From Haliotis asinina (lineage: Eukaryota; Mollusca; Gastropoda; Lepetellida; Haliotidae), in assembly GCF_037392515.1 (NCBI RefSeq), contig NC_090290.1:57176753-57240752 (forward strand): a stretch of DNA of 64,000 nt. Reading direction: 5' to 3'. This document shows positions 1 to 64,000 of this stretch, in pieces. Each line of letters starts with the position of its first letter. The first letter of the stretch is position 1. A model generated the notes under the pieces. That model saw only the letters and a list, made by a program, of their open reading frames with translations, ran no database searches and was not told the DNA's origin. Position numbers and translations under genes: made by a program.

Positions 1-979
1 TCCTCCTCATCTTCTTCGTCTTCCTCATCTTCTTCGTCTTCTAAACATATAGGAAGAATATTGTATTTCAAACCCGGACAAGACTGATTAGTTTGTGTTT
101 AAATCAAGGAAGTAAATTGGTCTTGTTTATTATATATTTACCAGTACACAGTATCATATTTTAGAAATCTTTACATCTTGTCCTTCACTAGTAGAATTTC
201 TGTGGCATGTAGGTAATAGAGGAAAAGCTAATGAAGGAACATAAACCGGAAATAGAAGGTAGTATTTCTAACCGTTTTCCTCATCTTCATCTTCGTCTTC
301 ATCACGTTTTCTTCGTTTTTCATCTTCATCTAGAATAATCATGTAATCTTTATTGCATTACAAGTCGTGAGGAACTAATTTGATAAGATGATGCGTTTTC
401 AGATAAAAGGTTTGAACGGAACGTGATAGTATTTCGAGGATTGAGCGGTATTTCATGCGAATATGGTAGAGTGAGTCTTAAATGTTTCTAATGATACTTA
501 TGTAAAGTGTTTATTCAAGAGATATTGCTTCTTTTGGTGTTTCTACCAGTTAAATATCTGTGGTGAGTGGTTAATGATTTTTTAAACGCAATAAATAATT
601 ACTGTGTTTTTTCTTTGAGAACTTTGCTTTATTTCTAACCTTCTGCATCTTCTTCATCCTCCTCATCTTCTTCATCGTCCTCATCTTCCTCAGCTTCTAC
701 ATCTTCTAAACATATAGGAAGAACATTGTGTGTTAAATCCATTTATAATATATACAAGAAATTAAAGTGAATTGGTCGTGGTTATATATTTACCAGTACA
801 TAGTATCGGATGGCAATATTTAGATCTTGTCTTTCACTAGTAGAATTTTTGTGGCATGTAGGCAGTGGAGGAAAATCTATTGAACCATTTCATGTGTTAT
901 ACAGGAGGTAGTTTTTCTAACCGTCTTCATCTTCATCTTCGCCTTCCTCACGTTTTCTGCGCTCTTCATCTTCATCTAG
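1..979 (-). repeat. Tandem duplication of a two-exon segment
   Basis: Bases 38 to about 333 match about 702 to 979. The match includes intron sequence as well as the two acidic exons; both copies carry CATATAGGAAGAA after the first exon and TTTACCAGTACA and CACTAGTAGAATTT inside the intron. Offset is about 650-665 bp. Exons 40-1 and 705-640 are one type; 329-273 and 975-922 are the other. Direct reading supports duplication of an exon-intron-exon unit; intron divergence shows it is not very recent. Confidence 0.7.
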
Positions 980-1745
980 AATAATCACATAATAGGTCAC
1001 TGCAACTCTGAAGACGTTCATAAAATCATCGTTTAAATGATTCAAGTGAATTCGAACTGTGTTCTATTGCGTAGAAATACATGATTTGATTTTCTTTACT
1101 TCTTGAAAAGGATGAATTCCAAATCTATACAATTTGCATCCTTAATATCTTGTCAGATCTTCACTATACTATTTTCTAAACTCCAAGACATGAACACGTT
1201 TTTTTGAAATCCTGACGGCCCACAAAGACGTAAATTTGACCATGCATATTTCTGCCAGGTATATTCACCAATATGATTTGCCCTCTTTCATCGTGATACA
1301 TGTTTACATTTTACCCAATCTCGTGCAAGTACAAGGAACAGCTTACCAAGCGTATTCATACCCAGAGTGACCTCGGGATCTAAAAACAAAACGGTGATAT
1401 CAGATGAAAATATAATACACCGATTTCCCCGACGAATTTGGCCGTTTTATTTTGAGGTACATATACTAGCAACCGCGTTTGTCAGCATTAAGACCAAAGA
1501 TCTGTGCGTATTATTCAAATGAATGTCTAATGAAGAACCTCAGTTGAAAAGGCCCAAAATACCCGACAGTTTAGTTTAAGATAAGATAACTGTAACCACA
1601 CGTGGAAATTATCCGTAGGTATTATCAATGAAAGTAGCTCACCGTCTCCAAATCTTGTTTGTTGCACGTGCCCATAGCGAAAGGCGCTGTTTGCAGCTGT
1701 ATAGCTGCTAGTGGCAAACACTACCAGCAGAATCTGAATGAGCAT
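1..1745 (-). CDS. Secreted Asp/Glu-rich acidic protein, 5' part of a multi-exon gene (runs off left edge)
   Basis: Gene model built by eye on the minus strand. Exon 1 is 1745-1643: ATG, a hydrophobic signal peptide (MLIQILLVVFATSSYTA), then RYGHVQQTRFGD, ending at donor G|GTGAGC. Exon 2 is 1379-1347 (33 bp, PEVTLGMNTL, donor GTAAGC). Acidic exons follow at 975-922 (54 bp, contains ERRKREEGEDEDED), 705-640 (66 bp, contains EEDEDDEEDEEDEEDA), 329-273 (57 bp, contains KRRKRDEDEDEDEEN) and 40 to beyond 1. Every internal exon is a multiple of three and every junction is phase 1, so one Asp/Glu frame stays open throughout; the three complete acidic exons share the donor GTTAGA. The product would be secreted, with long acidic runs broken by RRKR-like basic patches. 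I do not recognise the family. Acidic secreted proteins are known in mollusc shell matrix and calcium binding, but that role is inference. The C-terminus is outside the window. Confidence 0.6.
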
Positions 1746-1789
1746 CGTGTCCGTGCCTGTGTCTGATGGTATAGGTGGATGACGGCATC

Positions 1790-1799
1790 TTTATATATA
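1790..1799 (-). promoter_or_regulatory. TATA box of the acidic-protein gene
   Basis: The minus strand reads TATATATAAAG about 45-54 bases upstream of the ATG at 1745. That leaves room for a start site near 1765 and a short leader. Both carbonic anhydrase genes have a TATA-like element at the same distance from their ATG, which supports the call. Confidence 0.55.
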
Positions 1800-4700
1800 C
1801 CGTAGTGTGCACTCCAGCGTTGACGCTCTTGCAGCAGATGGGTCGTAAAAGCAACCTTATCATTCACGACTGAGTTCGTGAGATAAAAGATCTAAAACTA
1901 ATAAAATTTTAGTTTCTTTACTAATGCCATTTAAGGTCTTACTGTAGGTACTACTGTTAATTGTCTACTCACTTTATACATTATCAAGCAATGCAAGAAA
2001 ATAGTCTGGATGTTAGTAACTTCAAACTGACAAACACCATCTCAACACCAATTGCAGGAAGAGTTTCCTGATCTATCATTTAATAGAGGATGACATAAAC
2101 ATTGTTCTCTCGAGCTGAATATCAAGATTAAAATTATGTACCTGTGACATTAGTTGATATGTTTAAATATGATGACAGTACTGTTTCTACATAATTTTTA
2201 ATGCACTGAAGCCACGTACCACTGACTGGTAATATAGTGTATATGAAATCTTAGTGCCATCCATAATAGTGAAAGAAACGAAACGAAAACTTACCATAAC
2301 ATATACGTTGTGTCTTACTTGTTTGCTCATCACTTGTTCCCTAAATTGGTAAACTTTGTTACTCTTTTTCCTATTGTAATACGGTTTGAATATTGGCAAC
2401 CAGTGCCACAGAACATTTTCGACATGTGCACTACAAACCAAAAGTATGGGAACAACCTAAAATGTGACAGTCACATATAAATTAAAACGTGGTGCCGCCA
2501 TTTATTAAGTCAAAATGTAAGTTTTTGTGTGTTTAGTGGGCTCTTAATGAGTGAAATGAAACATTGTCATAAACAGCAAAAAACATGGGTTCTGAAAGTA
2601 CAGAAAATTTATCATAAGTATTTAAGCTTATGGCATATAGCTAGAGTACAAATGCGTTCTAACCAACTAAAAAAGGATTCTATTTAAACCGGTTTCACAA
2701 ATGCTGCTTGAATACACAGTACCACCTGTTGCAGCTGTGTCCCGACTGCACAAATGGTTTCCAGCATCTATCAATGCCATCAGACATGCACACTGAAGAG
2801 TACATGTGCTGATTCAGCTTCTCTTAGTTCCTGAACCTAGGCTTTGTGCTGCCCAGCGGCACCAGCCATAGAGAACGAACAAGATTGGAAGAATCCGAAT
2901 TGTAATAAATATTGCACAGTGGTGGTGACAACAACAGACTACTCTCAAACCATAAAGTGTCCAGGATGTTTAAACACTGGTCACCAAAACTTATTTGAAT
3001 GTCCAGTAGAAATGGGTTAAGACTGTTTCCAGTTGTTACATATGTGACGTCACTCTATTGTCTGCCATGTGTACCAGTTTAAAGGTCATTTAAAAAATAA
3101 AAGGTCATTTTGACATTTAGTTTTGATGACAGAAATATTGCCGATACTTTGAATATAATTTAAGAATCCCCGTAGCTCTCCATTCTTTAAAAATAATGTA
3201 TCTCGGCCCCGAAAAGATCCACACAGAGATATTTATTGCAATACACCATCAGTTCTGATAGATTGACCATAACCTCAAATCCTTCTGTATGACATGCATG
3301 TTGTTCAGTCATGTTGTAAATACTCGGGAGATGGTTACCTAAGACGGATCCCAATCCCTTTCTTCACTGAACAAAATATATTTAAAACAAATCTTAAATG
3401 AATGTGTCTATGCTTTTATGTCGTTAAACAAAAATAAACGTTTTATCAATTAATTTGCTCGAATATAAGAGGCTTGTTGGGCGATCTCATTTGTTTAATA
3501 TATTAGTCTCAGGCTTCAGGGTGACTGAATGAATATTTCAGCAGTAATCATTCGAGCAATATTCATGCCTTTGGTGTTTACATTTCACAATATCTGTTAA
3601 AGATATTTTTAAATTGAACGCATCACCAACAGACATAACATCCGATGCAATTCAAGTTTTATCTTTTACACCATGTTTTGTTGTTTTTTTAGGTGAACAT
3701 TTACACGTGTTTGTCACAAATGCTACCAGTGGGGCAGTACACTCACGCTCACATTTTCGTGAATACATCACTATGGATGGTATTTGATAAACACAAATTA
3801 ATACTTAAAAATAATTGTTAATAAAGTCGGAATCGGACATTTTCATTTTGCTGAACCGTCATTCCCGGCGAGATACTCATTTATGGGGTGATTCAGAGGA
3901 TTGGAATACCATTCACTGTGACTTGGTTGATTAAACTGATTTACACTTACACGGCTACCTCATGATATCCATCGCTGGTTTACCTGCTTCAAACTTGACT
4001 GTTGCCGAGAAGGAACAAGTCCGCTTTCTGTCTGAACTCAAGTCTAATATGGGTTGAATCCAGTTTCTTGTGAGTTGAAATAATGTTTTCTTTCCATTTT
4101 GTGGATGAAGACGACATACAAATGTTACGATTGTTACAAACGTGAAGAGGATTGCATGAAAGTGGCCAGACATATGTCATCCGTCTGTTCTTGAGGAATA
4201 ATTGAAGAAATAAAGACAATTTATTGCTGATATATAGTTAAAGTAATGGCGGAAATAGAAAAAAAGGTTTTTCGGCTGTTGGTCTGTATCACTATAATTT
4301 ACACAAATGCAAACAGGACATGTCAAAACATCTCACCTGGGCCTAACTGGGTATTCAGTGGGATGCGTAAGAGGTTATCCAGAAAAGAATGTTTATATAA
4401 TTACTCGTAAAATCGGGGAAAATTACGACTAGTACGACTAGATGTTGAAAACATTAGATCAGACTGTAGATGGTAATTAGGTCGCTCAGCCACGTATGAC
4501 GACGGAAAGTCAACTCAAATGGCATTAAATACATGCGCCGTCTACTGGCACATCTCAAAGATATTTTGAGCTTTTTTTCATATGAGTTGAATATGCCTCA
4601 TCTGTTGATTAACATCTTTCATGAAGTTTATGTCAAGATATGTGAAAGAGTATGATACCTGATAGCCACAGAAAAGCCGGAGATCGACATGATTAGATAC

Positions 4701-5554
4701 CATTTGTAAATTGTTATCATACGCCGAGTATTTCCCCAGTTTAATTCCCCGAAATGATTATCATATCTTAATTGCTATCTCTCTCCCCCAGCCCAACCCC
4801 AACCATCGTCTGCGACACCCGTCCTGATTCTGCTTTTGAGGCGACCCCTCCTACCTGTTACTTTTTATAGTGATGGTGAGACTCTGTGGTAGCTACATCC
4901 TTAATAGTTTCTGCGTGAAAGTCATTATTTTTTACGACAACTATCGTTTATAATGAAGATGAGTCTAATTTAAAAACGGGCATTTAAATAGTGTACTTTG
5001 TGATACAATGTCATCGCATACTAATCTGCGTAATGCCATGGTATGTTCGCTTTGGACTTTGGATCTGCGTCGCTTATATCTGCACCAGTCTCTCCTCAGT
5101 AAAGTCCTTTATACACGTTTTTTAATCTCCCTACCACTGGAACTGTAGTTAGGCCGACCGTATTCCTACAGATATTTCACACTTTCGCATATCAGCTACA
5201 TAAATTGTAGAGATAAACGTGAAAAAACCAGTCTTTTTCTATTTCTATTAGTGCTTTAGTTATTTTCCCTCTAAGCTGAAGATAAAGTCGAAGATAAAGA
5301 CTTAAAGGAAGACAGAGACATTGATTAAGAGGAAGAAAGCGGAACACGCGAAATGTGTGAAGGTAAATACGGAAATCTACCAAGAAGTGCCTTGTTATTT
5401 AATAATAACTCGCGTCTTACACTCTATTGATCAAATCTGTTTCAGTTAAGGACTCTGTTTTAAAAGCTGTAGTCTGTGTAGTACATAGGCCACAGCATAA
5501 GAAACACCAGTTTCGAAAAAATGAAATCTCATGGAAGCAAGCGTTCATGTTTAC
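1800..5554. other. Intergenic stretch without a supported gene
   Basis: About 3.7 kb of AT-rich DNA. Open frames here are short, lack recognisable domains and do not join through convincing splice sites. The only structure I can support is the transposon-like end listed at 2432-2520. Confidence 0.5.
2432..2520 (+). repeat. Candidate end of a DNA transposon, related to 10033-10090
   Basis: Both places begin TACAA, followed by GGGAACA, CTAAAAT, AGTCA, CATAAA or CATATAAA, and TGGTG in the same order and near the same spacing. A shared terminal region of a non-autonomous DNA transposon would explain this. No matching inverted end was found downstream, so it may be a solo or truncated end. Confidence 0.3.
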
Positions 5555-5686
5555 ATTAAAAAGCCAGAGTTGCATTTCTTCTGCTGCTTTAAGTTTGTTC
5601 AGTTTGTTCCAGAGATTTGAATGTAACTCGCCCACACAGGCAACAATTTCGAACTGAAGCGCTAGTACAATGTACAGCCATGGCAT
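5555..5686 (-). CDS. Candidate signal-peptide first exon, unknown protein
   Basis: From ATG at 5686 the minus strand encodes 44 residues starting MPWLYIVLALQFEIVACVGE, which looks like a cleavable signal peptide, followed by a short helix-like stretch rich in Lys and Leu. It could end at a donor, AAT|GTAAAC, in phase 0. A TATAAAAT lies at 5778-5771, about 85 bases upstream of the ATG. No second exon could be identified between 5554 and 1800, and the frame continues open past the donor, so this may be chance. Family unknown. Confidence 0.22.
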
Positions 5687-5908
5687 ACCCTTGTAACATC
5701 CTGGTGAGATAAATCGTCCGCCTTTCTGTGCTAATGAACATGTTCTGTATAGGTGGGGCAGTTTTCAAACATTTTATACGTGTAACCAGTTAAGGGACTC
5801 GACACATAAGTAATATTGTTCTTATAATATTTTATGTATCTTGATGCTTCCATTGTGATTAATGGTTTCGACATTGTCACATATGTATCCTTTTAAAGTG
5901 GGGGCGGT

Positions 5909-8900
5909 GCTTGTCTCAACCAATAAAGGTCCGTATTAGAATTAGTCTTCTGTAACCAATGCTTGTCTCAACCAGCGAAGGTCCATATTAGAATTAGTCT
6001 TAAGTAACCCATGCTTGTCTCAACCAGTGAAGATCCGTATTAGAATTAGTCTTCAGTGACCCATGCTTGTCTCAACCAGTGAAGGTCCGTATTAGAAGTA
6101 GTCTTCTGTAACCCATGCTTGTCTCAACCAGTGAAGGTCCGTATTAGAGTTAGTCTTCAGTGACCCATGCTTGTCTCAACCAGTGAAGATCCGTATTAGA
6201 AGTAGTCTTCTGTAACCCATGCTTGTCTCAACCAGTGAGGGTCCGTATTAGAGTTAGTCTTCAGTGACCCATGCTTGTCTCAACCAGTGAAGGTCCGTAT
6301 TAGAATTAGTCTTCAGTGACCCATGCTTGTCTCAACCAATAAAGGTCCGTATTAGAATTAGTCTTCTGTAACCCATGCTTGTCTCAACCAGCGAAGGTCC
6401 GTATTAGAGTTAGTCTTCAGTGACCAATGCTTGTCTCAACCAGTGAAGGTCCGTACTAGAATTAGTCTTCAGTGACCCATGCTTGTCTCAACCAGCGAAG
6501 GTCCGTATTAGAGTTAGTCTTCAGTGACCCATGCTTGTCTCAACCAGTGAAGATCCGTACTAGAATTAGTCTTCAGTGACCCATGCTTGTCTCAACCAGT
6601 GAAGGTCCGTATTAGAGTTAGTCTTCAGTAACCCTTGCTTGTCTCAACCAGTGAAGATCCGTATTAGAAGTAGTCTTCAGTGACCCATGCTTGTCTCAAC
6701 CAGTGAAGGTCCGTATTAGAAGTAGTCTTCTGTAACCCATGCTTGTCTCAACCAGCGAAGGTCCGTATTAGAGTTAGTCTTCAGTGACCCATGCTTGTCT
6801 CAACCAGTGAAGGTCCGTATTAGAGTTAGTCTTCAGTGACCCATGCTTGTCTCAACCAGTGAAGATCCGTATTAGAATTAGTCTTCAGTGACCCATGCTT
6901 GTCTCAACCAGTGAAGGTCCGTATTAGAGTTAGTCTTCAGTAACCCTTGCTTGTCTCAACCAGTGAAGATCCGTATTAGAATTAGTCTTCAGGGACCCAT
7001 GCTTGTCTCAACCAGTGAAGGTCCGTATTAGAATTAGTCTTCTGTAACCCATGCTTGTCTCAACCAGCGAAGGTCCGTATTAGAGTTAGTCTTCAGTGAC
7101 CCATGCTTGTCTCAACCAGTGAAGGTCCGTATTAGAATTAGTCTTCAGTGACCCATGCTTGTCTCAACCAGTGAAGGTCCGTATTAGAATTAGTCTTCTG
7201 TAACCTATGCTTGTCTCAACCAGCGAAGGTCCGTATTCGAGTTAGTCTTCAGTGACCCATGCTTGTCTCAACCAGTGAAGGTCCGTATTAGAATTAGTCT
7301 TCTGTAACCCATGCTTGTCTCAACCAGCGAAGGTCCGTATTAGAGTTAGTCTTCAGTGACCCATGCTTGTCTCAACCAGTGAAGGTCCGTATTAGAATTA
7401 GTCTTCAGTGACCAATGCTTGTCTCAACCAGTGAAGGTCCGTATTAGAATTAGTCTTCAGTAACCCATGCTTGTTTCAACCAGTGAAGATCCGTATTAGA
7501 ATTAGTCTTCAGTGACCCATGCTTGTCTCAACCAGTGAAGGTCCGTATTAGAATTAGTCTTCTGTAACCCATGCTTGTCTCAACCAGCGAAGGTCCGTAT
7601 TAGAGTTAGTCTTCAGTGACCCATGCTTGTCTCAACCAGTGAAGGTCCGTATTAGAATTAGTCTTCAGTGACCAATGCTTGTCTCAACCAGTGAAGGTCC
7701 GTATTAGAATTAGTCTTCAGTCACCCATGCTTGTCTCAACCAGTGAAGATCCGTATTAGAGTTAGTCTTCAGTGACCCATGCTTGTCTCAACCAGTGAAG
7801 GTCCGTATTAGAATTAGTCTTCTGTAACCCATGCTTGTCTCAACCAGCGAAGATCCGTATTAGAGTTAGTCTTCAGTGACCCATGCTTGTCTCAACCAGT
7901 GAAGGTCCGTATTAGAATTAGTCTTCAGTGACCCATGCTTGTCTCAACCAGTGAAGGTCCGTATTAGAATTAGTCTTCTGTAACCTATGCTTGTCTCAAC
8001 CAGCGAAGGTCCGTATTAGAGTTAGTCTTCAGTGACCCATGCTTGTCTCAACCAGTGAAGGTCCGTATTAGAATTAGTCTTCTGTAACCCATACTTGTCT
8101 CAACCAGTGAAGGTCCGTATTAGAGTTAGTCTTCAGTGACCCATGCTTGTCTCAACCAGTGAAGGTCCGTATTAGAATTAGTCTTCAGTGACCCATGCTT
8201 GTCTCAACCAGTGAAGGTCCGTATTAGAATTAGTCTTCAGTAACCCATGCTTGTCTCAACCAGTGAAGATCCGTATTAGAATTAGTCTTCAGTGACCCAT
8301 GCTTGTCTCAACCAGTGAAGGTCCGTATTAGAATTAGTCTTCTGTAACCCATGCTTGTCTCAACCAGCGAAGGTCCGTATTAGAGTTAGTCTTCAGTGAC
8401 CCATGCTTGTCTCAACCAGTGAAGGTCCGTATTAGAATTAGTCTTCAGTGACCAATGCTTGTCTCAACCAGTGAAGGTCCGTATTAGAATTAGTCTTCAG
8501 TGACCCATGCTTGTCTCAACCAGTGAAGATCCGTATTAGAGTTAGTCTTCAGTGACCCATGCTTGTCTCAACCAGTGAAGGTCCGTATTAGAATTAGTCT
8601 TCTGTTACCCATGCTTGTCTCAATCAGTGAAGGTCCGTATTAGAATTAGTCTTCAGTGACCCATGCTTGTCTCAACCAGTGAAGATCCGTATTAGAGTTA
8701 GTCTTCAGTGACCCATGCTTGTCTCAACCAGTGAAGGTCCGTATTAGAATTAGTCTTCAGTGACCCATGCTTGTCTCAACCAGTGAAGGTCCGTATTAGA
8801 GTTAGTCTTCAGTGACCCATGCTTGTCTCAACCAGTGAAGATCCGTATTAGAATTAGTCTTCAGTGACCCACGCTTGTCTCAACCAGTGAAGGTCCGTGT

Positions 8901-9770
8901 TAGAGTCAGTCTTCAGTGACCCATGCTTGTCTCAACCAGTGAAGGTCCGTATTAGAGTTAGTCTTCAGTGACCAATGCTTGTCTCAACCAGTGAAGGTCC
9001 GTATTAGAATTAGTCTTCAGTGACCCACGCTTGTCTCAACCAGTGAAGGTCCGTATTAGAATTAGTCTTCTGTAACCCATGCTTGTCTCAAGCAGTGAAG
9101 ATCCGTATTAGAGTTAGTCTTCAGTGACCAATGCTTGTCTCAACCAGTGAAGGTCCGTATTAGAATTAGTCTTCAGTGACCCATGCTTGTCTCAACCAGT
9201 GAAGGTCCGTATTAGAGTTAGTCTTCAGTAACCCTTGCTTGTCTCAACCAGTGAAGATCCGTATTAGAATTAGTCTTCAGTGACCCATGCTTGTCTCAAC
9301 CAGTGAAGGTCCGTATTAGAAGTAGTCTTCTGTAACCCATGCTTGTCTCAACCAGCGAAGGTCCGTATTAGAGTTAGTCTTCAGTGACCCATGCTTGTCT
9401 CAACCAGTGAAGGTCCGTATTAGAGTTAGTCTTCAGTGACCCATGCTTGTCTCAACCAGTGAAGATCCGTATTAGAATTAGTCTTCAGTGACCCATGCTT
9501 GTCTCAACCAGTGAAGGTCCGTATTAGAGTTAGTCTTCAGTAACCCTTGCTTGTCTCAACCAGTGAAGATCCGTATTAGAATTAGTCTTCAGTGACCCAT
9601 GCTTGTCTCAACCAGTGAAGGTCCGTATTAGAATTAGTCTTCTGTAACCCATGCTTGTCTCAACCAGTGAAGATCCGTATTAGAATTAGTCTTCAGTGAC
9701 CCACGCTTGTCTCAACCAGTGAAGGTCCGTGTTAGAGTCAGTCTTCAGTGACCCATGCTTGTCTCAACCA
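5909..9770. repeat. 52-bp satellite array, 74 units plus 14 bp
   Basis: Head-to-tail units starting GCTTGTCTCAACCAGTGAAG. First unit starts at 5909; the last partial unit starts at 9757, exactly 74 x 52 bp later, so the array has no net length change. Units differ at a few fixed positions: GTGAAG/GCGAAG, GGTCC/GATCC, GAATTAG/GAGTTAG/GAAGTAG, CAGTGACC/CTGTAACC/CAGTAACC. Variants recur with a 260-bp (five-unit) period from 7261 to about 8600. Read on the other strand, the unit resembles the end of the dispersed repeat found at 14562-14800 and 13007-13160. Confidence 0.97.
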
Positions 9771-10032
9771 GACAAAGCAACCAACTAACTATAGGTAAAA
9801 TACATTTGTAACTGCTCATGGGTTACATACAGAAGGCACACATACAAGTTTTATATAATTGTTGCTTTGAGACAGGAGTTATTTCTTCCTATTATTATGC
9901 TGCGTTCGCGTGTATGTAAAAGACACAATTTTGTTAGCTTACCGAGATGACAAGACTCACCTCCTCAAGAAACTTTACTTGGAAATAGGAGTCATAATGT
10001 CGTGGTTTTGCGAGAACGGATTTATCATGTAA
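9771..10032. other. Unique flank of the 52-bp array
   Basis: No gene or repeat recognised between the array end and the next repeat-like segment. Confidence 0.4.
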
Positions 10033-10145
10033 TACAAGTAAGAATTTTGGGAACACTCTAAAATAGTCATACATAAACTTAAATATGGTGAGGTCATCGA
10101 TATGCTGAGGTCATTGATACGCTGAGGTCATTGATACGCTGAGGT
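10033..10145 (+). repeat. Transposon-like end followed by a 17-bp minisatellite
   Basis: 10033-10090 resembles 2432-2520 (shared GGGAACA, CTAAAAT, AGTCA and TGGTG blocks). Directly after it, 10091-10145 holds three 17-bp units of the form AGGTCATTGATACGCTG plus a partial fourth. Confidence 0.4.
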
Positions 10146-10534
10146 AAATGAAAAAATATACATGTAATTGTGTGCTTAATGGGCATGTTGGAGCATTCAG
10201 TGAAGCTGATTCATTATCCCTTGAGTTTGATGAAAATGAAATATTCTCAAAACGACGGAAAAACAAAGGTACTGAAAAACAGCAGCACCATGTTTGATTC
10301 AAACTCCCAAGCACAACAGCCTATTGCAAGTGGAAGACTGACTACTCATACAGCTTGTGGCAACTGGGCACTGGGCCGATATAAATAGATTCCGAAATAT
10401 CTGAACATGTGCAGTGCACGTATGTAGGGACACACGTGATGTTACCAGTATTTAAACACATGCAGTGTTTGCATATATAGCGAAACCCATATGCATTGTT
10501 CGTATACAAAACTGTTCTAACAAACACACTTCAT

Positions 10535-10860
10535 AACAATTCATTTATGTAGCGCCTAGTGTCCACCTGACTAGATGCTCACAGGATGCATGTTCTCAGA
10601 ATATGATAATTATTACCCCGGATTACCCAAGCTGCCCCTTAGGCGCTAGAAGGTTATACACATGTTGTCAACAGAGGCAATCTTGGACAAACTCACTTGC
10701 CTAAAATGATCATGAGACAACAGTTATCAGTGTGGTGCTGGACTAACGTCCAAGAAACTATTAGGAGTCAAGCTGCCACACATGGTCACCCATCAAAGCA
10801 CTGCCCGACGCTGCTTAACGTCAATTGATTGTGACCTGAGCCCTACGCAACGCACAAGTC
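10535..10860 (-). mobile_element. Possible 5S rRNA-derived SINE
   Basis: 10785-10820 reads GGTCACCCATCAAAGCACTG followed by CCCGACGCTGCTTAACG. This follows the order of the 3' half of 5S rRNA read on the opposite strand (GGTCTCCCATCCAAGTAC, then a CCCGAC/CCAACGCTGCTTAGC region). The segment 10535-10660, with TTTATGTAGCGCC and TAGGCGCTAG, resembles the GCGC-rich body of some SINEs. Read on the minus strand this would be a 5S-like head followed by a body. The head is diverged and the limits are uncertain. Confidence 0.35.
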
Positions 10861-11041
10861 CACAAAACCCACCCAAACCCATCCACTCGTCGTGCAAATG
10901 ACGTTAGTGCCAAATCAGGTTTTGCACGTGTAGTCGGTCACGTGATCTTCGCATCGAAGTTTTTTCATTTGCACGTGTTTGCGTTGGCCTCAAGAATGGA
11001 AAAAAACACACTTTTGAATCACAGTTCTAACGGTACTTTAA

Positions 11042-11376
11042 ATGCCACGATTGTCAAATGTGCAACGTGAACGTGCCGTTGGAATGTTGCAAGCGGGAAG
11101 ATCAGTTATTAACGTCGTAATGAGAGTAATGGGATGCAGCCGTCATACTGTGTATGACTTGCGAAGTCATCTACAAGAAACTGGCACCCAAGGTCGGGTC
11201 GTCCACGTGTGACGTCACGAGCAGAAGACCGTCAAATCCTCCTACGTCACCTACCTGACAGATTTCTGCCAGCTACACGAACCAGGGCTGAGATGTTTAC
11301 AGGTCGACTGTCCTCACAGACCATTCGAAGTCGGTTGCGGGCTGCCAGTCTCTATTCTCGACGTCCATATTGTGAC
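11042..11376 (+). pseudogene. Broken Tc1-like transposase, N-terminal fragment
   Basis: From ATG at 11042 the frame gives MPRLSNVQRERAVGMLQAGR and then a helix-turn-helix-like stretch ending in SRHTVYDLRSHLQETG. This is the usual opening of a Tc1/Tc3-type DNA-binding domain. The frame stops at TGA 11210-11212. A different frame carries on through GRPRVTSRAEDRQILLRHL (linker motif and second DNA-binding helix region) to LYSRRPY near 11370. A frameshift with a small deletion at about 11190-11200 therefore separates the two halves. No catalytic domain follows, so it is a truncated, dead copy of a lineage different from the intact element at 21108-22405. Confidence 0.75.
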
Positions 11377-11648
11377 TTGATATTCTGTATACCCGTGTTT
11401 TGGAACGGCGGTGTATCCTAATGAAACTTATTCTGGCACTGTCAGTGTATCGACTACATCACACAGATCTCAGCAATGGAATAATAGCAATTTGACCATC
11501 TTATCATATCCCGTTATTTTGTGGTGCCCTGAAGAAAGAATGTGAAGTTTCTTTCACAGTATATGTATGTGGCAATTTTGTGCAATGATAAAATTTATTT
11601 GCAATTCATCGGTCCCTTTATTCAAACGGACTGTAACAGAAGTTAATT

Positions 11649-11727
11649 CCAGACTCGATTATTTACAGAACGCAGCCATAGAGCTGGAATATTGGTGAGT
11701 GCGGTGTAAAACTAGACTCACTCACTG
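11649..11727 (-). repeat. Fragment of dispersed repeat A
   Basis: On the minus strand it opens with the TGAGTGAGT end, then CACTCACCAATATTCCAGCT and the AAATAATCGAG block, matching the first third of the copies at 14562-14800, 18374-18568 and 23146-23382. Only about 80 bp remain. Confidence 0.7.
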
Positions 11728-11969
11728 CCTATGAAGAGTACATGTAGTATGTCTATATTATACATATAATAATATATATCATATCTATATAAAGATATAA
11801 CAACAAGCGTACCCTCATGGTCGTACAAAAATACTGCTTTGAAGAGCAAAACTTCACCAACATTGGCAGTATATGTCGCTATCCGTTATAAGGATTTGAA
11901 TTGAAGTATTTAGAATAACTTTTTTCAGTTCAATCGCTTAACTAGAAATATCACATGTGTAGCTTGGAC

Positions 11970-12220
11970 GCCCACCTTGTCCCAGTGGCTATAAGATGGG
12001 AACATGTGTGTGTGGCCCATCTGGGCCCAGTGGTTATAAGATGGGAACATGCATGTGTGGTTATAAAACTCATCAACGCCCACCTGGGCCCAGTGGTTTT
12101 AAGATGGGAACATGTATGTGTGGTTATAAAACTCATCAACGCCCACCTGGGCTCAGTGGTTATAAGATAGGAGCATGTTTATGTGGTTATAAAACTCATC
12201 AACGTCCACCCGGGCCCAGT
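11970..12220. repeat. 63-bp minisatellite, about four units
   Basis: Units start with GCCCACCTGGGCCCAGTGG at 11970, 12015, 12078, 12141 and 12204. The full unit is 63 bp; the first lacks 18 bp (45 bp), so all steps are multiples of three. One plus-strand frame therefore repeats a 21-residue pattern containing PPGPSGYKMGTC and CGYKTHQR. The opposite strand is open as well, and there is no start context, signal peptide or splice evidence, so I read it as non-coding. A short GA run (12219-12239) follows. Confidence 0.85.
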
Positions 12221-13006
12221 GAGAGAGAGAGCGAGAGAGTGTGTAAACGAGAAGTGCAAAGGGATGTTGTATATTTATTTGTATGTCTGTAATTTCGTAA
12301 GATACTTTCATACTTGCGTCAGTCGGAAAAAGACAACACAATACAACTTACCGCGACATCTTTTAATGATAAGCGCACCTTTGGAGATTTCAAAACAGCA
12401 GATACTGACCAAAGACAAAATTACTTGTTTAAAGTTAAATTCATCGGTACGTTTTCACTACAAACAGAGTATAGCCGAGATTTACTGTCACACGTAGTTC
12501 ACGGGTAATCCATCATTCACCGTTACACGTGGTGTACTCTCCAGTACGTGAACGTCACCAGACACACAGTCAGAGAATGAGTACAGGTAGTTCTCGGGAA
12601 CAAACAATCTCTCTCGATGCCCGGTCCCCACGTGTCGGACTTAGCTAACGCAATGTTGACCTACTTACGGTAGTGACAAATAGCTTCACTGGCGTCAGTT
12701 GTCACTTGATACATTTAGTTACTTCAAACTGTTTGTTACTAAAACCCTGTTTCCGCTTTACAAACAAATAATATATTGTTAAGGAGGAGAAGACAATGAT
12801 GGATATCGCACCCACATGTTGCCCTTACCCGGTGTTTTCCGAACAAAATCTAATCACAAGAAAGTCTTTCCATATGGTGCTCAAACGACTATTTTGAGTG
12901 AGACGGCCGAAAGCTTCAACAACTGTGCTACTCTACCACCTACCAGGCCATGAGTTATGACAAGGGGTTCCCAAACAAATAACGGCTCAGTGACCGAGCC
13001 TTCATC

Positions 13007-13160
13007 TGACCAGTGAAGATCCAGTAAATTATTGGCCTTCAGTAACCCATGCTTGTTGTCTGAGGCGACAAACGGGATCGGCTGGTCAGGCTCGGTGACT
13101 TGGTTGACACATGTCATCGGTTACCAAATGCATAGATCGATGCTGATTCTGTTGATCACC
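13007..13160 (-). repeat. Dispersed repeat A, distal half
   Basis: Contains CAGTGAAGATCCAG, GGCCTTCAGTAACCCATGCT, the GGCTCGGTGACTTGGTTGAC block and GATCGATGCTGATTCTG, in the same order as the full copy at 14562-14800. The end CAGTGAAGATCC..CTTCAGTAACCCATGCTTGT is the part resembling the 52-bp satellite unit. It lies just beyond the stop of the first carbonic anhydrase gene. Confidence 0.8.
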
Positions 13161-13242
13161 GAATTTTCTGATTCGAATTACAGATGTTTTGTCTAAAACC
13201 AATGTGCGCTGTCTTTGAAATGTGTACATGTGTTCTAGTTCG

Positions 13243-16200
13243 TTAGCAAGAAACTAGAACGGTGCGGTTGTTGAGAGGTTGGGTTGGTCTGTCGTTCGTG
13301 TCCACCGAAAGGGGTTCACCGCCACTGACTGGAACAGCTCTCAGCACGCGAATCTGAGGAAGTAACAAGTCACATATGAGGATAGTCATGGCTCGTCTGG
13401 AAGTACCAACACGACACGACCGAGGGAACGACAGAGATGCAAGCCATACATTTCTAGCAATGGTGAGAACGTCAACAGCATTTGATACCTCAGTATTAAC
13501 ACGGTTACTTATTCTTTTAATTGGATTTCCTCATTTGATACCTCTAAGTGCCATTTAAAAATTCTTAGTTCAGAAAAAATATCAAAGTGAAGAGCTTATA
13601 CATTTCAGACATAATAGTGAGTGAGTAGGGTGTTTACGCCGCTGTTCCAGGAATATCGATATCACGGCAGGGAACACCAGGAATGGGCTTCACACATTGT
13701 ACCCATGTAGGGAATCGAACCCGGTTCGTTAGCGTGAGAAGCAACGCCTTCACCATTAGGCTCAGATGTAAACCTATCGGAACAAAGTTTGCATAGTTGC
13801 ACATTGTACGCGTGACTTCCACTCCTTTAGTCAGATTTGATCATGATCTGACCACAGACCCCTAATGCCAACTTAGAAACGATGTCGTTCTCGTGCCACA
13901 TACATTGTATACCCAGCTAGGTCTTACCCTATCCTCTGTGGTGAGAAGTGGCAGCACCATCAGAACCCAGCGGACAGACTCCGAACAGGGCGGGGTGGTT
14001 AGCGAACCCTTGTACGTGTAGTAATCGTTGTCAAGCACCAACAGCTCGTTCGGGTCAAGGGTCACTTCCTCAGATTCCCCTGAAACAGAATTGGATCTCA
14101 ATACTGACGATGAGAGGTCTTGTTGAGCTGTCATATAGCTTCCACAATACTGAATAAGATCTGTCTGTATCACTCGTAACTCGTTTTTTATATACAATAG
14201 CATATAATGGATCATTATTCAATGTTCCTCTTCAATACATAGGGAATAGGAATTGACTGTGATGTATACATTTGATGCCCAGAATCATGATTGTCGTGAG
14301 GTTAGATTCCTCACATGGTGTGAAGCCCATTTCTGGTGTCACCCATTGTGATGTTGCGGCAATATTGCTAACAGCGGCGTAAAGCTAAACTCACTCACGT
14401 AAATCTCTGCAAAGATCAGATGATCCTCAAGAATGTATACATCCATTACGCTGAACACATGTGTAGACATCTCGACTATGAACCAAGGAAGTATATATAT
14501 ATATATAGTAATATATAAGTATATATATCTAATACAACGATACAAATGCGTAAGCACATCTACCCGTGAAGGTCCGGGTTAGAATATTGGCCTTCAGTAA
14601 CCCATGCTTGTCGTAAGAGACGACTGACGGGATCAGGTGGTCAAGCTCGGTGACTTGGTTGACATGTGTCATCGGTTCCCACTTGCGCAGATCGATGCTC
14701 ATGCTGTTGATCACTGGATTGTTTGGTTCAGTCCCGATTATTTACAGACCGCCGCCATGTAGCTGGAATATTGCGTAAAACTAAAGTCACTCACTCACTG
14801 TAAGCAGATGATGACATGTTCCTATCAACAACTCCTGAAATAACAAGTACAGCCCAAACCAATGAGTACGTGCTCAAGATTAATAGTGTATGTTTCTACC
14901 ATTCAGCGGTGACATTAGCTGGTTTAGTGTCACGTACGCTGTCAGCTGGCCATGACAATACACTTACCGACTTTTAGATGCGCCACTTCATCCACGAATG
15001 TGTTGAAGGCCTGGTTCACAGATTCACCGACTACCTGGAAAATGGTGAAGAAGACTGTCAGTTATCGGCGGCGTCGCTTTTGTTCACTTTAACACTTTGT
15101 CTTGTGATAAGCTGCTGTATTCTTTACTTACTAGAAACATGACATATTCGAGATAAATGACCATCAGTAATCACTTGAAAGGTCAGACAACCAGACTTGT
15201 CATCACTTGACAACAGTTTCAAAATATTTGCTGAATACTGTCAGAGAGGCATGTCGGACATGAAATCGCTCAGTTTAACTGAACATATTGCATAGAGATA
15301 TATAAACTGAGAAGAAACATTCTGTTCACTCCTCTGTTTTTCCTGGGCAGTATTTTAGTATAAAGGACCCGCAGAAGTAAATGTGAGATACTCGTTGAAG
15401 GCGGAGTTGGAAAAGACCAAATAAACAACTTTAACAAGGTAAAATAACCTGAAAACTTCATAATATCACGCTTAACATTTTTCGAACCCTGTAACTTTCA
15501 TCAGTCTTGTTTTCGGAGTTTATGCTCATAGCTGACACGTCCTGGCTGCCAAGGCGTCTTTTGGTCTATAGTTACAATGGTCACAAAAGGGCTCAAAGAT
15601 CGTTCACCTCCACGTTCGGTTTAGTCTGTGCGCATGATCTGAATCCTCTTACCATCAGGAACACTCCAATAACAGCCAGACCATCTGCCTTGTCAACGGC
15701 TCCTGCAACACTCCCATACTCCTTCTTGTAGTGAACCAGGTGCAACTACAACAACGACGGTGATGCTTTATGTTAAACAAGTAACGCATACCTCCCTCCC
15801 GCTTACCCACTCCCCCAACTCAGATGAAATAAAATAAATAAATTACAAAATACCCAAACTAAACAAAAGCAAAACCAGCAACAGCAAAAAGAAATAGAAA
15901 GGAAGAAACGAAACCAAAAACCCCTCTGGAGTCAACTGTATGTGTTTATCTGTATCCAGAGCACGTGTGCATGTATTATTATCGAATAGTCATGATAACA
16001 GGTATTCGCGAAAGGTATCAAATGTTATCAAAGAAATTATAAAATAGAAAACGGATTCTGTTCCATAAGACAACAACATGGATAGATAAATCTAACCCAA
16101 TTAATACCTTTGTTAATTTTTCTTCATTTCATTATATAATTATTCACTGTCAGTTACTCACAACTGACGAATTATTCCAGTAGGTAATTAAATAGTTTTA

Positions 16201-19200
16201 CCTCCCCATCCATGTGCTTGCCGTTGACGAGATGTTCCGAGGGAGAATGGAAGTGCATTGATCCCAGGACATATTCCCCGTCAGAGAAAGGGATGTCCTT
16301 CGTCACGAGACGTTCGTTTTCGAAGAAGGCCAGATTCGCACCATGGCCTGCGACAATACAACAGCATCAAACATGAAGAGTTTAGATCTAATCTATACTA
16401 TCCAATAGAATCAGCAATGCGAATGCCGTAATGTTAAGAATACCTGATGTCGTGTTTTGGCTAAAGAGGAATCACCCAAACAGGAAGCCAAAACACGACA
16501 CTGTCATGGAGACACTTGAGGTAATGTACCATATTATATTTTGTCTGTCGTTTAACGTTTCACTTCAGGGACAGTAGCATTGAGGTGTGGACCAGACAAT
16601 ACAGTGATTGTCATGTGAGCAACGACCTTCATTGTAAGGGTTCGTGTAAGCTGTAATTGTATGGAGTAGAACTGATCTGGCCTTAACATATCTATGCCGG
16701 AAGCAAATGTACTGTAAAGTCCCATGGCCCCTAGTATCTACCTTTAGTTGCTGCCGATCTATAGCATGTTTTGTACCCAGATGCTAGAAATATTCCAGCA
16801 GTATTGGAGCAGAGTAACACCAGATACATGTATGAAACATGTTGGGAATCAAACTCTAGCCTTTAGCGTGACTAGCAACAGTTTTTACCTCCATGTTACT
16901 CGGTCTCCGCTATACGTCTCAGAAATATGTAATATGTAAGATGTAATACAATACTTACTTGCTATAAAAATCAGTTGCGGGAAATGATTACACATTTTCT
17001 GGAGTAAATACCAACGCTGCTAATACTACATGCCATTATGAAAGTGAATTGTCTTGAGATTAAAGTACTGCACTAGATCATAAACACTCATTAGAAACTA
17101 ACTATGCTTATCTAATTTCAGCGAGTTGAGCATGTACTAGTTGCCTGAATATGTGCCAAATATAAATATCATATAAAAATGATATTACAGCCGATATTTG
17201 TAAATTAATTCAAAATATTACCATTCATTTTTAAAATCCCGGATACATCTCCTTTTGGTTCGTACTCGATGCCACCCAGAGGATAACACACAGCATCTCC
17301 ACTCGGTATGTCAATAGGGGACTGATTTGACCCATTGCAGCAGTGGGTGTCCTTGTCCAGATCGTACCAGTGGAAAGGATCTGCAACACAATATCCATCA
17401 TTTCAGTTCACGTTAAGCGTACTGCAGATCACTGATTGACTCATTATTGTTTACGCCGCACTCACCAATATTCCAGCGATCTGTAAATAATCTAATGTGG
17501 ACCAGACAATCCAGTGATCAAGAGCAGGAGCATCGGCCTAGGCAATTAGGATACAATGAAATGTGTCAACCGGGTCAGCGAGTCTGACATCCCAACCCGT
17601 TAGTCGTGCACAGGTTAATGAAGACCAATTCTAGCCCGGATCTTCAAGGTTAATGTGGGAGAATTTGATGCGTTTCTTGAATGTGTCCGGTGAAACCAAC
17701 GAGCACTGAACAAGCAAGAAAGCTAATCAGGGGGAGCTGATTTTCGATGTCAAGATCTTAATTTCAAGGACGCCTAAGACACGCAGCTGTACATAGCGAA
17801 TCTGTGCAGTGCAGGGTGTCGTTGTCCTAACGCTAAGGTGTTCGTAACTCCCACAGTATAACAGACTGTTACACCTGTCGTGGCGCTATAGCTGCTTTGT
17901 ACAACGGCGCCCAGATCCTTAAATGTTTCAATCCATTTGACGAAAGAGAGCTATGACCTGGGGTAATCGTAACGCCCATACATTATCATCTGGCCCAAGA
18001 CAGTCTAAAACAGCAATGTGGAAGATACCCGTGGTCCACTCGTCACCTCCTCAACTCGATAATGCTTGAAGGAAGACATTGGGATCAATACTTAATTTCA
18101 ATAATAAGTCTCTGAATGGCATTTTAAAGTCGCACACATACGCAAGAGAGGTTTTATGGATGTCAGCTAGGAAATTCTTTACTATGAGAAAAACAAGGTT
18201 ACGGAGTATGCCCCTAGTCATTCAGTCCGCAACGTTGTGTTCCTTGTAATAAAGAAGTTGACATCAATAATGACTCTTTTCCTGCAGGAAAAATAGAAAT
18301 TAAGTCTGACTACATTTTATGGGGAGTGATGGATGTGCAAGTATCATTAACTGGCAGTATCCAACAGTTCATTATGAGTGAGTGAGTGAGTTAAGTTTTA
18401 ACCTGCACTCAGCAATATTCCAGCTATGTGGCGGCCGTCTGCAAATAATCGAGTCTGGACCAGACAAACACTGATCAACGGCATGAGCCCATCTGCACAA
18501 CTGGGAATCTATGACATGTGTCAACAAGGTCAGTCAACTTGACCACCCGCCTCTTACGCCAAGCATTCATTCGGAAAATCATTCCACAACACTGGAGCTG
18601 TAACCTTAAAATACAGCACATCTCCCCCATATTGGTGGCGGTTCTGGAGACTGGAAGATCATTCCAAAAGCACTGTTGGATCGGAGAGTTCTACGTGAAG
18701 CTTTCAATGAAATGAGAGGTCTTAGACACTCAGGACCAATGGGATCATTCAGGACGGAATATGTGAGAGAAAACATCATCTGACTCGTTGTACAGAAAGC
18801 CAGTGTCGCTCAAGAAGGATTGATGTGATTTTACACTGCTTCCAGGAATCGGTGATGAGACGAGCAGATCAAGATGGAATGTTATTTTACTTGTTTGCAC
18901 AAGAGGTTTCAGACAATTCAAAGTCCGATATTTCTTGATGTTGCTGATATTGTCGAGACAGGGTGACACAGAACGACAGAAGGTGCTATTACGAATTGTT
19001 GTTCAGACAGGAGGAATGTTAGTTATATATAATTCCAACTTGCCCAGCACTATACCGGCAGATCCATTTACAGTAAAAAACATCTTTCCACCAATATATC
19101 ATAGAGTGTCGAATGCGCTCTGCTCAAAAGCTGCTTGGTGAGGGTTGTTGCCTTAATAAAGTTTGTAAAAGGTTAGTGGTAGATTTGTGAAAGACCTTTC

Positions 19201-19594
19201 AAAATATGACCTGTCAGGCACAAAAATGAATATCTGGTGCAAATGCTTATTTTCAAGAATGAAAACATGATGCAGTATGTTTTTTTCCTTCAAGCAGGCA
19301 CTTGCCCTTGCATGGTCCTTTTGGCGAACACTAAATTTCGTCAGCATGTGTGATTCCTCAACGTTTGAAATGGTCGACGTCGTCAAATGATTAAAGTGGA
19401 TATTTCTGAGACTTTTAGACATTTAAATAGCTTTTACTTGAAGAAAATAAGTACAATGCTTCAATCAGCTTACCGTCGTGGGAACCTGGGTGGTAGTCGA
19501 AGTGTATATGTTTTGACGGGATGGGACACAGGGCGTCTTTCGCAGTTGCGTAGACGCTGGCTGCAACGACAACTACAGCAATGGGAATCAGCAT
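13243..19594 (-). CDS. Secreted alpha-carbonic anhydrase, paralogue 1 (seven exons, 282 aa)
   Basis: Zinc enzyme hydrating CO2 to bicarbonate and a proton, predicted to act outside the cell. Exons: 19594-19474, 17380-17222, 16347-16202, 15745-15653, 15034-14968, 14079-13928 and 13353-13243 (TAA); 849 bp, all junctions GT..AG, in-frame. Residues 1-18 form a signal peptide ([16 protein letters not shown]). Family motifs: CCNGSNQSPIDI (exon 2), the NGH proton-shuttle region with His95, MHFHSPSEH (zinc ligands His125 and His127), LHLVHY (third ligand His144), and [18 protein letters not shown] (Thr223, Cys227). The Cys of exon 2 and Cys227 could form the disulfide typical of secreted forms. It ends VLVSC. 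Introns 1, 2, 5 and 6 carry dispersed repeats, which makes the gene 6.4 kb long. Paralogue 2 lies upstream in the same orientation. Identity as an alpha-carbonic anhydrase is secure; tissue and substrate setting are not visible. Confidence 0.95.
13617..13770 (-). mobile_element. tRNA-derived SINE in intron 6 of carbonic anhydrase 1
   Basis: Read on the minus strand: a tRNA-like head with a B-box-type motif GGTTCGATTCC (inside GAACCGGGTTCGATTCCC), then ACATGGGTACAATGTGTGAA, GCCCATTCCTGG, GATATCGATATTCC, GCGGCGTAAA and a CTCACTCAC end. The head and the ordered body shared with 14303-14398 point to a SINE. The A-box region is less clear (AGCCTAATGGTGAAGGCG). Confidence 0.7.
14303..14398 (+). repeat. 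3' fragment of the tRNA-derived SINE
   Basis: ATTCCTCACATGG, GTGTGAAGCCCATTTCTGGT, GATGTTGCGGCAATATTGCT, AGCGGCGTAAAGCTAAAC and CTCACTCAC follow the body order of the 13617-13770 copy without the tRNA-like head. It lies in intron 5 of carbonic anhydrase 1, in the opposite orientation to the copy in intron 6. Confidence 0.7.
14491..14530. repeat. TA-rich microsatellite
   Basis: Runs of TATATA, interrupted by GTAATATATAAG, inside intron 5 of carbonic anhydrase 1. Confidence 0.8.
14562..14800 (-). repeat. Dispersed repeat A, near full length
   Basis: Minus-strand order: TGAGTGAGTGACTTTAG, a TTTTACGC block, CAATATTCCAGCTACATGG, CGGCGGTCTGTAAATAATCG, GATCAACAGCATGAGCATC, GATCTGCGCAAGTGGGAACC, ACATGTGTCAACCAAGTC, CCCGTCAGTCGTCTCTTACG, ACAAGCATGGGTTACTGAAG and ACCCGGACCTTCACGGG. 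The best copy in the window; used as the reference for the others. No open frame. Probably a non-autonomous element (SINE or MITE). Its terminal 45 bp or so is the apparent source of the 52-bp satellite. Confidence 0.85.
16448..16500. repeat. Perfect 15-bp inverted repeat in intron 2 of carbonic anhydrase 1
   Basis: 16448-16462 (TGTCGTGTTTTGGCT) is the exact reverse complement of 16486-16500, separated by 23 bp. It would form a stem in the pre-mRNA. It could also be the end pair of a tiny decayed element. Confidence 0.9.
16757..16905 (-). repeat. Degenerate copy of the tRNA-derived SINE
   Basis: GGGAATCAAACTCTAGCCTT and AGCGTGACTAGCAACAG align with GGGAATCGAACCCGG and AGCGTGAGAAGCAACGCC of the 13617-13770 copy, in the same orientation. 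The B-box-like motif is damaged. Within intron 2 of carbonic anhydrase 1. Confidence 0.45.
17434..17652 (+). repeat. Dispersed repeat A in intron 1 of carbonic anhydrase 1
   Basis: TTTACGCCGCACTCACCAAT, ATTCCAGCGATCTGTAAATA, GGACCAGACAATCCAGTGAT, ATGTGTCAACCGGGTCAGCG, CCCGTTAGTCGTGCACAGG and CAATTCTAGCCCGGATCTTC in the reference order; diverged in the centre. Confidence 0.8.
18374..18568 (+). repeat. Dispersed repeat A, truncated, in intron 1 of carbonic anhydrase 1
   Basis: Starts with four GTGA-type units, then AGTTTTAACCTGCACTCAGC, CAATATTCCAGCTATGTGGC, AAATAATCGAGTCTGGACCA, GACATGTGTCAACAAGGTC and CGCCTCTTACG. It loses similarity after about 18568, so the satellite-like end is missing. 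Confidence 0.85.
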
Positions 19595-19643
19595 CTTTAC
19601 CAGTCAGTGTCTGTGTGATTTATTAACATGGTGCCAAGAAACC

Positions 19644-19651
19644 TATAAATA
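19644..19651 (-). promoter_or_regulatory. TATA-like element of carbonic anhydrase 1
   Basis: The minus strand reads TATTTATA about 50 bases upstream of the ATG at 19594, the same distance as in the two other secreted-protein genes of the window. Confidence 0.45.
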
Positions 19652-19659
19652 CAGCGGGC

Positions 19660-21105
19660 TGTCTGAAACTAACACCGGACCTGCAGCAGGTGGGTCCAAT
19701 ATAGACTTATCGTAACTGTGTACGCGCAGATGAAAAATATATAGTACTCATAAACTGTTAACTTTATATCTACAGCAGTTCAAACGTAACATATATTATA
19801 CCTGGGGAATATGTGTGTAACATATGTTACATCTGTCCACTTTCTAAATGGCTTTGTGTATTCACAGCTCTCGGCCTCGGACAGGCTGAGTGGGTTAGGT
19901 GGCTGACTTGTGTCATCCTTAAATGTACTAAAATCTGTACTTAACTGAGAAAATGGAGAAGACAAAACGAGAAAGTACATTTCCCAAACATATGACATAT
20001 TATCTTCGAAATCACTTTGTGTGTTCACAGCAGTTTAGATTGTATCTGAAGCTTCCTGTACTACCCACACCAGCTTTTCTCGTCATATTGTATGATATAT
20101 ATAAATAAGGATATACAATTTCATGGGTGAGTGATATCACAAAAGAATCAGTTCGGCAAGTTATTTGTACGTAAAACATGGTGTTGTTTGATGACTCACT
20201 CAGGACCCTTTCAGTATTCTGACAGATGTCTGGAGTGGTGGAAGTACAATCATGCACGGAAATGAACCTGATGGCGTAACGCGCACACACATTACAACGG
20301 GGCTCTCTCACCAAGTCCCAAAGAAGGAAATCACAACCGGCCTTGTAGACCTAATGGCGGAAGTTGCCGGTAGTGAAGGATATGGTTGCTCATTTTACCA
20401 ACACCCGCTGTCATCACTGATTTTCGGTAAGTTTCACAGCTATTTTTAACTCTACACCAAAAAGAATTTGGTTTCTTTTCTTTGGCGCTGACGTTGTATG
20501 TTTAATGCTCGGGCCATTCTGGTACATACAGTTTCATTCGTGTATGATTTTATAAAAGCAATGAAAATGGAAATATGAGCATTTTGTAAACTGATTACAG
20601 TTTGATGACTGCCAGACCTTCAAATACCAAACGCACCGTATGCTTCGCTTCAATACTTCATGTGCTCCAGGACACCTGTCAATGAAATCCTAGAAGAGAC
20701 ATTGTCGTGCTGCCGCCGATATGAATTGTGTGAAAACGGTTGTTTTCTGTGTTTTTTTCTCTTGTTCTTTGGTGCATTTTTGTTTTTCATTTGTTTTGTT
20801 TGTTTGTTGGGGGCAATAAATTATTGCATTTTGTGCCATTTCTGCATTTTTACGTGAACACAAAGGAGGCCTTGTGAGGCCTAGAGACTCCTCTAACGTT
20901 ATATTGGCCTGATCTTTCTAAACGTATATCATGGGTGCCATTCGTAAATGACATTTTGTATAAATTAGGATTTCAGATCGTATTGCAACCGCAATGGGAA
21001 TGGATGTACTGACGACCAGACACTGATTACAGGTTGTGAGATCTCTTCTTTATTGACAGACATCCTGAAACACATGTTTAGAGAGTAAATACTAAGTTCA
21101 GGATA
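19660..21105. other. Upstream region of carbonic anhydrase 1
   Basis: No confident gene. It holds one notable segment, 20212-20282, described separately. A Phe-rich open frame at 20660-20857 reflects a T-rich stretch (20740-20810) and is not supported as coding. Confidence 0.4.
20212..20282 (+). repeat. Segment shared in inverted orientation with 27040-27115
   Basis: About 40 bp (start TCAGTATTCTGACAGATGTC) match the reverse complement of 27074-27115 almost perfectly, and weaker similarity runs on for about 30 bp (TGCAC and TGGCGTAAC blocks). In both places one frame encodes [12 protein letters not shown]. It is either a fragment of an unrecognised mobile element or an exon remnant. Confidence 0.6.
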
Positions 21106-21107
21106 TA

Positions 21108-21133
21108 CAGTATGGTTCAAAATTATTGAGAAT
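21108..21133 (+). repeat. Left terminal inverted repeat of the Tc1-like element
   Basis: Begins CAGTATGGTTCA and ends ATTATTGAGAAT. Read inward, it differs from the right end at three positions: the outermost base, the sixth base and one in the middle. Confidence 0.93.
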
Positions 21134-21230
21134 AGCTAAAGCATTTCATATTATTAAACGAGAACAAATCAGATAAAATTGAATGTATTGTGAAAGTGAA
21201 CTGACCTTTTCATGTTGTGTAGGTAACAAT

Positions 21231-22211
21231 TTAATATTTTATCAAGTCTCCTTGAGCTTCACGGCACAGTCTAAGACGGGTAGGCATACTTCCTATCAGA
21301 GAGGTTAGTGTCTCGTGAGTTATGCTGTCCCAGTATCGGACCACTTCTCTCTTCATGTCTTCAATTTTTGTCAACCCCTTTTGATTCACACATTCCTTCA
21401 TCATCCCCCAAATGTTCTCAATGGGATTTAAGTCAGGACTATATGCAGGAAATGGTAATGCAGTCACATTTTTCTCCTGAAACCACTGCTTGGCATGTTT
21501 TGCGGTGTGTTTAGGATCATTATCTTGCTGCAAAATCCAGTCATTTCCATAAAACACATGTGCACTTGGAAGCAGAAAATTATCCAATATGTTAGTGTAG
21601 CGTTGACTTGTCAGATTTCCCTCAAACACACACAGCGGGGTCGTTCCTAATAAGGATATCCCTCCCCATACATGAAACTTTGGGCTGTATTTAGGTCGTC
21701 GATACAACGGTGCTGACGCAGACTTTGTCAATATTTTCACATTATTGGGATATACCCATATTGAGCTTTCATCAGTAAAAATCACATTTTCCCAGTCAAA
21801 GTTTTCATGTGCCAAACACCACTCAACACGCCTGTCTTTATGTTCTTGTTTCATGAGAGGAGAAAGAATTCCAGTCTTTTTCTCCCATCCAAGATCAATC
21901 AAATTTCTTCTAACTGTAGATTTTGATACAACTGTTGATCCCCTTTCTATCATTTCATACCTGATGTTGGAGATGCTTGCCCTTTGCTTTTTAGACGCTA
22001 AAATTCCCAGCCGGACGCGATCTGAGAAGTCCAATTTTCTGGGTCTCCCTGCTCCTTTCTGATGCCCCAAATCCTTTCCCTCTTTAAAATTCTTCCTAAT
22101 CCTATACACAGTAGAAAGAGGAGTTCCTGTTCTCTCTGCCAGTGTATTTACATCATCAATTCCTTGATTACACAACTCAAAAATCAACCTTCTTTTATCT
22201 TCAGCAGACAT
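21231..22211 (-). CDS. Tc1-like transposase, DD34E, 326 aa, full length
   Basis: Cuts and pastes the element carrying it; acts in the nucleus on the terminal repeats. Residues 1-50 form the first helix-turn-helix (with TPLSTVYRIRKNF), a GRPRKL linker motif lies at 55-60, and a second DNA-binding region follows at 70-110 (SKSTVRRNLIDLGW). The catalytic triad is complete: Asp147 in FTDESS, Asp230 in LQQDNDPKHT and Glu265 in SPDLNPIENIWG, with 34 residues between the last two, the Tc1 spacing. Length matches Tc1 transposases (about 340 aa). The ATG at 22211 is the first in frame and lies about 170 bp inside the right end. No stop or frameshift, so it may be active or recently so. Confidence 0.97.
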   Translation of the reverse strand: MSAEDKRRLIFELCNQGIDDVNTLAERTGTPLSTVYRIRKNFKEGKDLGHQKGAGRPRKLDFSDRVRLGILASKKQRASISNIRYEMIERGSTVVSKSTVRRNLIDLGWEKKTGILSPLMKQEHKDRRVEWCLAHENFDWENVIFTDESSIWVYPNNVKILTKSASAPLYRRPKYSPKFHVWGGISLLGTTPLCVFEGNLTSQRYTNILDNFLLPSAHVFYGNDWILQQDNDPKHTAKHAKQWFQEKNVTALPFPAYSPDLNPIENIWGMMKECVNQKGLTKIEDMKREVVRYWDSITHETLTSLIGSMPTRLRLCREAQGDLIKY

Positions 22212-22379
22212 TGTTGACAGTGCTGAGGAAAATGACGTCTGCTACAAATTCAGGGGAGGTAACTCTAATTGTACTATACTCAGTAGGCCAAGATGAGTTA
22301 CCTCCCTTATACCATTACTTAGTTTTAAAGTATCAGTGAATCAGTTGAGGTGTTAGGACAGCTCAAAGTAAGAAGAAAA

Positions 22380-22405
22380 ATTCTCAATAATTATGAACCA
22401 GACTA
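22380..22405 (-). repeat. Right terminal inverted repeat of the Tc1-like element
   Basis: Inward reading TAGTCTGGTTCA to ATTATTGAGAAT; partner of 21108-21133. The transposase reads away from this end. Confidence 0.93.
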
Positions 22406-22407
22406 TA

Positions 22408-23145
22408 CATATAAACGTATATAGGTATATGCAATCATTGCATCTCTCATGTCGTTGCTAACATATAAGGAATAAATCTAATACATAATCATTGTGAACA
22501 GATGCACATTACATAATGTTGTTGTGACAATACTTACATTGCCATTGCCGCGGTGACTGAAACCACCAAGAACGATAACTCCTTGCTACTATAGGAACGT
22601 TTCAAATCGTACCAACGCACAGATTATGAGGAACGTGTTAGCACGAGACAAAATCTATCAATTGTATCAGTAACATAATATTTTTATGCATATAACACAA
22701 TAATAACATTCATACCCTGTGTGTGACGCTGGGGTGTCGAAGAGCCATGTCTATACAGTCAATATAAGGCTTCTACAAGGAATGTCTCAATATTCTAAAC
22801 TTGCATATGTTACAATCAGGCTGTTCCGTCATTTGGATAGAAGCAATAAATTTCCTGAAATGATTTTGAACATCTAGCAAAAAAAATTCCTGAAATGACT
22901 TTGAACATCCAGCAAATACACCTATACACCTATCAGAACATAAGCAAGACATCCTCGATGCCGAGAGGCACGGATAACGCTAGAGGTTCAAAATGAAAAC
23001 CAAAAATGGTTTCACATCAGTACACCGTCTATGTGTGCAGAGAAATATCCCAGTAAGTGTAGACTACGGTGTGTATATTTTAGAAGGATATGCTCATCTT
23101 TGGCTACCATCACTTTTTGATACACATTGACAGACACACGCTTAT
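22408..23145. other. Unique region with a small direct duplication
   Basis: No gene recognised. 22852-22918 holds two 35-bp-offset copies of TTCCTGAAATGA followed by TTTGAACATC and AGCAAA, a local tandem duplication. Confidence 0.5.
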
Positions 23146-23382
23146 GTGTGAGTGAGTGACTGACCTAGGTTTACGCTGCACACAACCATTATTCCAGCTA
23201 TATGGCGGCGGTCTGGACTAACCAATCCAGTGATCAAGAGCAGGAACATTGATCTACGCAACTGGGAAGCGACATGTCATCTACGTCGGTGTGCCAGACC
23301 ACCCGATCCCGTTAGTCCCAAAGTCGCCTTTTGTATGTGCCGTGGGTTGCTGAAGACCTTTTCTGCCCCTGACTTTCACGGG
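23146..23382 (+). repeat. Dispersed repeat A, near full length
   Basis: GTGAGTGAGTGACTGACCTA, TTATTCCAGCTATATGGCGG, CCAGTGATCAAGAGCAGGA, GACCACCCGATCCCGTTAGT, TGGGTTGCTGAAGACC and GACTTTCACGGG in reference order. Confidence 0.85.
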
Positions 23383-24110
23383 TCTAAACGCTTATGATAT
23401 CATTTGATAGAGCACATATTTCTCTGGGTTCCTTTTCATGTGAATGCTTGACTGGTCTCTGTATGTTTCTTGGTGAAACTTTCTCAACCCCCGATAGTCC
23501 TTACAAGTCATTACATTGTAGCGATACAAAGAGGCTCACGTTTTAGCGGGCGTATTATTTTTTTCTAAAGGGCTACGTGTTATTACCGGAGCTGATATTT
23601 ATTTTCAGCCCCGTTAAAAAATAGAATAGAAAACACGCACATCTTCATTGTTCATGACAGTTTTTTATTTGAATTGATCACATGATTATACATGGGACGT
23701 GTATATGTGTTTACGCGGCACTAATGGTAAACCATTTCGGTAACAGATGTTAAACATTTACTAAATTATTGTGGTTTTACTGACGTATTTCTGTCACGAA
23801 AGATTACCTGTCCAAAGTACCTTTTGTTCTGTTTTGACCTCTGAGAAATACTTCTACGATATAAATCTCAGAAAATTCCTTGTGTCAATATACAGATTTA
23901 GATGCTCTTCACATGATCTTATGATCGTGAACGGGAGATATTATATAATTCCAAGAGAAAACAGATTTTGCAAATTTCCTACATAAAATGTAATCGAAGA
24001 TGAGTTTCACTATTAGCTGGTATGTCCTTACTGCTCTGATGTAAGGACAAAATATCTACCACAATATCATTATTGATATCCTACCATGTTTAAATTTAAT
24101 TGTTAATGAA
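23383..24110. other. Unique region left of the 100-bp array
   Basis: No gene, RNA or repeat recognised; short open frames only. Confidence 0.4.
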
Positions 24111-24910
24111 CTCCAGTACTACAGCTTACATTCGCAAACTTGGTATGTGTATTTACCATGCTTTTGAACATTGTGATTGTAGGCCGAAAGTATTATCACA
24201 TTTTGTACTTCTCAAGTACTACAGCTTACATTCGCAAACTTGGTATGTGTATTCACCATGCTTTTCAACATTGTGAATGTATGCCAAAAGTATTATCACA
24301 TTTTGTACTTCTCAAGTACTACAGCTTACATTCGCAAACTTGGTATGTGTATTCACCATGCTTTTGAACATTGTGATTGTAGGCCAAAAGTATTATCACA
24401 ATTTGTACTTCTCAAGTACTACAGCTTACATTCGCAAACTTGGTATGTGTGTTTACCATGCTTTTGAACATTGTGAATGTAAGCCAAAAGTATTATCACA
24501 TTTTGTACTTCTCAAGTACTACAGCTTACATTCGCAAACTTGGTATGTGTGTTTACCATGCTTTTGAACATTGTGATTGTAGGCCAAAAGTATTATCACA
24601 TTTTGTACTTCTCAAGTACTACAGCTTACATTCGCAAACTTGGTATGTGTATTCACCATGCTTTTGAACATTGTGATTGTAAGCCAAAAGCATTATCACA
24701 TTTTGTACTTCTCAAGTACTACAGCTTACATTCGCAAACTTGGTATGTGTATTTACCATGCTTTTGAACATTGTGATTGTAAGCCAAAAGTATTATCACA
24801 TTTTGTACTTCTCCAGAAATACAAATTACATTCGCAAACTTGGTATGTGTATTCACCATGCTTTTGAACATTGTGATTGTAGGCCAAAATTGTTATCAAC
24901 CTTTGTACTA
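24111..24910. repeat. 100-bp tandem array, eight units
   Basis: Units begin CTCAAGTACTACAGCTTACA at exactly 100-bp steps from 24111 to 24811, with few substitutions and no length change. The first and last units both start CTCCAG rather than CTCAAG, and the last is more diverged (CAGAAATACAAATTACA; TTGTTATCAACC near its end), as expected at array edges. All open frames here are periodic artefacts. The array ends 106 bp from the stop codon of carbonic anhydrase 2, on its 3' side, so it may be transcribed into the 3' UTR. Confidence 0.97.
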
Positions 24911-25015
24911 TAGGACTGTGACCTCTTCGGTTCTAAAGTAAAGAGAGATTGAGATTACATTAAATAATATATGATGGTCGGGATAGAGTCTTAGAATGCA
25001 CAGACATTGCGTTCA

Positions 25016-28000
25016 TCAGCATGTGACATAGACGGTGCGGCCGTTGAGCGGTTGGGATGGTCTGACATTTGTATCAACGTAGAGAGGTTCGCCGTCACTG
25101 ACTGGAACATCCTTTAGCACGCGAAGCTTAAAAGAAACAACAGTGTCACCTTTGACAGTAAAGATAATGATCAACGGAGAATCTAAACTTTCACAAAAGT
25201 TAACTTTATGGATTCGTTTCCGTGATAGGTAGAGTTTATTTGCCTTTTAAACTTCCCATTAACATTATAATAAAATGGAACAAGGTTGTAAGCTGATAAT
25301 ACCAAGACGCCAATGACTAAGACTTTTCAAATCAACATGGCTGGTTGACTGAATCCCATGGCACTCTGGAGGTGAGGACCGTCGCCCACACCTGTCTTGC
25401 CCACAGTTGCTTACACGACGTTCACTCACAGTTTGCAGAATGTTTTGTGAGACGTGAATCAGCAAACGCATTTAAAAATAATCTTATTCTGTGTGAAGCG
25501 TTAAAAAACAAGCACATTTAAATAAATCTTACTCTGTCTGCTGTGGTGCTGATAGGGTCTTTCATAACAACCCATCGGACAGACTCCGAACATGGCGGGG
25601 TGGTAAGCGAGCCCTTGTACGTGTAGTAATCGCCATCACGAAGCAGCAGCTGACGCGGGTCCAGACTCACTTTCTTAGGTTTATCTAAAACATGGCAACA
25701 GAGATACATCTCAGTACTGAAGGAGATAAATCTAGCGATCAGTCATTGATTTTTCGTCATACAGTCTACCCTGGCTGATACGCCGCAATTTGTCCTTGAT
25801 GATTTGGATATGGAACTGGGTTGCCTTACAATCAGGGACGCCATACTCGCACAGAACCATTAAGAAAAACACGTACATTTGATGAAAGTCAGAATACTAA
25901 AGAAAATTAATCAAGGTGATCAGTCATGTCACTATTCATGGATACAAACAAATACACATCATGCTACTTCCAAACGAACGAAAATGCGCATTTTCCATTG
26001 ATGCTTACACGCCTTTAATTTGTCATACCATTGTCTCATTAACATAGGGTGCATATTGCAGCCCACTGAATACAATCACCACAAACCACGTATTTATCAT
26101 TAGACTTGACCCCATTTCACACAGAAACCTTGTAGCATGTACCTACCGCCTTTCAGAGCGGACACTCCATCAACAAACCTGTTGAAAGCATTGTTCTCCG
26201 ACTTCCCTCTTACCTGCAGGAAATATGGAGGAGTCTGGGTCACGACAGTTCCCCTTCTACGATTACTGTTACATGTATATTAATTATAGCATTTGGATAA
26301 GATTACTTACTTACGGGATTTGAGAAGTATCTGTTCTGCCTGAATATTGTTGCTCTCGCGAGGGCATGCATCGATGTAACGCTAATATATATATATGAAA
26401 CAACTCTAAAATACGCGAGAGTGTTTAAGCAATGCAACAGTAGCACAATACATAAAGATGGAAGCTGGAAACATCTGTTCTGCTTGAGTAATAGAGATAT
26501 GTCATTTCAGTGCTCATCTATTATGTTTGAAAACTTAACAGACTCGGGCATGCGACGACGACACCATGTGTATCTCACACAAATATATAATGTATGTCAT
26601 ACAATCCGATCGTTTACGATCCATCCAGTATTGACAGATGTTTATCTGTACCATATGTTCGGCTTAGTCTGAGCTGAATCCTCTTACCCTCAGGAACACT
26701 CCAATAACAGCCAGACCATCTGCCTTATCAACGGCTCCTGCAACACTCCCATACTCCTTCTTGTAGTGAACCAGGTGCAACTACAAACGTATGGAAATTA
26801 CATCGGAAATAAATATGCAATGTTGGTCCAGAGGACGAAACATGTGTTAGCACAACAAAACAGTTAGTTTACTGTGGACCACAGTATGAGTTAGAACAGT
26901 GCAATCAGACACTGACAATCAAGCATGTACAAGTCTGTCAATGAATAGGTCCCGGCCACCAATATCTCTCGTATAACTCGAATAAAAGGCACAATAAGTA
27001 GGTTTCAATTACTGATGCAGAGGAGCAGACTGAGGCATAAGGGTTATGCCACACGATTTGTGCAAAAACACCTATTGTGTACTTCCACCACTCCAGACAT
27101 CTGTCAGAATACTGAATGTTAGTTTTCCTATTTTGCATTAAATTGTTACATCTTCACTCTTGTAGAGATTGTAAAATGGACAATAAACCACATGTCTTGC
27201 CCCTACCTCTCCAGCGTGATGCCTGCCGTTGACGAGATGTTCTGAGGGAGAATGGAAGTGCATGGAGGCCAGGACATACTCGCCGTTAGTGAAAGGGAAG
27301 TCCTTCGTCACGAGGCGATCTTGTTTGAAGAAGGCGAGACTCGCGCCATGGCCTGCAGTCATAGCAGTATTAGTCTGGTCAGACTTCCTTTCTGGAATCT
27401 CATTTTAATGCAAAACAGAAATTTGTTTACAACCTAAATGGAGATGTGCCTGAGCCCATCTTACATCATTCCATCAACAATATGACTGGAATTCTTCTTA
27501 CCATTTCTCGTGAGAAAGCCTTTTAATTGTCTTCGACGCTTGAATTCGTACTGCATGGGGTCTAGCTTGGCACATTTTGTGTCCTGTGTCTCGATGTTGA
27601 TGGGAGACTGTTTCGACCCGTCACAGCAGTGGGTGTCCTTGTCCAGTTCGTACCAGTGAAATGGATCTGAAATGTAAATTACATGGCTTTATTCTATGAA
27701 ACTGAAGCACAAACATCACGTGACCGCTAGACTTGGCGTGGTGAATCCAAAGGGTATTTTGCAGAGAAAAAAACCCACAAAATAATCACGGCTAATCTGG
27801 GATTCGAAGACACGATCAAAGATTTCTGCCTTTATTACGCCATAATTATTTTTTCCTATTGAAAACATCTGCCAGCGTTGGTCAGCAACGCCCCATGATC
27901 GTTAGACAGACTCCCTCCTGTTAGACGTTTGGGATAACTGTAATGACTCTGAAAACAGATGATGCTGCAATGGTTCAGTCTGATGTTTTCAACACAGTTT

Positions 28001-28353
28001 TTTGTCGAATTATGGATCAATCATGTTTTTGTTGCCTTCTTCATCAATACCACAGTTTCCACCATAATTTTCGACTTTATTCAATGTGAGACTATCGAAT
28101 ACGAGAGGCATATTCTATGTATCATTCAAACGTCGTTCAGAACAATCGTGGTTCACCAATCAGAATCCAGGATCAGTTCCATGTTGGATGAGACCGTCTC
28201 TACAAGACTGTTGTTAAATGTAATAAACTCACCATCCACGGATCCAAAGTGGTAGTTGAAATGCACTTTGTGAAGGGGTACAGGGCACAAGGCCCTCTCG
28301 GCAGCCACGTAGACGTCGGTTGCAACTACAACGACAGCAATTGGAATCAACAT
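25016..28353 (-). CDS. Secreted alpha-carbonic anhydrase, paralogue 2 (seven exons, 284 aa)
   Basis: Zinc enzyme interconverting CO2 and bicarbonate; predicted secreted. Exons: 28353-28233, 27666-27502, 27352-27207, 26780-26688, 26213-26147, 25684-25533 and 25126-25016 (TGA); 855 bp, all GT..AG and in frame. Six of seven exon lengths equal those of paralogue 1; exon 2 is 6 bp longer. A signal peptide ([18 protein letters not shown]) is followed by [10 protein letters not shown]. Motifs: [15 protein letters not shown] with proton-shuttle His97, MHFHSPSEH with zinc ligands His127 and His129, LHLVHY with third ligand His146, and [18 protein letters not shown] with Thr225 and Cys229. All catalytic residues are kept, so it should be active. 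The C-terminus is VYVTC, again a terminal Cys, possibly for a disulfide. Introns are short and lack the dispersed repeats seen in paralogue 1. Assignment secure; the physiological role (shell, gill or other) is not shown. Confidence 0.96.
26985..27115 (-). repeat. Inverted partner of 20212-20282, in intron 3 of carbonic anhydrase 2
   Basis: 27074-27115 matches 20212-20250 in reverse complement almost perfectly. The minus-strand frame reads [12 protein letters not shown] and continues through [15 protein letters not shown]. No splice signals make it a credible exon of the carbonic anhydrase gene. Confidence 0.55.
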
Positions 28354-28395
28354 CTTGACGATCAGTGTCTGCTGGAGTAACAAGGTGCAGACGGA

Positions 28396-28404
28396 AATAT
28401 ATAT
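28396..28404 (-). promoter_or_regulatory. TATA-like element of carbonic anhydrase 2
   Basis: Minus-strand TATATATT 43-51 bases upstream of the ATG at 28353, the same distance as in paralogue 1 and the acidic-protein gene. Confidence 0.45.
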
Positions 28405-29646
28405 GCTATAGAAAGTCGGGAATATGAGACCCTTCAATCAAACCGTCTTCTATCACTTTTTTGCGAAATCTGTTAACAGATGCACATTTTGCTTACATAT
28501 TCATTTAACGGAAGACTGCATAGAGGTGTGATCAGTGTCAGTGATTAGTCAATATCGATATCACATGTTTATGCGTATAGCATGGCTGAATCTATCCGGT
28601 TGCTGGTGTATCACATTATCCATGTTTTCCGCCAAGACAGTCGTGTAAAACGATGCCGTAAATGACGTTACTTTGGATCAGATTGTGGATAATCCACCTG
28701 CTGTTGTGCGTAATAGACCAGTTTAGTCACGTGGGTAAATTGCAGTCGTGGGTTACGGGGTATTGGGTGATATCAAAAGTATATCAAACCAAAATGATAT
28801 GAACATTGCTCACGTGATATCCATGTTTTGATGACACGTAAGTGAGATAATACAATGCAGTATGTCCTTTCAGTATTGAAGGTAAGCTGATGACTTACTC
28901 GCTTTATGATATGTATTTCCAAAACAGTATGCAGCTTGGAAACAGGATGATTACAGAAAGGCGAAGATGCATCGAGTGATAGTTATTCCCAAACAAAGTT
29001 TCCGGTGAAGTGGGGCAGTAGGTTTATTTAACCGAAACAGTTTTACTTTTGGCATTCACTTTTCATTTGACGACAGATCAGAATATTACATTCTCATGAA
29101 TTTCCTAATTGTTTTGGACAGGACGGTGATGTCCATGAATACGTATCATTGATCAGCTTGTACATGGAACACTCTGATGGCAGCTTTGGTGTTGTAGCCT
29201 CCTCCGTACATAGTTACCAAGGGTTTTGGAATATTCATTATTGAATACTTACTCATTAGTCATTAAGTATAACAGACTGCTGGCAGTAGAGTTCTTATAT
29301 CTTAGATTCCACCAAACATTTACTTAAATGTAAGAAAGACATTAGACATGTTACTTGTCATTCATGACAAACTTGCTCAGAACTGATAGCTACAGTACAT
29401 GGGAACATTGCAGATTGTAATTCATGTGCAGATGTGCAGGAGGCAGGTGTTTTGAATACTTGGTGTTGGTTAACTAAGTCACTGACAATGGAACGGTAGA
29501 ATACATGTATATGGAAACACAATTAGAATAAACCTATTGTATCTCAGCCACAAAGTCTGACTTGTAGATGTTCCCGCTGACAAAGTCTCGTGTAACATCA
29601 CCACTATATGTAAGCGCCATTACAGTAATTCTTAGATCAAAATAGT
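28405..29646. other. Upstream region of carbonic anhydrase 2
   Basis: About 1.2 kb with no recognised gene or repeat; likely includes upstream regulatory sequence that cannot be resolved by eye. Confidence 0.35.
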
Positions 29647-29832
29647 GAAGGAGTGAGTTTAGTTTTACACCGCGGGGGTTGGATGGGTCAGATAATTGAG
29701 TCTGGACTAGACCATCCAATGATCAAACTCATGAACATCGATCTGCGCAATATGGAAACAACCAATCGAGTCAGCGAGCCTCACCACTCGATCTCGTTAG
29801 TCGCCACTTACGACAAGCAGGGGTTACTGAAC
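29647..29832 (+). repeat. Dispersed repeat A, truncated at its far end
   Basis: GAGTGAGTTTAGTTTTACAC, then AATTGAGTCTGGACTAGACC, ATGATCAAACTCATGAACAT, CGATCTGCGCAA, TCGAGTCAGCGAGCCTCACC and TTACGACAAGCAGGGGTTAC in reference order. The centre lacks the CAATATTCCAGCT block, and the last 30 bp are replaced. Confidence 0.85.
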
Positions 29833-30602
29833 AACCAAACTGGAATTTGGACTTCCACCAGAGGAAGGCACAGAATCCGTCCACAAGTCCATATCTTTCT
29901 TGTGTGCGAAGGAATTAGGATTTTTTAAAAGGAAAATTATAAAGATAACAGCTGTTGTAAATGCTATTACAGATACGCAAAACAAGTTTGTAACAATCTG
30001 AAACATGACTTAGTTCACGGGATGTCTACCAGTTGTCTGGACATGTCTGTATGACCTGCTATCCCTCCCTGGGAGTGGTAACCAGTGCAGACACATGATG
30101 ATAGGGAAGATGTGGCTGTGTTTGGTGATTCTGCAGACCAGTCTAGCAGCTGCATTCTGGACTTTCTGTTACCTGGAGGGCAGATCCCCGTTCATGTTCC
30201 CAAGCAAACTGTTACTGCAGTCCAAGCGGGACAGCAGCATAGATCTTACAAGAAGGTGCACTGCGTCAGTTGTTAATAAGTGGCGTATGCTGGAGATGAG
30301 AGCGGATGTGATGATAGCATTTACATACGTTAGTGACATGTGGCTCCATGGAAAGTGTGGATTCTATCTGGACACCCAGGCTTTTGGCTCTTCTTCCGGG
30401 GAATAGACGTCACAGCCTATTTATGATGAGATCCTGCTACCATCAACCTTGACGAGTGTTCATGAAAGAAAACGTTATCAACTCATGACAATGCAATGGC
30501 CAAGCTTTCCTGAAGTGTATATCGTACAGGCTCTTCGGGAGGGGTAGCTGGTTCATTGTATGGTCTTCTTAATTGTGAAATGAAAACACCAAAAACTGGA
30601 AC
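29833..30602. other. Unique flank of the 47-bp satellite
   Basis: No supported gene. An open plus-strand frame from ATG 30095 to the stop before 30410 (start MMIGKMWLCLVILQTSLAAA) has a hydrophobic start but no recognisable domain or splice context; it could be a decayed repeat. Confidence 0.35.
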
Positions 30603-33600
30603 TGTTGGAATATTGCTCGACATGAAAGATCATCAACATACCTCAAGCGTGTTAGAATATTGATCGACATGGAAGATAACCAGTATACGTTAAGTGTGTT
30701 AGAATATTGATCGACAGGAAAGATCACCAATATACCTTAAGCGTGCTAGAATATTGCTCGACATGAAAGATCAATATATCTTAAGTGTGGTAGAATATTG
30801 ATCGACATGAAAGATCACCAATATACCTTAAGCATGTTAGAATATTGATCGACATGAAAGATCACCAATATACCTTAAGCGTGCTAGAATATTGATCGAC
30901 ATAGAAGATCATCAATATACCTTAAGTGTATTAGAATATTGATCGACATGGAAGATCACAAATATACCTTAAACGTGATAGAATATTGATCGACATGAAA
31001 GATCACCAGTATACGTTAAGTGTGTTAGACTATTGATCGACATGAAAGATCACTAATATACCTTAAGTGTGTTAGACTATTGATCGACATGAAAGATCAC
31101 TAATATACCTTGAGTGTGTTAGAATATTGATCGACATGAAAGATCACCAATATACCTTAAGTGTGTCAGAATATTGATCGACATGAAAGATCACCAGTAT
31201 ACGTTAAGTGTGTTAGAATATTGATCGACAGGAAAGATCACCAATATACCTTAAATGTGTTAGAATATTGATCGACATGAAAGATCACCAATATACGTTA
31301 AGTGTGTTAGAATATTGATCGACATGGAAGATCACCAATATACCTTAAGTGTGTTAGAATATTGATCGACATGGAAGATCACCAATATACCTTAATTGTC
31401 TTAGAATATTGATCGACATGAAAGATCACCAGTATACGTTGAGTGTGTTAGACTATTGATCCACATGAAAGATCACAAATATACCTTAAGTGTGTTAGAC
31501 TATTGATCGACATGAAAGATCACCAATATACCTTAAATGTGCTAGAAAATTGATCGACATGGAAGATCACTAATATACCTTAAGTGTGTTAGAATATTGA
31601 TCGACATGAAAGACCACCAACATACCTTAAGTGTGTTAGAATATTGATCGACATGAAAGATCACCAGTATTCCTTAAATGTGTTAGAATATTGATCGACA
31701 TGAAAGATCACCAATATACCTTAACTGTGTTAGAATATTGATCGACATGAAAGATCACCAATATACCTTAAGCGTGTTAGAATATTGATCGACATGAAAG
31801 ATCAATAGTATTCCTTAAATGTGTTAGAATATTGATCAACATGAAAGATCACCAATATACCTTAAGTGTGTTAGAATATTGATCGACACAGAAGATCACC
31901 AATATACCTTAAGCGTGTTAGTATATTGATCGACATGAAAGATCACAAGTATTCCTTAAATGTGTTAGAATATTGATCGACATGAAAGATCACCAATATA
32001 CCTTAAGTGTGTTAGAATATTTATCGACATGGAAGATCACCAATATACCTTAAGTGTGTTAGAATATTGATCGACATGGAGGATCACAAATATACCTTAA
32101 GCGTGTTAGAATATTGATCGACATGGAAGATCACCAATACACCTTAAGCGTGTTTGAATATTGATCGACATGAAAGATCACCAGTATACCTAAAGTGTGT
32201 TAGAATATTGATCGACATGAAAGATCACCAGTATACGTTAAGTGTGTTAGACTATTGATCGACATGAAAGATCACTAATATACCTTAAGTGTGTTAGAAA
32301 ATTGATCGACATGAAAGATCACTAATATACCTTAAGTGTGTTAGAATATTGATCGACATGAAAGATCACCAGTATACCTTAAGTGAGTTAGAATATTGAT
32401 CGACAGGAAAGATCACCAATATACCTTAAATGTGTTAGAATATTGATCGACATGGAAGATCACCAATATACCTTAAGTGTGTTACAATATTGATCGACAT
32501 GGAAGATCACCAATATACCTTGAGTGTCTTAGAATATTGATCGACATGAAAGATCACCAGTATACGTTAAGTGTCTTAGACTATTGATCCACATGAAAGA
32601 TCACCAATATACCTTAAGTGTGTTAGACTATTGATCGACATGAAAGATCGCTAATATACCTTAAGTGTGTTAGAATATTGATCGACATGAAAGATCACTA
32701 ATATACCTTAAGTGTGTTAGAATATTGATCGACATGAAAGATCACCAGTATACCTTAAGTGAGTTAGAATATTGATCAACATGAAAGATCACCAATATAC
32801 CTTGAGCGTGTTAGTATATTGATCGACATCAAAGATCACCAGTATTCCTTAAATGTGCTAGAATATTGTTCGAGATAAAAGATCACTAATATACCTTAAG
32901 TGTGTTAGAATATTGATCGACATGAAAGATCACCAATATACCTTAAGTGTGTTAGAATATTGATCAACATGAAAGATCACTAATATACCTTAAGTGTGTT
33001 AGAATATTGATCGACATGGAAGATCACCAATATACCTTAGGTGTGTTAGAATATTGATCGACATGAAAGATCACCAATATACCTTAAGCATGTTAGAATA
33101 TTGATCGACATGAAAGATCACCAATATACCTTGAGCATGTTAGAATATTGATCGACATGAAAGATCACCAAAATACCTTAAGCGTGCTAGAATATTGATC
33201 GACATAGAAGATCACCAATATACCTTAAGTGTACTAGAATATTGATCGACATGGAAGATCACAAATATACCTTAAGTGTGTTAGAATATTGATCGACATG
33301 AAAGATCACCAGTATACGTTAAGTGTGTTAGACTATTGATCGACATGAAAGATCACTAATATACCTTAAGTGTGTTAGACTATTGATCGACATGAAAGAT
33401 CACCAATATACCTTGAGTGTGTCAGAATATTGATCAACATGAAAGATCACCAGTATACGTTAAGTGTGTTAGAATATTGATCGACAGGAAAGATCACTAA
33501 TATACCTTAAATGTGTCAGAATATTGATCGACATGAAAGATCACCAATGTAGGTTAAGTGTGTTAGAATATTGATCGACATGGAAGATCACCAATATACC

Positions 33601-36600
33601 TTAAGTGTGTTAGAATAATGATCGACATGAAATATCACAAGTATACGTTTGGTGTGTTAGACTATTGATCGACATGAAAGATCACAAATATACCTTAAGT
33701 GTGTTAGACTATTGATCGACATGAAAGATCACTAATATACCTTAAATGTGTTAGAATATTGATCGACATGAAAGACTACCAATATACCTTTTCGTGTGTT
33801 AGAATACTGATCGACATGAAAGATCACCAGTATTCCTTAAATGTGTTAGAATATTGATCGACATGAAAGATCACTAATATACCTTAAGTGTGTTAGGCTA
33901 ATGATCGACATGGAAGATCACCAATATACCTTAAGCGTGCTAGAACATTGATCGACATGAAAGATCACCAGTATTCCTTAAATGTGTTAGAATATTGATC
34001 AACATGAAAGATCACTAATATATCTTAAGTGAGTTAGAATATTGATCGACATGAAAGATCACCAGTATACGTTGAGTGTGTTAGACTATTGATCGACATG
34101 AAAGATCACCAATATCCCTTAAGTGTGTTAGAATATTGATCGACATGAAAGATCACCAATTTACCTTAAGTGTGTTAGAATATTGATCGACATGAAAGAT
34201 CACCAAAATACCTTAAGTGTGTTAGAAAATTGATCGACACAGAAGATCACCAATATACCTTAAGCGTGTTAGTATATTGATCGACATGGAAGATCACAAG
34301 TATTCCTCAAATGTGTTAGAATATTGATCGAGATGAAAGATCACTAATATACTTTAAGTGTGTTAGAATATTGATCGACATGAAAGATCACCAATACACC
34401 TTAAGTGTGTTGGAATATTGATAGACATCAAAGATCACCAATATAAATTAAGCGTGTTTGAACATTGATCGAAATGAAAGATCACTAATATACCTTAAGT
34501 GTGTTAGAATATTGATCGACATGAAAGATCACTAATATACCTTAAGTGTGTTAGAATATTGATCGACATGAAAGGTCACCAGTATACGTTAAGTGTGTTA
34601 GACTATTGATCGACATGAAAGATCACTAATATACTTTAAGTGTGTTAGGCTATTCATCGGCATGAAAGATCACTAATATACCTTAAGTGTGTTAGAATAT
34701 TGATCGACATGAAAGATCACCAATATACCTTCAGCGTGTCAGAATATTGATCGACATGAAAGATCACCAGTATCCCTTAAGTGTGTTAGAATATTGATCG
34801 ACATGAAAGATCACTAATATACCTTAAATGTGTCAGAACATTGATCGACATGAAAGATCACCAATATACGTTAAGTGTGTTAGAATATTGATCGACATGG
34901 AAGATCACCAATATACCTTAAGTGTGTTAGAATATTGATCGACATGGAAGATCACCAATATACCTTAAGTGTCTTAGAATATTGATCGACATGAAATATC
35001 ACAAGTATACGTTAGGTGTGTTAGACTATTGATCGACATGAAAGATCACAAATATACCTTAAGTGTGTTAGACTATTGATCGACATGAAAGATCACTAAT
35101 ATACCTTAAATGTGTTAGAATATTGATCGACATGAAAGATCACCAATATACCTTAAGTGTGTTAGAATATTGATCGACATGAAAGATGACCAGTATACCA
35201 TAAGTGTGTTAGACTATTGATCGACATGAAAGATCACTAATATACCTTAAGTGTGTTAGGCTATTGATCGACATGGAAGATCACCAATATACCTTAAGCG
35301 TGTTAGAATATTGATCGACATGAAAGATCACTAGTATTCCTTAAATGTGTTAGAATATTGATCAACATGAAAGATCACCAATATACCTTAAGTGAGCTAG
35401 AATATTGATCGACATGAAAGATCACCAGTATACGTTGAGTGTGCTAGACTATTGATCGACATGAAAGATCGCTATTACACCTTAAGTGTGTTAGAATATT
35501 GATCGACATGAAAGATCACCAATATACCTTAAGTGTGCTAGAATATTGATTGACATGAAAGATCACCAGTATTCCTTAAATGTGTTAGAATGTTGATCAA
35601 CATGAAAGATCACCAATGTACCTTAAGTGAGATAGAATATTGATCGACATGAAAGATCACCAGTATACGATGAGTGTGTTAGACTATTGATCGACATGAA
35701 AGATCGCTATTACACCTTAAGTGTGCTAGAATATTGATCGACATGAAAGATCACCAATATTCCTTAAGTGTGCTAGAATATTGATCGACATGAAAGATCA
35801 CCAAAATACCTTAAGTGTGTTAGAATATTGATCGACACAGAAGATCACCAATATACCTTAAGCGTGTTAGTATATTGATCGACATGAAAGATCACAAGTA
35901 TTCCTTAAATGTGTTAGAATATTGATCGAGATGAAAGATCACTAATATACTTTAAGTGTGTTAGAATACTGATCGACATGAAAGATCACCAGTATTCCTT
36001 AAATGTGTTAGAATATTGATCGACATGAAAGATCACCAGTATACCTTAAGTGTGTTAGAATATTGATCGACATGAAAGATCACCAATATACCTTAAGCGT
36101 GTTAGAATATTGATCGACATGAAAGATCAATAGTATTCCTTAAATGTGTTAGAATATTGATCAACATGAAAGATCACCAATATACCTTAAGTGTGCTAGA
36201 ATATTGATCGACACAGAAGATCACCAATATACCTTAAGCGTGTTAGTATATTGATCGACATGAAAGATCACAAGTATTCCTTAAATGTGTTAGAATATTG
36301 ATCGAGATGAAAGATCACTAATATACTTTAAGTGTGCTAGAATTTTGATCGACATGAAAGATCACCAATATACCTGAAGTGTGCTGGAATATTTATCGAC
36401 ATGGAAGATCACCAATATACCTTAAGTGTGTTAGAATATTCATCGACATGGAATATGACAAATATACCTTAAGCGTGTTAGAATATTGATCGACATGGAA
36501 GATCACCAATACACCTTATGCGTGTTTGAATATTGATCGACATGAAAGATCACCAGTATACCTAAAGTGTGTTAGAATATTAATCGACATGAAAGATCAC

Positions 36601-39600
36601 CAGTATACGTTAAGTGTGTTAGACTATTGATCGACATGAAAGATCACTAATATACCTTAAGTGTGTTAGAATATTGATCGACATGAAAGATCACTAATAT
36701 ACCTTTAGTGTGTTAGAATATTGATCGACATGAAAGATCACCAGTATACCTTAAGTGAGTTAGAATATTGATCGACAGGAAAGATCACCAATATACCTTA
36801 AATGTGTTAGAATATTGATCGACATGAAAGATCACCAATATACGTTAAGTGTGTTAGAATATTGATCGACATGGAAGATCACCAATATACCTTAAGTGTG
36901 CTACAATACTGATCGACATGGAAGATCACCAATATACCTTAAGTGTCTTCGAATATTGATCGACATGAAAGATCACCAGTATACGTTAAGTGTGTTAGAC
37001 TGTTGATCCACATGAAAGATCACCAATATACCTTAAGTGTGTTAGACTATTGATCGACATGAAAGATCACTAATATACCTTAAATGTGCTAGAATATTGA
37101 TCGACATGAAAGATGACCAGTATACCTTAAGTGTGTTAGACTATTGATCGACATGGAAGATCACTAATATACCTTAAGTGTGCTAGAATATTGATCGACA
37201 TGAAAGACAACTAATATACCTTAAGTGTGTTAGAATACTGATCGACATGAAAGATCAATAGTATTCCTTAAATGTGTTAGAATATTGATCAACATGAAAG
37301 ATCACCAATATACCTTAAGTGTGCTAGAATATTGATCGACACAGAAGATCACCAATATACCTTAAGCGTGTCAGTATATTGATCGACATGAAAGATCACA
37401 AGTATTCCTTAAATGTGTTAGAATATTGATCGAGATGAAAGATCACTAATATACTTTAAGTGTGCTAGAATTTTGATCGACATGAAAGATCGCTAATATA
37501 CCTTAAGTGTGTTAGAATATTGACCGACATGAAAGATCACTAATATACCTTAAGTGTGTTAGAATATTGATCGACATGAAAGATCACTAGTATACCTTAA
37601 GTGAGTTAGAATATTGATCGACATGAAAGATCACCAGTATTCCTTAAATGGGTTAGAATATTGTTCGAGATAAAAGATCACTAACATACCTTAAGTGTGT
37701 TAGAATATTGATCGACATGAAAGATCACCAATATACCTTAAGTGTGTTAGAATATTGATCGACATGAAAGATCACCAATATACCTTAAGTGTGTTAGAAT
37801 ATTGATCAACATGAAAGATCACTAATATACCTTAAGTGTGTTAGAATATTGATCGACATGGAAGATCACCAATATACCTTAGGTGTGTTAGAATATTGAT
37901 CGACATGAAAGATCACCAATATACCTTAAGCATGATAGAATATTGATCGACAAGAAAGATCACCAATATACCTTGAGCATGTTAGAATATTGATCGACAT
38001 GAAAGTTCACCAAAATACCTTAAGCGTGCTAGAATTTTGATCGACATAGAAGATCACCAATATACCTGAAGTGTGCTAGAATATTGATCGACATGGAAGA
38101 TCACAAATATACCTTAAGTGTGTTAGAATATTGATCGACATGACAGATCACCAGTATACGTTAAGTGTGTTAGACTATTGATCGACATGAAAGATCACTA
38201 ATATACCTTAAGTGTGTTAGACTATTGATCGACATGAAAGATCACTAATTTACCTTAAGTGTGTTAGAATATTGATCGACATGAAAGATCACCAATATAC
38301 CTTAAGTGTGTCAGAATATTGATCAACATGAAAGATCACCAGTATACGTTAAGTGTGTTAGAATGTTGATCGACAGGAAAGATCACTAATATACCTTAAA
38401 TGTGTCAGAATATTGATCGACATGAAAGATCACCAATATACGTTAAGTGTGTTAGAATATTGATCGACATGGAAGATCACCAATGTACCTTAAGTGTGTT
38501 AGAATATTGATCGACATGGAAGATCACCAATATACCTTAAGTGTCTTAGAATAATGATCGACATGAAATATCACAAGTATACGTTAGGTGTGTTAGACTA
38601 TTGATCGACATGAAAGATCACAAATATACCTTAAGTGTGTTAGACTATTGATCGACATGAAAGATCACTAATATACCTTAAATGTGTTAGAATATTGATC
38701 GACATGAAAGACTACCAATATACCTTATAGTGTGTTAGAATACTGATCGACATGAAAGATCACCAGTGTTCCTTAAATGTGTTAGAATATTGATCGACAT
38801 GAAAGATCACTAATATACCTTAAGTGTGTTAGGCTATTGATCGACATGGAAGATCACCAATATACCTTAAGCGTGCTAGAATATTGATCGACATGAAAGA
38901 TCACCAGTATTCCTTAAATGTGTTAGAATATTGATCAACATGAAAGATCACCAATATACCTTAAGTGAGATAGAATATTGATCGACATGAAAGATCACCA
39001 GTATACGTTGAGTGTGTTAGACTATTGATCGACATGAAAGATCGCTATTACACCTTAAGTGTGTTAGAATATTGATCGACATGAAAGATCACCAATATAC
39101 CTTAAGTGTGTTAGAATATTGATCGACATGAAAGATCACCAAAATACCTTAAGTGTGTTAGAAAATTGATCGACACAGATGATCACCAATATACCTTAAG
39201 CGTGTTAGTATATTGATCGACATGAAAGATCACAAGTATTCCTTAAATGTGTTAGAATATTGATCGAGATGAAAGATCACTAATATACTTTAAGTGTGTT
39301 AGAATATTGATCGACATGAAAGATCACCAATACACCTTAATTGTGTTGGAATATTGATCGACATCAAAGATCACCAATATAAATTAAGCGTGTTTGAACA
39401 TTGATCGAAATGAAAGATCACTAATATACCTTAAGTGTGTTAGAATATTGATCGACATGAAAGATCACCAATATACCTTAAGTGTGTTAGAATATTGATC
39501 GACATGAAAGGTCACCAGTATACCTTAAGTGTGATAGAATATTGATCGACATGAAAGATCACTAATATACTTTAAGTGTGTTAGGCTATTCATCGGCATG

Positions 39601-42600
39601 AAAGATCACTAATATACCTTAAGTGTGTCAGAATTTTGATCGACATGAAAGATCACCAATATACCTTAAGTGTGTCAGAATATTGATCGACATGAAAGAT
39701 CACCAGTATACCTTAAGTGTGTTAGAATATTGATCGACAGGAAAGATCACTAATATACCTTAAATGTGTCAGAATATTGATCGACATGAAAGATCACCAA
39801 TATACGTTAAGTGTGTTAGAATATTGATCGACATGGAAGATCACCAATATACCTTAAGTGTGTTAGAATATTGATCGACATGGAAGATCACCAATATACC
39901 TTAAGTGTCTTAGAATATTGATCGACATGAAATATCACAAGTATACGTTAGGTGTGTTAGACTATTGATCGACATAAAAGATCACAAATATACCTTAAGT
40001 GTGTTAGACTATTGATCGACATGAAAGATCACTAATATACCTTAAATGTGTTAGAATATTGATCGACATGAAAGATCACCAATATACCTTAAGTGTGTTA
40101 GAATACTGATCGACATGAAAGATGACCAGTATACCATAAGTGTGTTAGACTATTGATCGACATGAAAGATCACTAATATACCTTAAGTGTGTTAGGCTAT
40201 TGATCGACATGGAAGATCACCAATATACCTTAAGCGTGTTAGAACATTGATCGACATGAAAGATCACCAGTATTCCTTAAATGTGTTAGAATATTGATCA
40301 ACATGAAAGATCACCAATATACCTTAAGTGAGTTAGAATATTGATCGACATGAAAGATCACCAGTATACGTTGAGTGTGTTAGACTATTGATCGACATGA
40401 AAGATCGCTATTACACCTGAAGTGTGTTAGAATATTGATCGACATGAAAGATCACCAATATACCTTAAGTGTGCTAGAATATTGATCGACATGAAAGATC
40501 ACCAAAATACCTTAAGTGTGTTAGAATATTGATCGACACAGAAGATCACCAATATACCTTAAGCGTGTTAGTATATTGATCGACATGAAAGATCACAAGT
40601 ATTCCTTAAATGTGTTAGAATATTGATCGAGATGAAAGATCACTAATATACTTTAAGTGTGTTAGAATATTGATCGACATGAAAGATCACCAATACACCT
40701 TAAGTGTGTTGGAATATTGATCGACATGAAAGATCACCAATATAAATTAAGCGTGTTTGAATATTGATCGACATGAAAGATCACCAGTATACCTTAAGTG
40801 TGTTAGAATATTGATCGACAGGAAAGATCACTAATATACCTTAAATGTGACAGAATATTGATCGACATGAAAGATCACTAATATACCTTAAGTGTGTCAG
40901 AATTTTGATCGACATGAAAGATCACCAATATACCTTAAGTGTGTCAGAATATTGATCGACATGAAAGATCACCAGTATACCTTAAGTGTGTTAGAATATT
41001 GATCGACAGGAAAGATCACTAATATACCTTAAATGTGACAGAATATTGATCGACATGAAAGATCACTAATATACCTTAAGTGTGTCAGAATTTTGATCGA
41101 CATGAAAGATCACCAATATACCTTAAGTGTGTCAGAATATTGATCGACATGAAAGATCACCAGTATACCTTAAGTGTGCTAGAATATTGATCGACATGGA
41201 AGATCACCAATATACCTTAAGTGTGTTAGAAAATTGATCGACATGGAAGATCACCAATATACCTTAAGTGTCATAGAATATTGATCGACATGAAATATCA
41301 CAAGTATACGTTAGGTGTGTTAGACTATTGATCGACATGAAAGATCACAAATATACCTTAAGTGTGTTAGACTATTGATCGACATGAAAGATCACTAATA
41401 TACCTTAAATGTGTTAGAATATTGATCGACATGAAAGATCACCAATATACCTTAAGTGTGTTAGAATATTGATCGACATGAAAGATGACCAGTATACCAT
41501 AAGTGTGTTAGACTATTGATCGACATGAAAGATCACTAATATACCTTAAGTGTGTTAGGCTATTGATCGACATGGAAGATCACCAATATACCTTAAGCGT
41601 GTTAGAACATTGATCGACATGAAAGATCACCAGTATTCCTTAAATGTCTTAGAACATTGATCAACATGAAAGATCACCAATATACCTTAAGTGAGTTAGA
41701 ATATTGATCGACATGAAAGATCACCAGTATACGTTGAGTGTGTTAGACTATTGATCGACATGAAAGATCGCTATTACACCTTAAGTGTGTTAGAATATTG
41801 ATCGACATGAAAGATCACCAATATACCTTAAGTGTGCTAGAATATTGATCGACATGAAAGATCACCAGTATTCCTTAAATGTGCTAGAATATTGATCAAC
41901 ATGAAAGATCACCAATATACCTTAAGTGAGATAGAATATTGATCGACATGAAAGATCACCAGTATATGTTGAGTGTGTTAGACTATTGATCAACATGAAA
42001 GATCGCTATTACACCTTAAGTGTGTTAGAATATTGATCGACATGAAAGATCACCAATATACCTTAAGTATGCTAGAATATTGATCGACATGAAAGATCAC
42101 CAAAATAGCTTAAGTGTGTTAGAATATTGATCGACACAGAAGATCACCAATATACCTTAAGTGAGATAGAATATTGATCGACATGAAAGATCACAAGTAT
42201 TCCTTAAATGTGTTAGAATATTGATCGAGATGAAAGATCACTAATATACTTTAAGTGTGTTAGAATATTGATCGACATGAAAGATCACCAATACACCTTA
42301 AGTGTGTTGGAATATTGATCGACATGAAAGATCACCAATATAAATTAAGCGTGTTTGAATATTGATCGACATGAAAGATCACCAGTATAAGTTGAGTGTG
42401 TTAGAATATTGATCGACATGAAAGATCACCAGTATACCTTAAGTGTGTTAGACTATTGATCAACATGAAAGATCACTAATATACCTTAAGTGTGTTAGAA
42501 TATTGATCGACATGAAAGATGACTAATATACCTTAAGTGTGTTAGAATATTGATCGACATGAAAGATCACCAGTATACGTTAAGTGTGTTAGACTATTGA

Positions 42601-45600
42601 TCGACATGAAAGATCACTAATATACTTTAAGAGTGTTAGGCTATTCATCGGCATGAAAGATCACTAACATACCTTAAGTGTGTTAGAATATTGATCGACA
42701 TGAAAGATCACCAATATACCTTAAGTGTGTTAGAATATTGATCGACATGGAAGATCACCAATATACCATAAGTGTGTTAGAAGATTGATCGACATGGAAG
42801 ATCACCAATATACCTTAAGTGTGTTAGAATATTGAGCGACATGAAAGATCACCAGTACACGTTAAGTGTGTTAGGCTATTCATCGACATGAAAGATCACA
42901 AATATACCTTAAGTCTGTTAGACTATTGATCGACAAGAAAGATCACTAATATACCTTAAATGTGTTAGAATATTGATCGACATGAAAGATCACTAATATA
43001 CCTTAAGTGTGTTAGAATATTGATCGACATGAAAGACCACCAATATACCTTAAGTGTGTTAGAATATTGATCGACATGAAAGATCACCAGTATTCCTTAA
43101 ATGTGTTAGAATATTGATCGACATGAAAGATCACCAATATACCTTAAGTGTGTTAGAATATTGATCGACATGGAAGATCACCAATATACCTAAAGTGTGT
43201 TAGAATATTGATCGACATGGAAGATCACCAGTATTCCTTAAATGTGTTAGAATATTGATCGACATGAAAGATCACCAATATACCTTAAGTGTGTTAGAAT
43301 ATTGATCGACATGAAAGATCACCAGTATACGTTAACTGTGTTAGACTATTGATCGACATGAAAGATCGCTAATATACCTTAAGTGTGTTAGGAAATTGAT
43401 CGACATGAAAGATCACCAATATACCTTAAGTGTGTTAGAATGTTGATCGACATGAAAGATCACCAAAATACCGTAAGTGTGTTAGAATATTGATCGACAC
43501 AGAAGATCACCAATATACTTAAGCGTGTTAGTATATTGATCGACATGAAAGATCACCAATATACCTTAAGCGTGTTAGTATATTGATCGACATGAAAGAT
43601 CACTAATATACCTTAAGTGTGTTAGAATATTGATCGACATGAAAGATCACCAATATACCTTAAGTGTGTTAGAATATTGATCAACCTGAAAGATCACTAG
43701 CATACCTTAAGTGTGTTTGAATATTGATCGACATGAAAGATCACTAATATACTTTAAGTGTGTTAGAATATTGATCGACATGAAAGATCACCAGTATACC
43801 TTAAGTGTGTTAGAATATTGATCGACATGAAAGATCACCAGTATACGTTAAGTGTGTTGGACTATTGATCGACATGAAAGATCACTAATATACCTTAAGT
43901 GTGCTAGACTATTCATCGGCATGAAAGATCACCAGTATACCTTAAGTGTGTTAGAATATTGATCGACATGAAAGATCACCAATATACCTTAAGTGTGTTA
44001 GAATATTGATCGACATGAAAGATCACCAGTATACCTTAAGTGTGTTAGAATATTGATCAACATGAAAGATCACTAATATACCTTAAGCGTGTTAGAATAT
44101 TGATCGACATGAAAGATCACCAATATACCTTCCGCGTGTTAGAATATTGATCGACATGAAAGATCACTAATATACCTTAAACGTGTTAGAATATTGATCG
44201 ACATGAAAGATCACCAATATACCTTAAGTGTTTTAGAATATTGATCGACATGAAAGATCGCTAATATACCTTAAATGTGTTAGAATATTGATCGACATGA
44301 AAGGTCACTAATGTACCTTAAATGTGTTAGAATATTGATCGACATGAAAGATCACCAATATACCTTAAGTGTGTTAGAATATTGATCGACATGAAAGATC
44401 ACCAGTATACGTGAAGTGTGTTAGACTATTGATCGACATGAAAGATCGCTAATATAACTTAAGTGTGTTAGAACATTGATCGACATGAAAGATCACCAGT
44501 ATATCTTAAGTGTGTTAGACTATTGATCAACATGAAAGATCACTATTATACCTTAAGTGTGTTGGAATATTAATCGACATGAAAGATCACTAATACACCT
44601 TAAGTGTGTTAGAATATTGATCGACATGAAAGATAACCAGTATACCTTAAGTGTGTTAGAATATTGATCGACATGAAAGATCGCTAATATACCTTAAATG
44701 TGTTAGAATATTGATCGACATGAAAGATCACCAATATACCTTAAGTGTGCTAGAATATTGATCGACATGAAAGATCACCAAAATACCTTAAGTGTGTTAG
44801 AATATTGATCGACACAGAAGATCACCAATATACCTTAAGCGTGTTAGTACATTGATCGACATGAAAGATCACAAGTATTTCTTAAATGTGTTAGAATATT
44901 GATCGAGATGAAAGATCACTATTATACCTTAAGTGTGTTAGAATATTGATCGACATGAAAGATCACCAATATACCTTAAGTGTGCTAGAATATTGATCGA
45001 CAGGAAAGATCACTAATATACCTTAAATGTGTCAGAATATTGATCGACATGAAAGATCACCAATATACGTTAAGTGTGTTAGAATATTGATCGACATGGA
45101 AGATCACCAATATACCTTAAGTGTGTTAGAATATTGATCGACATGGAAGATCACCAATATACCTTAAGTGTCTTAGAATATTGATCGACATGAAATATCA
45201 CAAGTATACGTTAGGTGTGTTAGACTATTGATCGACATAAAAGATCACAAATATACCTTAAGTGTGTTAGACTATTGATCGACATGAAAGATCACTAATA
45301 TACCTTAAATGTGTTAGAATATTGATCGACATGAAAGATCACCAATATACCTTAAGTGTGTTAGAATACTGATCGACATGAAAGATGACCAGTATACCAT
45401 AAGTGTGTTAGACTATTGATCGACATGAAAGATCACTAATATACCTTAAGTGTGTTAGGCTATTGATCGACATGGAAGATCACCAATATACCTTAAGCGT
45501 GTTAGAACATTGATCGACATGAAAGATCACCAGTATTCCTTAAATGTGTTAGAATATTGATCAACATGAAAGATCACCAATATACCTTAAGTGAGTTAGA

Positions 45601-47160
45601 ATATTGATCGACATGAAAGATCACCAGTATACGTTGAGTGTGTTAGACTATTGATCGACATGAAAGATCGCTATTACACCTTAAGTGTGTTAGAATATTG
45701 ATCGACATGAAAGATCACCAATATACCTTAAGTGTGCTAGAATATTGATCGACATGAAAGATCACCAGTATTCCTTAAATGTGTTAGAATATTGATAAAA
45801 CATGAAAGATCACCAATATACCTTAAGTGAGATAGAATATTGATCGACATGAAAGATCACCAGTATATGTTGAGTGTGTTAGACTATTGATCGACATGAA
45901 AGATCGCTATTACACCTTAAGTGTGTTAGAATATTGATTGACATGAAAGATCACCAATATACCTTAAGTGTGCTAGAATATTGATCGACATGAAAGATCA
46001 CCAAAATACCTTAAGTGTGTTAGAATATTGATCGACACAGAAGATCACCAATATACCTTAAGCGTGTTAGTATATTGATCGACATGAAAGATCACAAGTA
46101 TTCATTAAAATGTGTTAGAATATTGATCGAGATGAAAGATCACTAATATACTTTAAGTGTGTTAGAATATTGATCGACATGAAAGATCACCAATACACCT
46201 TAAGTGTGTTGGAATATTGATCGACATGAAAGATCACCAATATAAATTAAGCGTGTTTGAATATTGATCGACATGAAAGATCACCAGTATACGTTGAGTG
46301 TGTTAGAATATTGATCGACATGAAAGATCACCAGTATACCTTAAGTGTGTTAGACTATTGATCAACATGAAAGATCACTAATATACCTTAAGTGTGTTAG
46401 AATATTGATCGACATGAAAGATGACTAATATACCTTAAGTGTGTTAGAATATTGATCGACATGAAAGATCACCAGTATACGTTAAGTGTGTTAGACTATT
46501 GATCGACATGAAAGATCACTAATATACTTTAAGAGTGTTAGGCTATTCATCGGCATGAAAGATCACTAACATACCTTAAGTGTGTTAGAATATTGATCGA
46601 CATGAAAGATCACCAATATACCTTAAGTGTGTCAGAATATTGATCGACATGAAAGATCACCAGTATACCTTAAGTGTGTTAGAATATTGATAGACAGGAA
46701 AGATCACTAATATACCTTAAATGTGACAGAATATTGATCGACATGAAAGATCACTAATATACCTTAAGTGTGTCAGAATTTTGATCGACATGAAAGATCA
46801 CCAATATACCTTAAGTGTGTCAGAATATTGATCGACATGAAAGATCACCAGTATACCTTAAGTGTGCTAGAATATTGATCGACATGGAAGATCACCAATA
46901 TACCTTAAGTGTGTTAGAAAATTGATCGACATGGAAGATCACCAATATACCTTAAGTGTCTTAGAATATTGATCGACATGAAATATCACAAGTATACGTT
47001 AGGTGTGTTAGACTATTGATCGACATGAAAGATCACAAATATACCTTAAGTGTGTTAGACTATTGATCGACATGAAAGATCACTAATATACCTTAAATGT
47101 GTTAGAATATTGATCGACATGAAAGATCACCAATATACCTTAAGTGTGTTAGAATATTGA

Positions 47161-50100
47161 TCGACATGAAAGATGACCAGTATACCATAAGTGTGTTAGA
47201 CTATTGATCGACATGAAAGATCACTAATATACCTTAAGTGTGTTAGGCTATTGATCGACATGGAAGATCACCAATATACCTTAAGCGTGTTAGAACATTG
47301 ATCGACATGAAAGATCACCAGTATTCCTTAAATGTCTTAGAATATTGATCAACATGAAAGATCACCAATATACCTTAAGTGAGTTAGAATATTGATCGAC
47401 ATGAAAGATCACCAGTATACGTTGAGTGTGTTAGACTATTGATCGACATGAAAGATCGCTATTACACCTTAAGTGTGTTAGAATATTGATCGACATGAAA
47501 GATCACCAATATACCTTAAGTGTGCTAGAATATTGATCGACATGAAAGATCACCAGTATTCCTTAAATGTGTTAGAATATTGATCAACATGAAAGATCAC
47601 CAATATACCTTAAGTGAGATAGAATATTGATCGACATGAAAGATCACCAGTATATGTTGAGTGTGTTAGACTATTGATCGACATGAAAGATCGCTATTAC
47701 ACCTTAAGTGTGTTAGAATATTGATCGACATGAAAGATCACCAATATACCTTAAGTGTGCTAGAATATTGATCGACATGAAAGATCACCAAAATACCTTA
47801 AGTGTGTTAGAATATTGATCGACACAGAAGATCACCAATATACCTTAAGTGAGATAGAATATTGATCGACATGAAAGATCACAAGTATTCCTTAAATGTG
47901 TTAGAATATTGATCGAGATGAAAGATCACTAATATACTTTAAGTGTGTTAGAATATTGATCGACATGAAAGATCACCAATACACCTTAAGTGTGTTGGAA
48001 TATTGATCGACATGAAAGATCACCAATATAAATTAAGCGTGTTTGAATATTGATCGACATGAAAGATCACCAGTATACGTTGAGTGTGTTAGAATATTGA
48101 TCGACATGAAAGATCACCAGTATACCTTAAGTGTGTTAGACTATTGATCAACATGAAAGATCACTAATATACCTTAAGTGTGTTAGAATATTGATCGACA
48201 TGAAAGATGACTAATATACCTTAAGTGTGTTAGAATATTGATCGACATGAAAGATCACCAGTATACGTTAAGTGTGTTAGACTATTGATCGACATGAAAG
48301 ATCACTAATATACTTTAAGAGTGTTAGGCTATTCATCGGCATGAAAGATCACTAACATACCTTAAGTGTGTTAGAATATTGATCGACATGAAAGATCACC
48401 AATATACCTTAAGTGTGTCAGAATATTGATCGACATGAAAGATCACCAGTATACCTTAAGTGTGTTAGAATATTGATCGACAGGAAAGATCACTAATATA
48501 CCTTAAATGTGACAGAATATTGATCGACATGAAAGATCACCAATATACCTTAAGTGTGTTAGAATATTGATCGACATGGAAGATCACCAATATACCATAA
48601 GTGTGTTAGAAGATTGATCGACATGGAAGATCACCAATATACCTTAAGTGTGTTAGAATATTTAGCGACATGAAAGATCACCAGTACACGTTAAGTGTGT
48701 TAGGCTATTCATCGACATGAAAGATCACAAATATACCTTAAGTCTGTTAGACTATTGATCGACAAGAAAGATCACTAATATACCTTAAATGTGTTAGAAT
48801 ATTGATCGACATGAAAGATCACTAATATACCTTAAGTGTGTTAGAATATTGATCGACATGAAAGACCACCAATATACCTTAAGTGTGTTAGAATATTGAT
48901 CGACATGAAAGATCACCAGTATTCCTTAAATGTGTTAGAATATTGATCGACATGAAAGATCACCAATATACCTTAAGTGTGTTAGAATATTGATCGACAT
49001 GGAAGATCACCAATATACCTAAAGTGTGTTAGAAAATTGATCGACATGGAAGATCACCAGTATTCCTTAAATGTGTTAGAATATTGATCGACATGAAAGA
49101 TCACCAATATACCTTAAGTGTGTTAGAATATTGATCGACATGAAAGATCACCAGTATACGTTAACTGTGTTAGACTATTGATCGACATGAAAGATCGCTA
49201 ATATACCTTAAGTGTGTTAGGAAATTGATCGACATGAAAGATCACCAATATACCTTAAGTGTGTTAGAATGTTGATCGACATGAAAGATCACCAAAATAC
49301 CGTAAGTGTGCTAGAATATTGATCGACACAGAAGATCACCAATATACCTTAAGCGTGTTAGTATATTGATCGACATGAAAGATCACCAATATACCTTAAG
49401 CGTGTTAGTATATTGATCGACATGAAAGATCACTAATATACCTTTAGTGTGTTAGAATATTGATCGACATGAAAGATCACCAATATACCTTAAGTGTGTT
49501 AGAATATTGATCGACATGAAAGATGACCAGTATACCATAAGTGTGTTAGACTATTGATCGACATGAAAGATCACTAATATACCTTAAGTGTGTTAGGCTA
49601 TTGATCGACATGGAAGATCACCAATATACCTTAAGCGTGTTAGAACATTGATCGACATGAAAGATCACCAGTATTCCTTAAATGTCTTAGAATATTGATC
49701 AACATGAAAGATCACCAATATACCTTAAGTGAGTTAGAATATTGATCGACATGAAAGATCACCAGTATACGTTGAGTGTGTTAGACTATTGATCGACATG
49801 AAAGATCGCTATTACACCTTAAGTGTGTTAGAATATTGATCGACATGAAAGATCACCAATATACCTTAAGTGTGCTAGAATATTGATCGACATGAAAGAT
49901 CACCAGTATTCCTTAAATGTGTTAGAATATTGATCAACATGAAAGATCACCAATATACCTTAAGTGAGATAGAATATTGATCGACATGAAAGATCACCAG
50001 TATATGTTGAGTGTGTTAGACTATTGATCGACATGAAAGATCGCTATTACACCTTAAGTGTGTTAGAATATTGATCGACATGAAAGATCACCAATATACC

Positions 50101-51860
50101 TTAAGTGTGCTAGAATATTGATCGACATGAAAGATCACCAAAATACCTTAAGTGTGTTAGAATATTGATCGACACAGAAGATCACCAATATACCTTAAGT
50201 GAGATAGAATATTGATCGACATGAAAGATCACAAGTATTCCTTAAATGTGTTAGAATATTGATCGAGATGAAAGATCACTAATATACTTTAAGTGTGTTA
50301 GAATATTGATCGACATGAAAGATCACCAATACACCTTAAGTGTGTTGGAATATTGATCGACATGAAAGATCACCAATATAAATTAAGCGTGTTTGAATAT
50401 TGATCGACATGAAAGATCACCAGTATACGTTGAGTGTGTTAGAATATTGATCGACATGAAAGATCACCAGTATACCTTAAGTGTGTTAGACTATTGATCA
50501 ACATGAAAGATCACTAATATACCTTAAGTGTGTTAGAATATTGATCGACATGAAAGATGACTAATATACCTTAAGTGTGTTAGAATATTGATCGACATGA
50601 AAGATCACCAGTATACGTTAAGTGTGTTAGACTATTGATCGACATGAAAGATCACTAATATACTTTAAGAGTGTTAGGCTATTCATCGGCATGAAAGATC
50701 ACTAACATACCTTAAGTGTGTTAGAATATTGATCGACATGAAAGATCACCAATATACCTTAAGTGTGTCAGAATATTGATCGACATGAAAGATCACCAGT
50801 ATACCTTAAGTGTGTTAGAATATTGATCGACAGGAAAGATCACTAATATACCTTAAATGTGACAGAATATTGATCGACATGAAAGATCACCAATATACCT
50901 TAAGTGTGTTAGAATATTGATCGACATGGAAGATCACCAATATACCATAAGTGTGTTAGAAGATTGATCGACATGGAAGATCACCAATATACCTTAAGTG
51001 TGTTAGAATATTTAGCGACATGAAAGATCACCAGTACACGTTAAGTGTGTTAGGCTATTCATCGACATGAAAGATCACAAATATACCTTAAGTCTGTTAG
51101 ACTATTGATCGACAAGAAAGATCACTAATATACCTTAAATGTGTTAGAATATTGATCGACATGAAAGATCACTAATATACCTTAAGTGTGTTAGAATATT
51201 GATCGACATGAAAGACCACCAATATACCTTAAGTGTGTTAGAATATTGATCGACATGAAAGATCACCAGTATTCCTTAAATGTGTTAGAATATTGATCGA
51301 CATGAAAGATCACCAATATACCTTAAGTGTGTTAGAATATTGATCGACATGGAAGATCACCAATATACCTAAAGTGTGTTAGAAAATTGATCGACATGGA
51401 AGATCACCAGTATTCCTTAAATGTGTTAGAATATTGATCGACATGAAAGATCACCAATATACCTTAAGTGTGTTAGAATATTGATCGACATGAAAGATCA
51501 CCAGTATACGTTAACTGTGTTAGACTATTGATCGACATGAAAGATCGCTAATATACCTTAAGTGTGTTAGGAAATTGATCGACATGAAAGATCACCAATA
51601 TACCTTAAGTGTGTTAGAATGTTGATCGACATGAAAGATCACCAAAATACCGTAAGTGTGTTAGAATATTGATCGACACAGAAGATCACCAATATACCTT
51701 AAGCGTGTTAGTATATTGATCGACATGAAAGATCACCAATATACCTTAAGCGTGTTAGTATATTGATCGACATGAAAGATCACTAATATACCTTAAGTGT
51801 GTTAGAATATTGATCGACATGAAAGATCACCAATATACCTTTAGTGTGTTAGAATATTGA
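47161..51860. repeat. Two adjacent copies of a 2350-bp (50-unit) higher-order repeat
   Basis: 47161-49510 and 49511-51860 carry the same order of unit variants. For example AGATGACCAGTATACCATAA recurs at 2350-bp offset, as do GACAAGAAAG (48761 and 51111) and ACGTTAACTGTG (49159 and 51509). Only scattered single-base differences were seen, such as GTGCTAG against GTGTTAG near 49308 and 51658. Confidence 0.9.
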
Positions 51861-53740
51861 TCAACCTGAAAGATCACTAGTATACCTTAAGTGTGTTAGA
51901 ATATTGATCGACATGAAAGATCACCAGTATACCTTAAGTGTGTTAGAATATTGATCGACATGAAAGATCACCAGTATACGTTAAGTGTGTTGGACTATTG
52001 ATCGACATGAAAGATCACTAATATACCTTAAGTGTGCTAGACTATTCATCGGCATGAAAGATCACCAGTATACCTTAAGTGTGTTAGAATATTGATCGAC
52101 ATGAAAGATCACCAATATACCTTATGTGTGTTAGAATATTGATCGACATGAAAGATCACCAGTATACCTTAAGTGTGTTAGAATATTGATCAACATGAAA
52201 GATCACTAATATACCTTAAGCGTGTTAGAACATTGATCGACATGAAAGATCACCAATATACCTTCCGCGTGTTAGAATATTGATCGACATGAAAGATCAC
52301 TAATATACCTTAAACGTGTTAGAATATTGATCGACATGAAAGATCACCAATATACCTTAAGTGTTTTAGAATATTGATCGACATGAAAGAGCACAAATAT
52401 ACCTCAAGTGTGTTAGAATATTGATCGACATGAAAGGTCACTAATGTACCTTAAATGTGTTAGAACATTGATCGACATGAAAGATCACCAATATACCTTA
52501 AGTGTGTTAGAATATTGATCGACATGAAAGATCACCAGTATACGTGAAGTGTGTTAGACTATTGATCGACATGAAAGATCGGTAATATAACTCAAGTGTG
52601 TTAGAACATTGATCGACATGAAAGATCACCAGTATATCTTAAGTGTGTTAGACTATTGATCAACATGAAAGATCACTATTATACCTTAAGTGTGTTGGAA
52701 TATTAATCGACATGAAAGATCACTAATACACCTTAAGTGTGTTAGAATATTGATCGACATGAAAGATAACCAGTATACCTTAAGTGTGTTAGAATATTGA
52801 TCGACATGGAAGATCACCAATATACCATAAGTGTGTTAGAAGATTGATCGACATGGAAGATCACCAATATACCTTAAGTGTGTTAGAATATTTAGCGACA
52901 TGAAAGATCACCAGTACACGTTAAGTGTGTTAGGCTATTCATCGACATGAAAGATCACAAATATACCTTAAGTCTGTTAGACTATTGATCGACAAGAAAG
53001 ATCACTAATATACCTTAAATGTGTTAGAATATTGATCGACATGAAAGATCACTAATATACCTTAAGTGTGTTAGAATATTGATCGACATGAAAGACCACC
53101 AATATACCTTAAGTGTGTTAGAATATTGATCGACATGAAAGATCACCAGTATTCCTTAAATGTGTTAGAATATTGATCGACATGAAAGATCACCAATATA
53201 CCTTAAGTGTGTTAGAATATTGATCGACATGGAAGATCACCAATATACCTAAAGTGTGTTAGAAAATTGATCGACATGGAAGATCACCAGTATTCCTTAA
53301 ATGTGTTAGAATATTGATCGACATGAAAGATCACCAATATACCTTAAGTGTGTTAGAATATTGATCGACATGAAAGATCACCAGTATACGTTAACTGTGT
53401 TAGACTATTGATCGACATGAAAGATCGCTAATATACCTTAAGTGTGTTAGGAAATTGATCGACATGAAAGATCACCAATATACCTTAAGTGTGTTAGAAT
53501 GTTGATCGACATGAAAGATCACCAAAATACCGTAAGTGTGCTAGAATATTGATCGACACAGAAGATCACCAATATACCTTAAGCGTGTTAGTATATTGAT
53601 CGACATGAAAGATCACCAATATACCTTAAGCGTGTTAGTATATTGATCGACATGAAAGATCACTAATATACCTTAAGTGTGTTAGAATATTGATCGACAT
53701 GAAAGATCACCAATATACCTTAAGTGTGTTAGAATATTGA
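51861..53740. repeat. 1880-bp (40-unit) block between higher-order copies
   Basis: Starts TCAACCTGAAAGATCACTAG and contains ACCTTCCGCGTG. The first half recurs 4230 bp further on (from 56091); the last 20 units or so, from about 52795, repeat the end of the 2350-bp block. It is thus a composite of a distinct segment and a truncated higher-order copy. Confidence 0.8.
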
Positions 53741-56090
53741 TCGACATGAAAGATGACCAGTATACCATAAGTGTGTTAGACTATTGATCGACATGAAAGA
53801 TCACTAATATACCTTAAGTGTGTTAGGCTATTGATCGACATGGAAGATCACCAATATACCTTAAGCGTGTTAGAACATTGATCGACATGAAAGATCACCA
53901 GTATTCCTTAAATGTCTTAGAATATTGATCAACATGAAAGATCACCAATATACCTTAAGTGAGTTAGAATATTGATCGACATGAAAGATCACCAGTATAC
54001 GTTGAGTGTGTTAGACTATTGATCGACATGAAAGATCGCTATTACACCTTAAGTGTGTTAGAATATTGATCGACATGAAAGATCACCAATATACCTTAAG
54101 TGTGCTAGAATATTGATCGACATGAAAGATCACCAGTATTCCTTAAATGTGTTAGAATATTGATCAACATGAAAGATCACCAATATACCTTAAGTGAGAT
54201 AGAATATTGATCGACATGAAAGATCACCAGTATATGTTGAGTGTGTTAGACTATTGATCGACATGAAAGATCGCTATTACACCTTAAGTGTGTTAGAATA
54301 TTGATCGACATGAAAGATCACCAATATACCTTAAGTGTGCTAGAATATTGATCGACATGAAAGATCACCAAAATACCTTAAGTGTGTTAGAATATTGATC
54401 GACACAGAAGATCACCAATATACCTTAAGTGAGATAGAATATTGATCGACATGAAAGATCACAAGTATTCCTTAAATGTGTTAGAATATTGATCGAGATG
54501 AAAGATCACTAATATACTTTAAGTGTGTTAGAATATTGATCGACATGAAAGATCACCAATACACCTTAAGTGTGTTGGAATATTGATCGACATGAAAGAT
54601 CACCAATATAAATTAAGCGTGTTTGAATATTGATCGACATGAAAGATCACCAGTATACGTTGAGTGTGTTAGAATATTGATCGACATGAAAGATCACCAG
54701 TATACCTTAAGTGTGTTAGACTATTGATCAACATGAAAGATCACTAATATACCTTAAGTGTGTTAGAATATTGATCGACATGAAAGATGACTAATATACC
54801 TTAAGTGTGTTAGAATATTGATCGACATGAAAGATCACCAGTATACGTTAAGTGTGTTAGACTATTGATCGACATGAAAGATCACTAATATACTTTAAGA
54901 GTGTTAGGCTATTCATCGGCATGAAAGATCACTAACATACCTTAAGTGTGTTAGAATATTGATCGACATGAAAGATCACCAATATACCTTAAGTGTGTCA
55001 GAATATTGATCGACATGAAAGATCACCAGTATACCTTAAGTGTGTTAGAATATTGATCGACAGGAAAGATCACTAATATACCTTAAATGTGACAGAATAT
55101 TGATCGACATGAAAGATCACCAATATACCTTAAGTGTGTTAGAATATTGATCGACATGGAAGATCACCAATATACCATAAGTGTGTTAGAAGATTGATCG
55201 ACATGGAAGATCACCAATATACCTTAAGTGTGTTAGAATATTTAGCGACATGAAAGATCACCAGTACACGTTAAGTGTGTTAGGCTATTCATCGACATGA
55301 AAGATCACAAATATACCTTAAGTCTGTTAGACTATTGATCGACAAGAAAGATCACTAATATACCTTAAATGTGTTAGAATATTGATCGACATGAAAGATC
55401 ACTAATATACCTTAAGTGTGTTAGAATATTGATCGACATGAAAGACCACCAATATACCTTAAGTGTGTTAGAATATTGATCGACATGAAAGATCACCAGT
55501 ATTCCTTAAATGTGTTAGAATATTGATCGACATGAAAGATCACCAATATACCTTAAGTGTGTTAGAATATTGATCGACATGGAAGATCACCAATATACCT
55601 AAAGTGTGATAGAAAATTGATCGACATGGAAGATCACCAGTATTCCTTAAATGTGTTAGAATATTGATCGACATGAAAGATCACCAATATACCTTAAGTG
55701 TGTTAGAATATTGATCGACATGAAAGATCACCAGTATACGTTAACTGTGTTAGACTATTGATCGACATGAAAGATCGCTAATATACCTTAAGTGTGTTAG
55801 GAAATTGATCGACATGAAAGATCACCAATATACCTTAAGTGTGTTAGAATGTTGATCGACATGAAAGATCACCAAAATACCGTAAGTGTGTTAGAATATT
55901 GATCGACACAGAAGATCACCAATATACCTTAAGCGTGTTAGTATATTGATCGACATGAAAGATCACCAATATACCTTAAGCGTGTTAGTATATTGATCGA
56001 CATGAAAGATCACTAATATACCTTAAGTGTGTTAGAATATTGATCGACATGAAAGATCACCAATATACCTTTAGTGTGTTAGAATATTGA
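53741..56090. repeat. Third copy of the 2350-bp higher-order repeat
   Basis: Matches 49511-51860 at a 4230-bp offset (90 units), and its GACAAGAAAG marker sits at 55341, 2350 bp after the one at 52991. It is followed at 56091 by a second copy of the 51861 block, so a 4230-bp period (50 + 40 units) operates on top of the 50-unit one. Confidence 0.88.
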
Positions 56091-59000
56091 TCAACCTGAA
56101 AGATCACTAGTATACCTTAAGTGTGTTTGAATATTGATCGACATGAAAGATCACTAATATACTTTAAGTGTGTTAGAATATTGATCGACATGAAAGATCA
56201 CCAGTATACCTTAAGTGTGTTAGAATATTGATCGACATGAAAGATCACCAGTATACGTTAAGTGTGTTGGACTATTGATCGACATGAAAGATCACTAATA
56301 TACCTTAAGTGTGCTAGACTATTCATCGGCATGAAAGATCACCAGTATACCTTAAGTGTGTTAGAATATTGATCGACATGAAAGATCACCAGTATACCTT
56401 AAGTGTGTTAGAATATTGATCAACATGAAAGATCACTAATATACCTTAAGCGTGTTAGAACATTGATCGACATGAAAGATCACCAATATACCTTCCGCGT
56501 GTTAGAATATTGATCGACATGAAAGATCACTAATATACCTTAAACGTGTTAGAATATTGATCGACATGAAAGATCACCAATATACCTTAAGTGTTTTAGA
56601 ATATTGATCGACATGAAAGAGCACAAATATACCTCAAGTGTGTTAGAATATTGATCGACATGAAAGGTCACTAATGTACCTTAAATGTGTTAGAATATTG
56701 ATCGACATGAAAGATCACCAATATACCTTAAGTGTGTTAGAATATTGATCGACATGAAAGATCACCAGTATACGTGAAGTGTGTTAGACTATTGATCGAC
56801 ATGAAAGATCGCTAATATAACTCAAGTGTGTTAGAACATTGATCGACATGAAAGATCACCAGTATATCTTAAGTGTGTTAGACTATTGATCAACATGAAA
56901 GATCACTATTATACCTTAAGTGTGTTGGAATATTAATCGACATGAAAGATCACTAATACACCTTAAGTGTGTTAGAATATTGATCGACATGAAAGATAAC
57001 CAGTATACCTTAAGTGTGTTAGAATATTGATCGACATGAAAGATCGCTAATATACCTTAAATGTGTTAGAATATTGATCGACATGAAAGATCACCAATAT
57101 ACCTTAAGTGTGCTAGAATATTGATCGACATGAAAGATCACCAAAATACCTTAAGTGTGTTAGAATATTGATCGACACAGAAGATCACCAATATACCTTA
57201 AGCGTGTTAGTACATTGATCGACATGAAAGATCACAAGTATTTCTTAAATGTGTTAGAATATTGATCGAGATGAAAGATCACTATTATACCTTAAGTGTG
57301 TTAGAATATTGATCGACATGAAAGATCACCAATGTACCTTAAGTGTGCTAGAATATTGATCGACATGAAAGATCACCAGTATTCCTTAAATGTGATAGAA
57401 TATTGATCAGCATGAAAGATCACCAATATACCTTAAGTGAGATAGAATATTGATCGACATGAAAGATCACCAGTATACGTTGAGTGTGTTAGACTATTGA
57501 TCGACATGAAAGATCGCTATTACACCTTAAGTGTGTTAGAATATTGATCGACATGAAAGATCACCAATATACCTTAAGTGTGCTAGAATATTGATCGACA
57601 TGAAAGATCACCAAAATACCTTAAGTGTGTTAGAATATTGATCGACACAGAAGATCACCAATATACCTTAAGCGTGTTAGTATATTGATCGACATGAAAG
57701 ATCACAAGTATTCTTTAAATGTGTTAGAATATTGATCGAGATGAAAGATCACTAATATACTTTAAGTGTGTTAGAATATTGATCGACATGAAAGATCACC
57801 AATACACCTTAAGTGTGTTGGAATATTGATCGACATGAAAGATCACCAATATAAATTAAGCGTGTTTGAATATTGATCGACATGAAAGATCACCAGTATA
57901 CCTAAAGTGTGTTAGAATATTGATCGACATGAAAGATCACCAGTATACCTTAAGTGTGTTAGACTATTGATCAACATGAAAGATCACTAACATACCTTAA
58001 GTGTGTTAGAATATTGATCGACATGAAAGATGACTAATATACCTTAAGTGTGCTAGAATATTGATCGACATGAAAGATCACCAGTATACGTTAAGTGTGT
58101 TAGACTATTGATCGACATGAAAGATCACTAATATACTTTAAGTGTGTTAGGCTATTCATCGGCATGAAAGATCACTAACATACCTTAAGTGTGTTAGAAT
58201 ATTGATCGACATGAAAGATCACCAATATACCATAAGTGTGTCAGAATATTGATCGACATGAAAGATCACCAGTATACCTTAAGTGTGTTAGAATATTGAT
58301 CGACAGGAAAGATCACTAATATACCTTAAATGTGATAGAATATTGATCGACATGAAAGATCACCAATATACCTTAAGTGTGTTAGAATATTGATCGACAT
58401 GGAAGATCACCAATATACCATAAGTGTGTTAGAAGATTGATCGACATGGAAGATCACCAATATACCTTAAGTGTGTTAGAATATTGAGCGACATGAAAGA
58501 TCACCAGTACACGTTAAGTGTGTTAGGCTATTCATCGACATGAAAGATCACAAATATACCTTAAGTCTGTTACAATATTGATCGACATGAAAGATCACTA
58601 ATATACCTTAAATGTGTTAGAATATTGATCGACATGAAAGATCACTAATATACCTTAAGTGTGTTAGAATATTGATCGACATGAAAGACCACGAATATAC
58701 CTTAAGTGTGTTAGAATATTGATCGACATGAAAGATCACCAGTATTCCTTAAATGTGTTAGAATATTGATCGACATGAAAGATCACCAATATACCTTAAG
58801 TGTGTTAGAATATTGATCGACATGGAAGATCACCAATATACCTAAAGTGTGTTAGAATATTGATCGACATGGAAGATCACCAGTATTCCTTAAATGTGTT
58901 AGAATATTGATCGACATGAAAGATCACCAATATACCTAAAGTGTGTTAGAATATTGATCGACATGAAAGATCACCAGTATACGTTAACTGTTTTAGACTA

Positions 59001-62000
59001 TTGATCGACATGAAAGATCGCTAATATACCTTAAGTGTGTTAGGAAATTGATCGACATGAAAGATCACCAATATACCTTAAGTGTGTTAGAATATTGATC
59101 GACATGAAAGATCACCAAAATACCGTAAGTGTGTTAGAATATTGATCGACACAGAAGATCACCAATATACCTTAAGCGTGTTAGTATATTGATCGACATG
59201 AAAGATCACAAGTATTCCTTAAATGTGTTAGAATATTGATCGAGATATAAGATCACTAATATACCTTAAGTGTGTTAGAATATTGATCGACATGAAAGAT
59301 CACCAATATACCTTTAGTGTGTTAGAATATTGATCAACATGAAAGATCACTAATATACCTTAAGTGTGTTTGAATATTGATCGACATGAAAGATCACTAA
59401 TATACTTTAAGTGTGTTAGAATATTGATCGAGATGAAAGATCACCAATATACCTTAAGTGTGTTAGAATATTGATCAACATGAAAGATCACTAATATACC
59501 TTAAGTGTGTTTGAATATTGATCGACATGAAAGATCACTAATATACTTTAAGTGTGTTAGAATATTGATCGACATGAAAGATCACCAGCATACCTTAAGT
59601 GTGTTAGAATATTGATCGACATGAAAGATCACCAGTATACGTTAAGTGTGTTGGACTATTGATCGACATGAAATATCACTAATATACCTTAAGTGTGCTA
59701 GACTATTCATCGGCATGAAAGATCACTAATATACCTTAAGTGTGTTAGAATATTGATCGACATGAAAGATCACCAAAATGCCTTAAGTGTGTTAGAATAT
59801 TGATCGACATGAAAGATCACCAGTATACCTTAAGTGTGTTAGAATATTGATCAACATGAAAGATCACTAATATACCTTAAGCGTGTTAGAATATTGATCG
59901 ACATGAAAGATCACCAATATACCTTCCGCGTGTTAGAATATTGATCGACATGAAAGATCACTAACATACCTTAAACGTGTTAGAACATTGATCGACATGA
60001 AAGATCACCAATATACCTTAAGTGTTTTAGAATATTGATCGACATGAAAGATCACAAATATACCTCAAGTGTGTTAGAATATTGATCGACATGAAAGGTC
60101 ACTAATGTACCTTAAATGTGTTAGAATATTGATCGACATGAAAGATCACCAACATACCTTAAGTGTGTTAGAATATTGATCGACATGAAAGATCACCAGT
60201 ATACGTGAAGTGTGTTAGACTATTGATCGACATGAAAGATCGCTAATATAACTTAAGTGTGTTAGAATATTGATCGACATGAGAGATCACCAATATACCT
60301 TAAGTGTGTTAGAATATTGATCGACATGAAAGATGACCAGTATACCATAAGTGTGTTAGACTATTGATCGACATGAAAGATCACTAATATACCTTAAGTG
60401 TGTTAGGCTGTTGATCGACATGGAAGATCACCAATATACCTTAAGCGTGTTAGAACATTGATCGACATGAAAGATCACCAGTATTCCTTAAATGTGTTAG
60501 AATATTGATCAACATGAAAGATCACCAATATACCTTAAGTGAGATAGAATATTGATCGACATGAAAGATCACCAGTATACGTTGAGTGTGTTAGACTATT
60601 GATCGACATGAAAGATCGCTATTACACCTTAAGTGTGTTAGAATATTGATCGACATGAAAGATCACCAATATACCTTAAGTGTGTTAGAATATTGATCGA
60701 CATGAAAGATCACCAAAATACCTTAAGTGTGTTAGAAAATTGATCGACACAGAAGATCACCAATATACCTTAAGCGTGTTAGTATATTGATCGACAAGAA
60801 AGATCACAAGTATTCCTTAAATGTGTTAGAATATTGATCGAGATGAAAGATCACTAATATACTTTAAGTGTGTTAGAATATTGATCGACATGAAAGATCA
60901 CCAATACACCGTAAGTGTGTTGGAATATTGATCGACATGAAAGATCACCAATATAATTTAAACGTGTTTGAATATTGATCGACATGAAAGATCACCAGTA
61001 TACCTAAAGTGTGCTAGAATATTGATCGACATGAAAGATCACCAGTATACCTTAAGTGTGTTAGACTATTGCTCAACATGAAAGATCACTAATATACCTT
61101 AAGTGTGTTAGAATATTGATCGACATGAAAGATCACCAGTATACCTTCAGTGTGTTAGAATATTGATCGACATGAAAGATCACCAGTATACGTTAAGTGT
61201 GTTAGACTATTGATCGACATGAAAGATCACTAATATACTTTAAGTGTGTTAGGCTATTCATCGGCATGAAAGATCACTAACATACCTTAAGTGTGTTAGA
61301 ATATTGATCGACATGAAAGATCACCAATATACCTTAAGTGTGTCAGAATATTGATCGACATGAAAGATCACCAGTATACCTTAAGTGTGTTAGAATATTG
61401 ATCGACAGGAAAGATCACTAATATACCTTAAATGTGATAGAATATTGATCGACATGAAAGATCACCAATATACCTTAAGTGTGTTAGAATATTGATCGAG
61501 ATGGAAGATCATCAATATGCCATAAGTGTGTTAGAAGATAGATCGACATGGAAGATCACCAAAATACCTTAAGTGTGTTAGAATATTGATCGACATGAAA
61601 GATCACCAGTACACGTTAAGTGTGTTAGGCTATTCACCAACATGAAAGATCACAAATATACCTTAAGTCTGTTAGACTATTGATCGACATGAAAGATCAC
61701 TAATATACCTTAAATGTGTTAGAATATTGATCGACATGAAAGATCACTAATATACCTTAAGTGTGTTAGAATATTGATCGACATGAAAGACCACCAATAT
61801 ACCTTAAGTGTGTTAGAATATTGATCGACATGAAAGATCACCAGTATTCCTTAAATGTGTTAGAATATTGATCGACATGAAAGATCACCAATATACCTTA
61901 AGTGTGTTAGAATATTGATCGACATGGAAGATCACCAATATACCTTAAGTGTGTTAGAATATTGATCGACATGGAAGATCACCAGTATTCCTTAAATGTG

Positions 62001-64000
62001 TTAGAACATTGATCGACATGAAAGACCACCAATATACCTTAAGTGTGTTAGAATATTGATCGACATGAAAGATCACCAGTATACGTTAAGTGTGTTAGAC
62101 TATTGATCGACATGAAAGATCGCTAATATACCTTAAGTGTGTTAGGAAATTGATCGACATGAAAGATCACCAATATACCTTAAGTGTGTTAGAATATTGA
62201 TCAACATGAAAGATCACTAGTATACCTTAAGTGTGTTTGAATATTGATCGAGATGAAAGATCACTAATATACTTTAAGTGTGTTAGAATATTGATCAAAA
62301 TGAAAGATCACCAGTATCCCTTAAGTGTGTTGGACTATTGATCGACATGAAAGATCACTAATATACCTTAAGTGTGCTAGACTATTCATCGGCATGAAAG
62401 ATCACTAATATACCTCAAGTGTGTTAGAATGTTGATCGACATGAAAGATCACCAATATACCTTAAGTGTGTTAGAATATTGATCGACATGAAAGATCACC
62501 AATATACCTTAAGTGTGTTAGAATATTGATCAACATGAAAGATCACTAATATACCTTAAGCGTGTTAGAATATTGATCGACATGAAAGAACACCAATATA
62601 CCTTCAGCGTGTTAGAATATTGATCGACATGAAAGATCACCAGTGTACCTTGAACGTGTTAGAATATTGATCGACATGAAAGATCACCAGTATACCTTAA
62701 GTGTTTTAGAATATTGATCGACATGAAAGATCACAAATATACCTTAAGTGTGTTAGAATATTGATCGACATGAAGGGTCACTAATGTACCTTAAATGTGT
62801 TAGAATATTGATCGACATGAAAGATCACCAATATACCTTAAGTGTGTTAGAAAATTGATCGACATGAAAGATCACCAGTATACGTGAAGTGTGTTAGACT
62901 ATTGATCGACATGAAAGATCGCTAATATAACTTAAGTGTGTTAGAATATTGATCGACATGAAAGATCACCAGTATACCTTAAGTGTGTTAGACTATTGAT
63001 CAACATGAAAGATCACTATTATACCTTAAGTGTGTTGGAATATTAATCGACATGAAAGATCACTAATACACCTTAAGTGTGTTAGAATATTGATCGACAT
63101 GAAAGATATCCAGTATACCTTAAGTGTGTTAGAATATTGATCGACATGAAAGATCGCTAATATACCTTGAATGTGTTAGAATATTGATCGACATGAAAGA
63201 TCACCAATATACCTTAAGTGTGCTAGAAAATTGATCGACATGAAAGATCACCAAAATACCTTAAGTGTGTTAGAATATTGATCGACACAGAAGATCACTA
63301 ATGTACCTTTAGCGTGTTAGTACATTGATCGACATGAAAGATCAGAAGTATTCCTTAAATGTGTTAGAATATTGATCGATGTGAAAGATCACTATTATAC
63401 CTTAAGTGTGTTAGAATATTGATCGACATGAAAGATCACCAATATACCTTAAGTGTGTTAGAATATTGATCGACATGAAAGATCACTAATATACCATAAG
63501 TGTGTTAGAAGATTGATCGACTTGGAAGATCACCAATATACCTTAAGTGTGTTAGAATATTGATCGACATGGAAGATCACAAATGTACCTTCAGCGTGTT
63601 AGAATGTTGATCAAAATGGAAGATCACCAATATACCTTACGCGTGTTTGAATATTGATCGAGATGAAAGATCACCAGTATACCTTAAGTATGTTAGAATA
63701 TTGATCGACATGAAAGATCACCAGTATACCTTAAGTGTGTTAGACTATTGATCAACATGGAAGATCACTAATATACCTTTAGTGTGTTGGAATATTGATC
63801 GACATGAAAGATCACTAACATACCTTAAGTGTGTTAGACTATTCATCGGCATAAAAGATCACTAATATACCTTAAGTGTGTTAGAATGTTGATCGACATG
63901 AAAGACCACTAGAATACCTTAAGTGTGTTAGAATATTGATCGACATGAAAGATCACCAGTATTCCTTACATGTGTTAGAATATTGAACGACATGAAAGAT

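Follow-up and report, generated by a model that had tools for sequence, protein, structure and literature searches.

A candidate secreted polyacidic protein gene built on a tandem two-exon array among carbonic anhydrase genes of Haliotis asinina

Analysis of a 64,000-nucleotide stretch of the Haliotis asinina genome (C11:57176753-57240752, hereafter the window, from an assembly of 1.14 Gb in 159 contigs) and of its surroundings points to a minus-strand gene for a polyacidic protein that extends from C11 57178497 to 57129682. The window holds only the 5' end of this gene, and most of its coding part lies to the left of the window in an array of about sixty near-identical exon-plus-intron units. 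In all, 251 kb of sequence around the gene were read, including the 100 kb left flank of the window. Since no run of 10 or more N occurs within these 251 kb, the assembly spans the array without a gap, although the true copy number still depends on that assembly. With middling confidence, we interpret the locus as encoding a recently amplified secreted polyacidic precursor whose probable cleavage at RRKR sites would yield peptides of 34 residues that serve in the handling of calcium carbonate. Judged from its sequence, the gene is a candidate for calcium or shell chemistry.

The architecture of the gene is of a kind already known and its product appears to be new. Neither the two-exon unit nor an array of this scale nor a carbonic anhydrase (CA)-like first exon on a polyacidic gene turned up in literature searches. 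Additionally, searches with N- or C-terminal sequence gave no related public protein at E <= 1 in the length ranges of 126-400 and 497-1580 aa; as the search covered these lengths only, an annotated long form may exist. The window contains no Rfam family at gathering score and no tRNA.

The first exons, the tandem array and the joined protein

A preliminary description of the window had read six exons by eye from positions 1-1745 of the minus strand, and all six pieces were recovered there with an exact match and in one frame. The TATA box that it placed upstream of them is present at 1799-1791 (TATATATAA, minus strand, read directly), 46 bases 5' of the ATG. Exon 1 (1643..1745, 103 nt) contains the ATG and a signal-peptide-like start (MLIQILLVVFATSSYTAANSAFRYGHVQQTRFGD) and ends in phase 1; its signal peptide, which the preliminary description had also proposed and which the sequence supports, was assigned on visual inspection and on its resemblance to the first exons of CA genes. 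This exon is followed on the same strand by exon 2 (1347..1379, 33 nt, DPEVTLGMNTL), by exons A1 (922..975, 54 nt, DEDEERRKREEGEDEDED) and B1 (640..705, 66 nt, EDVEAEEDEDDEEDEEDEEDAE) of a first, diverged unit, and by exon A2 (273..329, 57 nt, DEDEKRRKRDEDEDEDEEN), which is the first array-type A exon; these four are all of phase 1-1 and bounded by AG and GT. Exon B2 (EDEEDEEDEEDEEDEVDEE) has 40 nt inside the window (1..40) and ends 17 bases outside it, at C11:57176736, with the donor GTAAAA. AG is found at 5/5 acceptors (exons 2, A1, B1, A2 and B2) and GT at 5/5 in-window donors.

Left of the window this arrangement continues as a tandem array of a unit of approximately 787 bp that contains two 57-nt, phase 1-1 exons, A (DEDEKRRKRD[E/D]DEDEDEED) and B (identical to B2), both with few variants. 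With a scan of the left flank for two acceptor contexts, A and B exons each total 61 copies across 47.6 kb, 59 of each lying outside the window. The first A exon is located at C11:57177727 and the last at 57130199, and array exons reach down to 57130143. When measured from A exon to A exon there are 60 units, 58 of which are 783-790 bp long and carry 5-16 substitutions relative to a 787-bp consensus. The two odd units are the diverged first one (646 bp) and one of 1304 bp that lacks an A exon. There is no clear higher-order period, with mean differences of 14.1, 11.6 and 11.2 at lags 1, 2 and 3 and a range of 11.2 to 15.2 over lags 1-12. Coding exons are repeated together with near-identical introns, as in known tandem exon-plus-intron array genes. 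Chance acidic open frames were considered and ruled out, given a two-exon unit present in about 60 copies and a diverged unit in which the frame and most of the charge are retained.

When the genome was searched with window positions 1-1,800, further unit copies also came up to the left of the window. This search recovered part of the array only, so that its 31 matches are a lower bound; of these at least 31 matches, 11 are at the polyacidic locus, while the remaining 20 coincide to within two bases with acidic exons of the query. A second genomic copy of the gene is not supported by this search, in which the 20 off-locus matches, themselves a lower bound, include none on exon 1 or the introns.

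Acidic runs alternate with RRKR patches along the array, as had been described for the first exons. RRKR is present in 61/61 A exons, and the acid blocks between these sites are 34 residues long with 32 acidic residues. Intact AG, GT and open frame are kept in 118/122 A and B exons, the exceptions being two A exons with the donor AT, one B exon with the acceptor GG and one A exon with an in-frame TGA. The preliminary description had further proposed that internal exons are multiples of three in symmetrical phase 1-1, a design in which exons can be duplicated or skipped safely. At the sequence level both parts of this proposal hold across the recurring two-exon unit: because all internal exons have this form, copy number can change and broken exons can drop out without a frameshift, and each of the four broken exons and the one missing A exon could be skipped or be absent in this way.

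The two exon types differ in their donors, which read GTTAGA in 59/61 A exons and GTAAGA in 58/61 B exons. By the general donor consensus the A donor is the weaker one, and A exons, which carry RRKR, may therefore be skipped more often. Read-through past an A exon meets Gly-stop in 59/61 cases and, where the donor is lost (2 cases), Asp-stop; AATAAA lies 141 nt after the A donor in 54/61. As the array is homogenised, this recurring pattern of stop and AATAAA counts as little more than a single observation, and it is absent from the first unit as aligned.

The last B exon is followed by the A exon with the in-frame TGA and then by a candidate terminal exon (C11:57129743-57129682, minus strand) that encodes DQEEVHGLHSSETECKCEAM and a stop in the same phase with AATAAA close behind; either of these two exons would close the frame. 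Joining 121/125 exons, with the four broken ones (two A exons with donor AT, the B exon with acceptor GG and the A exon with TGA) left out, gives a protein of 2,309 aa with 58 RRKR sites. The presumed mature part, after an assumed 18-residue signal, has 2,291 residues, of which 82.8% are Asp or Glu (48.6% Glu and 34.2% Asp), and a charge count of about -1606. If expressed at length, it would to our knowledge be among the most acidic large proteins. The joined protein combines the extreme Asp/Glu content of very acidic shell matrix proteins with a secretion-type start, the latter judged by eye and by CA likeness. At the sequence level it also has the R-X-K/R-R sites repeated between repeats that characterize furin-processed precursors, and we take RRKR to be an exact furin-type motif.

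Comparison of exons and introns among the units suggests that the cassette is constrained. Among 58 units, 8/114 exon sites vary as compared to 86/665 intron sites, and all exon columns are free of gaps. Exons show 8 variant types versus 18.4 expected from the intron spectrum (Poisson P 0.0056; 58/60 units) and 3 charge-changing or stop types versus 12.6 expected (P 0.0014), with these P values serving as guides only because copies in an array are not independent. The 8 types comprise three changes of Asp to Asn, three of Glu to Asp and two that are silent. Splice-site positions taken alone have no visible protection, as 2/8 vary, each change occurring in one or two units. The diverged unit 1 is 87% and 82% identical to an array unit in its exons as compared to 75% and 60% in its introns, and its exon lengths differ by 3 and 9 nt. 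With the P values read as guides, exon variants that are fewer than introns predict, above all charge-changing ones, point to a charge-constrained cassette.

Carbonic anhydrase neighbours and the 5' end of the gene

Eight alpha-carbonic-anhydrase loci, recognised through similarity to the final portion of the CA domain, occur on C11 between 57.07 and 57.39 Mb, and all are on the minus strand, as is the polyacidic gene. Six of these are upstream of the polyacidic gene and two downstream; two of the upstream loci are outside the sequence read and a third was read in part. The window contains two secreted-type genes on the minus strand, one at 13243..19594 that corresponds to the public H. asinina protein P0011 (282 aa) and the other at 25016..28353 that corresponds to P0001 (284 aa), with the low coordinate of each being the end of the open frame that holds the last exon. 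Some of the eight loci look broken, with stops in or near the domain match. Partly degenerate CA copies were observed at C11:57264500-57282000 and 57310633-57310819, with one fragment on the plus strand. The cluster is a family with recent gains and losses.

The stretch from the TATA box through exon 1 of the polyacidic gene resembles the corresponding region of these neighbours. Its local alignment scores against four CA first exons, one of which belongs to a degenerate copy, are 59, 53, 51 and 53, as compared to maxima of 32, 37, 34 and 39, each from 300 shuffles; for a fifth copy, which is fragmentary, the score is 34 (p 0.007). When both strands of the 251 kb were searched, the four best non-self matches were the CA first exons, aligned ATG on ATG with E values of 3e-4 to 2e-3. 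This likeness surfaces under sensitive scoring only, as standard match/mismatch scoring returns no CA first exon at E <= 1. With the coding part of exon 1 alone, three CA copies rank in the top four, level with a non-CA place, and the fourth CA copy has an E value of 0.97; with the promoter part by itself, no preference for CA genes is seen. The splice from exon 1 to exon 2 is of phase 1 with the residues D|DP in both gene types. Alignment of exon 2 with exon 2 of five CA genes, which includes the splice acceptor in the aligned part, gave p values of 0.008, 0.004, 0.07, 0.31 and 0.32, a weak indication that exon 2 may be a remnant of CA exon 2. Taken together, the comparisons make a CA-derived 5' end of the polyacidic gene likely, though not proven.

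No Pfam family was found at E <= 1 in a 181-aa version of the polyacidic protein, which is thus without a CA domain. With no such domain, with a candidate terminal exon of its own that has a stop and AATAAA, and with four other acidic stretches in the 251 kb of which none is like A or B, the possibility that the acidic exons are an insert in a CA gene was ruled out. A separate acidic run of Asp followed by Glu, unlike A and B, is present in an open frame at C11:57112551-57112673 (minus strand), between the polyacidic gene and the next CA locus.

Several other features were recorded in the same region. A 47-bp satellite takes up window positions 30603-64000 (710.6 copies in the window, 89% matches) and continues to about C11:57250177, which gives it a length of approximately 43 kb; a further match lies at 57292532. 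There is a 52-bp tandem array at window 5908-9771 (74.3 copies) and a 100-bp tandem array at 24111-24909 (8.0 copies) in which overlapping open stretches run through several units. At window 21231-22211 (minus strand) there is an intact open frame of 326 aa that, by its motifs, resembles a Tc1/mariner-type transposase.

Possible roles of the product and competing explanations

The precursor model that we favour starts from what the sequence shows: a TATA promoter and signal-peptide-like exon, which resemble those of the neighbouring secreted CA genes, stand before a cassette of A (acid-RRKR-acid) and B (acid only) that has been duplicated with its introns as a unit of approximately 787 bp and kept homogeneous. 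The chain would be secreted, and a furin-type convertase would cut after RRKR to yield dozens of copies of a peptide of about 34 residues, 32 of them acidic. As dozens of peptides would be released from each chain, unit number would set the polyacid dose per transcript. Within the mantle and shell system, Ca2+ or calcium carbonate at an early stage may be bound by these peptides, with the neighbouring CAs supplying bicarbonate. Work on the shell bears on this model from both sides. Carbonic anhydrases and very acidic proteins are both reported from the H. laevigata shell (PMC6003135). Two observations count against the mineral reading, namely that a 2010 H. asinina shell proteome reported only one acidic protein, Has-Sometsuke with a pI of 5.6 (PMC2989941), and that the secreted mantle enzyme htCA1 had no match in the H. 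laevigata shell (PMC6003135). The portions of these two shell studies that were accessible (PMC2989941, PMC6003135) do not describe the polyacidic gene. Polyacidic peptides would probably be hard to see after trypsin.

The conservation of RRKR in every A exon fits cleavage and a polyampholyte alike, and a somewhat doubtful alternative is that the secreted chain stays uncut as a long polyampholyte, in which KRRKR patches separate acid blocks of some 34 residues and would link chains by charge; the result would be a gel or coacervate formed by the chain alone or together with basic shell proteins. Acid blocks and basic patches do alternate regularly, and acidic residues directly after RRKR might hinder a convertase. 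A suitable partner may exist in the highly basic H. asinina shell protein HasCL10contig2, with a calculated pI of about 12 (PMC2989941). However, a gel former would need its basic residues in any order only, which argues against this alternative when an apparently exact furin-type RRKR is kept in all 61 A exons behind a signal-peptide-like start. The polyacid could also be secreted or stored in granules outside the shell, serving some other gland or tissue as a calcium store, a counter-ion for cationic peptides or a buffer. Its net charge of about -1606 over 2,291 residues would suit any polycation or Ca2+ partner, but the position of the gene among secreted CA genes of a shell builder and its first-exon likeness to them point weakly to shared expression, and we regard a non-shell role as somewhat unlikely.

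A different kind of explanation, which we consider unlikely, is that the array is mostly a satellite-like expansion with passenger exons, the real product being short (the signal exon, exon 2, one or few units and the terminal exon) or the locus unexpressed. Consistent with this explanation are the 58/60 units of 783-790 bp, each with 5-16 departures from the consensus that affect introns and exons alike, the 4/125 exons that are broken, the other satellites nearby and the lack of a public protein within the lengths searched (126-400 and 497-1580 aa). Such passenger exons are nevertheless difficult to reconcile with exon variant types that are fewer than introns predict, charge-changing ones above all, and with exons that have no gap column and keep AG, GT and open frame in 118/122 cases. 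Finally, an improbable extension of the precursor model is that a CA-type promoter and signal exon together with a cassette of about 60 units could form a genetic dose ladder in which each A exon is able to end the message. Splicing, skipping and intronic polyadenylation would then produce graded secreted polyacids of tens to about 2,300 residues, furin would turn every form into near-identical 34-residue calcium-binding peptides, and array length would be a heritable dial on shell chemistry.

If expressed at length, the gene would present an array where unequal crossing over alone could change polyacid dose. It would also offer a birth story for an orphan secreted gene, in which a CA 5' end was joined to an acidic cassette within the same cluster, and a genetic entry point to the very acidic polymers of molluscs for calcium carbonate control. 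Genes of this type may be overlooked because repeats are masked, mapping is ambiguous and tryptic peptides are poor.

Comparison with known systems

Small symmetric exons that encode charged repeats are common to the abalone gene and to the PEVK region of titin, which has many such exons and charged, disordered repeats. However, titin is a cytoplasmic muscle protein that is not secreted, and PEVK is not known to be an array of near-identical units. Large repetitive secreted proteins made from iterated exon-intron units are shared with spider silks, although silk is not known to be polyacidic and silk exons are large. As far as the accessible descriptions go, the closest precedents for the iteration itself are Flag and Argiope MaSp2 of spiders, with near-identical successive introns (PMC1885213), and SmPoMuc of Schistosoma mansoni (PMC2576457). 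The latter has a signal peptide followed by a 27-bp exon and introns in tandem units of approximately 1 kb, with at most about 20 copies in the genome, transcripts that hold as many as 100 repeats and a repeat number that varies; its introns are homogenised to over 94% identity, and its authors liken the genes to spider silk (PMC2576457). Judged by architecture alone, SmPoMuc and the abalone gene are alike in that a small exon is repeated with introns in near-identical units behind a signal peptide. They differ in that SmPoMuc has one 27-bp exon per unit of about 1 kb while the abalone gene has two 57-nt exons per 787-bp unit in about 60 units, and in that the abalone gene has an acidic product with RRKR and a CA-like first exon. 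The schistosome micro-exon genes (MEGs) likewise encode secreted proteins from short exons of 3-81 bp between long introns (PMC10526429). By their description these exons are regularly interspersed, as opposed to the homogeneous two-exon tandem array of the abalone gene.

The neighbouring CA genes for P0001 and P0011 share with the polyacidic gene the TATA-to-signal-exon stretch, the phase-1 first splice and D|DP. The 181-aa version of the polyacidic protein is unlike P0001, P0011 and nacrein, the last of which has a named repeat domain (PMC2989941), in that the CA domain is absent. With aspein, asprich and the Haliotis proteins idb_22086 and Tri_57798 (PMC6003135) the product shares a highly acidic, repetitive and disordered-looking sequence of molluscan origin. 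These proteins are Asp-dominated according to the accessible descriptions, whereas in the abalone product Glu (48.6%) exceeds Asp (34.2%). The regular RRKR sites and mini-exon array further distinguish the abalone product from proteins of the aspein and asprich type.
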